From positions 1 to 47,947 of the forward strand of contig NZ_RDSD01000029.1 in NCBI RefSeq assembly GCF_003712195.1: DNA of 47,947 nucleotides, in the 5' to 3' direction. This document shows positions 1 to 47,947 of this stretch, one piece after another. Numbering within the stretch: the first letter of the stretch is position 1; the number at the start of each line of letters is the position of its first letter. This stretch comes from Proteiniphilum sp. X52 (GTDB lineage: Bacteria; Bacteroidota; Bacteroidia; Bacteroidales; Dysgonomonadaceae). The position numbers were made by a program, and so were the translations under genes. Under the pieces are notes generated by a model. The model had not been told where the DNA came from and made no database searches. It saw nothing but the letters and a program-made list of their open reading frames with translations.

Positions 1-1566
1 TCCCTTGTCGGAATATGAGATTTTAAAGGATGGAAAGATATTATGGTATTTCTTTTTCACATTATCTTCAACACTTGTCAGATCGTCATACATGGAAGAT
101 AACACCTCATACCGGAGTCCGGTATTCAGCGACAATTTGGTATTTGTCCAATTATATTCGGTAAATACGGCCCACTTTGTCTCCTTGCTTTTATAATTCA
201 AATATCCAACCAGAGCGGGTTCAGTCGTCATATCCCCTTCTCCGTTTATTCTGCTGACATCCGCTCCTGCAATAATAGCATGCTTCTCGGATGGATGATA
301 ATTTGCCGCATATCTGGCAGCATATATTGTATAACGCGACAAACTATTCATTTGGGTAAGCAGCTCATTGTTTTCAGTTTCCTCTTTCACATCCTGTTTG
401 AGGGTATTCTTATAAAAGACATAATCGGCATTCAATTCCGACGTCAGATGTTCATTCCATCTGGCATTATGGAAAGCATTCAGTTGCGAATTGTGAATGG
501 TACCTCCATAATCACTTGTCACAAAAAAATCCAGATATCTTTTTTGATTTGCATTTACGGTATTTACCTCCCTCGAATTATCATCTACATTGCTGTATTC
601 TTCATTGAGTTGCATCCCCACTATATGGTTGGGAGAAAACTCATAATCGACGTTCATGCGAAACGTATGGAACTTCTGAAATGGGTAACTTGTCCTATCG
701 GTCACGTATTGCCATAATGTGTCCGTCTGGATATCCTTTATCAGGTATTGGAAGGATTTATTTTTGTATCCAAAAAGGTTATAGTAAACCGATGTGTTCA
801 ATTTCTGTTTTTTATAGTCAATTTGTATATTTTCATAATGAGATGCTTTTTCGCTTTGTCTTAATGCGGAATTTACTTTAACGGCAATTCCTTCCTCCTT
901 TTCTAATGTGTAAATCCGGATAACAGCATTGACGCCGGCATCATATCGGGCACCGGGATTAGTAATCAATTCAATATTCCGGATGTTTTTCACATCAAGT
1001 TGCGAGACTTCATTCATGTTTTGTACTTTCCGGTTATTGATGTAAACAACCGGTTGACCGCTCCCGAACACCTCCAATGTGCCACGATTATTGATAATGC
1101 CGGGTATTTGGGCCAGGACATCATCCATTGAATGTTCCCTGCTTAACAACGTATTCTCCACTTCCGTCGTCAATATGCCGTTTTTGATATTGAAGACAGG
1201 CCGACTCGCAGTTATTGTGATCTCGTTCAATGCCTGACTTTCTTCTTCTAAAATAATGGCAGGCAACGTGATATTTCCTTCCCTGATCGTTATTTCTTGA
1301 TGATGTTTTTTATACCCTATAAAAGAAATTTGCAACAAATAACTCCCCGGAGTATGAATGGTCAGGCCGAATGAGCCGTCTTTCAAACTTGTTGTGCCAG
1401 TCACAAAAACGGTATCAGGCATACTGAAAAATACGATATTGGCAAATTCAACGGGTTCATTTTTATTATCCATAATCAGTCCATTTAGAACGGTTTGGGC
1501 TTCAATGGAAGAGAATAAGAACATAAATGTTATTATCGCAATTGATATTAAAGAAAAATTTCTCAT
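1..1566 (-). CDS. TonB-receptor-like outer-membrane beta-barrel protein, C-terminus beyond window
   Basis: From the ATG at 1566 the frame stays open for 522 codons to the window edge, so the C-terminal barrel is missing. A signal peptide (residues 1-23, ending SSIEAQ) is followed by a carboxypeptidase-regulatory-like beta sandwich (about 24-110). A plug-like region comes next (about 115-225, with IPGIINNRGTLEVFG, VVYINNRKVQ and NPGARYDAG), then long strands rich in aromatic residues. This is the architecture of the Bacteroidetes outer-membrane beta-barrel/TonB-receptor group. These proteins sit in the outer membrane; the ligand cannot be read from sequence. It lies 80 bp downstream of the radical SAM maturase on the same strand, so a role in moving or sensing the modified peptide is plausible but inferred. 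Confidence 0.85.
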   Translation of the reverse strand, partial: MRNFSLISIAIITFMFLFSSIEAQTVLNGLIMDNKNEPVEFANIVFFSMPDTVFVTGTTSLKDGSFGLTIHTPGSYLLQISFIGYKKHHQEITIREGNITLPAIILEEESQALNEITITASRPVFNIKNGILTTEVENTLLSREHSMDDVLAQIPGIINNRGTLEVFGSGQPVVYINNRKVQNMNEVSQLDVKNIRNIELITNPGARYDAGVNAVIRIYTLEKEEGIAVKVNSALRQSEKASHYENIQIDYKKQKLNTSVYYNLFGYKNKSFQYLIKDIQTDTLWQYVTDRTSYPFQKFHTFRMNVDYEFSPNHIVGMQLNEEYSNVDDNSREVNTVNANQKRYLDFFVTSDYGGTIHNSQLNAFHNARWNEHLTSELNADYVFYKNTLKQDVKEETENNELLTQMNSLSRYTIYAARYAANYHPSEKHAIIAGADVSRINGEGDMTTEPALVGYLNYKSKETKWAVFTEYNWTNTKLSLNTGLRYEVLSSMYDDLTSVEDNVKKKYHNIFPSFKISYSDKG

Positions 1567-1646
1567 TGTTTAATTCTTTTGTTCCAGAACTACCCTTATC
1601 AAAAAAGAGGGGGGCAATTGTAGAGATGAATTTCCATCCCAATATC

Positions 1647-2990
1647 TCAATCAATTTTCACTTCTCTGGTTTTGGACACTTTCGTATTTAATTGCTGCTC
1701 ATAAAACATATCGAAAAGAATATCTAAATTTTCAATATCGATAGGGCAAAGATCATAAGGAGCCTTATTCAATTTGAAATTTAACCGCCTTAGATTACAA
1801 CCACCATCGCAAACAGGAAATAGAAGGCATTTCAAACATTTAGGATCTGAATACATATCAGTTCCCAGTATATATTCTGTTAATAAAAAACTATTATATT
1901 TTCGGGTAAATATGTTTCCAATTCTGCGTTCTTTTTTACCTACATCGACCCAACATTTGTAGATATCCCCTTCAGGATCAATCACAAATGAATTTGAATA
2001 AGTTGCGGTACATCCTCCCAATTGAAATTTTGGATAAAGATTGAAGTTAGTAAAATTATAATTCTCAAATAATTTTTTCGCATAAAATATTTTATCTTTT
2101 TCATTAAAACATTCCACTCTACAACTATCGTTGTGTTTGTTGGCATATTTCATAACTAAATGATATTTCTGACCTTCCCACCGATTTTTAAGTTCTTCAT
2201 ATAATAAAGGAAAATCTTCTTCATTTTCAGCATGCACATTCATCCTAATTGTAATGGAGCATTGTGGGATATATTTAAAAACATTTTCAATATTATTTAG
2301 AATAACATCATAGGTTAGATATCCTGATTTATGGATACGGCTTTTATTGTGATTTTCCTTTAATCCATCTATTGTGATTTGGATTAAATTTAGATTATGA
2401 TCATTAAAAAATAAACACTTATCCTTATCTAATAAATAGCCATTTGTTACCAGCGCATGGCTTTTTAATTCTTTTTTTTCATTCTTTTCAATCTTAGTTA
2501 ATATCCTTTTTATATTATTGAATGCAATTAATGGCTCCCCTCCATGCCAACAAAGCTGGAGCTTTGAAGAAACCTCAAATGAATTGATAAAATCAATAAT
2601 CATGTCCTCTACATTTTCTTTCATAAAAATGTAGGGTAAACCTGCCTCATAACAGTATGGGCAATTAAAGTTACATGCATAAGTGGGTAATAAAACCAAA
2701 CTAAGAATTTTTTCTTGAAAACTTTTTTTATATTTAAGAAACTTTTTTTGAAGAATAAAATTTTCATCATCATAATCTTCTACAAAAATCTTGGCTTTTA
2801 TTAACTTGTCTAGAGTTTCCTCTTCCAAAACCCGAAAAATGGGTTCACTATCTTTTCCATTTTTTATCAGGCACAATTTCCTATAAACATCTATTGATAA
2901 AGATATTAGCACATTGGTTATAGAATTATAGAGTAAAAAACAATTATGTCTTTTTGATTCATATAAATAATTGTATCTTGACCACTTCAT
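1647..2990 (-). CDS. radical SAM/SPASM peptide maturase
   Basis: 447 residues. The radical SAM cluster motif CxxxCxxC is at C106, C110 and C113 (YACNFNCPYCYE), followed by a glycine-rich SAM-binding segment (WHGGEP). The C-terminal third has the SPASM cysteine pattern: a Cys in GGCTATYS, one in DIYKCWVD, then CLKCLLFPVCDGGC and a final CPID, which would hold auxiliary Fe-S clusters. Residues 1-90 (YNYLYESKRHNCFLLYNS onward) look like the N-terminal region seen in Bacteroidetes peptide-modifying rSAM proteins. SPASM enzymes commonly install crosslinks or other changes in ribosomal peptides. The nearest candidate substrate is the 60-residue peptide encoded 67 bp upstream. Sulfatase-maturase function is less likely, as no sulfatase is nearby. 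The gene is clearly AT-richer than its rightward neighbours. Confidence 0.9.
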   Translation of the reverse strand: MKWSRYNYLYESKRHNCFLLYNSITNVLISLSIDVYRKLCLIKNGKDSEPIFRVLEEETLDKLIKAKIFVEDYDDENFILQKKFLKYKKSFQEKILSLVLLPTYACNFNCPYCYEAGLPYIFMKENVEDMIIDFINSFEVSSKLQLCWHGGEPLIAFNNIKRILTKIEKNEKKELKSHALVTNGYLLDKDKCLFFNDHNLNLIQITIDGLKENHNKSRIHKSGYLTYDVILNNIENVFKYIPQCSITIRMNVHAENEEDFPLLYEELKNRWEGQKYHLVMKYANKHNDSCRVECFNEKDKIFYAKKLFENYNFTNFNLYPKFQLGGCTATYSNSFVIDPEGDIYKCWVDVGKKERRIGNIFTRKYNSFLLTEYILGTDMYSDPKCLKCLLFPVCDGGCNLRRLNFKLNKAPYDLCPIDIENLDILFDMFYEQQLNTKVSKTREVKID

Positions 2991-3020
2991 ATTTAATATA
3001 AATTTTAGGATTTTGAATAT

Positions 3021-3046
3021 GAAGCCGATCTGTTGTGATCGGCTTC
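3021..3046 (-). other. perfect 10-bp hairpin between peptide gene and maturase
   Basis: GAAGCCGATC at 3021-3030 pairs perfectly with GATCGGCTTC at 3037-3046 around a 6-base loop. It lies 11 bp after the peptide stop codon and 30 bp before the maturase start. No run of U follows in the direction of transcription. It could be an attenuator, a processing site or a 3' stabiliser that keeps peptide mRNA in excess over maturase mRNA. The role is inferred. Confidence 0.75.
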
Positions 3047-3057
3047 AAACTTGACTT

Positions 3058-3240
3058 TTAGAAGATACTAAAGGCTACTCCTGCGTTCAATGTAGGTTCT
3101 GTAGTACCATCAGTGCATCTATAAATAATTCCATCATTCTTACATTCGTCAGACACCTGATCATATTGCCCTCCAATGATTTTATCCATTTGTTCAGATA
3201 GAATGTCTTGGTTTTCTACTATAAAATCTAAAGTTTTCAT
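3058..3240 (-). CDS. small double-glycine-leader peptide, candidate RiPP precursor
   Basis: 60 residues. The N-terminal half (MKTLDFIVENQDILSEQ...) ends in LSEQMDKIIGG, close to the bacteriocin/ComC-type leader consensus with Gly-Gly at 23-24. The putative 36-residue core has Cys33 and Cys42, Thr/Asp-rich TDGTTEPT and a hydrophobic end (AGVAFSIF). It is the first gene of a leftward unit with the radical SAM maturase and the outer-membrane receptor. Known GG-leader precursors are cut after Gly-Gly by C39-type peptidases during export; no such exporter is in view, but the cluster runs off the left edge. No close family was recognised; assignment as substrate rests on size, leader and context. 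Confidence 0.75.
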   Translation of the reverse strand: MKTLDFIVENQDILSEQMDKIIGGQYDQVSDECKNDGIIYRCTDGTTEPTLNAGVAFSIF

Positions 3241-3909
3241 TTGTTTGTCTTTTTTATTGGCTCTTCTACATGTTTGGCTATTTGGAAGATTTACGATTAT
3301 GATTTACTAAAATTTCATCAGATAGCTATATCTCTATATGAAACACATCTATCGTGCATACCACAAACATCATAATTTTTGCCTGTTAGCTACTACTTTT
3401 CACTGTTTGGGCGGCTTCCGGCAAAATCAGTCATCCCCAAACCCGTGGGTGTTTGAAATTACCGTGTGTTGTGTTATCTTTGCAGTGCCTTTTCTTGTAA
3501 GTTTAGTTAAACATCAGGGTTGATTCGTCTCAATTTGGTTGTTTCGCTTTCCTGGCAAGGGAAGGCTTTTTAATGTCCGTACTTACGGTTTCTGAGGCCG
3601 CTGGGACAAATTACGCAATCCTGTTCCGACAGTTATCATAACGGTCAGACGTATTCCGGTCAAATCTCAAAATCGCCATACATGGCGCCGCACCCGTTGG
3701 TGAACGTGATAGTGTATATTCCCGACGACAATACGATTTTCTTCATTTTCATGATGGCACCTATTATGAAATTTCTGCCTCAAATCTAAATAATATATTT
3801 CTCTTGCGAAACAGGATATTGAGAGATACAAAAATTTAACTACAGCCATCGACATACCCCCCTGATAACCAAAGACACTTACCATAAGAATACAAGACGG
3901 CACAAAATT
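3241..3909. other. gene-free stretch with possible decayed coding sequence
   Basis: No intact gene is convincing here. A consensus promoter at 3452-3482 reads rightward into sequence with an ATG at 3573 whose frame stops after 23 codons. Pieces of other frames look protein-like (for example HDGTYYEIS around 3745-3775), which suggests a gene broken by frameshifts. I could not identify the ancestor. The short leftward frame at 3667-3903 shows no protein-like features. Confidence 0.4.
3452..3482 (+). promoter_or_regulatory. Bacteroidetes-type promoter, rightward
   Basis: TTTG at 3452-3455, a 19-base spacer and TATCTTTG at 3475-3482 match the Bacteroidetes sigma-ABfr consensus in both boxes. No intact gene lies downstream on this strand before the leftward regulator gene, so it either serves a decayed gene or an unrecognised RNA. 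Confidence 0.65.
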
Positions 3910-5592
3910 TTAACGAGTGAGGTTGAAGGTCAAGCAGGCTTTCCGCAACACGGAGCAGAAATCAACCCCTATCTTCTTATTGAGGTTGGTGCGGGCCTTG
4001 TAAACGGTATGTTCGCTCTGGTTGAGTGCAAAAGCGACTTCCTGTACGCTCAATCCAGCATACGAGAGGAGGCACACGTTATATTCGGTTTCCGAAAGCG
4101 TGGGGCAATGCTGTCTGATAAAAAGCCGTATTCCCGGATTAAGGTGTTCCACGGTTTGCCGTATATCCAGTCCGGGTGTTTTTATGCTTTTGGCGAATAG
4201 GATTTTATCCAGCCTGTCAATCAAAGGTTGATGGGTTTTCTGCTCCTTTTCGCTCATCCTGTATTTCAGTCGTACTGTTTTCTTCAACACATCCAACTTC
4301 CAATGCAACGCTTCTTCCAATGCCGTTTCACTCTCTTTCCCCGAGGACAAGAGGTCTCTCGTGGTTTTTCGCAACGTATTTACATTTTCCTGTATTCTCA
4401 GATTAGCCGCTTTTTCCCCCAACATCCGCCAGAAGAGAAACAAAAAGGCGATTGCCACGACCAGCAAAACACCCATCAACATCATCAGCAATTGCTGAAA
4501 ACGGATAAACCGTTGATTATAGTGGTTCTGCTGTTGCTCATAATTGTATTTTTGCTCTATTTCGTAAACCGACTGATTTTTCCGGTCGTCCATGATCCGG
4601 TTAAGGCTGTTTATCCGTTTATCTTGATAAGCGAACGCGTCATTGTCATGCCCCCTTGCTTTTTCCCACTCAGCCAAAAACCTGTAAGCGCTTGCCTTGA
4701 GGTAATTGTTATCCGTTGAGTCAATGCTGTCCTTTAATTTTCCGGTATAGAAGGCGGCCGAATCGGGCCGTTCCATTTGCGAATATAATGTTGCGAAATT
4801 CAAATAGTACCGGGTCTGATCCTTCTTATCCGGGTTATATTGGTAGGATTGAAGGAAATATCCTTCCGCCTCGGTAAATTGTCCTGTTTGCTGATAAGCC
4901 ACGCCAATATTTTGTGCCAATAAACTTTGCAATATTCCATCATTAGTCGACTTTGCGGAATTCAGTCCCTTTTGAAAATAAAAAAATGCGCTGTCGGGAT
5001 TTTTGTCCAGCAGGAACATCCGCCCCACAGCGCTTAAACTATAGGCTTCTTTCTCGGGATATGCATTGTAGAATCGGGCGGCCGCTTTATATCTCTCCAG
5101 CGCCTTGGTATACAAATCCTGCACCGCAAATAAATCCCCGAGATTATATTGTACCAACCCTTGCAAGGCGTAGTCGCCTGCTTCCGCGGCATAATCCCCG
5201 GCAGCCAGATAATGTTCCGTCGCTTTTTCGTATTCCTGCCGTTCACGGTGCACACAGCCGCTGTAGAACCAGGCCAAGGTAGTTGTATGGGAATCCTTAT
5301 TCCGGGCTGAGAAATGATCGCGCGCCAGAAAGATCAGCGTATCTTCGTGTATGGAACGCCGGGTTTTGTATTTCGCCTGCACCTGCGTTACCAGAAAATG
5401 CATATAATGTTCATGGCGGAGGCTTTTTTCCGGATAAAAAATGGAATCGATCAGCCGCATGGCGCTGTCGGGGTTGCTTTCCACAAGGCGTTGGGCCTCC
5501 ACCAGCAACCCGGGTGCTTCGGGCTGGGGCCTGCACGCCGCGAAGATGAACGCTCCGAGTGTGATTGCTATGGTATAAAATATCTCACGCAT
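3910..5592 (-). CDS. lipoprotein-anchored TPR protein with transmembrane helix and C-terminal HTH
   Basis: 560 residues. The N-terminus ends in a lipobox (IFAAC, Cys20). Residues about 35-330 are tetratricopeptide-like helices (YEKATEHYLAAGDY, YTKALERYKAAARFY, FTEAEGYFLQSY). A coiled region precedes one membrane helix (367-390), then a basic linker and a LuxR/ECF-region-4-like helix-turn-helix at about 500-541 (SVQEVAFALNQSEHTVYKAR). Similar TPR-TM-HTH proteins are common in Bacteroidales and are usually called putative transcriptional regulators. The layout puts a periplasmic sensor and a cytoplasmic DNA-binding end on one chain. It is 80 bp downstream of the FUSC gene, and a TATATTTG box and a palindrome precede it. 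Confidence 0.8.
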   Translation of the reverse strand: MREIFYTIAITLGAFIFAACRPQPEAPGLLVEAQRLVESNPDSAMRLIDSIFYPEKSLRHEHYMHFLVTQVQAKYKTRRSIHEDTLIFLARDHFSARNKDSHTTTLAWFYSGCVHRERQEYEKATEHYLAAGDYAAEAGDYALQGLVQYNLGDLFAVQDLYTKALERYKAAARFYNAYPEKEAYSLSAVGRMFLLDKNPDSAFFYFQKGLNSAKSTNDGILQSLLAQNIGVAYQQTGQFTEAEGYFLQSYQYNPDKKDQTRYYLNFATLYSQMERPDSAAFYTGKLKDSIDSTDNNYLKASAYRFLAEWEKARGHDNDAFAYQDKRINSLNRIMDDRKNQSVYEIEQKYNYEQQQNHYNQRFIRFQQLLMMLMGVLLVVAIAFLFLFWRMLGEKAANLRIQENVNTLRKTTRDLLSSGKESETALEEALHWKLDVLKKTVRLKYRMSEKEQKTHQPLIDRLDKILFAKSIKTPGLDIRQTVEHLNPGIRLFIRQHCPTLSETEYNVCLLSYAGLSVQEVAFALNQSEHTVYKARTNLNKKIGVDFCSVLRKACLTFNLTR

Positions 5593-5605
5593 CTACAACA
5601 TCTCA

Positions 5606-5634
5606 GTCCTGTTGGTTTCAACAGGACAAATATA
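5606..5634 (-). promoter_or_regulatory. -7 box and palindrome before the TPR/HTH regulator
   Basis: On the leftward strand TATATTTG (5627-5634) fits the -7 consensus; no good -33 box is seen. The start point would fall in a perfect 9-bp inverted repeat, GTCCTGTTG (5606-5614) and CAACAGGAC (5619-5627), 14 bp before the ATG. It could be an operator, for example for autoregulation, or a 5' stem-loop. Confidence 0.5.
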
Positions 5635-5672
5635 TATATTTTTCTGCAAAAGGAAATAAAGAAAGGATAATT

Positions 5673-7829
5673 CTACCGCCCCTGATACAGACCCACAATC
5701 CCTTTGGCCTCTGTCAGCAACTCGCGCGCAACATGTGCGATATTGTTGATAAGCCTTGCCCTGCGGTTTCCGGCATCGCCCATCATCTTGTCGATCTGTT
5801 CATCCCAACAGTTTGCTTTCCGGAAACTGTCCTCAATCTGCTTTTCATCGGCGTTGTTGGTTAACATCTCCGAAACCAGCCGGAGCACATCGCTCACGTC
5901 ACGGCAAAGGGCAAGTTCTGTTTCCGACAGGTCGCCGGCCGACTTATGGACACCGAAAGCGGAGATATAAGACAACAGGGCGTGGTTCAGGTTAGTGAGG
6001 TTAAAAGCCTTATCCTGGTACCGGCGCCTGCTCTTGGGTTCCAGCCTCATCCATTTCCAGGCCGAAGTCAAGGCGTTGTCGGCATTGTAAGCGGTACGAC
6101 GGTTGTGAAGATAATCCTCCTCGGAGACGGCACCGTCATAGATGCTCTCGAAATAACGCCTGTTTTTTGCCACCGCATTCAGCATCAACCCCGGGAGCTG
6201 CTTGTACTGCCAATCGGGCCAGATAAAGCGCACAGCCAGATAGGCGAGCGCGCCGCCCACCAACGTATCGATGACGCGGGGGATCATTACGGCTACTCCC
6301 TGGTTGGAAAGCAAATTGAAAGCTGCCAGCACGAAGATAGTGATAAAGACGACAGCGATCGTATAGTTTTTCTTCAGCCAGTAAAAGAAGAAGTAAATGG
6401 AGGTGAGCAGCAAGAGTGTCTGTCCGGGCGTGGTGGGCAGCAGTTGTGCCAGGGCGACCCCTCCAACGACCCCCAGCAAGGTGCCGAAGACGCGGTGAAA
6501 GAGCCGGATACGCGTGGCGCTATAGGTTTGCTGGACGACAATCAGCGATGTCATCAGTATCCACGAACCCTTCCCGAAATTCAAATAAAGCATGATCCCA
6601 TATCCCAGCATCCAACACAAGGTAAGCCTCACTGCAAAGCGAAAACGGGGATGAGCGGCATGCAACAGTGACTTCAAACCGGTTCTCTCCGGCTTCCGGG
6701 AATGAAAGACCGTCACATCTATCTGGTCGATAGTTTTTTCATTCTCCCGGAGATTTTCTTCCAATCCCGTCAGGTTTCTCAGCAGTAACGACAAAGTATG
6801 ATAATAGGGTTGGTCTTTCTCCGCATCGAGCATTGCCCGTAGCGCCGTTATCGTCCATTTCAACGAGAATGGATGCCTGTAAGGTCGTTCGGTCAGCAGC
6901 GAGTCGGCATAGAGGCGAACTGCCGCCGCAATCTCCCTCATCAGCTTTCCGAACCCTTCCAGCAAATCGCCGCTCTTCACCTGCCGCGACAACAAATCGT
7001 ACTGCTCATGGCTCGATATGGCCCTTTCCTGCATGGCCTGCAACAAAAACCATTGGCGATAGTAATGATCCACCACCGGAAGTGCTTCAGGAGTGCATTC
7101 TTCCGAGTAGCTGTAAAGGTCGTTCTTGCATGCTTCGATCTGTTGCGCCAGATTTGTGTTTTTTTGTGCCAGCTGGATCCTGATCCCTTTTTGGACGTGG
7201 GGATCGCTAGGGAATAAATTCGCCTTCAGGTCGATATATTCTGCCAGGAAGTGAAACCCGCGGGCAAGCTGTTGTTGCAATAGCCGATAAGGCCTGAAGT
7301 AAAGTAGCAGGATAGAGATCACGGCATAACAGAAGGCTCCAAGGGTGAAGAACAGGGGAAGATAATACCATTTTTCACTGTTTTCAGCCGCCAGCATGGA
7401 ATAGACCAAAATAAGCATTGTCCCGAAAGTGACGCCCTGCATCCGTGAGTCGACACCTCCCATCAAAAGGAGGGAAAAGGAGAGGAGCAGCAGCACAATG
7501 GCAAACCAGGCCGGTGAAGGGAGAAAGATAGCCACCAAGCTACTGGTGATTACGTAAAGTATAAGCGCCATGGCGGAAGATTTGACCCTTCCTTTCGGAT
7601 GCACGTCGGTCTCCCCCAACGCCATCGCCACCACTCCCAGCGCAAGGGTCGTCCCGAAAAAGGAGTGATGGAATATCAACTCGGCGGGGATCAGCAGGAA
7701 GGCAATGGATACGGTCACCTTCAACGCCCACAAATGATCGGGGCTTTTCCAGAACACATTGATCCAGAGGTCGGCTATCCTATCTTTTATCGATTCTACT
7801 CCATTACTCATCTCTTTATCTTTTGACAT
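5673..7829 (-). CDS. FUSC/YccS-family inner-membrane protein
   Basis: About 718 residues from the ATG at 7829; the frame also extends to a TTG at 7850, which is less likely, and a further ATG lies at 7811. Two blocks of hydrophobic helices (about residues 28-185 and 388-525) alternate with two cytoplasmic helical regions, as in the YccS/YhfK/FUSC group. The second block contains the typical SWILMTSLIVVQQTYSATR stretch, followed by RLFHRVFGTLLGVVGG. Members resemble aromatic-acid efflux proteins; the substrate here is unknown. It follows the DUF5686 outer-membrane gene on the same strand, with a heptamer/octamer repeat tract between the two. Confidence 0.88.
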   Translation of the reverse strand: MSKDKEMSNGVESIKDRIADLWINVFWKSPDHLWALKVTVSIAFLLIPAELIFHHSFFGTTLALGVVAMALGETDVHPKGRVKSSAMALILYVITSSLVAIFLPSPAWFAIVLLLLSFSLLLMGGVDSRMQGVTFGTMLILVYSMLAAENSEKWYYLPLFFTLGAFCYAVISILLLYFRPYRLLQQQLARGFHFLAEYIDLKANLFPSDPHVQKGIRIQLAQKNTNLAQQIEACKNDLYSYSEECTPEALPVVDHYYRQWFLLQAMQERAISSHEQYDLLSRQVKSGDLLEGFGKLMREIAAAVRLYADSLLTERPYRHPFSLKWTITALRAMLDAEKDQPYYHTLSLLLRNLTGLEENLRENEKTIDQIDVTVFHSRKPERTGLKSLLHAAHPRFRFAVRLTLCWMLGYGIMLYLNFGKGSWILMTSLIVVQQTYSATRIRLFHRVFGTLLGVVGGVALAQLLPTTPGQTLLLLTSIYFFFYWLKKNYTIAVVFITIFVLAAFNLLSNQGVAVMIPRVIDTLVGGALAYLAVRFIWPDWQYKQLPGLMLNAVAKNRRYFESIYDGAVSEEDYLHNRRTAYNADNALTSAWKWMRLEPKSRRRYQDKAFNLTNLNHALLSYISAFGVHKSAGDLSETELALCRDVSDVLRLVSEMLTNNADEKQIEDSFRKANCWDEQIDKMMGDAGNRRARLINNIAHVARELLTEAKGIVGLYQGR

Positions 7830-7841
7830 ATCTGTGCAGGA

Positions 7842-7947
7842 AATTACCAATTACCAATTACCAATTACCAATTGCCAATTGCCAATTAATTGGTACACCA
7901 AACATCATCCAATCATCCAATCATCCAATCATCCAATCATCCAATCA
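7842..7947. repeat. two adjacent short tandem-repeat tracts (7-bp and 8-bp units)
   Basis: 7842-7883 is four AATTACC followed by two AATTGCC units plus a partial one. 7903-7947 is five copies of an 8-bp ATCCAATC-type unit that runs into the stop codon of the upstream gene. On the sense strand of the FUSC gene the first tract reads GGTAATT/GGCAATT, and it ends just before that gene's start region. Confidence 0.95.
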
Positions 7948-9546
7948 GAACGTCACGTCTACCCTAAAAGCACCGAGAAGGGCGTCGGGATGATCCCGAT
8001 AGGTGAAACGATGCACATACTCCACACGCAAAAGCCCGAGAATATGGGTGATACCGATGGTTCCCTCCACATAAGGAACATTGTCGTATCGATGTAAAAG
8101 GGGTGGAAAGTGATACAGTCCATCCGAAGAAACCGCCGGATTGTTCTTATCACTGAGCCGGCCATGGGCGACCCTCAATGAGGCCAGCTCCCTTAATTGC
8201 AACATGTCCGCGACAGGCATTTTTGCCAACAGGAGGTCATCTCCCACGAAAGTCATCCGCAGGGTGTATTGCTCGTCGGCCACAAACTCCAATGCCCGAT
8301 TCAGGAAAAAGGAGTTATTCTCAATCTGATGGCGGTAGCGTTGATTGGGATACACCAGTAATGGAAAAGGCACTTTATCCCACACCTTCATTACCTCGCC
8401 TACCACATCCAAACGGCCGGCACTCCCCAACAAAAAACGCTTCTGGACTGAAAACTCAGACCTGTGATAGGCTACTTCACCGCCTATGAAGCCATTCACT
8501 CCCATCGTATGGGAAAGAAAAAAGACCGGAGAAGTCATCTCCAACGGTATTCTTTTCCGTTTCCGCTGATGATAGGCCTCTCTCACCGAGTAACGTAACA
8601 GCACACCCACATCGGTAGTATGTAATTCACCTTTCGTGACGGCTATCCCCTCCTCAAGATCCGGCTCGAACTGCAACTCTCCCTGGGGAACCAACCGTGA
8701 CCGTCTCACCCGCAAGGTGTGTGCCAGTCCGTTTTTATACTCTTTCTCATAAGTGAGCTCCGCAAAATTCCGATAGGTCGCTTCGTTCTTCGAACGCCGG
8801 TAAGTGACCAGCAGCAGGTCGTTCAGGGCATAGGGATGCATTTCGCCCGGAGAATAGAGATCGTTTTCATAGACCCATCTCAGTGTATTTTTCGGGAACT
8901 CATCCTCATGATAGGCTTTTTTGTTGAATGAGTAGATGGCCTCACCGCGGTATTTGAATCGCTGGTCTTTAAATCCGTAGGCGGCGTATCCCCTCACAAA
9001 AAAATGGGGGCTCAACCTCGAATTAGAGGCAATGCCCGCCCTGAGCCGGATTCCTTCAACAGGGTTATAAGTGGGGATAGTCTGGATCCGTCCAAAGTCG
9101 AACCGGTTGGTTAGCGGATCCCCGAGCGGAATCCAGTCGTTGGTCACGAGCTTTACCGCTTCGGCCAGAAACGCGCCGAAGGCTCCCGAATTCACGGCTA
9201 TACTTTCTTGTAATGCAAGAACTCTGTCCACAGGATCGTCCGGTTCCAGCGCCACGACCAGTCTCTCCGTCTCATGTTCATCCAAAGAAAAGGACATCAG
9301 TTGGAAGCCCTCTCTCGCGACCATCAGTGCCTTGTCGGGAATTGAATCGGGAACGGAAAGCGAAAATTCCCCTGTGTTATCGGCTACGGTTCCGATAGCG
9401 GTTCCCCGGATAAAGAGTGCCGCGTAAGGTACCGGAGTGTGATACTTTGCATCCATCACCACTCCTTTGAGTAGCGTGTTTTGCGCAAACACCGGAACAC
9501 CGGCACTCACCAAAAACAGTAAAAACAGTATTGAAGTTTTTCTCAT
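7945..9546 (-). CDS. DUF5686-like outer-membrane protein with carboxypeptidase-regulatory-like domain
   Basis: 533 residues from the ATG at 9546 (an upstream TTG at 9567 is in frame). A signal peptide ends at VPVFAQ, followed by a regulatory-like beta sandwich (about 25-105; GVVMDAKYHTPVPYAALF, GTVADNTGEFSLSVPD). The C-terminal part carries DUF5686 hallmarks such as VEGIRLRAGIASNSRLSPHF, FVRGYAAYGFKDQRFKYRGE and a final barrel strand VEYVHRF...FRVDVTF. Most family members are longer (about 800 residues); this one has a shortened middle. Function is unknown; an outer-membrane beta-barrel is expected. Confidence 0.82.
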   Translation of the reverse strand: MRKTSILFLLFLVSAGVPVFAQNTLLKGVVMDAKYHTPVPYAALFIRGTAIGTVADNTGEFSLSVPDSIPDKALMVAREGFQLMSFSLDEHETERLVVALEPDDPVDRVLALQESIAVNSGAFGAFLAEAVKLVTNDWIPLGDPLTNRFDFGRIQTIPTYNPVEGIRLRAGIASNSRLSPHFFVRGYAAYGFKDQRFKYRGEAIYSFNKKAYHEDEFPKNTLRWVYENDLYSPGEMHPYALNDLLLVTYRRSKNEATYRNFAELTYEKEYKNGLAHTLRVRRSRLVPQGELQFEPDLEEGIAVTKGELHTTDVGVLLRYSVREAYHQRKRKRIPLEMTSPVFFLSHTMGVNGFIGGEVAYHRSEFSVQKRFLLGSAGRLDVVGEVMKVWDKVPFPLLVYPNQRYRHQIENNSFFLNRALEFVADEQYTLRMTFVGDDLLLAKMPVADMLQLRELASLRVAHGRLSDKNNPAVSSDGLYHFPPLLHRYDNVPYVEGTIGITHILGLLRVEYVHRFTYRDHPDALLGAFRVDVTF

Positions 9547-9583
9547 CTTCTCCGGTTTGAAAATCAAGAACCTACATCAGTAC

Positions 9584-9630
9584 ACCTTTCCATTCTGGCA
9601 CCTTTCCACCTTTCCACTTTTCCACTTTCT
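9584..9630. repeat. pyrimidine-rich 8-bp tandem repeats
   Basis: Imperfect copies of CACCTTTC/CACTTTTC fill the gap between the ettA stop codon and the start of the DUF5686 gene. Confidence 0.8.
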
Positions 9631-9631
9631 A

Positions 9632-11311
<1,680 letters not shown>

Positions 11312-11319
11312 ATTTTTTT

Positions 11320-11423
11320 AATTACAAATTACTAATGATCAATTACCAATTACCAATTACCAATTACTAATGACCAATGACTAATGACTAATGACCAATG
11401 ACCAATGACCAATGACCAATGAC
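11320..11423. repeat. heptamer tandem repeats before ettA
   Basis: AATTACC, AATTACT, AATGACC and AATGACT units of 7 bp run head to tail for about 100 bp. On the ettA sense strand they read GGTAATT and GGTCATT, the same orientation as the tracts before the FUSC, 2-hydroxyacid dehydrogenase and M49 genes. Confidence 0.95.
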
Positions 11424-11647
11424 TTACAACTGGCTGCTAATTGATTTGCTGATTTGACTTGTTTTGATTGATTTATAATCCTCATTTGCGTGTCTTGTGC
11501 ATCCTAACCACCGAGCACAAATCTGAAACGGGGGACAAAGATAGTCAACATTTTCGTTATTCTGTCTAGTCAAACGGGAAGAGAGCAAGCTTGCGATTCT
11601 GTAGCCCTCCATCAATTACAAATCATCTCATCCATGAATTCAGCCCC
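11424..11647. promoter_or_regulatory. ettA upstream region with a weak promoter candidate
   Basis: The leftward strand has a good -7 box, TATCTTTG (11536-11543), but no -33 box at the usual distance. If used, the ettA leader would be about 220 nt and contain the heptamer tract. Nothing else was recognised between the tract and the dpp7 stop codon. Confidence 0.35.
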
Positions 11648-13777
11648 TTATTTCCCCGCCATCTTCAACTCATCAATCAGATGGGATGCTCCCATCACCT
11701 TATCGATGATGTACAATACGTAACGGATATCCACACTGATCACGCGTTGCATTTCCGGTTCAAAGAGAATGTCACCACTTAGCGACTCCCAGTTTCCGTC
11801 GAAAGCCAGCCCGATCAACTCCGCATTCCGGTTCAGCACAGGACTGCCGGAATTTCCTCCGGTGATATCGTTGTTGGACAGAACATTCACTCTCATCACC
11901 CCTTCGGGGTCAGCGTAATGGTCGAAATCGCCCGAACGAATAGCATCCAGGATATATTCCTGCACATTGAATTCGGGATCGCCCGGCTTCTGTTTTTCCA
12001 ATATCCCCCGCGAGGTAGTATAATAACCATACCAGACCGCATCGCGCGGATGGTAGCCCCCCACTGTCCCGTAACTCATACGCTGGGTGAAATTGGCATC
12101 GGGGTAGAAAGTCTTATCTGCGTCCATTTCCATAAGGGCAGCCATGAATTCCCGTTCGCCCCTGAGCATTTTCTCATAATAGGGCATCATTTGTCCCGAC
12201 AATTCATAACCCATATCAGCAGTCGACAAGGCCAGTTCCATGGCCGGATCCCGGGTGAGCGACTGGGTATCTGCCGTCTTCAACAGCTCCAGCAACTCTT
12301 CTAACGATGTGAACCGTGAGTGGGCGAACAGCCACTCGGCATATTGTTCATAATCGCCACCGAATTCCTCCTTCACCTTTTGGTAGATATCAGGATGATA
12401 CTGTTCTGGCACACGTTCGGCATAGAGTTTCATCAATGTGGGGAGTACCTTCTTATCCAGTGCCGGCTCATAATTTTTATACGACTCGATAAAGCGGTCG
12501 TGAATGAAATTCTGTTTCTCCTCTTCGGTACCGTCGCTGTCGAATTGCAGGATGGTATTGGCGAAACGTATCAGTTCAATCCCGTTATTGAATGTTTCCA
12601 GAAAATAGGTGGTATAAAGTGCCAGATCACCGGAATCGGTATAGGCACTCTCCAGCCGTGAAAGCGTACTGCCATATCGGGCCTGGCGGACAGGACTGCC
12701 TTTGATCCATTCGGCCAATCTTGCTTCCAGCTTCTCCTTTTCGGCCAGCACTTTCAGATTGGTGAGCGCCTCGTTCATTCCCATGGAGTTCTTCCAATAA
12801 TTGGAGCTGCCGGCATATTTATTGGCATATTTGATACGGATGGTATCGTTTTTGGTCATCGCGTCCCACCAGATATCCTGTTTGGCTCCTCTCACTTCGA
12901 TGCGGGGTTTGTTCTCCGACTCCATCCGCTGGCGGATCCCCCACGACGACATGTAACGCTGCGTACTGCCGGGATAGCCTATTGTCATCGCGTAATCTCC
13001 ATCGCCCACACCGTCGAGCGACACAGGAACCACGTATTTAGGTTGATAAGGTACATTTTCGCCACTGTAATTGGCCGGACGGTTATTCTTATCCGCATAG
13101 ACACGGAATACCGAGAAATCGCCGGTGTGGCGGGGCCACATCCAGTTGTCGGTATCCCCGCCGAATTTCCCGACTGAAGAGGGAGGTGCCATAACCAGGC
13201 GCACGTCACGAAACTGATCATACAGCACAACGTAGTATTTGTTGCGGGAATAGAAAGGAACGATGCGGGCATGGGTGAAAGGATCTTCTTCATACTCCTC
13301 TATCAGGGCAGTAGAAAGAGAGTCGATAGCCTGTTCACGTTGTATCTCGTTAAGCACGGAGGGCACCTGGGAGATGATCCGGTCAGTCACATCCGTCATC
13401 GATCTGAGGAACGACACGGTCAGTCCATCGGCAGGCAGTTCATCGATCCGCTGTTGTGCCACAAAGCCGTTTTTCAGGTAGTCATGCTCTACCGCGCTCA
13501 ACTTCTGGATAGCTCCGTATCCGCAATGGTGATTGGTAAATATCAATCCCTGGTCGGATACCGCCACGCCGGTACATCCTCCGCCGAAGATCACCACCGC
13601 ATCTTTCAACGACGGGTTATCCTCATCATATAACTGATTTACAGGAAAAATAAATCCCAACTCTTTCATACGGGCAACACTTTCGCTGTTCAACTCCTTG
13701 AGCAACCACATACCCTCATCGGCTTTCACCGTCAATGCCGCAAACAATATCGCGACCCACAAACCTAACTTCTTCAT
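11648..13777 (-). CDS. dpp7: S46-family dipeptidyl peptidase, DPP7 type
   Basis: 709 residues with signal peptide (to about residue 19). The S46 serine-peptidase triad is visible: His84 in TNHHCGYG, Asp220 in RHTGDFSVF and Ser643 in TGGNSGSP. The residue that sets P1 preference is Gly661 in FDGNWE. Family knowledge: Gly here goes with DPP7 (hydrophobic P1), Arg with DPP11 (Asp/Glu P1). The C-terminus VDIRYVLYIIDKVMGASHLIDELK is typical. The enzyme releases dipeptides from oligopeptides in the periplasm and supports growth on peptides. It is followed by ettA on the same strand with a 336-bp gap. Confidence 0.93.
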   Translation of the reverse strand: MKKLGLWVAILFAALTVKADEGMWLLKELNSESVARMKELGFIFPVNQLYDEDNPSLKDAVVIFGGGCTGVAVSDQGLIFTNHHCGYGAIQKLSAVEHDYLKNGFVAQQRIDELPADGLTVSFLRSMTDVTDRIISQVPSVLNEIQREQAIDSLSTALIEEYEEDPFTHARIVPFYSRNKYYVVLYDQFRDVRLVMAPPSSVGKFGGDTDNWMWPRHTGDFSVFRVYADKNNRPANYSGENVPYQPKYVVPVSLDGVGDGDYAMTIGYPGSTQRYMSSWGIRQRMESENKPRIEVRGAKQDIWWDAMTKNDTIRIKYANKYAGSSNYWKNSMGMNEALTNLKVLAEKEKLEARLAEWIKGSPVRQARYGSTLSRLESAYTDSGDLALYTTYFLETFNNGIELIRFANTILQFDSDGTEEEKQNFIHDRFIESYKNYEPALDKKVLPTLMKLYAERVPEQYHPDIYQKVKEEFGGDYEQYAEWLFAHSRFTSLEELLELLKTADTQSLTRDPAMELALSTADMGYELSGQMMPYYEKMLRGEREFMAALMEMDADKTFYPDANFTQRMSYGTVGGYHPRDAVWYGYYTTSRGILEKQKPGDPEFNVQEYILDAIRSGDFDHYADPEGVMRVNVLSNNDITGGNSGSPVLNRNAELIGLAFDGNWESLSGDILFEPEMQRVISVDIRYVLYIIDKVMGASHLIDELKMAGK

Positions 13778-14119
13778 AAATTACTTTCCTTTTGCACGTG
13801 TCCACTCACTTTTATTTTTGAAGCAGACTTCTGATTATCCTATTATTATTTATTTCAAGATTCCAAAATCCCAAATTCCAACTTCTTCACTTTTGGCTTC
13901 TAACTTCCCACTCCTGATTTCCCATTCCTCAATCATGAGTACCCTCCGAAAAGTCTTTTTTATCCAAATGCTCCTCTAAACGACCATTGATTTTCAATGA
14001 GTTGGAAACTGGTCAAATCGGTTTTTGGGATTTCGGAGCAGACTCAATTTTTCTTTTTTCATTTTTCACTCTTAATTTTTCATTTTTCACTCTTAACTTT
14101 TCATTTTCATTTCTTACTC
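13778..14119. other. gene-free, pyrimidine-rich spacer
   Basis: No gene is visible. The left half holds loosely repeated TTCC/AATCCCAA text. The right half is the start of a repeat tract that continues into the flippase stop codon (next entry). Confidence 0.6.
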
Positions 14120-14136
14120 TTAATTTTTCGTTTTTC
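14053..14136. repeat. tandem repeats overlapping the flippase 3' end
   Basis: Units of the type TCATTTTTCACTCTTAATTT recur three to four times. The last one contains the stop codon of the flippase gene, so the final codons (KGKTKN) belong to the repeat. This suggests that the gene end itself was copied outward. Confidence 0.7.
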
Positions 14137-15628
14137 CCTTAAACCACTTTCCGATCACCGGCAATTCCCGCAGAGGCACTTCCTTTTTAACAACCCCGAA
14201 GATATATACCGCAATCAACAGTGTATTGATCAGCAGTCGGAGCCATAGGCCTGATATATTATTGTATGTCAGTGCAATCCCCGCGAAAAGGATCATCGAT
14301 AACAGGAAGAAGAACCCGGCCGATCTGAGGTTGTAAGGAATAGGATAGTTTTTTTGTCCCAGGAAATAAGAGACCAGCATCATGGCAAGGTTAGCGATAA
14401 AGGAAGCCCATGCACAAGCCATATAGCCAAATCGGGGAATAAAAAGAATATTGATGACTATGGTGACGATAAATCCAAAGATTGACATATATGCTCCCCA
14501 CCTGGTTTGGTCGGTGAGTTTATACCACAACGAGAGATTGAAATAGACACCAAAGAAGAGCTCACCCAGAAGGACAATAGGCACCACTTTCAGCCCCACA
14601 TGATAATTTTCGGGGATCAGCTTCTTGATAATATCGATATAACCGGTGGTCACTAAAAAGATCAGCAATCCGAAGATGATGAAAAATTTGGTGGCGTCAC
14701 TGAATGACCGTCGGTCGTCGGCAGCCTCCCTGTTCCTCGCAAAGATAAAGGGTTCGAAAGCATAGCGGAAAGCCTGGGTAAACATCACCATAATGACGGC
14801 GATCTTAAAGTTTTGTCCATAAATGCCTAATTCGGTAAACGCGGCTGCCTCGTTGGGATAGACCCAGGGGAAGATGATCTTGTCGACCGTCTGATTCAAT
14901 ATCCCGGCCACGCCCAGGATAAGGATGGGAAATGAGTATCGCAGCATCTGGGGTAATAATGCCCGGTCGAATGTGAACCTGATCTTCAGTTCCGGCGACA
15001 CCATCAGGAATTGGATAAGCGAAGCGGCAAGATTGGAGATCAACACGTAATCGACCCCGCGACTGATATCGAACCATGAAAAGGCATCCGGAAACAGGGT
15101 TTGCAGCCAGGGGCAAACCAGGAAGAAGAAGAGGTTGAAAAGGATGGTCATCACCACATTGATGAGCTTGATCACCGCAAACCGGATAGGCCGCTTCTTG
15201 AAGCGGAGGTTTGCGAAGGGGATAGCAGCCAACACGTCGAAACAGAGAATGATCACCAGCATAAACAGGTAACGCGGCTTCATGGCCGCGCCTCCCAATG
15301 CGAACGCCGCGGGTTCCAACAGCAACAGTGCAGCCAGGAAAAAGAGCAATGTTGTGAAGGCGATACTGATAAAGGTGGTGGAGAAAACCTTCACGGGGTC
15401 ATTCTCTTTATTGGCATAACGGAAAAATCCGGTTTCCATGCCGTAAGTGAGGATCACCTGCAAAAGTGCCACCCAGGCATAAAAGTTGGTCAGCACCCCG
15501 ATGTCGGAGATCTGCGGCAGAGCGAACGCCCAATAAAGTGACAATAACCAGCTAAGGAGTTTAGGCAAGACACTCCCTATCCCATAGAAGAAAGTCTCCT
15601 TTGCCAATGATTTCATTCCTCCTGCCAT
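14120..15628 (-). CDS. polysaccharide/lipid-linked oligosaccharide flippase (MATE/Wzx-like)
   Basis: About 502 residues from the ATG at 15628 (MAGGMKSLAKETFFYGIGS); a TTG at 15688 and an ATG at 15616 are alternatives. Some 12-14 hydrophobic helices cover the chain, with the N-terminal K(E/D)TxxYGxxxxxPKLLSWLLS start common in Bacteroidetes Wzx-like proteins. The C-terminal half matches the polysaccharide-biosynthesis C-terminal pattern. Such proteins flip undecaprenyl-linked glycans across the inner membrane. No glycosyltransferases are adjacent, so the glycan is unknown. It is divergent from glyQS; a TATATTTG box at 15761-15768 could drive it. Confidence 0.88.
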   Translation of the reverse strand: MAGGMKSLAKETFFYGIGSVLPKLLSWLLSLYWAFALPQISDIGVLTNFYAWVALLQVILTYGMETGFFRYANKENDPVKVFSTTFISIAFTTLLFFLAALLLLEPAAFALGGAAMKPRYLFMLVIILCFDVLAAIPFANLRFKKRPIRFAVIKLINVVMTILFNLFFFLVCPWLQTLFPDAFSWFDISRGVDYVLISNLAASLIQFLMVSPELKIRFTFDRALLPQMLRYSFPILILGVAGILNQTVDKIIFPWVYPNEAAAFTELGIYGQNFKIAVIMVMFTQAFRYAFEPFIFARNREAADDRRSFSDATKFFIIFGLLIFLVTTGYIDIIKKLIPENYHVGLKVVPIVLLGELFFGVYFNLSLWYKLTDQTRWGAYMSIFGFIVTIVINILFIPRFGYMACAWASFIANLAMMLVSYFLGQKNYPIPYNLRSAGFFFLLSMILFAGIALTYNNISGLWLRLLINTLLIAVYIFGVVKKEVPLRELPVIGKWFKGKTKN

Positions 15629-15760
15629 ATTTCCCTGAAAATTTTGAAGATTGGTTGTAGAAAAACTAATAGTGAATACGAAAAGCAAAAGGTATCAACA
15701 AAAATACCGTATACTTACACGGTAGTTCTTTATTGACACATCCATCGTATAATGCGGGTA

Positions 15761-15768
15761 CAAATATA
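15761..15768 (-). promoter_or_regulatory. possible -7 box for the flippase gene
   Basis: TATATTTG on the leftward strand fits TANNTTTG. There is no -33 match at 19-21 bp, so support is weak. Confidence 0.3.
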
Positions 15769-15940
15769 CGATTTTTCCCAGAAGCATCTGCTCTGTAGCC
15801 CATCATTATTTATCTTTATGAAGAATGATGGCTAAAATATAGAAAAAAAAAGCTTACTTTGCAGGTTGAAATTAAACCAACAATATGTAAGGCAGGCAAC
15901 GGTTGTCACCATACGGACCGAAAGCATGCAGATGAAGTTT

Positions 15941-17485
15941 ATGGCACAGGAGGACGTTTTTAAGAAACTGGTATCGCATTGTAAGGAATACGGATTTGTA
16001 TTCCAGTCGAGTGAGATTTATGACGGATTGAGCGCCGTGTATGATTACGGACAAATGGGGGTGGAACTCAAGAACAACCTCAAGAAATACTGGTGGGACA
16101 GCATGGTGCTGTTGCACGAAAATGTAGTGGGGATCGACTCCGCCATCTTTATGCACCCTACCATCTGGAAAGCATCGGGACATGTGGACGCTTTTAATGA
16201 TCCCCTGATTGATAACAGGGACAGTAAAAAACGGTATCGTGCCGACGTGCTGATTGAAGACCATCTCGCGAAATACGACGAAAAGATTGAGAAAGAGGTA
16301 CAGAAAGCGGCGAAACGGTTCGGCGACCAGTTTGATGAGGCGATGTTCCGCGAGACCAATCCCCGTGTGCTGGAAAACCGGCAGAAACGCGACGAAATCC
16401 ATGCCCGTTTTGCCAAAGCGCTCAACGACAATAATCTGGATGAGCTTCGACAGATCATTCTCGATTGTGAGATCGTCTGTCCCATAAGCGGCACGCGTAA
16501 CTGGACGGAAGTGCGTCAGTTCAACCTGATGTTCTCTACCGAGATGGGATCGACGGCCGACGGAGCCATGAAGGTCTATCTCCGTCCTGAAACGGCGCAA
16601 GGTATTTTCGTGAACTTCCTGAACGTGCAGAAGACAGGTCGTATGAAGATCCCGTTCGGTATCGCCCAGATAGGGAAAGCGTTCCGCAACGAGATCGTGG
16701 CTCGTCAGTTCATCTTCCGTATGCGGGAGTTCGAACAAATGGAGATGCAGTTCTTCGTCGCTCCGGGTGAGGAATTGCAATGGTTTGAGCACTGGAAGCT
16801 GTTTCGCATGAAATGGCACCAGGCATTGGGCTTTGGTGCAGAGAAGTACAGGTTCCACGACCACGACAAGCTCGCACACTATGCCAATGCCGCCACCGAT
16901 GTGGAGTTTGAGATGCCGTTCGGCTTTAAGGAGGTGGAAGGCATTCACTCCCGCACCGATTTCGACCTGAGCCAGCATGAAAAGTATTCCGGAAAGAAAC
17001 TCCAATACTTCGATCCGGAACAGGGAAAATCATATGTCCCCTATGTGGTGGAGACCTCCATCGGGGTGGACAGGATGTTCCTTTCAATCCTTGCCGGTTC
17101 TTATCATGAGGAGACACTGGAAGGCGGTGAGATCCGTGTGCTGTTGAAGCTCCCTCCCACCCTTGCGCCGGTCAAGCTGGCCATACTTCCGCTGGTGAAA
17201 AAGGATGGTTTGGCCGAAAAAGCGCGTGAGATCATGGATGAGCTCAAATTCAGCTTCGCATGCCAATACGACGAGAAAGACAGCATCGGCAAGCGCTACC
17301 GCCGTCAGGATGCCATCGGCACTCCTTTCTGCGCCACCATCGACCATCAGACGCTGGAAGACAACACGGTGACCATCCGTTACCGCGACACGATGGAGCA
17401 AGAAAGAGTTTCTATCGATTCACTGCAACAAACCATCTCCGAAAAAACGGATATGAAAAATTTGTTGAAACAACTGGCTGTATAA
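15941..17485 (+). CDS. glyQS: glycyl-tRNA synthetase, alpha2 (eukaryote-like) type
   Basis: About 514 residues from the ATG at 15941 (MAQEDVFKKLVSHCKEYGFV); upstream ATGs (15926, 15932) and a TTG (15866) are in frame but add a non-conserved extension. Class II motifs are clear: motif 2 around AFRNEIVARQFIFRMREFEQ and motif 3 in ETSIGVDRMFLSIL. A C-terminal anticodon-binding domain follows (KLAILPLVKKDGL ... ATIDHQTLEDNTVTIRYRD). It charges tRNA-Gly; Bacteroidetes use this single-chain dimer rather than the GlyQ/GlyS tetramer. The FKBP lipoprotein follows after 19 bp, probably in the same transcript. Confidence 0.96.
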   Translation: MAQEDVFKKLVSHCKEYGFVFQSSEIYDGLSAVYDYGQMGVELKNNLKKYWWDSMVLLHENVVGIDSAIFMHPTIWKASGHVDAFNDPLIDNRDSKKRYRADVLIEDHLAKYDEKIEKEVQKAAKRFGDQFDEAMFRETNPRVLENRQKRDEIHARFAKALNDNNLDELRQIILDCEIVCPISGTRNWTEVRQFNLMFSTEMGSTADGAMKVYLRPETAQGIFVNFLNVQKTGRMKIPFGIAQIGKAFRNEIVARQFIFRMREFEQMEMQFFVAPGEELQWFEHWKLFRMKWHQALGFGAEKYRFHDHDKLAHYANAATDVEFEMPFGFKEVEGIHSRTDFDLSQHEKYSGKKLQYFDPEQGKSYVPYVVETSIGVDRMFLSILAGSYHEETLEGGEIRVLLKLPPTLAPVKLAILPLVKKDGLAEKAREIMDELKFSFACQYDEKDSIGKRYRRQDAIGTPFCATIDHQTLEDNTVTIRYRDTMEQERVSIDSLQQTISEKTDMKNLLKQLAV

Positions 17486-17504
17486 AGTATAAAAAAACAC
17501 CCCG

Positions 17505-18071
17505 ATGAAAAAACAACTATCACTGGTTTTCAGCTTCTGCGCATGTATGCTCTTTGCCGCATGCGACAAGACGGAAACATTCGACGATCAATGGAAAAAC
17601 GCGAATGAAGCACAGTTCGCGCTTATTACGGCTAATTCGGAATATACCCGGATCAACTCCGCATCTACCGCCGGCTATATCATGTATAAGGAACTCAAGT
17701 CGGGAGACGGGGAAACCCCTTATTTCACCGACAAGGTAAAAGTGCTTTATACCGGATGGTTTAAATATGACTGGTTGGAAGAGAGAGATACCTATACCGA
17801 CAATCAGGGCCAAACCGTCATTAACAAATATATCTTCGACTCTACCAAAAACAGGAATGATAATCCCAGCACATTCGCCATCAATCCCAAGGCTACAGGT
17901 GGAGGACTCATAGATGGATTTTCTACGGCGCTGCAACACATGCAGGTAGGAGATAAATGGGAGATATGGATCCCTTGGAATTTAGGTTATGGATCTGCCG
18001 GAAATGGAGGAGATATAAAACCCTATACAACACTGGTTTTTGAAGTTGAATTGGTGAGTATTGTAAGATAA
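17505..18071 (+). CDS. FKBP-type peptidyl-prolyl isomerase lipoprotein
   Basis: 188 residues. Lipobox LFAAC with Cys20, then a linker and one FKBP domain (about 75-188) with VKVLYTGWF, an acidic FDST segment, LIDGFSTALQHMQVGDKWEIWIPWNLGYG and a final LVFEVELVSI. The usual fold is complete, with an insertion in the flap (LEERDTYTDNQGQTVINKY). It would act on exported proteins at the envelope. It is cotranscribed with glyQS by spacing, and a terminator follows at 18107-18143. Confidence 0.9.
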   Translation: MKKQLSLVFSFCACMLFAACDKTETFDDQWKNANEAQFALITANSEYTRINSASTAGYIMYKELKSGDGETPYFTDKVKVLYTGWFKYDWLEERDTYTDNQGQTVINKYIFDSTKNRNDNPSTFAINPKATGGGLIDGFSTALQHMQVGDKWEIWIPWNLGYGSAGNGGDIKPYTTLVFEVELVSIVR

Positions 18072-18106
18072 CTCGTCAAGCGGAGACCAAGATTTTTGTA
18101 GAATTG

Positions 18107-18143
18107 AAAAAAGAGTGTTATATAAAGTAGCGCTCTTTTTTTT
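18107..18143 (+). terminator. Rho-independent terminator after glyQS-FKBP
   Basis: AAAAAGAGTG (18108-18117) pairs with CGCTCTTTTT (18131-18140) with one G-U pair, followed by more T. Confidence 0.85.
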
Positions 18144-18261
18144 GTAAAAAACACTCCCCTATCGCACAATATTTATTAATATTATTTAACCTTATCAATG
18201 CAGCATTCCATCATTCCATTTCGTCATTAAAATGTAACACCTTTTTTTTTAATTTATTATT

Positions 18262-18792
18262 ATGAAACCTACAATCTTTCTCTTAACCCTTTTATTAACA
18301 GGCTATTTAATTTCCTCTTGTGAGAAAAACGACATCGATTTTGAAGATGAATATAAGAAAAGTTATCGGGCATGGTTGGATTTCAAAGAATCATCCGGCA
18401 ATACATACAATTATACAGTAACCGGAGTTTCATGGGTGGGAATAGCATGGGAAACAAAAATAACAGTATCAAAAGGTGTAATCTCACAAAGGGAATTCAA
18501 ATATACTTTCACCCAGGGTTTACCAGAAAATATGCAAAAAGAGGATTTAGAATGGATCGAATATCAAAATCAGATCAATTCACATGGAAGCACTGCGGCT
18601 GCCGAACCTTTAACATTAGATGAAATATATGCCAAAGCACAAAAAGAGTGGCTTGTAAAACGAAAAGATGTACAGACATATTTTGAAACAAACAACGAAG
18701 GACTCATATCGTCATGCGGATACGTGCCAAACGGATGTATGGACGATTGTTTTAGAGGAATTCGTATTACTAATATTCAAAAAGGGCAATAA
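18262..18792 (+). CDS. hypothetical lipoprotein with C-terminal cysteine cluster
   Basis: 176 residues. The lipobox is ISSC (Cys20). The mature part starts with a short acidic helix (DFEDEYKKSYRAWLDFKESSG) and a beta-rich region (YNYTVTGVSWVGIAWETKITV). The end has three further Cys in SSCGYVPNGCMDDCFRGIRI, which could form disulfides in the periplasm. It resembles DUF6174-like small lipoproteins in layout, but I do not claim membership. It is followed convergently by a TonB-type receptor gene. Confidence 0.75.
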   Translation: MKPTIFLLTLLLTGYLISSCEKNDIDFEDEYKKSYRAWLDFKESSGNTYNYTVTGVSWVGIAWETKITVSKGVISQREFKYTFTQGLPENMQKEDLEWIEYQNQINSHGSTAAAEPLTLDEIYAKAQKEWLVKRKDVQTYFETNNEGLISSCGYVPNGCMDDCFRGIRITNIQKGQ

Positions 18793-18802
18793 CCAGTCTT
18801 TG

Positions 18803-18833
18803 TTGATATTATATCATCAAAAAGGATCTTTTT
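18803..18833. terminator. possible bidirectional terminator between convergent genes
   Basis: TTGAT...ATCAA (18803-18820) and AAAAAG-GAT-CTTTTT (18819-18833) give two overlapping short hairpins with A/T runs on both sides. Weak, but placed between two converging genes. Confidence 0.4.
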
Positions 18834-21594
18834 ATTTCTGCAACATGCGGTTAAAACTGTACCTGAATGATACGATGAAGTAACTCCCGATCTGTTGGGT
18901 ACGGCGTTCATAGAAACCGTCGGCAGTGACATTGCGGTTATAGTCCTTCTTTCTGCTGAGGATATCCGACCAGTAAACGGACAATTCGCCTTGTTTCTTT
19001 TTCATGAACCGCCACGTTACACCGGCGTTCCAGATAAACTGGTCATCACCACTGCTGATATTGGTGCCGCTCCGGAACAGATAGGTGGCATCGCTCCTCA
19101 GTTGCAGGTTACCGGGCAGGTTGGCGAAATTATTCAATGTGATGGAATAATTGCGTGTGTAGTTATCGTTCTTCCGCAAAGAATTGTGGGAGTGTTGGAA
19201 CCACCAGTGGCCGATCAGATCGAAACTTCCCCACTGAGGCAGGAATGACAGTCTTAAATTGCTGTTCAATCCCGTGCTTCGGGTAATACTGCGCTCGGGT
19301 TGTTCACTTTGACCCTCATTGACCAAGTTTACGTTGCGGTTGTACGAACTCCCTGTGTGGGCACCGATCCTGAATTTGCGGATACGTTTCTGGTATCTTA
19401 CCGTGACGTTGCCGCCCCAGTTGCCGTTGATATTGACAGGATAGCTTTCTCGTCCACCGGTTTGGAGGTTGTAAATCACGGTGCGGGTGAAGCTGTGGAT
19501 GGTGTTATTCCAGTTGAGATATGCGCCGATATCACGGCGGCTGTCGTTCAGATCTAAATGGATTGATTGGTTGTAGGCGGGTTTCAGGCCGGGATTACCC
19601 CGGGTGATGTTGAGCGGGTCGCTGTTGTCGGTGAGCGATAGCAAATCGGTCAATGCGGGTTGCTGCGTATTGCCCTGATAATTGAACCGGATCTGGAACT
19701 TCTCTTTTTTCCATACCGCCATCATGGAAGGCTGAAAACCGATAATCCGGGTGGCGGTATCGGCTTGCAAAAGACCGGTCTTCTGGTCGATACCGCGCTG
19801 CTCGGGCCGGACGGAAAGGCCGGCATTGACGTCCCACCTGTCATCGGAGTAGTGCATACGCAAGGCCAGTTCATGTGCCAGTGTGCGGCCCTCGCTGCGG
19901 TTGCTCAGGCTGTCGATATAACCCGTTTCGTAACCCGCAGGCAAGTGTCCTGGGCGTATATCGTCGGTTTCGCCGTCGATAAAAGCGGAAAGGTCGTAGG
20001 TGTTACGGTCGCTCCCCTGGGTATTGCGTGCCAGATTGTAAGAGAGCTGCAGGTTGAATTTCCCGGTGAAAGGGTGCGTAAACATCAACCCGATACTTTG
20101 GTCGCGGCCCGCGGACGGGCTGAGATGGGATTGCACGCGGTGAAGGATGGAGTCGTTCCCCATGCCGTCCCGCAGGCGGTAATAGGTGGTAGACGATTTC
20201 ATGAAGCTCTCGTTGTCACTCCTGTTGCGGGAATGCGTAAAGACGAGGCTGACGCTGCTTCCTTTTTCGTTGACCTTACGTGTCAGGTTAGCGCTGAGCG
20301 AATAGCTGCTCATCCTGTTGGACGAAAGGGACCGCATACGGATATCGTTTATTTTCATCTCTTCCGGAAGGTTATCGGTATGCGCGAACGGATCTGACAA
20401 GTCGGCTCCCGGATCGGCATCGAACATCACCTGGCGGTTGCTGTTCGCATTGTCCGCCTGCATCAGGTTAAAATTGCCGAAGAGATTGAAGAAGGTCTTG
20501 TCATCTATCTCCCAGATCAAACCGGCATATGAATTTATGGCGCGTTGTTGGTTGGTGCTTTCGTCGCCGGATAGCCGATAGCGGTTTCCCGATGTGAGAT
20601 ATTCTTCGGCAAATCCGGTAGCTTGGCTTCCGTCTCGATTGCCCATATAAGAGAGATTCCCGTTCACCGAAATTCTCTCAACCGGCTTCACGGTGAAATT
20701 TGTCCCCACTATATTTTGGATGTTATCCTTATGGCGGGTTGTCATGTGCCGGTTGCCCGAATTGGCGATAAGCGACAGGTTTTCGCCGCTCTGCCTGAAA
20801 TAGTTGCCCACCAGCTCCAGTTCCTTCTTACCGTTGTTCCCGCGCCCCGCTTTTGCCGATGCCATCAAAGCACCGCCGAGTTCGCCTTTGGTCTGTATGT
20901 CCAACACGAAATTTTCCCCTCCTGAGCGGACGCCCGTCACCTTTTCCAACTCACTTCGTTTGTCATATACCTTTATTTTACTGATGAGTTCCACGGGCAG
21001 GTTTTCCAGCGCCATACGGTTGTTGCCGGAGAAGAATTCCTCTCCGTTCACATGGATGGAGGAGATGGGTTTTCCGTTATAGCGCAGGGATTTGTCAGTC
21101 GCGTCGTATTCCAGTCCCGGAATACGCTTCACGAGTTCCTCCAAGTAGGACCCTTCAGGGGTTTTATAGGCTTCCGCGTTGATTATGGTGGTATCGCCTA
21201 CCTGCGCGATCTCACTCATCGGTGCCGTAACAGTGAATTCGGCCAGTTCCACCCCTTCTTTCAACAGGATACGCCCCATATCGACGGTATCCGCCTCGCT
21301 GTCTAATTTACGGAAAGCGGGTTCCATACCGGTGTAGGAGACTTTCAACAGATACCGCTTATCTTTTGCGGCAGTGAACCGGATAGTGAAACGTCCGTCT
21401 GCACCGCTGGCGCCCCCCTTTACCAGTGTGGAGTCTTTTGCATCGAGTACCGAGATGTGGGCATCGGGCAGGGTGTGGGTATCGTCTTCGAATATGGCAT
21501 ACGTTTGCCCATAGGCTGTTTTAATCTGTTGGGCAGATAAAACGGCCGGCAGCAACATCATGAACAGGCATAATAGCCGGATTTTGCGCACCAT
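18832..21594 (-). CDS. TonB-dependent-receptor-like outer-membrane beta-barrel protein
   Basis: 920 residues. Signal peptide ends at LSAQQ. A carboxypeptidase-regulatory-like domain (about 28-115; LPDAHISVLDAKDSTLVKGG, YLLKVSYTGMEPAF) is followed by a plug region (about 118-240; IPGLEYDATDKSLRYNGKPI, IHVNGEEFFSGNNR, VYDKRSELEKVTGV) and a long barrel. The chain ends FIVSFRYSFNRMLQK. No TonB box was identified with certainty. Members of this group often act in metal or peptide uptake or are of unknown role; there is no SusD partner here. It reads toward the lipoprotein gene at 18262 and has its own consensus promoter. Confidence 0.9.
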   Translation of the reverse strand: MVRKIRLLCLFMMLLPAVLSAQQIKTAYGQTYAIFEDDTHTLPDAHISVLDAKDSTLVKGGASGADGRFTIRFTAAKDKRYLLKVSYTGMEPAFRKLDSEADTVDMGRILLKEGVELAEFTVTAPMSEIAQVGDTTIINAEAYKTPEGSYLEELVKRIPGLEYDATDKSLRYNGKPISSIHVNGEEFFSGNNRMALENLPVELISKIKVYDKRSELEKVTGVRSGGENFVLDIQTKGELGGALMASAKAGRGNNGKKELELVGNYFRQSGENLSLIANSGNRHMTTRHKDNIQNIVGTNFTVKPVERISVNGNLSYMGNRDGSQATGFAEEYLTSGNRYRLSGDESTNQQRAINSYAGLIWEIDDKTFFNLFGNFNLMQADNANSNRQVMFDADPGADLSDPFAHTDNLPEEMKINDIRMRSLSSNRMSSYSLSANLTRKVNEKGSSVSLVFTHSRNRSDNESFMKSSTTYYRLRDGMGNDSILHRVQSHLSPSAGRDQSIGLMFTHPFTGKFNLQLSYNLARNTQGSDRNTYDLSAFIDGETDDIRPGHLPAGYETGYIDSLSNRSEGRTLAHELALRMHYSDDRWDVNAGLSVRPEQRGIDQKTGLLQADTATRIIGFQPSMMAVWKKEKFQIRFNYQGNTQQPALTDLLSLTDNSDPLNITRGNPGLKPAYNQSIHLDLNDSRRDIGAYLNWNNTIHSFTRTVIYNLQTGGRESYPVNINGNWGGNVTVRYQKRIRKFRIGAHTGSSYNRNVNLVNEGQSEQPERSITRSTGLNSNLRLSFLPQWGSFDLIGHWWFQHSHNSLRKNDNYTRNYSITLNNFANLPGNLQLRSDATYLFRSGTNISSGDDQFIWNAGVTWRFMKKKQGELSVYWSDILSRKKDYNRNVTADGFYERRTQQIGSYFIVSFRYSFNRMLQK

Positions 21595-21898
21595 CTTCTT
21601 TTATTCAGTATTCAGCTTTTGCCAGTTGCATATTCAGTGGCATACATTCCACTGAATGGACTGACGAAAATTCTGTCCGGTATTTTTATACTGCCGCAAA
21701 GATAATGTCCTTATGCCTATCTTGCAATTATAAAGGCGCGCACACTCAGTGAAATAATCTTGGACTCCTTTCCGAACAATGAGATATAACTTTCAAAACC
21801 CCATGCAAAGAGATTTCGCGTTCGGCAAAGCATCATGCTTATGGGAATGGCGGCTCAGGGTCTCGGAGAGCCCGTCAACCATGACAGGGCGGGGAAAT
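21595..21898. other. gene-free spacer upstream of the receptor gene
   Basis: The left part holds the receptor promoter (21697-21727). The right part, downstream of feoB, has no convincing terminator; a short GC-rich inverted repeat (GGGTCTC/GAGCCC near 21858-21873) is the only candidate. Confidence 0.5.
21697..21727 (-). promoter_or_regulatory. Bacteroidetes-type promoter for the receptor gene
   Basis: On the leftward strand: TTG (21725-21727), a 20-base spacer, TATCTTTG (21697-21704). The leader would be about 95 nt. Confidence 0.75.
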
Positions 21899-24145
21899 TC
21901 AAATAACTTGGCGCGCCAAAGACCAGCAGAGAGTGGTCAGGAAGCAAACCGCGAACCCCATCACCAAAGGCAGGAAAGTGGAAAACATCGTCCATTTCCA
22001 ACTCCTGGTCTCCTTATAAATCGTGAAAATGGTGGTGGAGCAGGGATTGTGGAGTAGACTGAACAGCATGAGATTGACAGCTGTCAGTGTTGTCCAGCCC
22101 CCGGCATGTAAAATATCCCGGGTCTGGTTGATGGAAGCGGCATCGAACATCACTCCGGCGCCCTCTCCCACATCCGGCATGCCGGTCATCAGCACCGTGA
22201 GCATCAGTATGGTGGGAATCACAATTTCATTGGCCGGGATGGCAATGATATAAGCCAGCAGGATAACGCCATTTAAACCGAAAACCAACGCGAATGGGTT
22301 TGACCAGTCGATGAAATATTCGGCCAGACTCATCCCCTCCATTTCAACATTGCCCACCAACCAGATGATCATCCCGGCGGGAATAGCAAAAATAATGGCC
22401 CGCCACAACACGAAAATGGTCCGGTCGATGAGCGAAGTATACAATGTTTGCCATATCCGTGGAGGACGATACGGGGGCAGTTCCAGGCTGAATGTGGAAG
22501 CTTCCCCTTTCAGCACGGTTTTACTCAGTCCCCACGAAACGACAAGGCTCAGGAAGATACCCAACAAGGCGACAGCGACAACCGCGCCGGCGGAAACAAT
22601 TCCGGCCACGCCGGCCGGCACGAGTGCCCCGATAAAGATGGTGGCCACCAGGATTTGGGTGGGCCACCGTCCGTTGCACAGCGAAAAATTATTGGTGATA
22701 ATGGCGATGAGACGCTCCCTGGGGCTGTCGATGACCCGCGCCGCCACCACCCCGGCAGCGTTGCATCCGAACCCCATGCTCATGGTAAGCGCTTGTTTGC
22801 CGTGCGCTCCCGCTTTGCGGAAGAGATTATCCATGTTGAAGGCCACCCGGGGAAGGTATCCGAAATCTTCCAGCAGCGTGAAAAGGGGGAAGAAGATAGC
22901 CATTGGCGGAAGCATGACAGATATCACCCATGCCATCGACAGATAGGCCCCGTCAATTAAGACGCCGCTCAGCCACCATGGAAAATGGGCCGAGACGGAC
23001 AATTCCTTCAATAAAGGATGCAACTTGTCGACCAACAGGGAAAACAACAAACCCGAAGGGTAATTGGCGCCCGAGACGGTTATCCAGAAAACACCGGCCA
23101 GCAGCAGGAACATGATGGGAAAGCCCAACCACCTGCTCGTCACGATTTTATCGATCTTCAGATCGAGGCTGTAAGGGCCGCTCCCCGAGGTGGAAACTGT
23201 TTTCCGGGCAACCGCCGATGCTTCCGAGTAAATGGTTTCGACGACGGCATCGTGGAAGTTGAGCCCCAGATTCCAACGCTCGGCGTTTGCCGCGGACAAT
23301 ATCTCCTCCCGCTCTTTCTCTGCCGGCAGTTTGGCCTGGGGACTATCCGCGTTGTCCGGAAGGGTAGAAGGCAAGTCTTGCTTCAACAGGCCCAGGTCAC
23401 CCGAGCGAATGGCGTCGATAATGCTCTGGTCGCCTTCGAGTAGCCGCAAAGCGACCCAACCCACATTGGGAAGATCAGGGAAAACCCCGTTTATCTTTTC
23501 GGCAACCACCGAGATTGCCTGTTTCAAAGTGGGCGGCTGTTTTTTTGTCCGGCGGGGCCGGCAGACATATTTCCCTGAGGCCACCTCTTCAATGGCAGCC
23601 AGCAACTCGTCCATCCCTTGCTTGCTCCGCGCCGAGGCGGCGATGACCGGAATACCCAGCTCGCGGGAGAGCGCGCGCGCATTTATTTCGACATGATTTC
23701 GCCGGGCCTCGTCCATCAAGTTAAGGCAGAGTATGGCCCGATCGGTTATTTCAAGGATCTGGAGGGCCAAGTTCAAATTGCGTTCCAGGCGGGTCGCGTC
23801 AGCGACGATAACCGTAACATCGGGTCGGCCAAACAGTATGAAGTCACGGGCCACCTCTTCATCCACACTCGTGGAAAGTAATGAATAGGTTCCCGGCAAG
23901 TCAACCACTTTATATCGTTTCCCGCCATAGGAATAGGCTCCTTCAGCACGGGTGACCGTCTTGCCCGGCCAGTTGCCCGTATGCTGCCTCAATCCCGTGA
24001 GGTTGTTGAAGACCGTGCTTTTTCCCGTATTGGGGTTTCCGGCCAGGGTAATGACGTAATCGGTATTTTCCAGGTCCACCCCCAAACGCATCAGGTTTTC
24101 CTTGTGGTATAGCGGGCAGGCCGCGCAATTATTCTGTATGTCCAT
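21899..24145 (-). CDS. feoB: ferrous iron transport protein B
   Basis: 748 residues from the ATG at 24145. An upstream in-frame extension to 24286 lies inside the preceding gene and was rejected. The N-terminus has a CAACPLY cysteine pair, then a G domain: G1 GNPNTGKST (36-44), G3 DLPG (82-85) and a G4-like NLMDE. The C-terminal half has about ten membrane helices with two Gate motifs around [21 protein letters not shown] and [17 protein letters not shown], typical of FeoB. It imports Fe2+ across the inner membrane. The start codon overlaps the end of the FeoA-fusion gene by 17 bp, so the two are translationally coupled. Confidence 0.96.
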
Positions 24146-25181
24146 AATACTCCTTTTCTTTGTTGCCGATGAAAATCTGATCCGACTGGTTCCTTCGAAT
24201 CCCGATGGTGGTGCCCATGATGCGATAACCGACCGGGTCGCCCGACGCGCTTTGGATGATGGCGGAAATCCGCTGTCCGGGAACAATGCCCAAATCCATC
24301 AATCGGCGACGCTGTGGCCCTTGCAAATGGGGTGAAATTCCCACAACTTCGGCTTTTTCCCCAATCTTGAGCGACGAGAGCCGTTCCGGTTTGAGACAAG
24401 CGACCTTTTCAGCCGCCACCGTCTCCACCGTGACTTGCCTTGCGAATGGGGGGATCAGTGTCCGCTCTTCGCCGTCGGCGGCGAATGTTATCCCCTCTTC
24501 ATCCGATTTCAACACATGGACTTGCAATCCGGGGTAGAGCCCCTTCATGGCAAGTTGCCGATAAATCTCCACCGGTTCATCCTCTATATGGATGATACGT
24601 GCCACATCACCCTCCTTCAACCCGCTCAACGGTTTCCCTTTATGGGTGGGGAGCTCCCCCGAGGCGGTGGGAATGGGATCACCGTGCGGGTCAAAAGCCG
24701 GATTACCGATTCGGGCAGCAAGCTTGTCAATATCTTCGCCCGACAGGGTGTGCTCCAGATAATCGGCTTGGGTATGCCATTCGGTATGGGGCAACCCGGT
24801 TTCATCGGCGAGGTAACGCTCCCAGAGGCGGTGCCTCCGGATGACGCGCAAGGCGTAAGAGCGTCCCGCCTCGGTCAGCATATAGGTGCCGTTTTCCGAG
24901 GAGACCAGCTCCAGCGACTGAAGGCGCCTTGAAAGACGGTTCCATTGTTCTTGCGACAAGTCCAAATTGTGCAAAAGGTTTTCCGGTTTGAATGCCGCGC
25001 CTTTGTATTCGCAATCGTATAAATACTTTAGGGCGTCTTCCAGCAACACGCGTTGCCTATGGGCACCCATCTTTTTTAATTTTGCCAGCAACCCTTTCTC
25101 GGGCCAAAGCACCCAAGACAGGAAAACTACAAGCAAAGCAAAAATCGATACCCAAACGAGGGCATGTAAAAAATTCCCCAT
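24129..25181 (-). CDS. membrane-anchored DtxR-like / double FeoA fusion protein
   Basis: 350 residues from the ATG at 25181 ([20 protein letters not shown]); an upstream TTG at 25214 is possible. Order of parts: one N-terminal membrane helix (2-26), a winged-helix region like DtxR (about 39-114), a DtxR-type dimerisation segment ([24 protein letters not shown]; about 136-171), then two FeoA SH3-like domains (about 183-254 and 267-339; [16 protein letters not shown] and [17 protein letters not shown]). FeoA is the cytosolic partner of FeoB. A DtxR-like body tethered to the membrane and carrying two FeoA modules is unusual: it could be an FeoB partner that has lost DNA binding, or a membrane-bound regulator. 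The coupled feoB supports the first. Confidence 0.85.
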
Positions 25182-25220
25182 ACGATGTTTGTTATAATTC
25201 GTTATGCGACCCAACCCCGA

Positions 25221-25258
25221 TTTAGACTATGCAAAGATATATATTTAGACCAATCTAA
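25221..25258. promoter_or_regulatory. DtxR-type operator-like palindrome in the divergent region
   Basis: TTAGA-CCAA-TCTAA at 25245-25258 is a perfect 5-bp inverted repeat with the TTTAGAC/TCTAA look of DtxR/MntR-family boxes. It lies between the -33 and -7 boxes of the leftward feo promoter and just upstream of the rightward -7 box. A second TTTAGAC at 25221-25227 repeats the left half-site 23 bp away, at the feo start point. The likely binder is the DtxR-family protein encoded at 25305. Confidence 0.6.
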
Positions 25259-25262
25259 CAAA
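25232..25262 (-). promoter_or_regulatory. promoter of the FeoA-fusion/feoB operon
   Basis: Leftward TTTG (25259-25262), 19-base spacer, TATCTTTG (25232-25239): full match to the Bacteroidetes consensus. The start point would be about 45 nt before the ATG at 25181. Confidence 0.8.
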
Positions 25263-25281
25263 AAAATAAAAGAATATTCTT

Positions 25282-25289
25282 TATCTTTG
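25282..25289 (+). promoter_or_regulatory. -7 box of the DtxR-family regulator gene
   Basis: TATCTTTG, 16 bp before the ATG at 25305, no good -33 box. The short leader and weak -33 suggest dependence on, or repression through, the adjacent palindrome. Confidence 0.55.
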
Positions 25290-25304
25290 CACGAAAAACA
25301 GGCT

Positions 25305-26003
25305 ATGGCTTTTCAAACAAAAGAAGATTACTTAAAAAACATGTATATGATCGATGAGGAAATGGGCATCATTTCTTTGTCGGAACTTGGCCGACGCTTA
25401 CGAGTAAGTATCCCTACGGTCAACAGCATGGTAAAGAAGCTTCACCATGGCGGGTGGGTTATTTACGAGAAATACCAGCCTGTAACGTTGACCGACAAAG
25501 GGAAGAGAGAGGCCGCGCTTATCGTGCGCAAACACCGGATTGTTGAAATGTTCCTGGTGAATAAAATGAATTTTGGTTGGGAAGAGGTCCACGATATTGC
25601 TGAACAAATAGAACATGTGAATTCGGAAATATTTTTTGAGCGAATGGATGAAATGCTGGGCAACCCCTCCTCAGACCCTCACGGTTCGCCTATTCCGAAT
25701 CAAAACGGGATCATCACCCCTAAAAAATATATGCGATTGTCGGACGCGAGGAATGGCTCCGTTGTCATTCTCAGGAGATTGCATAGCGACGATAGAGATT
25801 TATTGAACTATCTCAACGAAAAAAGAATATCCTTGCACACCACCTTCATCATCGAGAACATTGAGCCTTTCGACAAAAGCATCAGCATTCGATACAATGA
25901 GGGGGCCAGGGCCACATTGAGCAAAGAGGTTTGCGACATGCTTCTGGTAGAAGCGGCATCAAGCAGGGACATCCCACTCCCCGGGGAGGCCCGGACGCGA
26001 TGA
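25305..26003 (+). CDS. DtxR/MntR-family metal-dependent transcriptional regulator
   Basis: 232 residues from the ATG at 25305 (MAFQTKEDYLKNMYMI). A winged helix (about 1-65; LSELGRRLRVSIPTVNSMVKKL), a dimerisation/metal domain (about 66-140; RKHRIVEMFLV, AEQIEHVNSEIFFERM, NPSSDPHGSPIP) and a C-terminal FeoA/SH3-like domain follow. The E-x-x-E-H ligand pattern resembles MntR (E99, E102, H103); the residue matching MntR E11 is Lys, so metal choice (Fe or Mn) is open. It is divergent from the feo operon with an operator-like palindrome between, so it probably represses feo when metal is plentiful. Confidence 0.92.
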   Translation: MAFQTKEDYLKNMYMIDEEMGIISLSELGRRLRVSIPTVNSMVKKLHHGGWVIYEKYQPVTLTDKGKREAALIVRKHRIVEMFLVNKMNFGWEEVHDIAEQIEHVNSEIFFERMDEMLGNPSSDPHGSPIPNQNGIITPKKYMRLSDARNGSVVILRRLHSDDRDLLNYLNEKRISLHTTFIIENIEPFDKSISIRYNEGARATLSKEVCDMLLVEAASSRDIPLPGEARTR

Positions 26004-26047
26004 CATCAGCCAGGTAGAATAAAGCAGGATGAATGGGTAATTGGGTT

Positions 26048-27499
26048 TCAAATATTGTGATCTACCGATAATAAAAACTGCTCGATGGCTCCTCTGACCT
26101 GGGGGCGCGTGCCGTTGAATTTATTTACCATCACGGCAAATGCGTATTTCTTACTGCCGTCGATCAGATAACCGGCAAAACATTGGACACCTCCGATGCT
26201 TCCGCTCTTGGCGACAACCTTACCGCTCAGTTTTGTACTACGCAGGAAATATTGGAGCGTACCCTCCTGCCCCGCCTTCGGCAGCGAGTTGAAGAATACT
26301 GAGGAATGACTGCCTCTTTTGTACATGTATACCAACAGGTCGGTCAGGAATTGCGCGCTTACTGCGTTTTGCGGAGCCAGTCCACAACCGTCAAACATCT
26401 GCAATGAGGAAGTTGAAATCCCTCTCTCTTTCCAGAACCCTTTCGCATATTCGATTCCGGCCTCTAACGGATCAATGTATATGTCCCCTTTACTATAACG
26501 CCCCATGGTACGGATAAGGTGCTCCGAAAAGTGATTGTTACTTTCCACATTTATCTCCCGGATAATATCCTTCATGGGACGCGACACTTGTGTAAATATC
26601 ACTTTCCCGACACGATAGGAAGCTGACTTCCGGTCTGTGGCACAAATTGCCGAAAGGTAATCATTACGGGCAGTTTCCACTTTTTCAATCTGAAAACCGA
26701 TCCGGGAAAGATAATCAGCCAGCATTTCTCCCAGCAACAACCCGGGATCAGGGATATCACCCTTGATGCTGAATTCCGTCCTACCGGCCGGGATATTCCC
26801 TCTCACCTCCCTCTCGTAAGAAAAAGGTGCTCCATAGATATATCCGTTATCTTGTCCGCTACTGTTCAACGAAAGCGAGTTCCGGAAAGTCAATCCTTTA
26901 ATTTCCGGCTCTGTACGCAGGATGCGGGGACAACCGTTTCTGTCGGTGGTATTAAAAAACAAACGATAGCTATTGTCAAAAACACTGATACCATAAGCGC
27001 CTGCCGCATAATAATTCCCCATATCTATCCATGTCCATCCGGGCGCAACTCCGTCATACCCGAACAGGTTATCCACCACGAAAACAGAATAGTTCCTCTC
27101 TTTTGGAAGCGACTTGCCAAGCGCGTCGGCACAATTGATAAAAAAAGCGTTCCGGTTTTCCCCGAAGACATCACTGCCCAGTGTGGGATCGCCTGAGCCA
27201 AACACCAGGATACGCGACGGATCATTGGCATCGATTGCCACCTCTGTCTTATAACGATAATTATCCCCCAACGTTTCCAAAGCCGTGGCTGTAGTAAGCA
27301 GTTTTAATGTGGATGCGGGCGTAAGTGATTTTTCGGCATCATGCCCAACAATACTTTTCTCACTTTCCAGTTCCACGACAGACACTCCTACCGAAGCGTG
27401 CTTCAGTGCCGGATGGTTGATAAAACGCTGCAATGCGGTTTGTGAGTACACAAACCCTGTTCCTAAAATCAGAATGAGCAAAAGGAAATATTTTGTCAT
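26048..27499 (-). CDS. dacB: D-alanyl-D-alanine carboxypeptidase/endopeptidase (S13, PBP4 type)
   Basis: 483 residues with signal peptide (ends VYSQ). The three active-site motifs are present: SxxK as S63-T-L-K66 in TPASTLKLLT, SxN in VESNNHFSEH and KSG in VVAKSGSIGG (the KTG box with Ser). The long insertion between SxxK and SxN is typical of S13 enzymes. It trims or cleaves peptidoglycan in the periplasm. It converges with the DtxR-family gene and has 320 bp free upstream. Confidence 0.94.
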   Translation of the reverse strand: MTKYFLLLILILGTGFVYSQTALQRFINHPALKHASVGVSVVELESEKSIVGHDAEKSLTPASTLKLLTTATALETLGDNYRYKTEVAIDANDPSRILVFGSGDPTLGSDVFGENRNAFFINCADALGKSLPKERNYSVFVVDNLFGYDGVAPGWTWIDMGNYYAAGAYGISVFDNSYRLFFNTTDRNGCPRILRTEPEIKGLTFRNSLSLNSSGQDNGYIYGAPFSYEREVRGNIPAGRTEFSIKGDIPDPGLLLGEMLADYLSRIGFQIEKVETARNDYLSAICATDRKSASYRVGKVIFTQVSRPMKDIIREINVESNNHFSEHLIRTMGRYSKGDIYIDPLEAGIEYAKGFWKERGISTSSLQMFDGCGLAPQNAVSAQFLTDLLVYMYKRGSHSSVFFNSLPKAGQEGTLQYFLRSTKLSGKVVAKSGSIGGVQCFAGYLIDGSKKYAFAVMVNKFNGTRPQVRGAIEQFLLSVDHNI

Positions 27500-27819
27500 A
27501 AGTGCGGAATACGAATTGGTTAATATTATTATTCTTTTTTAATATGCTAATTTTCAATTGATTATTCAGACAGATGGATTAAACTGATTTTGACCGGAAT
27601 GACCGGATTCCCCGGTTTCATTTTTCAATTTACCTTTCTCGGATATCCATTTACTTCCACGGAGGTTCATCTTCTATTCCACAGATAGGGCCTTCATAAG
27701 CCCCCATTTCATACACCTCAACTGCAAATATATAAATAATTCAATGAAACACATAAAAAAGGATGACCCCGTTTAGAGAGCCATCCCGTTTTATAATCAT
27801 TATTGGACTTATCCTATGA
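27500..27819. other. gene-free spacer upstream of dacB
   Basis: The right part holds the porin terminator (27755-27786). The rest is AT-rich with no clear promoter box or gene. Confidence 0.5.
27755..27786 (-). terminator. Rho-independent terminator of the porin gene
   Basis: On the leftward strand GGATGGC pairs with GTCATCC (one G-U) around a 12-base loop, followed by six T (27755-27760). Confidence 0.85.
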
Positions 27820-28446
27820 TCAGAATTTATATCCTACAGAGAGGTAGGCGTTTTGGTTTTTGATATTCCCGTTCGAAACATTGGAGATATTGACCAATCC
27901 CATATCCCAGCCCAGATCAAATAGTATCTGGCCGAATTCGGCGCCCACACCAAGGCCTAAGCCGGCATCAAAGGGTTTGAGCAACTTGTCTTTTCCGAAC
28001 ACGTTTTCCCCGTCACGTTCGGCAGAACCACTTCCCGCAGACACTTTGAATTTCGTTTTCCCCCCTACTCCATAGGCTGCATAGGGACCTGCGTGAAAAA
28101 CAATGCGCGTTCCGGGTGAAACATCCAGTTTATACGCATAATGAACGGGCAATTGAAGGTACATCGGGTTGACCGAAATTTCACCGGATACCGATCCGAG
28201 GGAACCTTGGTATTTTGCACCTTTGGTAGTGAAGAACAGCCCCGTTTGGATAGCACTGTTGTACATAAACTCATAGTCGGCCGCCAAACCTATATGGAAC
28301 CCGATCTTTGCATTTTTGTCGTTCAGTTCGTCACCATAGAAGTTCGACATGTTCACACCTCCCTTTATTCCAAGGTTTACCTGGGCACTTGCTGCCGTTA
28401 CCATGATAAGCATCGCCGCGATCAGCGAAAATTTCACTTTTCTCAT
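27820..28446 (-). CDS. porin-family small outer-membrane beta-barrel protein
   Basis: 208 residues. Signal peptide (ends ASAQ) followed by alternating beta strands beginning VNLGIKGGVNMSNFYG and ending NAYLSVGYKF, with an aromatic C-terminus. This is the OMP_b-brl_2/PorT-like type with about eight strands. No specific ligand can be assigned. It is monocistronic, with its own terminator. Confidence 0.87.
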   Translation of the reverse strand: MRKVKFSLIAAMLIMVTAASAQVNLGIKGGVNMSNFYGDELNDKNAKIGFHIGLAADYEFMYNSAIQTGLFFTTKGAKYQGSLGSVSGEISVNPMYLQLPVHYAYKLDVSPGTRIVFHAGPYAAYGVGGKTKFKVSAGSGSAERDGENVFGKDKLLKPFDAGLGLGVGAEFGQILFDLGWDMGLVNISNVSNGNIKNQNAYLSVGYKF

Positions 28447-28623
28447 AATTTCATTCTTTTAGTTAAAAATCCAGTTTGTTTGAAGATCATGTCTTCATTT
28501 TTGTTCTGACTATTTCTTCCGGAAATAGTTTAAAAACTACATATACAACACCTGGCAGCCGAATATTGTTTTATCGGATTATTGTATCAAAGGGTAAAAT
28601 TCCACAAATACCTATCCGGCAGG

Positions 28624-29850
28624 TCACACATAACTCAACTGAAAAGGGGATGTGGAGAATATTTCGTTGGCTACTTTTTTGATTTCCTGATGTGTGATGC
28701 CGTCAATCCGGGCATAGACCTCGTTCAACGGGATGTAGCAGTTAAAATGCAGAAAAGCTTTTCCCATTGCCAACGTATTGTTTTCATGATTTTCCGCGGC
28801 AATACCCATCTGCCCCTTCCACTGCCGTTTGGCCCGCATTAATTGTGTGGGAGTCAACTCAGTCTGTATGATTTTCTCAATTTCTTTGTGGATAAGTCTC
28901 AGGCATCTTTCCCTGAATTTCGGATCAGACGCAAAGTAGATGGTGAACAGGCCGGTATCGGAGTACAATGTCAGGTTTGACTCCACATGATAGACCAATC
29001 CGCGCTTTTCCCTGAGGGAGACATTGAGCCGGCTGTTGAGGCTTCCTCCACCCAGCATATGATTGATCATATACAATACATATTTATCCGGATGATGCAT
29101 ATTGAATGTGGGCCATCCCATCACCACATGCGACTGGGATGTCTCTTTTTGCATCTCCGTCTTTTCGGGAACCAGAATAGCCGGAGATATACGCTGCTTA
29201 AGTGGCAATGCCCCATTCGTCGGGTTAGATGCAGATGAAAAATACTTTTCGGCCAGCCGCGCGACTTTTGAAAAAGAGGTTTTCCCGAAAGAAAAAAAGA
29301 CCATATTATCCGGACGATACTGCCTCTCAACGAAACGCTTCATGTTCCCGCTGTTGAATGATCGCAGTGTCTCAGGATCACCGAGTATATAGTGCCCCAA
29401 ATCATGGCCGGCAAACACCAGATTCTCAAAATCATCATATATCTGCTCCGAAGGAGAGTCTTCATAAGAAAGAATTTCATCGATGATCACTTCCCGTTCC
29501 CTGTCGATCTGCCGGTCGGAAAACCGGGAGTGAAAAACAATATCATTCAACAGTTCCATGGTACGGGATAAATATTCTTCCGGAAATGCGGCATAGACAA
29601 ACGTCTCCTCCTTGGAAGTGTACGCATTCAGCTCTCCTCCTATATTCTCCATCCGATCGACAACATGATGTGCCCTGCGCTTCTCCGTACCTTTGAACAG
29701 CATGTGTTCCACAAAATGAGCCATACCCTGCTCAGCAGGAAATTCATCCCGGGTTCCACTGTTCACGGCAATCCCGCAATAGGATATCTCGGATGGAAAA
29801 GAACGGTGAATGAGGCGTAGACCATTCGATAAAGTGTGTGTATGTGTCAT
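28624..29850 (-). CDS. M16-family zinc metallopeptidase
   Basis: 408 residues from the ATG at 29850. The inverted zinc motif HxxEH is HFVEH (about residues 45-49), with the third ligand Glu further on in the VIIDEILSYEDSPSEQ region. The second half has the catalytically inactive M16 domain with GGGSLNSRLNVSLREKRGLVYHVES. No signal peptide is obvious, so it probably acts in the cytoplasm on peptides. The 2-hydroxyacid dehydrogenase gene ends 10 bp upstream, suggesting one transcript. Confidence 0.93.
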   Translation of the reverse strand: MTHTHTLSNGLRLIHRSFPSEISYCGIAVNSGTRDEFPAEQGMAHFVEHMLFKGTEKRRAHHVVDRMENIGGELNAYTSKEETFVYAAFPEEYLSRTMELLNDIVFHSRFSDRQIDREREVIIDEILSYEDSPSEQIYDDFENLVFAGHDLGHYILGDPETLRSFNSGNMKRFVERQYRPDNMVFFSFGKTSFSKVARLAEKYFSSASNPTNGALPLKQRISPAILVPEKTEMQKETSQSHVVMGWPTFNMHHPDKYVLYMINHMLGGGSLNSRLNVSLREKRGLVYHVESNLTLYSDTGLFTIYFASDPKFRERCLRLIHKEIEKIIQTELTPTQLMRAKRQWKGQMGIAAENHENNTLAMGKAFLHFNCYIPLNEVYARIDGITHQEIKKVANEIFSTSPFQLSYV

Positions 29851-29860
29851 CACAAAAAAA

Positions 29861-30817
29861 TCAATTCACCCGTGATACGGAATAGGTACCTTCATAAAAT
29901 CCCACAATGTTCTGTGTCATCTCGATCGACATATTGATACGATCCTCTATGGTTTTGGTGGCGGCGTGGGGAGCAAGCACGACATTATCGAGTTCCAGCA
30001 ATTCCGGTAATATACGCGGCTCATTCTCGTACACATCCAATCCGGCTGCCCAGATCGTATTTTCTCTCAGCGCTTTTGCCAGGGCTTTCTCATCCACCAT
30101 GCTGCCACGGGCCGTATTGATAAATACGGCGGTGGATTTCATCATCTTCAATTGTTCTTCACCTATCATATGGTGCGTTTGAGGCGTATATGGCGCGTTC
30201 AACGAGATATAATCGGCCGTTTTCAACAGCTCCTCAAATGCCACATACCGGGCGTTATATTGTTGTTCGATGGTTTCATCCAATCGATTCCTGTTATGAT
30301 AAATGATTTCCATACCCGATGCCACGGCACGACGCGCCAATGATTGTCCGATACGTCCCATACCAATAATACCCAACGTTTTTCCATATACCCGCATGCC
30401 GCTCTCGGCATAAACACCCCAGCTTACTCCTTCGGGTGCGCGCAATTTACGATCATAATAACCTATACGACGGCCGGCTGCCAGCAGAAGCGCAAAAGCG
30501 AACTCAGCCGTAGGCTCACGCGTGCTGTTGGGTATATTGGTGACCGCAATTCCTTTTCTGGTAGCGTAATCCACATCGATATTGTTGAATCCCACACCGT
30601 AATTGGAGATCAACTCTAATTTTTTTGCCCTATCCATGATCTGCTTATCAGTATAAAAACTGAAGTTGGGGACAAGCACCTCATAGTCAGGGATCATTTC
30701 CAGTACCTCTTCTTTGGTAAAATAGGATTTATCCACAGGAAGTGTGATATCATATTTTCCTTCCAGGGCCTTCAACCCTTCAGGTTTCAGCCGATATGCA
30801 ATCAATACTTTTCTCAT
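29861..30817 (-). CDS. D-isomer-specific 2-hydroxyacid dehydrogenase
   Basis: 318 residues from the ATG at 30817 (a GTG at 30826 is in frame). The NAD-binding GxGxxG is GIIGMGRIGQSLA; catalytic Arg in NTARGSMVDE, Glu in DVYENEPRI and His in LAPHAA are all present. The substrate (glycerate, hydroxypyruvate or another 2-hydroxyacid) cannot be fixed. The GTAATTT repeat tract starts about 10 bp upstream. Confidence 0.9.
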   Translation of the reverse strand: MRKVLIAYRLKPEGLKALEGKYDITLPVDKSYFTKEEVLEMIPDYEVLVPNFSFYTDKQIMDRAKKLELISNYGVGFNNIDVDYATRKGIAVTNIPNSTREPTAEFAFALLLAAGRRIGYYDRKLRAPEGVSWGVYAESGMRVYGKTLGIIGMGRIGQSLARRAVASGMEIIYHNRNRLDETIEQQYNARYVAFEELLKTADYISLNAPYTPQTHHMIGEEQLKMMKSTAVFINTARGSMVDEKALAKALRENTIWAAGLDVYENEPRILPELLELDNVVLAPHAATKTIEDRINMSIEMTQNIVGFYEGTYSVSRVN

Positions 30818-30828
30818 AAGAATCACGG

Positions 30829-31060
30829 ATTACGAATTACAAATTACAAATTACGAATTACGAATTACGAATTACAAATTACAAATTACAAATTACAAAT
30901 TACAAATTACAAATTACAAATTACAAATTACAAATTACAAATTACAAATTACAAATTACAAATTACAAATTACAAATTACAAATTACGAATTACGAATTA
31001 CGAATTATCAATTACAAATTATCAATTACAAATTATCAACTACAAATTATCAATTGTCAA
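30829..31060. repeat. long heptamer tandem-repeat tract
   Basis: About 25 head-to-tail units of ACAAATT/ACGAATT up to about 31006, then a looser AATTATCAATTAC pattern. On the sense strand of the dehydrogenase gene the unit reads GTAATTT. It fills the space between the tRNA-Asn terminator and the dehydrogenase start. Confidence 0.97.
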
Positions 31061-31075
31061 TCAATTAATTATAAC

Positions 31076-31101
31076 AAAAAAAACGAGCCTTTCGACCCGT
31101 T
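31076..31101 (-). terminator. Rho-independent terminator of tRNA-Asn
   Basis: Leftward AACGGGTC-GAAA-GGCTCGTT stem (31082-31101) with a GAAA loop, followed by a run of T (31076-31083). Confidence 0.88.
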
Positions 31102-31106
31102 TTCCG

Positions 31107-31180
31107 CTCTTCCTCTTGGACTTGAACCAAGGACCCTCTGATTAACAGTCAGATGCTCTAACCAACTGAGCTAAGGAAGA
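31107..31180 (-). tRNA. tRNA-Asn (anticodon GUU)
   Basis: A full cloverleaf can be drawn: acceptor TCTTCCT/AGGAAGA, D stem GCTC/GAGC, anticodon stem TCTGA/TCAGA with loop CTGTTAA (GTT), variable loop GGGTC, T stem CTTGG/CCAAG with loop TTCAAGT. Discriminator G; CCA is not encoded. Confidence 0.97.
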
Positions 31181-31205
31181 ATATTCTCTCTGCCGAAAAG
31201 CGATG

Positions 31206-31236
31206 CAAAAGTAGTATAATTTTCCGAATAAACCAA
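31206..31236 (-). promoter_or_regulatory. promoter of tRNA-Asn
   Basis: Leftward TTG (31234-31236), 20-base spacer, TACTTTTG (31206-31213). The start point would be about 20 nt before the mature tRNA. Confidence 0.65.
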
Positions 31237-31323
31237 TAACTCACGGAAAAAAATTAAGTGCAGGCTTTTGTGACAAAAGAACCACTGGCTGTCATCTTAA
31301 TCTGTATGCAACAGCAAAGGTGA

Positions 31324-32226
31324 CTAAGAAACAGATAGCATTACTCTTTTCATTACGTCTTCATCCCCATCGGAAAGGTCAATCCAGATCGTTTCCTTGT
31401 CTTTCTTAAACCAACTGAGTTGTTTTCGGGCATAGTTACGAGTGTGCTGTTTGATTTTTTCTATGGCAAACTCAAGGCTACATTTTCCATCGAAACAGTC
31501 GAAAAGTTCTTTATATCCCACTGTATTGAGTGAGTTCAGGTGACGTTGCGGATAGAAAGCTCTCGCCTCCTCGATCAACCCTTCTCCAATCATACAATCC
31601 ACCCGCCGGTTGATACGCTCATACAATTCCTCACGATCACGGGTAAAACCGATCTTTACAATCCGGAACGGACGTTCTTTCTGAGGATTGGTGCGAAGCG
31701 ATGAGTAAGGCTTTCCGGCCATCAGGCACACCTCCAAAGCATGGATCACTCGCTTGGGATTTTTTAAATCCACCTCATTATAAAAAACGGGATCAAGGAT
31801 CTTCAATTGCCGCCGTATGGGATCGATCCCTTCTTTCCGGTAAATATCCTGCAGCTCCCCGCGCAGGGTTTCATCGATGGTAGGAATATCGTCAATTCCT
31901 TTGCATACGGCATCGATATACATCATGGAACCTCCTGTCATTACCACGACCGGATATTGTTCATGCAATTCCCGGAGTAGCAAAAGCGCATCCTGCTCGT
32001 ATTCACTGGCGCTGTAGTAATCTTCCGGGGAAAGTGTGCCTACAAAGTAGTGTGATATGCGCCGCAATTGCTCTTCTGTAGGCGCTGCCGTACCGATGGT
32101 CATTCCCCGGTAGATCTGGCGCGAATCAGCCGATAAGACAGGAGATCCTAACGCTTCGGCTATTTGCAGGCTCCATTCAGTTTTTCCTACGCCTGTGGGG
32201 CCAAGCAGCACCAGGAGGGTATTCAT
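31324..32226 (-). CDS. miaA: tRNA dimethylallyltransferase
   Basis: 300 residues. P-loop GPTGVGKT (residues 9-16), substrate-binding DSRQIYRGMTIGTA, GGSMMYIDAV, and the C-terminal NTVGYKELFDCFDG and KQHTRNYARKQLSWFKKD are all MiaA signatures. It transfers a dimethylallyl group to A37 of tRNAs reading UNN codons. The leader upstream (32227-32427) holds AACAAT- and AATAAC-type repeated text. Confidence 0.97.
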   Translation of the reverse strand: MNTLLVLLGPTGVGKTEWSLQIAEALGSPVLSADSRQIYRGMTIGTAAPTEEQLRRISHYFVGTLSPEDYYSASEYEQDALLLLRELHEQYPVVVMTGGSMMYIDAVCKGIDDIPTIDETLRGELQDIYRKEGIDPIRRQLKILDPVFYNEVDLKNPKRVIHALEVCLMAGKPYSSLRTNPQKERPFRIVKIGFTRDREELYERINRRVDCMIGEGLIEEARAFYPQRHLNSLNTVGYKELFDCFDGKCSLEFAIEKIKQHTRNYARKQLSWFKKDKETIWIDLSDGDEDVMKRVMLSVS

Positions 32227-32427
32227 TGTTTCGATTGTTGTTCAATTGTTGTCCAGTAATTGTTGGTTTGTCATTCGGTTGTTAAACATAAGCGGGACAA
32301 ATGAATAACGGCGAGGCCAAACAACATGCGCAGCACTCATAACGCGAAGTGAATAACGCACGAAGTGCGAATAACAGCCTAACTCAATAACGTGAAGCCA
32401 ATAACAATAATAGTGTGATCGACTGTA

Positions 32428-32985
32428 TTAATATAAATCGTTAGGGTCCGGCTCCGCCGGAGTGTCGTCTAACCCATCAAAGCCCTCCCTATCCAATTCG
32501 TCCAATTCAAAACTTTCGTCGCCATAAAAAGTTTCCCCCATATCTAATGACACCGATTCCGCTTTCATCACCTCTATGTCTGCGATTTGCTTGGGAGCTT
32601 CACCCACTGAGAGTGTACAGACAGGGGATTTTAGATTTTTACCGGGAATGAGTTCCGAGAGTTCAATAAACAATGCGCGTTCGTTAAAATAATCGAACAC
32701 AAACATCAGCTTTTGTTTTTCATCTTCCAGATAATCACCCAGGATGCATTCTTCCATAATATAAGAATCCTCATCGGAATAGGTGTCCATCTCCACCAGC
32801 GTGATCTCTTGCTTCTTGCGCCATTTGTCGTCACAAAGGAAGAACGACGCCATCTCTTTACTACTGAATCCCGTGCAACCCATAATTGCATTGTAAAAAT
32901 CCAGGAACGTGGCATCCGCATCGATTTTGATTTCTCTCTTGAAGTTATCTACTTCATCGGACAGAATTAGAAATTTGAATATCAT
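32428..32985 (-). CDS. pRiA4b ORF-3-like (TnpR-like passenger) protein
   Basis: 185 residues from the ATG at 32985 (MIFKFLILSDEVDNFKREI); an alternative start at 33030 adds 15 residues. The ATFLDFYNAIMGCTGF / FLCDDKWRKKQEITLVEM segments match the pRiA4b ORF-3 family, a common Bacteroidetes protein of unknown function. The C-terminal 40 residues are strongly acidic (SFELDELDREGFDGLDD). A copy of the hairpin repeat family lies in its upstream region, in the sense orientation. Confidence 0.8.
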   Translation of the reverse strand: MIFKFLILSDEVDNFKREIKIDADATFLDFYNAIMGCTGFSSKEMASFFLCDDKWRKKQEITLVEMDTYSDEDSYIMEECILGDYLEDEKQKLMFVFDYFNERALFIELSELIPGKNLKSPVCTLSVGEAPKQIADIEVMKAESVSLDMGETFYGDESFELDELDREGFDGLDDTPAEPDPNDLY

Positions 32986-33150
32986 TGTGATCTCCGTTTG
33001 CTGATTATTGTTTTTAATTAGACATCTCAAAGGTAATAAAAAGATTTATTTTTTCACAGGATTGTTTTATTGTTTTATTTCGCCATGTGGAACCTTTGAT
33101 GTCCAAAATATTCACTAAAGTTAGATATTTGAGTCGCCTTCGCGCCTCGA

Positions 33151-33220
33151 TTTTCAATTCCTCGCTATGGCATAGTCCAAACAAGTTTGTCCTTTGCTCA
33201 TTGAACTTAACGGAAATATT
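33151..33220 (-). repeat. hairpin repeat, copy A
   Basis: Leftward it reads TTTCCGTTAAG..., TGAGCAAAGG, an inner stem CAAAC-TT-GTTTG and TGCCATAGCGAG. It lies about 165 bp upstream of the pRiA4b ORF-3-like gene in the sense orientation. Confidence 0.7.
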
Positions 33221-33413
33221 CATTCCCCTCGGGTGTGTAAGGATTATTTTAAACAGGCCGGTTTCATATGTATTCATTGTAGGTAATTATGTAACGTACC
33301 CAATATACTATGTGGCACATGGATGAACCTAATGTAAAAGCAATTGTTTTATAAGTATGATATAATGGAGTCATTGGTTCGTTATGACGAAGTTCAACTC
33401 ACGACAAACCGAA

Positions 33414-33480
33414 CCTTTTCGTTAAGCCAAATGAGCAGAGGAAGAAGCAAGCTTCTCCTCTGCCATAGCGAGAAAACGAC
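33414..33480 (+). repeat. hairpin repeat, copy C
   Basis: Rightward it reads TTTTCGTTAAG..., then a strong hairpin: GCAGAGG (33435-33441) with CCTCTGC (33457-33463) and inner AGAAG-CAAG-CTTCT with one bulged A, then CATAGCGAG. Copy A shares the flanks but has a different stem sequence that still pairs. It lies 80 bp before the gene at 33560. Confidence 0.75.
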
Positions 33481-33559
33481 TAAATTCATTGGAACCAAAG
33501 CAAACTTGTTTGAGTTTTGGTGAGGTGCGAAAATAAAAAATAAAAAATAAAAAAATCGT

Positions 33560-33877
33560 ATGAAACCGAAATATATGCCCATCGATCCCGGCTATTTTGA
33601 ACTTTTTGAGCAGGAGATGGAAAAAAATGATGCAAGAGTGATCTATTTTGCTTTTGCCAGTGAGCCCGAATTGGAAGAGTCGCGCGGAAAGATCATCAAG
33701 GTAGATGATGAAGGCCGGGAGGGTCATTTTCTCCAGTTTGAGAACGGCGATCGGGTGCGTCTCGACAGAATTGTCGTGATCAACGGAATACCGGGCCCCG
33801 CTTATGATGAATACGACTCATACGCCCTTGCGCCCCTTACTTGCCAGGCAGGCTATGACGATTGTTTTATGGAATAG
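33560..33877 (+). CDS. hypothetical protein, 105 residues
   Basis: No signal peptide or membrane segment. The N-terminal half is acidic (YFELFEQEMEKNDARVIYF); the middle looks like a small beta barrel (GKIIKVDDEGREGHFLQFENGDRVRLDRIVVING). The C-terminus is acidic and has two Cys (LTCQAGYDDCFME). I do not recognise the family. The rpoN promoter lies within its last codons. Confidence 0.75.
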   Translation: MKPKYMPIDPGYFELFEQEMEKNDARVIYFAFASEPELEESRGKIIKVDDEGREGHFLQFENGDRVRLDRIVVINGIPGPAYDEYDSYALAPLTCQAGYDDCFME

Positions 33878-33892
33878 AAATCATTATCTTTG
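33862..33892 (+). promoter_or_regulatory. rpoN promoter
   Basis: TTG (33862-33864), 20-base spacer, TATCTTTG (33885-33892). The leader to the rpoN ATG would be about 90 nt. Confidence 0.75.
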
Positions 33893-33989
33893 CCTTGAAT
33901 TTCATTAGATTATTCAAATGCTTTGGACTATTTCTATATTCGGAAAAGCGACTGAAAACGAGATAGTATGATAACATGTAACTGCGTTT

Positions 33990-35435
33990 ATGGCTCTGAA
34001 ACAACAACAGGAACTAAAACAAACACAACGTCTTTCACCGCTGCAAATGCAGGTGATAAAACTGGTGGAATTAAACTCGGTGGAGGTGGAAGACCGCATC
34101 AAACAGGAGATAGAAGACAATCCCGCCCTGGAAGTCTCGGATTCCGCCCCTGGCGGCGAAGAGAACAGTGAGGCCCCGGAGGATGTTTTGTCCCAGGAAG
34201 AGATTATACTTGGCGACTATGCCTCTGAAGATGATATACCGGACTATCGACTGAACGGAAACGACCGGAAGAATGAGACCAACATTGTCGAGATCAGTTA
34301 TTACGACGACAAATCGCTTGGCGACTCGCTACAGGAACAGATCGGATTATTGCAACTCGATGACCAAAGGCAATTGATCGCTGAGTATATTATTGGAAAT
34401 CTCGATGAGAATGGTTATCTGCAACGCGACCTGCAATCGATCTCAGACGACCTGTTGTTTCAGCAACAGATGGAGGTATCTCCTCTGCAAATGGAAGATG
34501 TGCTGTATGAAATTCAGGATCTGGAACCGGCGGGCGTGGGAGCCAGGAATCTCCGGGAATGCCTTCTGCTTCAACTGGATCGGCATGAATCCACCCCGGC
34601 AGTGGAACATGCCAAAGAGATACTCTCCCATTATTTTGAAGAGTTTTCACGAAAGCATTACGATAAGATCATCCGGCAGATGAATATCACGCAGGACGAA
34701 CTACGCGGTGCCATCCGGGAAATCACCTCACTGAACCCTAAGCCAGGCAACGCGCTGGGCGGCACAATGCAGACCGCCATGAATAATATCACTCCCGATT
34801 TTATTGTGGACTCTTATAATGGAGAGGTCTCTATCCAACTTAATAACAGTAATGTTCCCAGCCTGCAGGTGAACCGCTCTTTCTCGGAAATGCTCAAGGG
34901 ATACAACGAAAACAAGGAGAGCATGTCGCATGACGACAAACAAGCTATCCTTTTTATGAAACAGAAAGTAGACTCAGCCAAATGGTTTATTGATGCGGTG
35001 AAACAGCGCCAGAACACCCTGCAGCGCACCATGGAGGCGATCGTAAGCCTACAATACGATTTTTTTCTTACCGAAGATGAAACCCAACTCAAACCCATGA
35101 TCCTGAAAGATGTGGCTGAAAGAACAGGATTCGATATCTCAACCGTCTCCCGCGTAAGCAACAGCAAGTATGTGCAGACCAATACCGGTATTTATCCCCT
35201 TAAATTTTTCTTCTCCGAGGCGATGCAGACCAATAGCGGAGAAGATATCTCTTCAAGAGAGGTTAAATGGATCCTCAAAGAAAGTATCGACAATGAAAAT
35301 CCCGTCAAACCGCTCACAGACGATCAACTCACGAAAATACTCAATGAAAAAGGATATGTGATTGCGCGCCGGACTGTGGCCAAATATCGTGAACAATTGA
35401 ATATTCCTGTGGCACGATTGAGAAAAAAGATATAA
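33990..35435 (+). CDS. rpoN: RNA polymerase sigma-54 factor
   Basis: 481 residues. Region I is Gln/Leu-rich (QQQELKQTQRLSPLQMQVIK), region II acidic (about 50-115), then the core-binding region, an HTH and the RpoN box ARRTVAKYRE at 459-468. It directs polymerase to -24/-12 promoters and needs an AAA+ activator; none is encoded here. A PAP2-like membrane gene follows after 27 bp. Confidence 0.97.
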   Translation: MALKQQQELKQTQRLSPLQMQVIKLVELNSVEVEDRIKQEIEDNPALEVSDSAPGGEENSEAPEDVLSQEEIILGDYASEDDIPDYRLNGNDRKNETNIVEISYYDDKSLGDSLQEQIGLLQLDDQRQLIAEYIIGNLDENGYLQRDLQSISDDLLFQQQMEVSPLQMEDVLYEIQDLEPAGVGARNLRECLLLQLDRHESTPAVEHAKEILSHYFEEFSRKHYDKIIRQMNITQDELRGAIREITSLNPKPGNALGGTMQTAMNNITPDFIVDSYNGEVSIQLNNSNVPSLQVNRSFSEMLKGYNENKESMSHDDKQAILFMKQKVDSAKWFIDAVKQRQNTLQRTMEAIVSLQYDFFLTEDETQLKPMILKDVAERTGFDISTVSRVSNSKYVQTNTGIYPLKFFFSEAMQTNSGEDISSREVKWILKESIDNENPVKPLTDDQLTKILNEKGYVIARRTVAKYREQLNIPVARLRKKI

Positions 35436-35462
35436 CTTTGCCGATTCAAAATTGGTTACAGG

Positions 35463-36077
35463 ATGAAGTCAATCGCACGCCTCATTTCCACAATCTTTCA
35501 ACCCCTGCTGATGCCCATCTATGGAGTAATGCTCCTGTTTGTGTACACCTACTTTGGAGTAACTTATCTTCAGCAATTCTGGTTGATCATTACCCCGGTG
35601 ATCCTATTTTCATTTGTGATCCCGGCCATTCTTATTTTCATGCTCTACAAGATAAGAGTTATTTCGGACCTTTCGCTGAAAGTACGCCGCGAGCGTATTT
35701 ACCCCTATATGGTCACCTTGCTCTCCTATTCTGTGATGATCTTTTTCTATTACAGGATGCGCATGCCTTTATGGTTCTTGATGATCATGGTCTCCTCAGT
35801 GGCAATCATGATTGCGGCTATCCTCATCACGCTGAAATGGAAGATCAGCGCGCATATGTTCGGCATCGGCGGACTTATTGGGGGCGCCATGTCGGTAAGC
35901 TATTTTGTAGAGCATTCCAATCCCTATTTCATGTTTATGGGTTTGTTCATTATCGCGGGACTGGTGGGTACCTCAAGGCTTATCCTCAAACGTCATACCC
36001 TTGCACAGGTGATCGCGGGATTTTTATTGGGCTTTTTGTTCTCCTTCGTTTTTGTATGGATAGGAGCTCAATCCTGA
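35463..36077 (+). CDS. PAP2-like integral membrane protein
   Basis: 204 residues with about six hydrophobic helices. The second half has KISAHMFGIGG and SRLILKRHTLAQVIAGFLLG, which match the PSGH-like and SRxxxxxHxxxDVxxG motifs of PAP2 phosphatases, with Gln in place of the usual Asp. The first phosphatase motif (KxxxxxxRP) is not clear, so activity is uncertain. A TAACTTTG box at the rpoN stop codon could start a separate transcript, but reading on from rpoN is as likely. Confidence 0.78.
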   Translation: MKSIARLISTIFQPLLMPIYGVMLLFVYTYFGVTYLQQFWLIITPVILFSFVIPAILIFMLYKIRVISDLSLKVRRERIYPYMVTLLSYSVMIFFYYRMRMPLWFLMIMVSSVAIMIAAILITLKWKISAHMFGIGGLIGGAMSVSYFVEHSNPYFMFMGLFIIAGLVGTSRLILKRHTLAQVIAGFLLGFLFSFVFVWIGAQS

Positions 36078-36155
36078 ATAGAATGGTTGTTTTTTGACAT
36101 GAAAAAATTAAATAGTATATTTACCGCATAAATATTTTTTTAAATGATAATGATT

Positions 36156-36536
36156 ATGAATTTCCCTGAAAATGTAAAGTACTCTTCCGATCATGAATGG
36201 GTAAGAGTAGAAGGCAACGAGGCGTTCGTTGGAATTACCGATTTCGCGCAAGGTGAATTGGGTGAAATTGTCTATGTCGATGTGACCACAGAAGGAGAAA
36301 CTTTGGGTTCGGGAGAAGTTTTCGGAAGTATTGAAGCCGTGAAGACCGTATCCGACCTGATGATGCCCGTCGGAGGTGAAGTCCTGGAAGTGAATACCAA
36401 ACTGGAAGACGCTCCGGAGTTAGTGAACAGTGACCCCTTCGGTGAAGGATGGATCATCAGGATAGCAGTCGATAATGCCGATGAGCTGGCGGATTTGATG
36501 TCAGCTGCCGAATACAAGGAATTTATTGGAAAGTAA
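36156..36536 (+). CDS. gcvH: glycine cleavage system H protein
   Basis: 126 residues from the ATG at 36156; ATGs at 36144 and 36150 are in frame. The lipoyl-lysine is in [12 protein letters not shown], and the flanking [30 protein letters not shown] and [12 protein letters not shown] are typical. It carries the aminomethyl group between GcvP and GcvT; those genes are not in the window. purE follows 116 bp downstream beyond a repeat tract. Confidence 0.97.
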
Positions 36537-36540
36537 AATT

Positions 36541-36640
36541 AATGGCCAATGTGCCAATGTGCCAATGTGTCAATGTGCCAATGGAATACCCGGCATCCCG
36601 GATTTTCTTGATTCTTGGCTCTTGGTTCTTGGTTCTTATA
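36541..36640. repeat. two short tandem-repeat tracts between gcvH and purE
   Basis: 36541-36583 is four to five copies of an 8-bp CCAATGTG unit; 36603-36640 is a 7-bp TTCTTGG-type repeat. Confidence 0.88.
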
Positions 36641-36652
36641 GCTTAAATAAAA

Positions 36653-37159
36653 ATGAACCCATTCGTAAGTATTATTATGGGCAGCACCTCCGACCTGCCT
36701 ATAATGGAAAAAGCAGCCCAGTTCCTCAATGACATGGAAATCCCGTTCGAAATGAACGCCCTTTCCGCACATCGGACTCCCGAAGAGGTGGAAAAATTTG
36801 CCAAGGGCGCCAAGGACAGAGGTGTCAAAGTGATCATTGCGGCAGCCGGTATGGCGGCACATCTTCCGGGGGTGATTGCCTCCATGACTACTCTTCCCGT
36901 AATTGGCGTACCTATCAAATCGTCTCTCGACGGAATGGATGCACTGCTCGCCATCGTACAAATGCCCCCCGGCATCCCGGTAGCGACCGTGGGAATCAAT
37001 GGTGCGTTGAACGCGGCTATCCTGGCATTACAGATGATCTCTACAGGCGATGAGTCGGTACAGAAAAAACTCTCGGACTACAAAATAAGCCTGAAAAATA
37101 AGATCACCAAGGCGAACAAGGAATTGGCTTCCGTTTCTTACAAATTCAAAACCAACTGA
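36653..37159 (+). CDS. purE: N5-carboxyaminoimidazole ribonucleotide mutase
   Basis: 168 residues. Signatures GSTSDLPIMEKA, ALSAHRTPEEV, IIAAAGMAAHLPGV, PVIGVPIKS and QMPPGIPVATVGI identify class I PurE, which converts N5-CAIR to CAIR in purine synthesis. The C-terminus carries about 15 extra basic residues (KITKANKELASVSYKFKTN). A long A/T hairpin follows. Confidence 0.97.
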   Translation: MNPFVSIIMGSTSDLPIMEKAAQFLNDMEIPFEMNALSAHRTPEEVEKFAKGAKDRGVKVIIAAAGMAAHLPGVIASMTTLPVIGVPIKSSLDGMDALLAIVQMPPGIPVATVGINGALNAAILALQMISTGDESVQKKLSDYKISLKNKITKANKELASVSYKFKTN

Positions 37160-37216
37160 TTAATAATGTGACTAATGAGTCAATATGCCAATAAGACTAA
37201 TTAAAGAAGAAGTCGG

Positions 37217-37260
37217 AAGTGAAAAAGTCCAAAAAGTGGAGAATTTCAACTTTTTCACTT
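37217..37260 (+). terminator. probable purE terminator
   Basis: AAGTGAAAAAGT (37217-37228) pairs perfectly with ACTTTTTCACTT (37249-37260) around a 20-base loop. It lacks a classical U run but is AU-rich and sits just after purE. Confidence 0.55.
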
Positions 37261-37263
37261 TTA

Positions 37264-37454
37264 GAAGCTGTTTTGAATTTTTTCATCCATTGTTTTTTAG
37301 CCATTTTTTGATGAATTTGGATTTTCATTGATTGAAATGTGGCGGGCCACTTAAAAGAAATGAAAGTTCAAAGGCGCGAAAAAGGGCAAAAAACAATATG
37401 AAAGAGTGGAAAAACAAGCGTAAAATAATTACTCGTAAAATTCAAAACAGTTTC
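37264..37454. mobile_element. 191-bp MITE-like element with 18-bp inverted ends
   Basis: GAAGCTGTTTTGAATTTT (37264-37281) and AAAATTCAAAACAGTTTC (37437-37454) are inverted repeats with one mismatch. TTA flanks both sides (37261-37263 and 37455-37457), fitting a 3-bp target duplication of the TNA type used by some IS5-family elements. The inside is AT-rich with a GTGG-CGGG-CCAC palindrome (37339-37350) and no transposase, so it must have moved with an enzyme from elsewhere. Confidence 0.75.
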
Positions 37455-37479
37455 TTAGTTTCCATGTAATGGATAATGG

Positions 37480-37560
37480 GTAATTAGTAATTGATTAATT
37501 AGTAATTGGTAATTGGTAATTGGCAATTGGCAATTGGTATTTGGTAATTGATAACCAGTA
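37480..37560. repeat. heptamer tandem repeats before the M49 gene
   Basis: GGTAATT and GGCAATT units in the sense orientation of the downstream gene; the reverse complement of the tract before the FUSC gene. Confidence 0.92.
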
Positions 37561-37604
37561 ATTCATCTAAGCTCTTGGTTCTAAAAATCTTTACTAAAAA
37601 ACAG

Positions 37605-39671
37605 ATGAAACGAATATTCTTTATGTTTACAACCCTCACTCTGCTGGCAGCCTGTAACAACGGCAATAAAGCAGATAAGCAGATACCGGCTGATGACGGA
37701 ATCGACTACGCTACCTTCGAATACAAGGTAGACCGGTTCGCAGATATCGAAATACTCCGATATCCGGTTCCCGGCTTCAACAGCCTGTCGCTGCAACAAA
37801 AAGAACTGATTTATTATTTATCGCAGGCCGCGCTCGAAGGGCGCGATATCCTCTGGGATCAACACAACCGTTACAACTTGACTATCCGACGGGTTTGCGA
37901 AGGAGTTTACGAGAACTACATGGGCGACAAATCGTCCGAGAACTGGAAACATTTCGAGACCTACCTGAAACGGATATGGATGGCTAACGGCATCCACCAT
38001 CACTATTCTGAAGATAAAATTATACCGGAATTCCCGCGGGACTACTTCGTCTCTATCGTAAAAGGGGTGGATCCGGGGCGTATGCCTTTTCGTGACGGGA
38101 TGGCCGCCGATGAAACACTCAACGAGATTCTCCCGGTGATGTTCGATCCGAATGTCATGCCCAAACGGATGAACCAAACCCCGGGCGCCGATATCGTGGC
38201 AACCTCGGCGGTAAACTTCTACGAGGGGGTGACACAGAAAGAAGTGGAAGAGTTCTACAATGCGATGAAAGATCCTAACGACAACACGCCTGTCTCTTAC
38301 GGTCTGAACAGCAAAGTAGTGAAAAAGGATGGCGTTGTTACCGAACAGGTGTGGAAACGGGGCGGCATGTACGACAAAGCCATCGAGCGTATTATCGGAT
38401 GGCTGGAGAAGGCGGCTGCCGTCGCCGAGAACCATCAGCAGAAAGAGGCGGTCAACTCGCTGATCTCCTATTACCAAACAGGGGATCTGAAAACCTTCGA
38501 CGACTATTCGGTGAAATGGGTGACCGACACCGCTTCCCGTGTGGATTTTATCAACGGTTTTATCGAAACCTATGCCGACCCCCTCGGCATGAAAGCGACC
38601 TGGGAGTCCATGGTCAACTTCAAGAGCGAAGAGGCATCCGAGCGTACCCGGATCATCAGCGAAAACGCCCAGTGGTTCGAGGACAATTCACCGATCGATA
38701 ACCGCTTTAAGAAAGAAGAGGTGAAAGGGGTATCGGCCAAGGTAATCACAGCCGCCATGCTGGGAGGCGATTGTTATCCGGCAACGCCCATCGGCATCAA
38801 CCTCCCTAACTCCAACTGGATCCGACGCGACCATGGATCCAAATCGGTGACCATCGATAACATCACCTTTGCTTACGATAAAGCAGCCGAAGGGAACGGA
38901 TTCAGAGAAGAATTCATGTGGAGCGATACTGAACGGGAACGCGCCAAAAAATATGGCACCCTGACCGATAACCTGCATACCGACCTGCACGAATGTCTTG
39001 GACATGGATCAGGCAAACTGCTTCCGGGGGTGGACGGTGACGCGCTCAAAGCCTACGGTTCACCACTGGAAGAGACAAGGGCCGACCTGTTCGCGCTCTA
39101 TTATCTTGCCGACCCCAAATTAGTAGAACTGGGACTTTTACCGGACAACGAGGCTTACAAAACGGAGTATTATGGCTACGTCATGAATGGTGCCATGACA
39201 CAGCTCACCCGCATCCAACCGGGTAAAGACATTGAGCAGGCGCATATGCGCAACCGGGCATTGATCTCCAACTGGGTGATCGAAAACGGAAAAGCTGACA
39301 AGGTAGTGGAATTACAGCAACGTGACGGCAAAACATACGTGGTGATCAACGATTACGACAAACTGCGCAGCCTCTTTGGAGAGTTACTGGCCGAAGTGCA
39401 GCGTATCAAGTCGGAAGGCGATTACGAAGCAGGCAAGAACTTAGTGGAAAAATATGGCGTGAAAGTAAATGCGAATCTGCACAAAGAGGTGCTGGTACGC
39501 TATGAAGCGCTGAATATTGCTCCATACAAGGGATTTGTGAATCCGGTTTATAAACTCGTAACCGATGACAAAGGTAAGGTAACGAATGTAACCGTTTCGT
39601 ACGACGAAAACTATGTGAACCAGCAGTTGCGTTACTCCAGACAATATTCGGCATTACCGTTAAAAAACTGA
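37605..39671 (+). CDS. M49-family dipeptidyl peptidase III, lipoprotein
   Basis: 688 residues from the ATG at 37605 (MKRIFFMFTTLTLLAAC); the frame extends into the repeat tract upstream, which is rejected. Lipobox LAAC with Cys17. The M49 zinc site is HECLGH (His462 to His467) with the second motif EETRAD (489-494). Bacteroidetes DPP III enzymes often have HECLGH in place of HELLGH. It releases dipeptides from oligopeptides, here probably at the periplasmic face. With DPP7 it suggests peptide-based nutrition. Confidence 0.93.
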   Translation: MKRIFFMFTTLTLLAACNNGNKADKQIPADDGIDYATFEYKVDRFADIEILRYPVPGFNSLSLQQKELIYYLSQAALEGRDILWDQHNRYNLTIRRVCEGVYENYMGDKSSENWKHFETYLKRIWMANGIHHHYSEDKIIPEFPRDYFVSIVKGVDPGRMPFRDGMAADETLNEILPVMFDPNVMPKRMNQTPGADIVATSAVNFYEGVTQKEVEEFYNAMKDPNDNTPVSYGLNSKVVKKDGVVTEQVWKRGGMYDKAIERIIGWLEKAAAVAENHQQKEAVNSLISYYQTGDLKTFDDYSVKWVTDTASRVDFINGFIETYADPLGMKATWESMVNFKSEEASERTRIISENAQWFEDNSPIDNRFKKEEVKGVSAKVITAAMLGGDCYPATPIGINLPNSNWIRRDHGSKSVTIDNITFAYDKAAEGNGFREEFMWSDTERERAKKYGTLTDNLHTDLHECLGHGSGKLLPGVDGDALKAYGSPLEETRADLFALYYLADPKLVELGLLPDNEAYKTEYYGYVMNGAMTQLTRIQPGKDIEQAHMRNRALISNWVIENGKADKVVELQQRDGKTYVVINDYDKLRSLFGELLAEVQRIKSEGDYEAGKNLVEKYGVKVNANLHKEVLVRYEALNIAPYKGFVNPVYKLVTDDKGKVTNVTVSYDENYVNQQLRYSRQYSALPLKN

Positions 39672-39758
39672 TCCTGCAGGAAATGATCAATACGATGAGG
39701 GTGCATCACTTATCTGGTTCCACCCTCATTTCACTCCTCACCTTGCCAACTTTCCCAC

Positions 39759-39850
39759 ACCCAACACCCAACATCCAACATCCAACATCCAACATCCAAC
39801 ATCCAACGCCCAACATCCAACGCCCAACATCCAACGCCCAACATCCAACA
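39759..39850. repeat. heptamer tandem repeats abutting the folC start
   Basis: About 13 units of CCAACAT (variants CCAACAC, CCAACGC). The last partial unit, CCAACA, is directly followed by the folC ATG at 39851. Confidence 0.95.
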
Positions 39851-41143
39851 ATGACTTACGACGAAACACTCGATTACCTCTACCGCCAGATGCCCGACTA
39901 CCAGCGGATCGGCGACAAGGCTTATAAGCCCGGGCTTGACAACAGCCTTGCATTAGATGAGATATTCGATCATCCCCACCAACGTTATAAAACCATCCAT
40001 GTGGGAGGTACCAACGGAAAAGGCTCCGTTTCACACCTGTTGGCTGCTATCTTACAGGAGTCCGGTTACAAAGTGGGATTATATACTTCTCCCCATCTGA
40101 TCGATTTCCGCGAAAGAATCCGTGTCAATGGAGAGATGATCAGTCGTGAGTTCGTGATGGATTTTGTAGAGCAGTACAGGGAACAGTTTGAGCCGTTAAT
40201 GCCCTCGTTCTTCGAGTTGACTATGGAGATGGCTTTCCTCTATTTTGCTCAACGGGAGGTGGATGTAGCTGTGATCGAGGTCGGTCTGGGCGGACGGCTC
40301 GACAGCACCAATATCATCTCTCCCGACCTTAGCGTCATCACCAATATCGGCTTCGATCATATGAAACAATTAGGCAATACGTTGCCGAAGATCGCTGCTG
40401 AAAAAGCAGGGATTATAAAATCATATACCCCTGTGGTGATTGGAGAAGCGGGCAATACGGAAGTAACACAGGTTTTTATCGATAAAGCACAGTCGGTAAA
40501 TGCTCCTATTGTCTTCGCAGAACTCTATATGAACAATTTTAAGGCGGAAAGAAAAGAGGCAGGGTGGCTCTTTCATGCCAATGGATATCCGGAGGTAAAG
40601 GGAGAACTGAAAGGACCGGCACAGGATAAAAATGCCCGGACGGTCTTGACAGCCGTGGAAGTTCTCCTCGAAACAGGGTATGATATACCGAAGGAAGCGG
40701 TGTACGAAGGATTTGCCAACGTAACCGCGATTACCGGACTAATGGGTCGCTGGCAGCAGTTGCAAACCTCACCAAGGATCATCTGCGACATCGCGCATAA
40801 TGCTCACGGCATACGATATGTGGCGGAACAGTTGCAATCAGAAAATTTCAATCGCCTTCATATTGTGTTCGGTATGGCAAACGACAAGGATATCAATGCG
40901 GTACTTTCCCTCTTGCCTCAGAAAGCCATTTATTATTTTACAAAAGCATCGGTAGAGCGTGCCTTGGATGAAAAAATAGTGGCACGGCAAGCCGAAGCCC
41001 GTGGATTAAAGGGAGAAAGCTTCAGCAGCGTAGAAGAAGCAATAGAAGCCGCAAAAGAAAATGCCGATAAAAACGATCTCATTTTCATCGGCGGTAGTTC
41101 CTTTATGGTGGCGGACGCGTTGCCGCTATTCTTAAAGTCATAG
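39851..41143 (+). CDS. folC: folylpolyglutamate/dihydrofolate synthase
   Basis: 430 residues from the ATG at 39851 (MTYDETLDYLYRQMPDYQ). P-loop GGTNGKGSV (52-60), TSPHLIDFRERIRVNG, VIEVGLGGRLDSTN and NIGFDHMKQLG are family motifs. It adds glutamate to dihydropteroate and/or folates. The frame is open upstream through the repeat tract, but that extension would be low-complexity and is not conserved. A second copy of its 3' end lies at 41792-41877. Confidence 0.95.
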   Translation: MTYDETLDYLYRQMPDYQRIGDKAYKPGLDNSLALDEIFDHPHQRYKTIHVGGTNGKGSVSHLLAAILQESGYKVGLYTSPHLIDFRERIRVNGEMISREFVMDFVEQYREQFEPLMPSFFELTMEMAFLYFAQREVDVAVIEVGLGGRLDSTNIISPDLSVITNIGFDHMKQLGNTLPKIAAEKAGIIKSYTPVVIGEAGNTEVTQVFIDKAQSVNAPIVFAELYMNNFKAERKEAGWLFHANGYPEVKGELKGPAQDKNARTVLTAVEVLLETGYDIPKEAVYEGFANVTAITGLMGRWQQLQTSPRIICDIAHNAHGIRYVAEQLQSENFNRLHIVFGMANDKDINAVLSLLPQKAIYYFTKASVERALDEKIVARQAEARGLKGESFSSVEEAIEAAKENADKNDLIFIGGSSFMVADALPLFLKS

Positions 41144-41241
41144 AGGATTACCTTCTTCTACCAAAATGGGAATTGAGTCCGGGGAAAAGATTCGAAGGTT
41201 ATAAAGTGGAGAGCTCATCGACATCGTTTATAACTTTTCAT

Positions 41242-41249
41242 TATCTTTG
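41242..41249 (+). promoter_or_regulatory. -7 box before the antitoxin gene
   Basis: TATCTTTG, about 43 bp before the ATG at 41292; the -33 box is poor. Confidence 0.5.
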
Positions 41250-41291
41250 TTGTTGATTATGTAGTGTGCAATCCTTATAACATTGATGTAT

Positions 41292-41519
41292 ATGGAACGA
41301 ATCGTATTGGAAGTAGACAGCGAAACCGCGAAAAAATGGCGTATTACTTCCCAGCACAGAAAAGCGCAGTTAGCTCAGGAAATCAATCTGAAACTTGCCA
41401 GGGACCTGTCGAATACGCGCGAAGAATTCCTTCAGTTTTTGGACGAAGTCGGAAAAACAATGGAAGAACGGGGCTTGACGGAAGAAATTCTCCAACAAAT
41501 ACTCAGGGATGAAGAGTGA
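41292..41519 (+). CDS. orphan antitoxin of a PIN-type toxin-antitoxin pair
   Basis: 75 residues from the ATG at 41292 (MERIVLEVDSETAKKW); a further ATG (41286) and a TTG (41283) lie upstream. A beta-strand start of the MERIVLEVD type is followed by helices (AQLAQEINLKLARDL, EEFLQFLDEVGKTMEERG, EEILQQILRDEE), as in small Bacteroidetes antitoxins partnered with PIN ribonucleases. The downstream partner survives only as a fragment, so the antitoxin is an orphan. Confidence 0.7.
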   Translation: MERIVLEVDSETAKKWRITSQHRKAQLAQEINLKLARDLSNTREEFLQFLDEVGKTMEERGLTEEILQQILRDEE

Positions 41520-41521
41520 GC

Positions 41522-41701
41522 ATTTTTTCGTCAACAGAAACAATTACCGCATGACGCAACCCGAAGGACAACATATTCCTAGAACTTGCCATCGCCGCTA
41601 ATGCTTCATGCATCATTAGCGGCGATAATCATTTACTGGAGTTACATCCTTTCAGAGGTATTCCCATCCTTTCCGCCGCCGACTTTATTAAACAATACTG
41701 A
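41522..41701 (+). pseudogene. PIN-domain toxin remnant
   Basis: In one frame the codons read STETITA, stop (TGA at 41552-41554), RNPKDNIFLELAIAANASC, IISGDNHLLELHPFRGIPIL and SAADFIKQY. This is the C-terminal third of a PIN toxin, whose usual CRDPKDN motif has Cys replaced by the stop. The N-terminal two thirds are deleted. Confidence 0.75.
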
Positions 41702-41791
41702 CTCGTTCTCATATCCTCAATTTCTCAAAATCAAAAAAACTCATCATTCATCCCTATTCAGCATTTTCAGGCTGGCTGTCCTGTACTGGAG

Positions 41792-41877
41792 AGAAAGAAA
41801 ACGCCGATAAAAACGATCTCATTTTCATCGGCGGTAGTTCTTTTATTGTAGCGGAGGCACTCCCACTGTTTGCGTGA
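41792..41877 (+). pseudogene. duplicated 3' end of folC
   Basis: Encodes KENADKNDLIFIGGSSFIVA and then EALPLFA before a stop. The first 47 bases differ from folC 41054-41100 by one base; the rest is more diverged but still aligned. It ends at the stop codon of the next, convergent gene. It looks like the tail of an older folC left behind when the present folC and the toxin-antitoxin pair arrived. Confidence 0.85.
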
Positions 41878-42426
41878 TTACCATATCAATACGAGCCGAA
41901 AATTATAAGCAGGGAGAAATTCCGCCAATTCTTCACTACCGAACAAGTCTGAAGACTGAATATAAAATGCAACGGATGGCTTCTCTACATCATCCTTTTT
42001 ATATTGTACATCAAAACTGATTGTTTCGGTATAGGGAGGATCCGCATCATCATAAGATTGCACATAGGGAAGTAACTTTTGTACTTCATTTATATTCTTC
42101 TCCCCAATAAAAACATATCCTAACACGGCACCGTTTTCATAAATAAATTCCTCTAGGTCGAGTAATTCATATACCGCTTCATAACGTTTGGCAATATCGT
42201 CCCAACTCCAATGACCATTCCCGACTGTGATATTTACAATTTTCCACTTCGTAAATTCAAGTTGTTCGTTATTCTGCCTTAATGCCTCTTCAATCATTCT
42301 CCTTACTTGTGCCTCAGTCAGATAATCATCCGGATAATAAGGACCATCATCGGAACAGGAATACCCTCCGATCAATAAGGCCGCAAACAGCAATGATGCA
42401 ATAGCTGTTTTAAATAAATTTTTCAT
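41878..42426 (-). CDS. hypothetical lipoprotein, paralogue 1
   Basis: 182 residues. Lipobox GYSC (Cys24), a short charged helix (YLTEAQVRRMIEEALRQNNEQL) and a beta-rich domain with HWSWDDIAKRYEAVYELLDL and FIYENGAVLGYVFIG, ending YNFRLVLIW. The upstream neighbour shares the domain and the FRLVLIW end, so they arose by tandem duplication; this copy has an extra N-terminal helix. Function unknown. Confidence 0.85.
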   Translation of the reverse strand: MKNLFKTAIASLLFAALLIGGYSCSDDGPYYPDDYLTEAQVRRMIEEALRQNNEQLEFTKWKIVNITVGNGHWSWDDIAKRYEAVYELLDLEEFIYENGAVLGYVFIGEKNINEVQKLLPYVQSYDDADPPYTETISFDVQYKKDDVEKPSVAFYIQSSDLFGSEELAEFLPAYNFRLVLIW

Positions 42427-42499
42427 GTAGACTTTTTTAATTACTGTTGCCTAGCTTAGGCACAAAAATAGGTGTTTTATTTAAATTACGCATATAATC

Positions 42500-42952
42500 T
42501 CACCAAATCAGTACAAGCCTGAATACGTACCCTACTCTTGCCACTGGATCTTGAATGCCATCGGCTGGTTCAATATAAAACGTTACCTTGTTGGTCAAAA
42601 AGCTATATTCATAACCCAGCGTTTCAGTAAAAAAAGTGCCATCATCCACATAAGCACGCCTTGTATAGGGAAGTTGAGTCTGCACCTCATCTTGATTTTG
42701 CGTACCCAGAAAAACATAACCAATCACTGCTCCTCTTTCGTAGATAAACTCATCGATATCCATTCGTTGTACTGATTCCCATCTTTCGAAAGCAGGATTC
42801 CAACTCCAGTCCGAAGCCCTCACTTCATAATCCTGTATATCCCATTTCGTTTCAATTATATCATCATTATTATCACTACAGGATGAGGCAAAAAAGCCAA
42901 TGCCTAGAAATAGGAGACCGGCAAATAGGGAGGAAAATAATTTTCTTTTCAT
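42500..42952 (-). CDS. hypothetical lipoprotein, paralogue 2
   Basis: 150 residues from the ATG at 42952 (MKRKLFSSLFAGLLFLG); an ATG at 42976 is also in frame. Lipobox ASSC (Cys25), then the domain shared with the next gene: DWSWNPAFERWESV, EFIYERGAVIGYVFLG, and the end YVFRLVLIW. Spacing (73 bp) suggests a joint transcript. Function unknown. Confidence 0.85.
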   Translation of the reverse strand: MKRKLFSSLFAGLLFLGIGFFASSCSDNNDDIIETKWDIQDYEVRASDWSWNPAFERWESVQRMDIDEFIYERGAVIGYVFLGTQNQDEVQTQLPYTRRAYVDDGTFFTETLGYEYSFLTNKVTFYIEPADGIQDPVARVGYVFRLVLIW

Positions 42953-43175
42953 AATATTCGGAATTTTGAAGCCCATACAGCTTATTTATATGCAAAGACT
43001 TGAAAAAAGCTCTTACGTTTAATTTAAAACAGTAAAAGAGGGAAAAAAGTTTAACTCCTTTTCCCCTCTCTATATACATATCTACCTGGAAACTGAATAA
43101 GTTGCTCAATCCTGCACTATAAACATCTGATTTTAACACTCTTAAGCACTTATCCTAAAATTTTAGTACTCAAAA

Positions 43176-43766
43176 TTATCTTCCTCCTAAAAATCCTCCG
43201 AGAATATCGTTCAGTGGATTGCCGTCGCCATCCTTATCGAGCGCGCTGCCCAGCATATCCATAATTCCACTGCCGGATCTGTTCTGCTGTGAGCCGCCCA
43301 AAAGGCCTCCCAGGAGATTGCCCAAACCGCCGGCACCGGTATTGGCCTGGCGTTTCTCTTTACCAAGGTAAGCCATCACAATAGGCGCTAACATAGCCAG
43401 CAAAGGAGTTATCTTACTCATACTGACACCCGTCTTTTGTGAAAGGCCTTGTTCTACAGCGGGAAGGTTGTTCCCGAACACATGCCCCAGTATCCCGTTG
43501 CCATCCTGCTGCAATTCCTGTGTACGGCCCTGCAATATGCCGGAAAGGTTATTCAGGAGGGAACCGTCGTGTTTCGATTCGAGCGCTTTGTTCAGGCTTT
43601 CCGCTCCATCGCTGGATTGTGCATTTCTGGTAATTCCGGCCAATATCGCCGGTACAGCCATATTGACGACTCCCGACGCCTCTTTTTCATTCATGCCGAA
43701 TTGACCGGCAACACTTTTCACGATCGATTGCCCCATCGTGCTGTTTAATAATTCTGATAGATCCAT
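43176..43766 (-). CDS. DUF937-family protein
   Basis: 196 residues. No signal peptide. N-terminal MDLSELLNSTMGQSIVKSVA and VPAILAGITRNAQSSDGAESL are typical of DUF937/YidB-like proteins; the C-terminus is Gly/Asn-rich with repeated GGLGNLLGGLLGG and NPLNDILGGFLGG segments. Role unknown. A TATATTTG box (43793-43800) may be its -7 element; no -33 seen. Confidence 0.88.
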   Translation of the reverse strand: MDLSELLNSTMGQSIVKSVAGQFGMNEKEASGVVNMAVPAILAGITRNAQSSDGAESLNKALESKHDGSLLNNLSGILQGRTQELQQDGNGILGHVFGNNLPAVEQGLSQKTGVSMSKITPLLAMLAPIVMAYLGKEKRQANTGAGGLGNLLGGLLGGSQQNRSGSGIMDMLGSALDKDGDGNPLNDILGGFLGGR

Positions 43767-43907
43767 TTGCGTGAGTAATTAATAATAGAGTCCAAATATA
43801 TACTAATTAAACAATTTCTATCCCGGTTGAGTTCTTATAATTAGCGTAAAGAGGAATAAAACCACACACTGGAATCGCAGTAATTACAATTACTTTTCAA
43901 CATTGGA

Positions 43908-43938
43908 TTGCCAACTGTAAAAAAAAGCGTTATTTTTG
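43908..43938 (+). promoter_or_regulatory. thyA promoter
   Basis: TTG (43908-43910), 20-base spacer, TATTTTTG (43931-43938). Transcription would start near 43945 and give a leader of about 370 nt that includes the whole repeat tract. Confidence 0.65.
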
Positions 43939-43996
43939 TCCATCCACATTATTATGGATGATAAATTTTTAATATAAAAAGAACAATGGCTAAAAT

Positions 43997-44310
<314 letters not shown>

Positions 44311-44316
44311 AACAAT

Positions 44317-45111
44317 ATGAAACAATATCTTGATTTATTACAACGTGTCCTTGATGAAGGTGTCAAAAAAGAAGACCGTACAGGAACCGGTACCATCAGT
44401 ATCTTCGGGCATCAGAGTCGATATAGGATGAGCGACGGATTTCCGGTACTCACCACAAAAAAACTGCATCTGAAATCGATCATTCACGAACTACTCTGGT
44501 TCCTGAACGGGGATACCAATGTACAATATCTGAATGAAAACGGTGTACGTATCTGGAACGAATGGGCGGACGAAAATGGCGACCTGGGACATATCTACGG
44601 ATATCAGTGGCGTTCATGGCCCGATTATAATGGCGGTCACATCGATCAGATATCGCAGGTGGTCAATACCATTAAAGACAATCCCGATTCGCGCCGTATC
44701 ATCGTCAGTTCGTGGAATGTGGCCGACATCCCCAATATGAACCTCCCTCCCTGCCACGCCTTTTTCCAGTTCTATGTGGCCGATGGCAAACTGAGCCTGC
44801 AACTCTATCAGCGCAGTGCCGATATCTTTCTGGGAGTGCCTTTCAATATAGCGTCCTATGCGCTGCTGCTGAAAATGATGGCGCAGGTGACCGGATTGCA
44901 GGAAGGAGATTTCATCCACACTTTCGGCGATGCCCATATCTATCTGAACCACCTTGAGCAGGTGAATCTTCAACTGTCGCGTGAACCGCGACCATTGCCA
45001 AAGATGAAGATCAACCCTGATGTCAAGGATATTTTCAGTTTCCGATTTGAAGATTTCGAACTGGTAGATTACGATCCACACCCACACATTAAAGGCGCTG
45101 TCAGTATATGA
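44317..45111 (+). CDS. thyA: thymidylate synthase
   Basis: 264 residues, the E. coli length. Catalytic Cys146 in [12 protein letters not shown]; folate/dUMP-binding [41 protein letters not shown] and DAHIYLNH. It makes dTMP from dUMP and yields dihydrofolate, which FolA, the next gene, recycles. The stop overlaps the folA start (ATGA). Confidence 0.98.
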
Positions 45112-45620
45112 TGAACCACAACAAACCACAGATTGCCATTATCGTCGCACTCGATGAACAAAATGGTATCGGGCGCAATGGCGGACTGCTTTGCCATCTT
45201 CCTGCCGATCTGAAACATTTTAAGGAACTTACCACCGAACACAGTATCATCATGGGAAGAAAGACCTATGAGTCGTTGCCCAAAGGGGCACTTCCCAACC
45301 GCACGAATATAGTGATTACTTCCGATAAAAGGGAAAATTACCCCGGATGCATTGTTGTCCGTTCTGTGGATGAAGCACTGGCCCGCTGCAAAGGTGAAGA
45401 GACTGTTTTTATTATCGGTGGGGGAAAACTTTACCGTTCATCCCTTCATCTGGCCGATAGGCTTTATCTTACCCGTATCCATCATACGTTCGACGATGCC
45501 GACACTTTTTTCCCTGAAATCAATCCCGATGAATGGGAATTAATTCATAATCAAACGCATGATGCGGACGAAAAACACAAATATGATTACTCGTTTCTGA
45601 CCTATACAAAAAGAGAGTAG
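45108..45620 (+). CDS. folA: dihydrofolate reductase
   Basis: 170 residues. [20 protein letters not shown] holds the substrate-binding acid (Asp in LPADLKHF); [20 protein letters not shown] and [14 protein letters not shown] are the NADPH-binding parts. It reduces dihydrofolate to tetrahydrofolate. Translationally coupled to thyA; the ECF sigma gene follows only 7 bp later. Confidence 0.97.
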
Positions 45621-45627
45621 TAAAAGA

Positions 45628-46197
45628 ATGTGTGTGGACAGTTGGCAAGAATTTTTGCAAGGTGACGAAAATGCTTTTTCGAAACTCTATTGCTTCTATT
45701 TCAATGAACTCTTGGCATACGGCCTCAAAATCGGATTCGACGAAGAGACATGCAAAGATGCCATACAGGATGTCTTTTATAAGATATACACCTCCCGTTC
45801 TCAATTGTCCCATATCAGAAATATAGAATCCTACCTGCTCCACTGTCTGAAAAACCGGTTATTCGACCTCCATAATGTGGAAACTAAAATCAACCATATA
45901 AATTATAATGAGATTATAGTTGAAAGAGAGAACAGTGTGATCGAAAGCATCATAGAAAAAGAAACCGAATTACAATTGGAAGGAAAGATCAAACAATCGC
46001 TGAAAACATTACCTCCCAAACAAAGAAAGATAATCTACTACCATTATCAGCTCAACCTCTCTTTCGATGAGATAGCCGCCTTACTCGACATGACTCCCGA
46101 AGCGGTAAAAAAATCGACTTACAGGGCACTACAGAAAATGAGAGAAAGTCAACAACTTAAGAATCCTATATTCACTTTTCTACTTCCTCTCATTTAG
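45628..46197 (+). CDS. ECF-type RNA polymerase sigma factor
   Basis: 189 residues. Region 2 (LYCFYFNELLAYGLKIGFDE, AIQDVFYKIY) and region 4 (LPPKQRKIIYYHYQLNLSFDE, TPEAVKKSTYRAL) are both present. With the FecR anti-sigma factor downstream it forms a surface-signalling pair that usually controls the next SusC/SusD operon. Its 7-bp gap to folA suggests read-through from thyA-folA, which is odd for a regulated sigma factor. Confidence 0.95.
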   Translation: MCVDSWQEFLQGDENAFSKLYCFYFNELLAYGLKIGFDEETCKDAIQDVFYKIYTSRSQLSHIRNIESYLLHCLKNRLFDLHNVETKINHINYNEIIVERENSVIESIIEKETELQLEGKIKQSLKTLPPKQRKIIYYHYQLNLSFDEIAALLDMTPEAVKKSTYRALQKMRESQQLKNPIFTFLLPLI

Positions 46198-46460
46198 ACC
46201 TGAGCTGTTAATTTTTATTAATATTACCCATATTTTGGTCTTTTTCGATATTTTTGAATGAAAAAGTGATCGATATATCTCTAAATGAATTTTTTGTGTA
46301 ACGACCGCTCATTCATTATCCTCAATATGCATCCACCAGGATTATGGATAAGGGAGACGGTTTATTACTATCTTTTAACCCCCCCATATGGTTAATATTG
46401 GTTAATTTTGTCCTTGTTTTATCTTTTATTTAGTCCTTAGTATAATAAAAGAGCCTGAAT

Positions 46461-47606
46461 ATGGATTATAAGGATTTTTTGTGTGACGACCTTTTTGTAT
46501 ACTGGAGAATTCACCCCACAAGGGAACTGAATTCCTTTTGGGATAGTTTTATCAGGGAAAACGAAGAATATAAGGAAGCGTTCAATAAAGCCATTGAAAC
46601 TTTCGACGCGATACGTAGCCAGCAAGATCCATTTCAAATAGAAGATACTTCCGTTCTGCTCAAATTAAAAAATAGGATTAAAAAAGAAAAGAAACGCAAA
46701 TCCAATATCATCCTCACGTCTTCTGCCGCTGCGGTATTACTCCTTATGATCATATCCACCCTTTTTATATTCCGCGAAAAACCCGAAGAGACGGATCTCC
46801 GGATGTCTTCCATCGGAGAAGTGATGAGTAACAACAATATTCAACTTTTTACCGGCAACGAAGTGTTGGAAATAGATAACAATTCCACGCTGAACCTGTC
46901 TGAAAAGAAACACAGCGCAGTGATCCGGAATCCCCTTACAAAGCAAGAAATTAATTTAAACGATAACAGGACAAACACGCTTCTGGTTCCCTATGGAAAG
47001 AGATCGACCATGATATTGGCAGACGGCTCGAAAGTACATTTGAATTCCGGTACGAAAATGGAGTTTCCCACCACATTTTCCGGCAAAAAAAGAGAAATCA
47101 ATGTGGAAGGAGAAATTTTCATTGAAGTGGCAAAACAAAACAACACTCCCTTTGTGATCCACACGCCACATTCTCAAATCACCGTCCATGGCACCTCCTT
47201 TAATGTATCTTCCTATTCTGAGGATAGAAGGGAATCCGTGGTTTTGGTCAATGGTTCAGTGGAGGTGAAAAGTAAAAAAAGCACCCTATTATTAAACCCC
47301 AATGAAATGGCAGAGATCGAAAACGGACAAATCATGCGAAAAGAGGTGGATGTCTCGGATTATATAGGTTGGACAAGGGGCTATATGCAATTTAACAAGT
47401 CGCCCCTCAACGAGGTATTGAAGAAAATAGGAAGATACTACAATATAGAGTTTCAATTTGCTTCAGATTTGAATATGCATAACCAGAGTTGTTCGGGAAA
47501 ACTATTCCTTTCGGAGAACTTGAACGATGTGCTTGAAGCTTTTTCTAAAATGACTTATTATCACTATGACAAACAAAGTGATAAAGCAATTTTCATCCAT
47601 AAATAA
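46461..47606 (+). CDS. FecR-type anti-sigma factor
   Basis: 381 residues. A cytoplasmic N-terminus (1-80) that would hold the sigma factor, one membrane helix (82-104), a FecR domain (about 178-272; YGKRSTMILADGSKVHLNSG, VEGEIFIEVAKQ, ITVHGTSFNV) and a DUF4974-like C-terminal domain (about 310-381). It transmits a signal from an outer-membrane transporter to the ECF factor encoded upstream. The 263-bp gap to the sigma gene shows no other gene. Confidence 0.95.
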   Translation: MDYKDFLCDDLFVYWRIHPTRELNSFWDSFIRENEEYKEAFNKAIETFDAIRSQQDPFQIEDTSVLLKLKNRIKKEKKRKSNIILTSSAAAVLLLMIISTLFIFREKPEETDLRMSSIGEVMSNNNIQLFTGNEVLEIDNNSTLNLSEKKHSAVIRNPLTKQEINLNDNRTNTLLVPYGKRSTMILADGSKVHLNSGTKMEFPTTFSGKKREINVEGEIFIEVAKQNNTPFVIHTPHSQITVHGTSFNVSSYSEDRRESVVLVNGSVEVKSKKSTLLLNPNEMAEIENGQIMRKEVDVSDYIGWTRGYMQFNKSPLNEVLKKIGRYYNIEFQFASDLNMHNQSCSGKLFLSENLNDVLEAFSKMTYYHYDKQSDKAIFIHK

Positions 47607-47743
47607 CCAAAGAATCAATGATTTCATCAAGTAGAATAAGTAAAGGCAAAACAAGTTTTACCTATACCACAAGCAAAGGAAGGATCTAACTTTTATGAAT
47701 ATATCAACTCAAAAATATTTTATGCCTATGAGAGATGAAAAAT

Positions 47744-47778
47744 GAAAAAAGTCGAATAATGTTGCCGCATTATTCGAC
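47744..47778 (-). terminator. strong leftward Rho-independent terminator
   Basis: GTCGAATAATG (47751-47761) and CATTATTCGAC (47768-47778) form a perfect 11-bp stem; on the leftward strand it is followed by six T. On the rightward strand there is no U run. Confidence 0.85.
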
Positions 47779-47790
47779 CCGAGCGTGAAT

Positions 47791-47860
47791 TTTGCGCTTA
47801 AGCAAGAGCAGAGACCAAACTTGTTGGGGTCATGCCAAGCAATAGCAAAATCTACGAAGT
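47791..47860 (+). repeat. hairpin repeat, copy B
   Basis: Reads TTTTGCGCTTAAGC, AGAGCAGAG, a foldable GACCAAAC...TTGGGGTC stem, ATGCCAAGC. It lies 44 bp before the SusC-like ATG, within the predicted antisense RNA. Confidence 0.65.
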
Positions 47861-47896
47861 GAATCTAATTTATTGGTAACAAATTATAATTCAAAA

Positions 47897-47927
47897 CAAA
47901 GGTATGCAAGAAAAGTATAAATGTAAA
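47897..47927 (-). promoter_or_regulatory. leftward promoter of the antisense RNA candidate
   Basis: TACCTTTG fits TANNTTTG exactly; the -33 box TTTA differs from TTTG by one base at a 19-base spacing. Confidence 0.5.
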
Positions 47928-47947
47928 CTATTTACCACGAAAAAAAA
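47904..47947 (+). CDS. start of a SusC-like TonB-dependent receptor, cut by window end
   Basis: An open frame MQEKYKCKLFTTKK runs to the edge. The position after ECF sigma and FecR, and the basic start before an expected signal peptide, fit the first codons of a SusC/RagA-type receptor. Only 14 codons are visible. Confidence 0.5.
   Translation, partial: MQEKYKCKLFTTKK

Follow-up and report, generated by a model that had tools for sequence, protein, structure and literature searches.

A RiPP unit at a contig end of Proteiniphilum sp. X52 is probably one cassette of an exporter-anchored array

The window analysed here, 47,947 nt of Proteiniphilum sp. X52 (genome G000) from contig NZ_RDSD01000029.1 (C28), starts where the assembly breaks off within a cassette array spread over four contigs (C28, C45, C52 and C32). 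Our main finding is that the precursor peptide, radical SAM/SPASM maturase and outer-membrane barrel at its left end belong to this multi-cassette array. We consider it probable that they form one cassette of an exporter-anchored RiPP array in which units have been exchanged or stacked by recombination, with a crosslinked, exported product. Directly observed are the repeats, the exporter stubs, cargo that differs among genomes at a conserved site, and recurrence in other genera. The initial annotation had read the three genes as a RiPP locus, and this reading is partly supported by the results below.

All three genes of this unit, cassette A, lie on the minus strand, as had been noted, and all three were confirmed as real genes. 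The precursor gene pepA (3058..3240) encodes a 60-aa peptide whose GG leader ends in LSEQMDKIIGG; two Cys lie in the 36-residue core. The maturase gene rSAM-A (1647..2990) encodes a complete enzyme of 447 aa, with matches to Pfam Radical_SAM (63.8 bits) and to the SPASM domain TIGR04085 (55.3 bits against a cut-off of 27). OMP-A (1..1566) encodes the N-terminal 522 aa of a TonB-receptor-like outer-membrane barrel, in which Pfam recognises CarboxypepD_reg domains and part of a TonB-receptor barrel; its ORF is open at window base 1, the end of C28, and its C-terminus lies outside. The GG-leader motif by itself was at chance level (2 of 144 small ORFs in the window against 0–3 in 30 three-mer-block shuffles) and was dropped as stand-alone evidence. 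What lends the peptide credibility is that in two other genomes (G360 and G449) related peptides adjoin related maturases, and that GG peptides occupy the same place in other cassettes. These homologous pairs, and the sulfatase-maturase score given below, run counter to the two findings that the initial annotation had named as refuting its view. Maturases 45–47% identical to rSAM-A, in two other families, have two to three related GG peptides directly upstream. The CX3CX2C motif of rSAM-A (C106/C110/C113) is invariant across 10 related maturases, and five of its seven SPASM-region Cys (327, 346, 385, 388, 394, 398 and 415) are conserved in 10/10 of them, one in 9/10 and one in 8/10. With this cluster motif, the SPASM Cys set and the conserved adjacent precursor of the two homologous pairs, rSAM-A has the features of a radical SAM/SPASM RiPP maturase. 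The peptide likewise has those of a PCAT-exported GG peptide, namely the GG leader and a C39 exporter; the exporter, which had been expected, is present, although the locus has it on a different contig (C32), and its placement at the site follows from synteny. Of the ranthipeptide/sactipeptide type only the Cys-containing cores are seen, a Cys thioether crosslink being putative. An AlphaFold model of the maturase from a two-row alignment (pLDDT 37) was too poor for viewing an N-terminal leader-binding (RRE) domain.

The maturases and the precursors fell short of the curated cut-offs of the named families with which they were compared. None of the listed maturase families, among the best 25 of 50, reached its curated cut-off for rSAM-A; scores against equivalogs were 182.6 of 600 bits for Clo7bot, 172.6 of 525 for TIGR04463, 171.7 of 600 for CefB and 130.9 of 340 for PapB. 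Assignment as an anaerobic sulfatase maturase (TIGR03942) was rejected, its cut-off being far from reached (91.7 against 349.45 bits). The only solved sequence matched by the maturase at E ≤0.001 was the 'Radical SAM domain protein' of PDB 5wgg/5why (E 5e-21), presumably CteB; similarity to it is low, and neither its substrate nor its crosslink can be assumed for rSAM-A. The initial annotation had recognised no known precursor family. TIGR04149 (GG_sam_targ_CFB) precursors are alike in their GG leader and radical SAM neighbour, but peptides A, B and C scored 13.5, 21.4 and 15.0 against a cut-off of 25 bits and D was unmatched. The term 'undescribed' holds for these family assignments and not for the gene set, since the available text of PMC10352776 describes Bacteroidales clusters with a radical SAM enzyme, GG peptide, C39 exporter and outer-membrane protein. 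Matches to PADLOC pVip (53 bits) and PHROGs radical SAM (113 bits) were taken as the general radical SAM fold. At E 1e-20 the maturase matched 14 plasmid records (24–35% identity among the 10 matches listed) and two phage records, all below 60% identity, and plasmid or phage carriage of this particular maturase was rejected. A scan of genome contigs for relatives returned only a distant one in Elusimicrobia.

The other three contigs add three complete peptide–maturase–barrel cassettes (B, C and D) and two decayed units. C45 carries pepB, rSAM-B, OMP-B, an exporter stub and a repeated leader, R. C32 carries pepC, rSAM-C, OMP-C, a 60-nt exporter piece, a radical SAM fragment, another barrel and a stub, followed by R with a DUF3244 gene, pepD, rSAM-D, OMP-D and the full exporter; cassette D thus abuts the sole intact exporter seen within the locus. 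Two barrels precede a stub in which the first ~52 codons of the exporter run into R, and a third precedes the 60-nt piece. Identity is 93–95% among R copies and 92% among stub regions, and stub identity to the full exporter drops to background at the start of R, which includes 13 nt from the end of the TPR gene. The first 77 bp of C28, within OMP-A, are identical to the end of C52; C32 and C45 likewise share an end 77-mer, both pairs mismatch at base 78, and the left 77-mer of C45 also occurs inside C32. A plain single RiPP operon clipped by the contig end, the view of the initial annotation, is very improbable: related single units do exist, such as the operon of G449 (TPR protein, two peptides, radical SAM enzyme, barrel, exporter and 153-aa protein), but the other contigs, the identical 77-mers, the stubs and synteny place cassette A in an array. 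That the array is an assembly artefact is countered by contiguous arrays in G042 (C4), which belongs to another genus and has three stubs, and in G135 (C131).

The array site is anchored by a conserved left flank outside the cassette (5673..11311, minus strand) that encodes proteins of 725, 540 and 559 aa, the last of which we take to be EttA-like. Between this flank and the leader lies the gene of a 560-aa TPR protein (3910..5592, minus strand) with a marginal LuxR-type HTH match, a probable regulator of the locus, whose homologue at the same site in G020 is 49% identical. Of four congeners, three (G021, G011 and G020) have one different cassette each at this site and the fourth (G007) is decayed. 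Exporters of the three are 90–93% identical to that of G000, and their cargo is much more divergent, with best matches of 39% and 62% to cassette B for G020 and of 43% and 27% to cassette D for G011. Around the exporter ATG, identity across five species rises from 42–72% per 50 nt upstream to 84–94% in the first 50 nt downstream, with 60–98% in later blocks. Internal exporter stubs were confirmed 13 times, in 8 of the 101 family genomes. This count leaves out short exporter copies that run to a contig end (G047 C320, G021 C7) or lie at or near an edge (G053, two; G048 C38), one that is not a gene start (G048 C4), a nearly full but interrupted exporter (G057), a ~250-aa frame (G050), and G021 C15, G115, G013, G109, G102 (two), G007 C90 and G055. 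The loci of G011, G021, G042 and G135 further encode a histidine kinase paired with a response regulator, and one more GG peptide.

The tandem layout, and the junction of exporter interior with TPR gene end, would fit an initial duplication. It is nonetheless improbable that a single RiPP operon was simply duplicated in tandem and then diverged, with neither import nor exchange, because the five intact maturases are 16–33% identical to one another while their flanks are 92–95% identical. Cassettes are also closer to foreign ones than to their neighbours, an incongruence judged from pairwise identities: the decayed C52 unit is 82% (radical SAM) and 72% (barrel) identical to a unit of G049, from another genus; D matches G011 at 43%, as above; and A resembles a unit of G448, from another family (radical SAM 58% over the visible part, barrel 43%), which is followed by an exporter stub and a barrel 64% identical to that of G021.

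Stacked cassettes and exporter stubs suggest that cassettes are swapped between bacteria by recombination. Each cassette comprises a GG-leader precursor with its own maturase and its own barrel, set between R upstream and the C39 exporter start downstream. In the exchange or stacking that we propose, homologous recombination would act through R and the exporter start. An incoming cassette would settle next to the intact exporter, leaving its predecessor upstream with a stub. The maturase may introduce crosslinks, probably thioethers, at core Cys; the exporter and a small 163-aa partner would cleave at the GG and export the products; the matched barrel could help the products across the outer membrane or give protection there; and the product may act between cells, most likely in competition. 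Several points stand against exchange. The cassettes upstream each carry a start and a leader and may be expressed rather than silent, using an exporter in trans; two more full-length C39 exporters are encoded elsewhere in the genome (C18 and C19); repeats of this kind could also arise by passive duplication and later divergence; and the array is split over four contigs, with its links collapsed and out of view. Stub and full exporter have diverged to a degree seen between species (dS 0.34–0.54, from only 52 codons), so the units are old or imported, and there is no sign of switching at present.

It is a serious possibility, though somewhat short of an even chance, that the stacking is purely additive, all intact cassettes being expressed from their own R leaders and sharing the exporter in trans to widen the repertoire, with stubs as inert scars and no switching. 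Precursor and maturase ORFs are intact in A–D and barrels in B–D, the C52 maturase and barrel show dN/dS of 0.04 and 0.10 against their G049 relatives (dS near saturation), and G135 has tandem units of R, GG peptide and GLPGLI. However, the C52 unit has lost its barrel N-terminus and has no visible peptide, one C32 unit is reduced to a radical SAM fragment, and the four congeners are unstacked at the site, with three single cassettes and one set of remnants.

The R leader of cassette A (3296..3922, minus strand) is 93–95% identical to that of cassette D on C32; it opens with the last 13 nt of the TPR gene, and its 5' part (3728–3922) is 93% identical to the stretch after the stub on C45. It includes the remnant of a small DUF3244 gene (3660..3752, minus strand), which cassette D's copy of R keeps whole (134 aa). 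On the plus strand, a promoter-like TTTG-N19-TATCTTTG (3452..3482), which we take to be the Bacteroidetes promoter consensus, points away from the cassette towards a putative ~80-nt structured RNA (3483..3571), divergent from the cassette and ending in a hairpin and T run. R holds this conserved RNA candidate flanked by promoter and terminator. Rfam gave no match up to E 1 in window positions 2900–4000. Base pairing of the RNA with gene starts in the locus, of which 15 were compared, was rejected, since the strongest value (−37.8 kcal/mol) did not reach the 5% tail (−43.5) given by 500 random 100-mers from the window. A simple inverton in R is not supported: the window copy has no inverted pair of at least 10 nt around the promoter, and the one pair around the promoter of the cassette D copy (16 nt, 81%, 451 nt apart) is absent from it. 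A dedicated store-and-switch RiPP locus in the Bacteroidales, comparable to mating-type or Rhs cassettes, in which tandem cassettes would be moved beside the intact exporter by exporter-start recombination and the divergent leader RNA, repeated with the cassettes, would coordinate the choice of unit, is rather doubtful.

If cassettes are exchanged or stacked as proposed, the locus would offer a genetic route for reshuffling RiPP chemistry between related species, in which export machinery and chromosomal flanks stay constant and the precursor, the maturase and the outer-membrane protein are replaced jointly. Since the barrel would change along with its precursor, it is a testable candidate for an export port or an immunity/receptor factor. 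Exporter stubs would be a simple signature of hidden RiPP arrays, and short-read assemblies tend to break at such repeats.

The operon type is known in Bacteroidales, and the array context looks new. The radical SAM/PCAT clusters in the available text of PMC10352776 have the same gene set, sometimes with a TPR protein, and several are without an identified membrane fusion protein; unlike our locus they are described as single clusters, with no array, exporter stub or leader RNA in that text, and the words 'recombination', 'truncated', 'duplicat', 'variab' and 'horizontal' are absent from its main text. By analogy, cassette exchange or stacking would resemble the Rhs orphan modules or the pneumococcal blp region. 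In Rhs loci, according to the sections of PMC3967940 consulted, recombination moves a stored toxin module into the expressed position, and one complete main gene is accompanied by extra units homologous to part of it, as the exporter-start stubs are here. The Rhs orphans are fragments lacking translation initiation and export signals, whereas our cassettes are full operon-like units; in B and C the precursor, maturase and barrel are all complete ORFs that have start codons. What is shared here is the exporter start, on the downstream side of the cassette. The blp locus, in the portion of PMC6422914 consulted, has a conserved transporter, two-component system and pheromone beside a variable Bacteriocin Immunity Region, and so likewise sets conserved transporter and regulatory genes next to variable cargo; here the peptides would be modified, each with its own maturase and barrel, and displaced units keep exporter stubs.

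Cassette A comprises a GG-leader peptide (pepA, 3058-3240, minus strand), a radical SAM/SPASM maturase (rSAM-A, 1647-2990, minus strand) and a TonB-receptor-like outer-membrane barrel (OMP-A, 1-1566, minus strand). All three reading frames of the initial annotation were present as described, the barrel gene being cut at base 1 by the contig end; the window corresponds to the entire contig C28 in a genome (G000) of 4.43 Mb in 96 contigs, 99.97% complete. The maturase carries the CX3CX2C motif and the SPASM Cys set and scored 172-183 bits against the Clo7bot, TIGR04463 and CefB models, below the cut-off of each. By sequence it resembles peptide maturases, and it lies far from the sulfatase-maturase cut-off, against the sulfatase-activating assignment named in the initial annotation as one possible refutation of the RiPP reading. 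The GG motif by itself was not more frequent in the window than expected by chance, and the chemistry of the product can be proposed only from family and Cys content.

Searching 393 genomes of the order with the maturase (E <= 1e-40) gave matches in 18, G000 included. The two best full-length relatives of rSAM-A, 47% (G360) and 45% (G449) identical, have three and two GG peptides, respectively, directly upstream; these align with pepA at 28-41% identity, with GG and one core Cys among the invariant residues. At both loci a TPR-like protein lies upstream and a barrel and a C39 exporter follow the maturase, the exporter being complete in G449 and cut by the end of the stretch in G360. Homologous peptide-maturase pairs, proposed earlier as a check, do exist, and the alignments argue that the pairing of pepA with rSAM-A is real. 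No GG peptide was seen upstream on the maturase strand at three of the 14 maturase loci inspected; a fourth, L192, shows no upstream sequence, and the peptide listed for L204 is unlike a leader peptide. A small ORF with many Cys-Gly-Gly-like repeats adjoins a radical SAM homologue in G431 (L195, 1154-1396 in the orientation of the match).

Further maturase relatives in G000 were found on contigs C45, C52 and C32, adjoining GG peptides and/or barrels, and on C55 (24.6% identical), where no cassette genes were detected around it. The left end of C28 and the right end of C52 have their terminal 77 bases exactly in common, the match stopping at base 78; the same holds for the right ends of C32 and C45, and the left 77-mer of C45 occurs inside C32. 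We interpret these ends as breaks made by an assembler with k=77 where repeats had collapsed. In three congeners (G021, G011 and G007) a C28-type left flank (559-, ~540- and ~720-aa proteins) and a C32-type right flank (exporter or remnant, ~160-aa protein, EamA) are found on a single contig, separated by a cassette or its remains, a synteny that agrees with C28 and C32 belonging to one locus. The C39 exporter anticipated in the initial annotation is thus present, on another contig of the same locus, C32.

In the coding direction, with the order read within each contig and the placing of C45 and C52 between cassettes A and D not fixed, C28 runs from a TPR gene (3910-5592, minus strand) through a repeated leader, R (3296-3922, minus strand), and cassette A to the contig end. 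C45 contains cassette B, an exporter stub (the broken-off start of the C39 exporter gene) and R. C32 begins with cassette C, followed by 60 nt of the exporter, the C-terminal fragment of an rSAM, a barrel and a stub, and continues with R containing an intact DUF3244 gene, cassette D, the full 732-aa C39 exporter, a 163-aa protein, EamA and TsaD. On C52, a barrel that lacks the N-terminus is accompanied by an intact maturase; the contig also carries a fragment from inside the exporter gene and a 231-bp stretch that repeats part of OMP-A at 98% identity. Cassettes B, C and D are complete, as is A in its visible part; two further units have decayed. Pairwise identity is 16-33% among the five intact maturases, but 93-95% among the R copies and 92% between the stub regions of C45 and C32. 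The stub tracks the exporter for ~157 nt (52 codons) and then switches abruptly to R. Since the TPR gene's last codons and stop make up the first 13 nt of R, the array-internal R copies derive from a site adjacent to a TPR gene, a position that the window copy retains. Two further full-length C39 exporters of G000, on C18 and C19, are 45% and 53% identical to that of the array. The 163-aa protein had no Pfam or NCBIfam match; it and its homologues (153-218 aa; L043 4670-5161 and others) have an N-terminus that we take to be like that of HlyD-type fusion proteins, and a reduced membrane fusion protein is possible. The window has several tandem repeats of heptamer units (AATTACC, ATTACAA, TCCAACA, AGTTCTA and similar), at 7842-7888, 11320-11423, 30829-31061, 39753-39850 and 43998-44310.

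The array exporter occupies the same site in G021 (93% aa identity), G011 (92%) and G020 (90%), with a C-terminal remnant in G007; DNA matches to it were found in only 9 of 39 genomes of the genus, some merely short or distant. The cargo at this site differs. Compared with cassette B, the maturase and barrel of G020 are 39% and 62% identical; compared with cassette D, those of G011 are 43% and 27% identical; the G021 maturase has 35% identity to the C52 maturase, and the G021 barrel matches only weakly (20% over part). Across five species, identity to G000 per 50 nt is 42-72% before the exporter ATG, 84-94% in the first 50 nt after it and 60-98% in later exporter blocks. The C52 unit has a counterpart in another genus (G049; maturase 82%, barrel 72% identical; dN/dS 0.04 and 0.10, with dS near saturation), where the exporter (L053 9822-11650) is interrupted, residues 1-561 and 682-731 being matched, so that this unit may be inactive. 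In G020 (L045 5081-7873) the frame of a group II intron reverse transcriptase/maturase lies after the precursor and continues, without a change of phase, into the maturase gene. A second GG peptide with a YIDGxPYxV-like core, a candidate signal peptide, lies upstream of the variable cassette at L101 9680-9874, L103 10210-10404, L105 11726-11884, L053 4943-5098 and L129 17074-17304. Its neighbour in G021 and G011 (two loci) is a histidine kinase/response regulator pair; in G042 that pair stands at the upstream end of the array, and the G049 stretch showed none.

Matches to the first 80 exporter residues were obtained in 49 of 101 family genomes. From 12 of the matching stretches and the other loci examined, 13 internal stubs were counted in eight genomes of six genera, with edge cases and other short copies left out of the count: three each in G000 and G042, two in G135 and one each in G047, G060, G131, G019 and G049. 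The weakest contexts are those of G019, where a distant C39 match lies close to one for a barrel, and of G060, where a short match adjoins GG peptides. Upstream of the G060 stub (L170 330-5476) are four GG peptides whose leaders are very similar and whose Cys-containing cores differ. The cleanest array, that of G042, lies on one contig and reads two-component genes, barrel, stub, barrel, stub, second GG peptide, partial R match, precursor, rSAM/SPASM, barrel, full exporter, small protein, R, GLPGLI protein, barrel and stub. Non-rSAM cargo, GLPGLI proteins with barrels, is found in the same frame. Two G042 stubs (83 codons) have a common junction unlike that of G000, so stubs formed at least twice. 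Beyond the family, a maturase (58% where visible) and a barrel (43%) resembling those of A occur in G448, followed by an exporter stub of 23 codons, a barrel with 64% identity to the G021 barrel, one more barrel and an exporter start that extends as far as the contig end.

Common flanks, divergent cargo, stubs, a fixed site and recurrence are observed. We propose that a piece carrying R, cargo and an exporter start would recombine at R or at the exporter start. Crossing over at the exporter start would strand the old cargo next to a stub and bring the new cargo beside the intact exporter; the reverse event would excise that cargo. The dS between stub and full exporter (0.34-0.54 over 52 codons) is near the between-species dS (0.54-0.61), which suggests that the units are old or imported rather than recent local copies. 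The stubs probably retain too little of the C39 domain for peptidase action.

The best conserved part of R, divergent from the cassette, has a promoter-like TTTG-N19-TATCTTTG element of the Bacteroidetes consensus type, followed after ~80 nt by a hairpin and T run. The consensus fold of 11 copies has 22 pairs, of which five survive a two-sided change in one copy or more, and a small covariation term (-0.83); window positions 3489-3576 gave a folding z of -3.3. A search of 101 genomes with a covariance model gave 14 sites in eight of them, 11 of the sites being the model's own seeds. All but one lie upstream of, and divergent from, cassette genes; the exception is G053 (L131 6185-6269), where no cassette genes were recognised nearby. 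In G037 and at the two G023 sites these genes are GLPGLI and barrel, with no GG peptide seen. An Rfam search with the region gave no match, and no notable target pairing was found.

No description of exporter-stub cassette arrays was found in searches of the open-licence PMC literature. The operon type of cassette plus exporter is already known in Bacteroidales (PMC10352776), and TIGR04149 precursors of Bacteroides are termed sactipeptide-like in PMC4573289. The nearest working analogues are the Rhs orphan modules (PMC3967940) and the pneumococcal blp region (PMC6422914).
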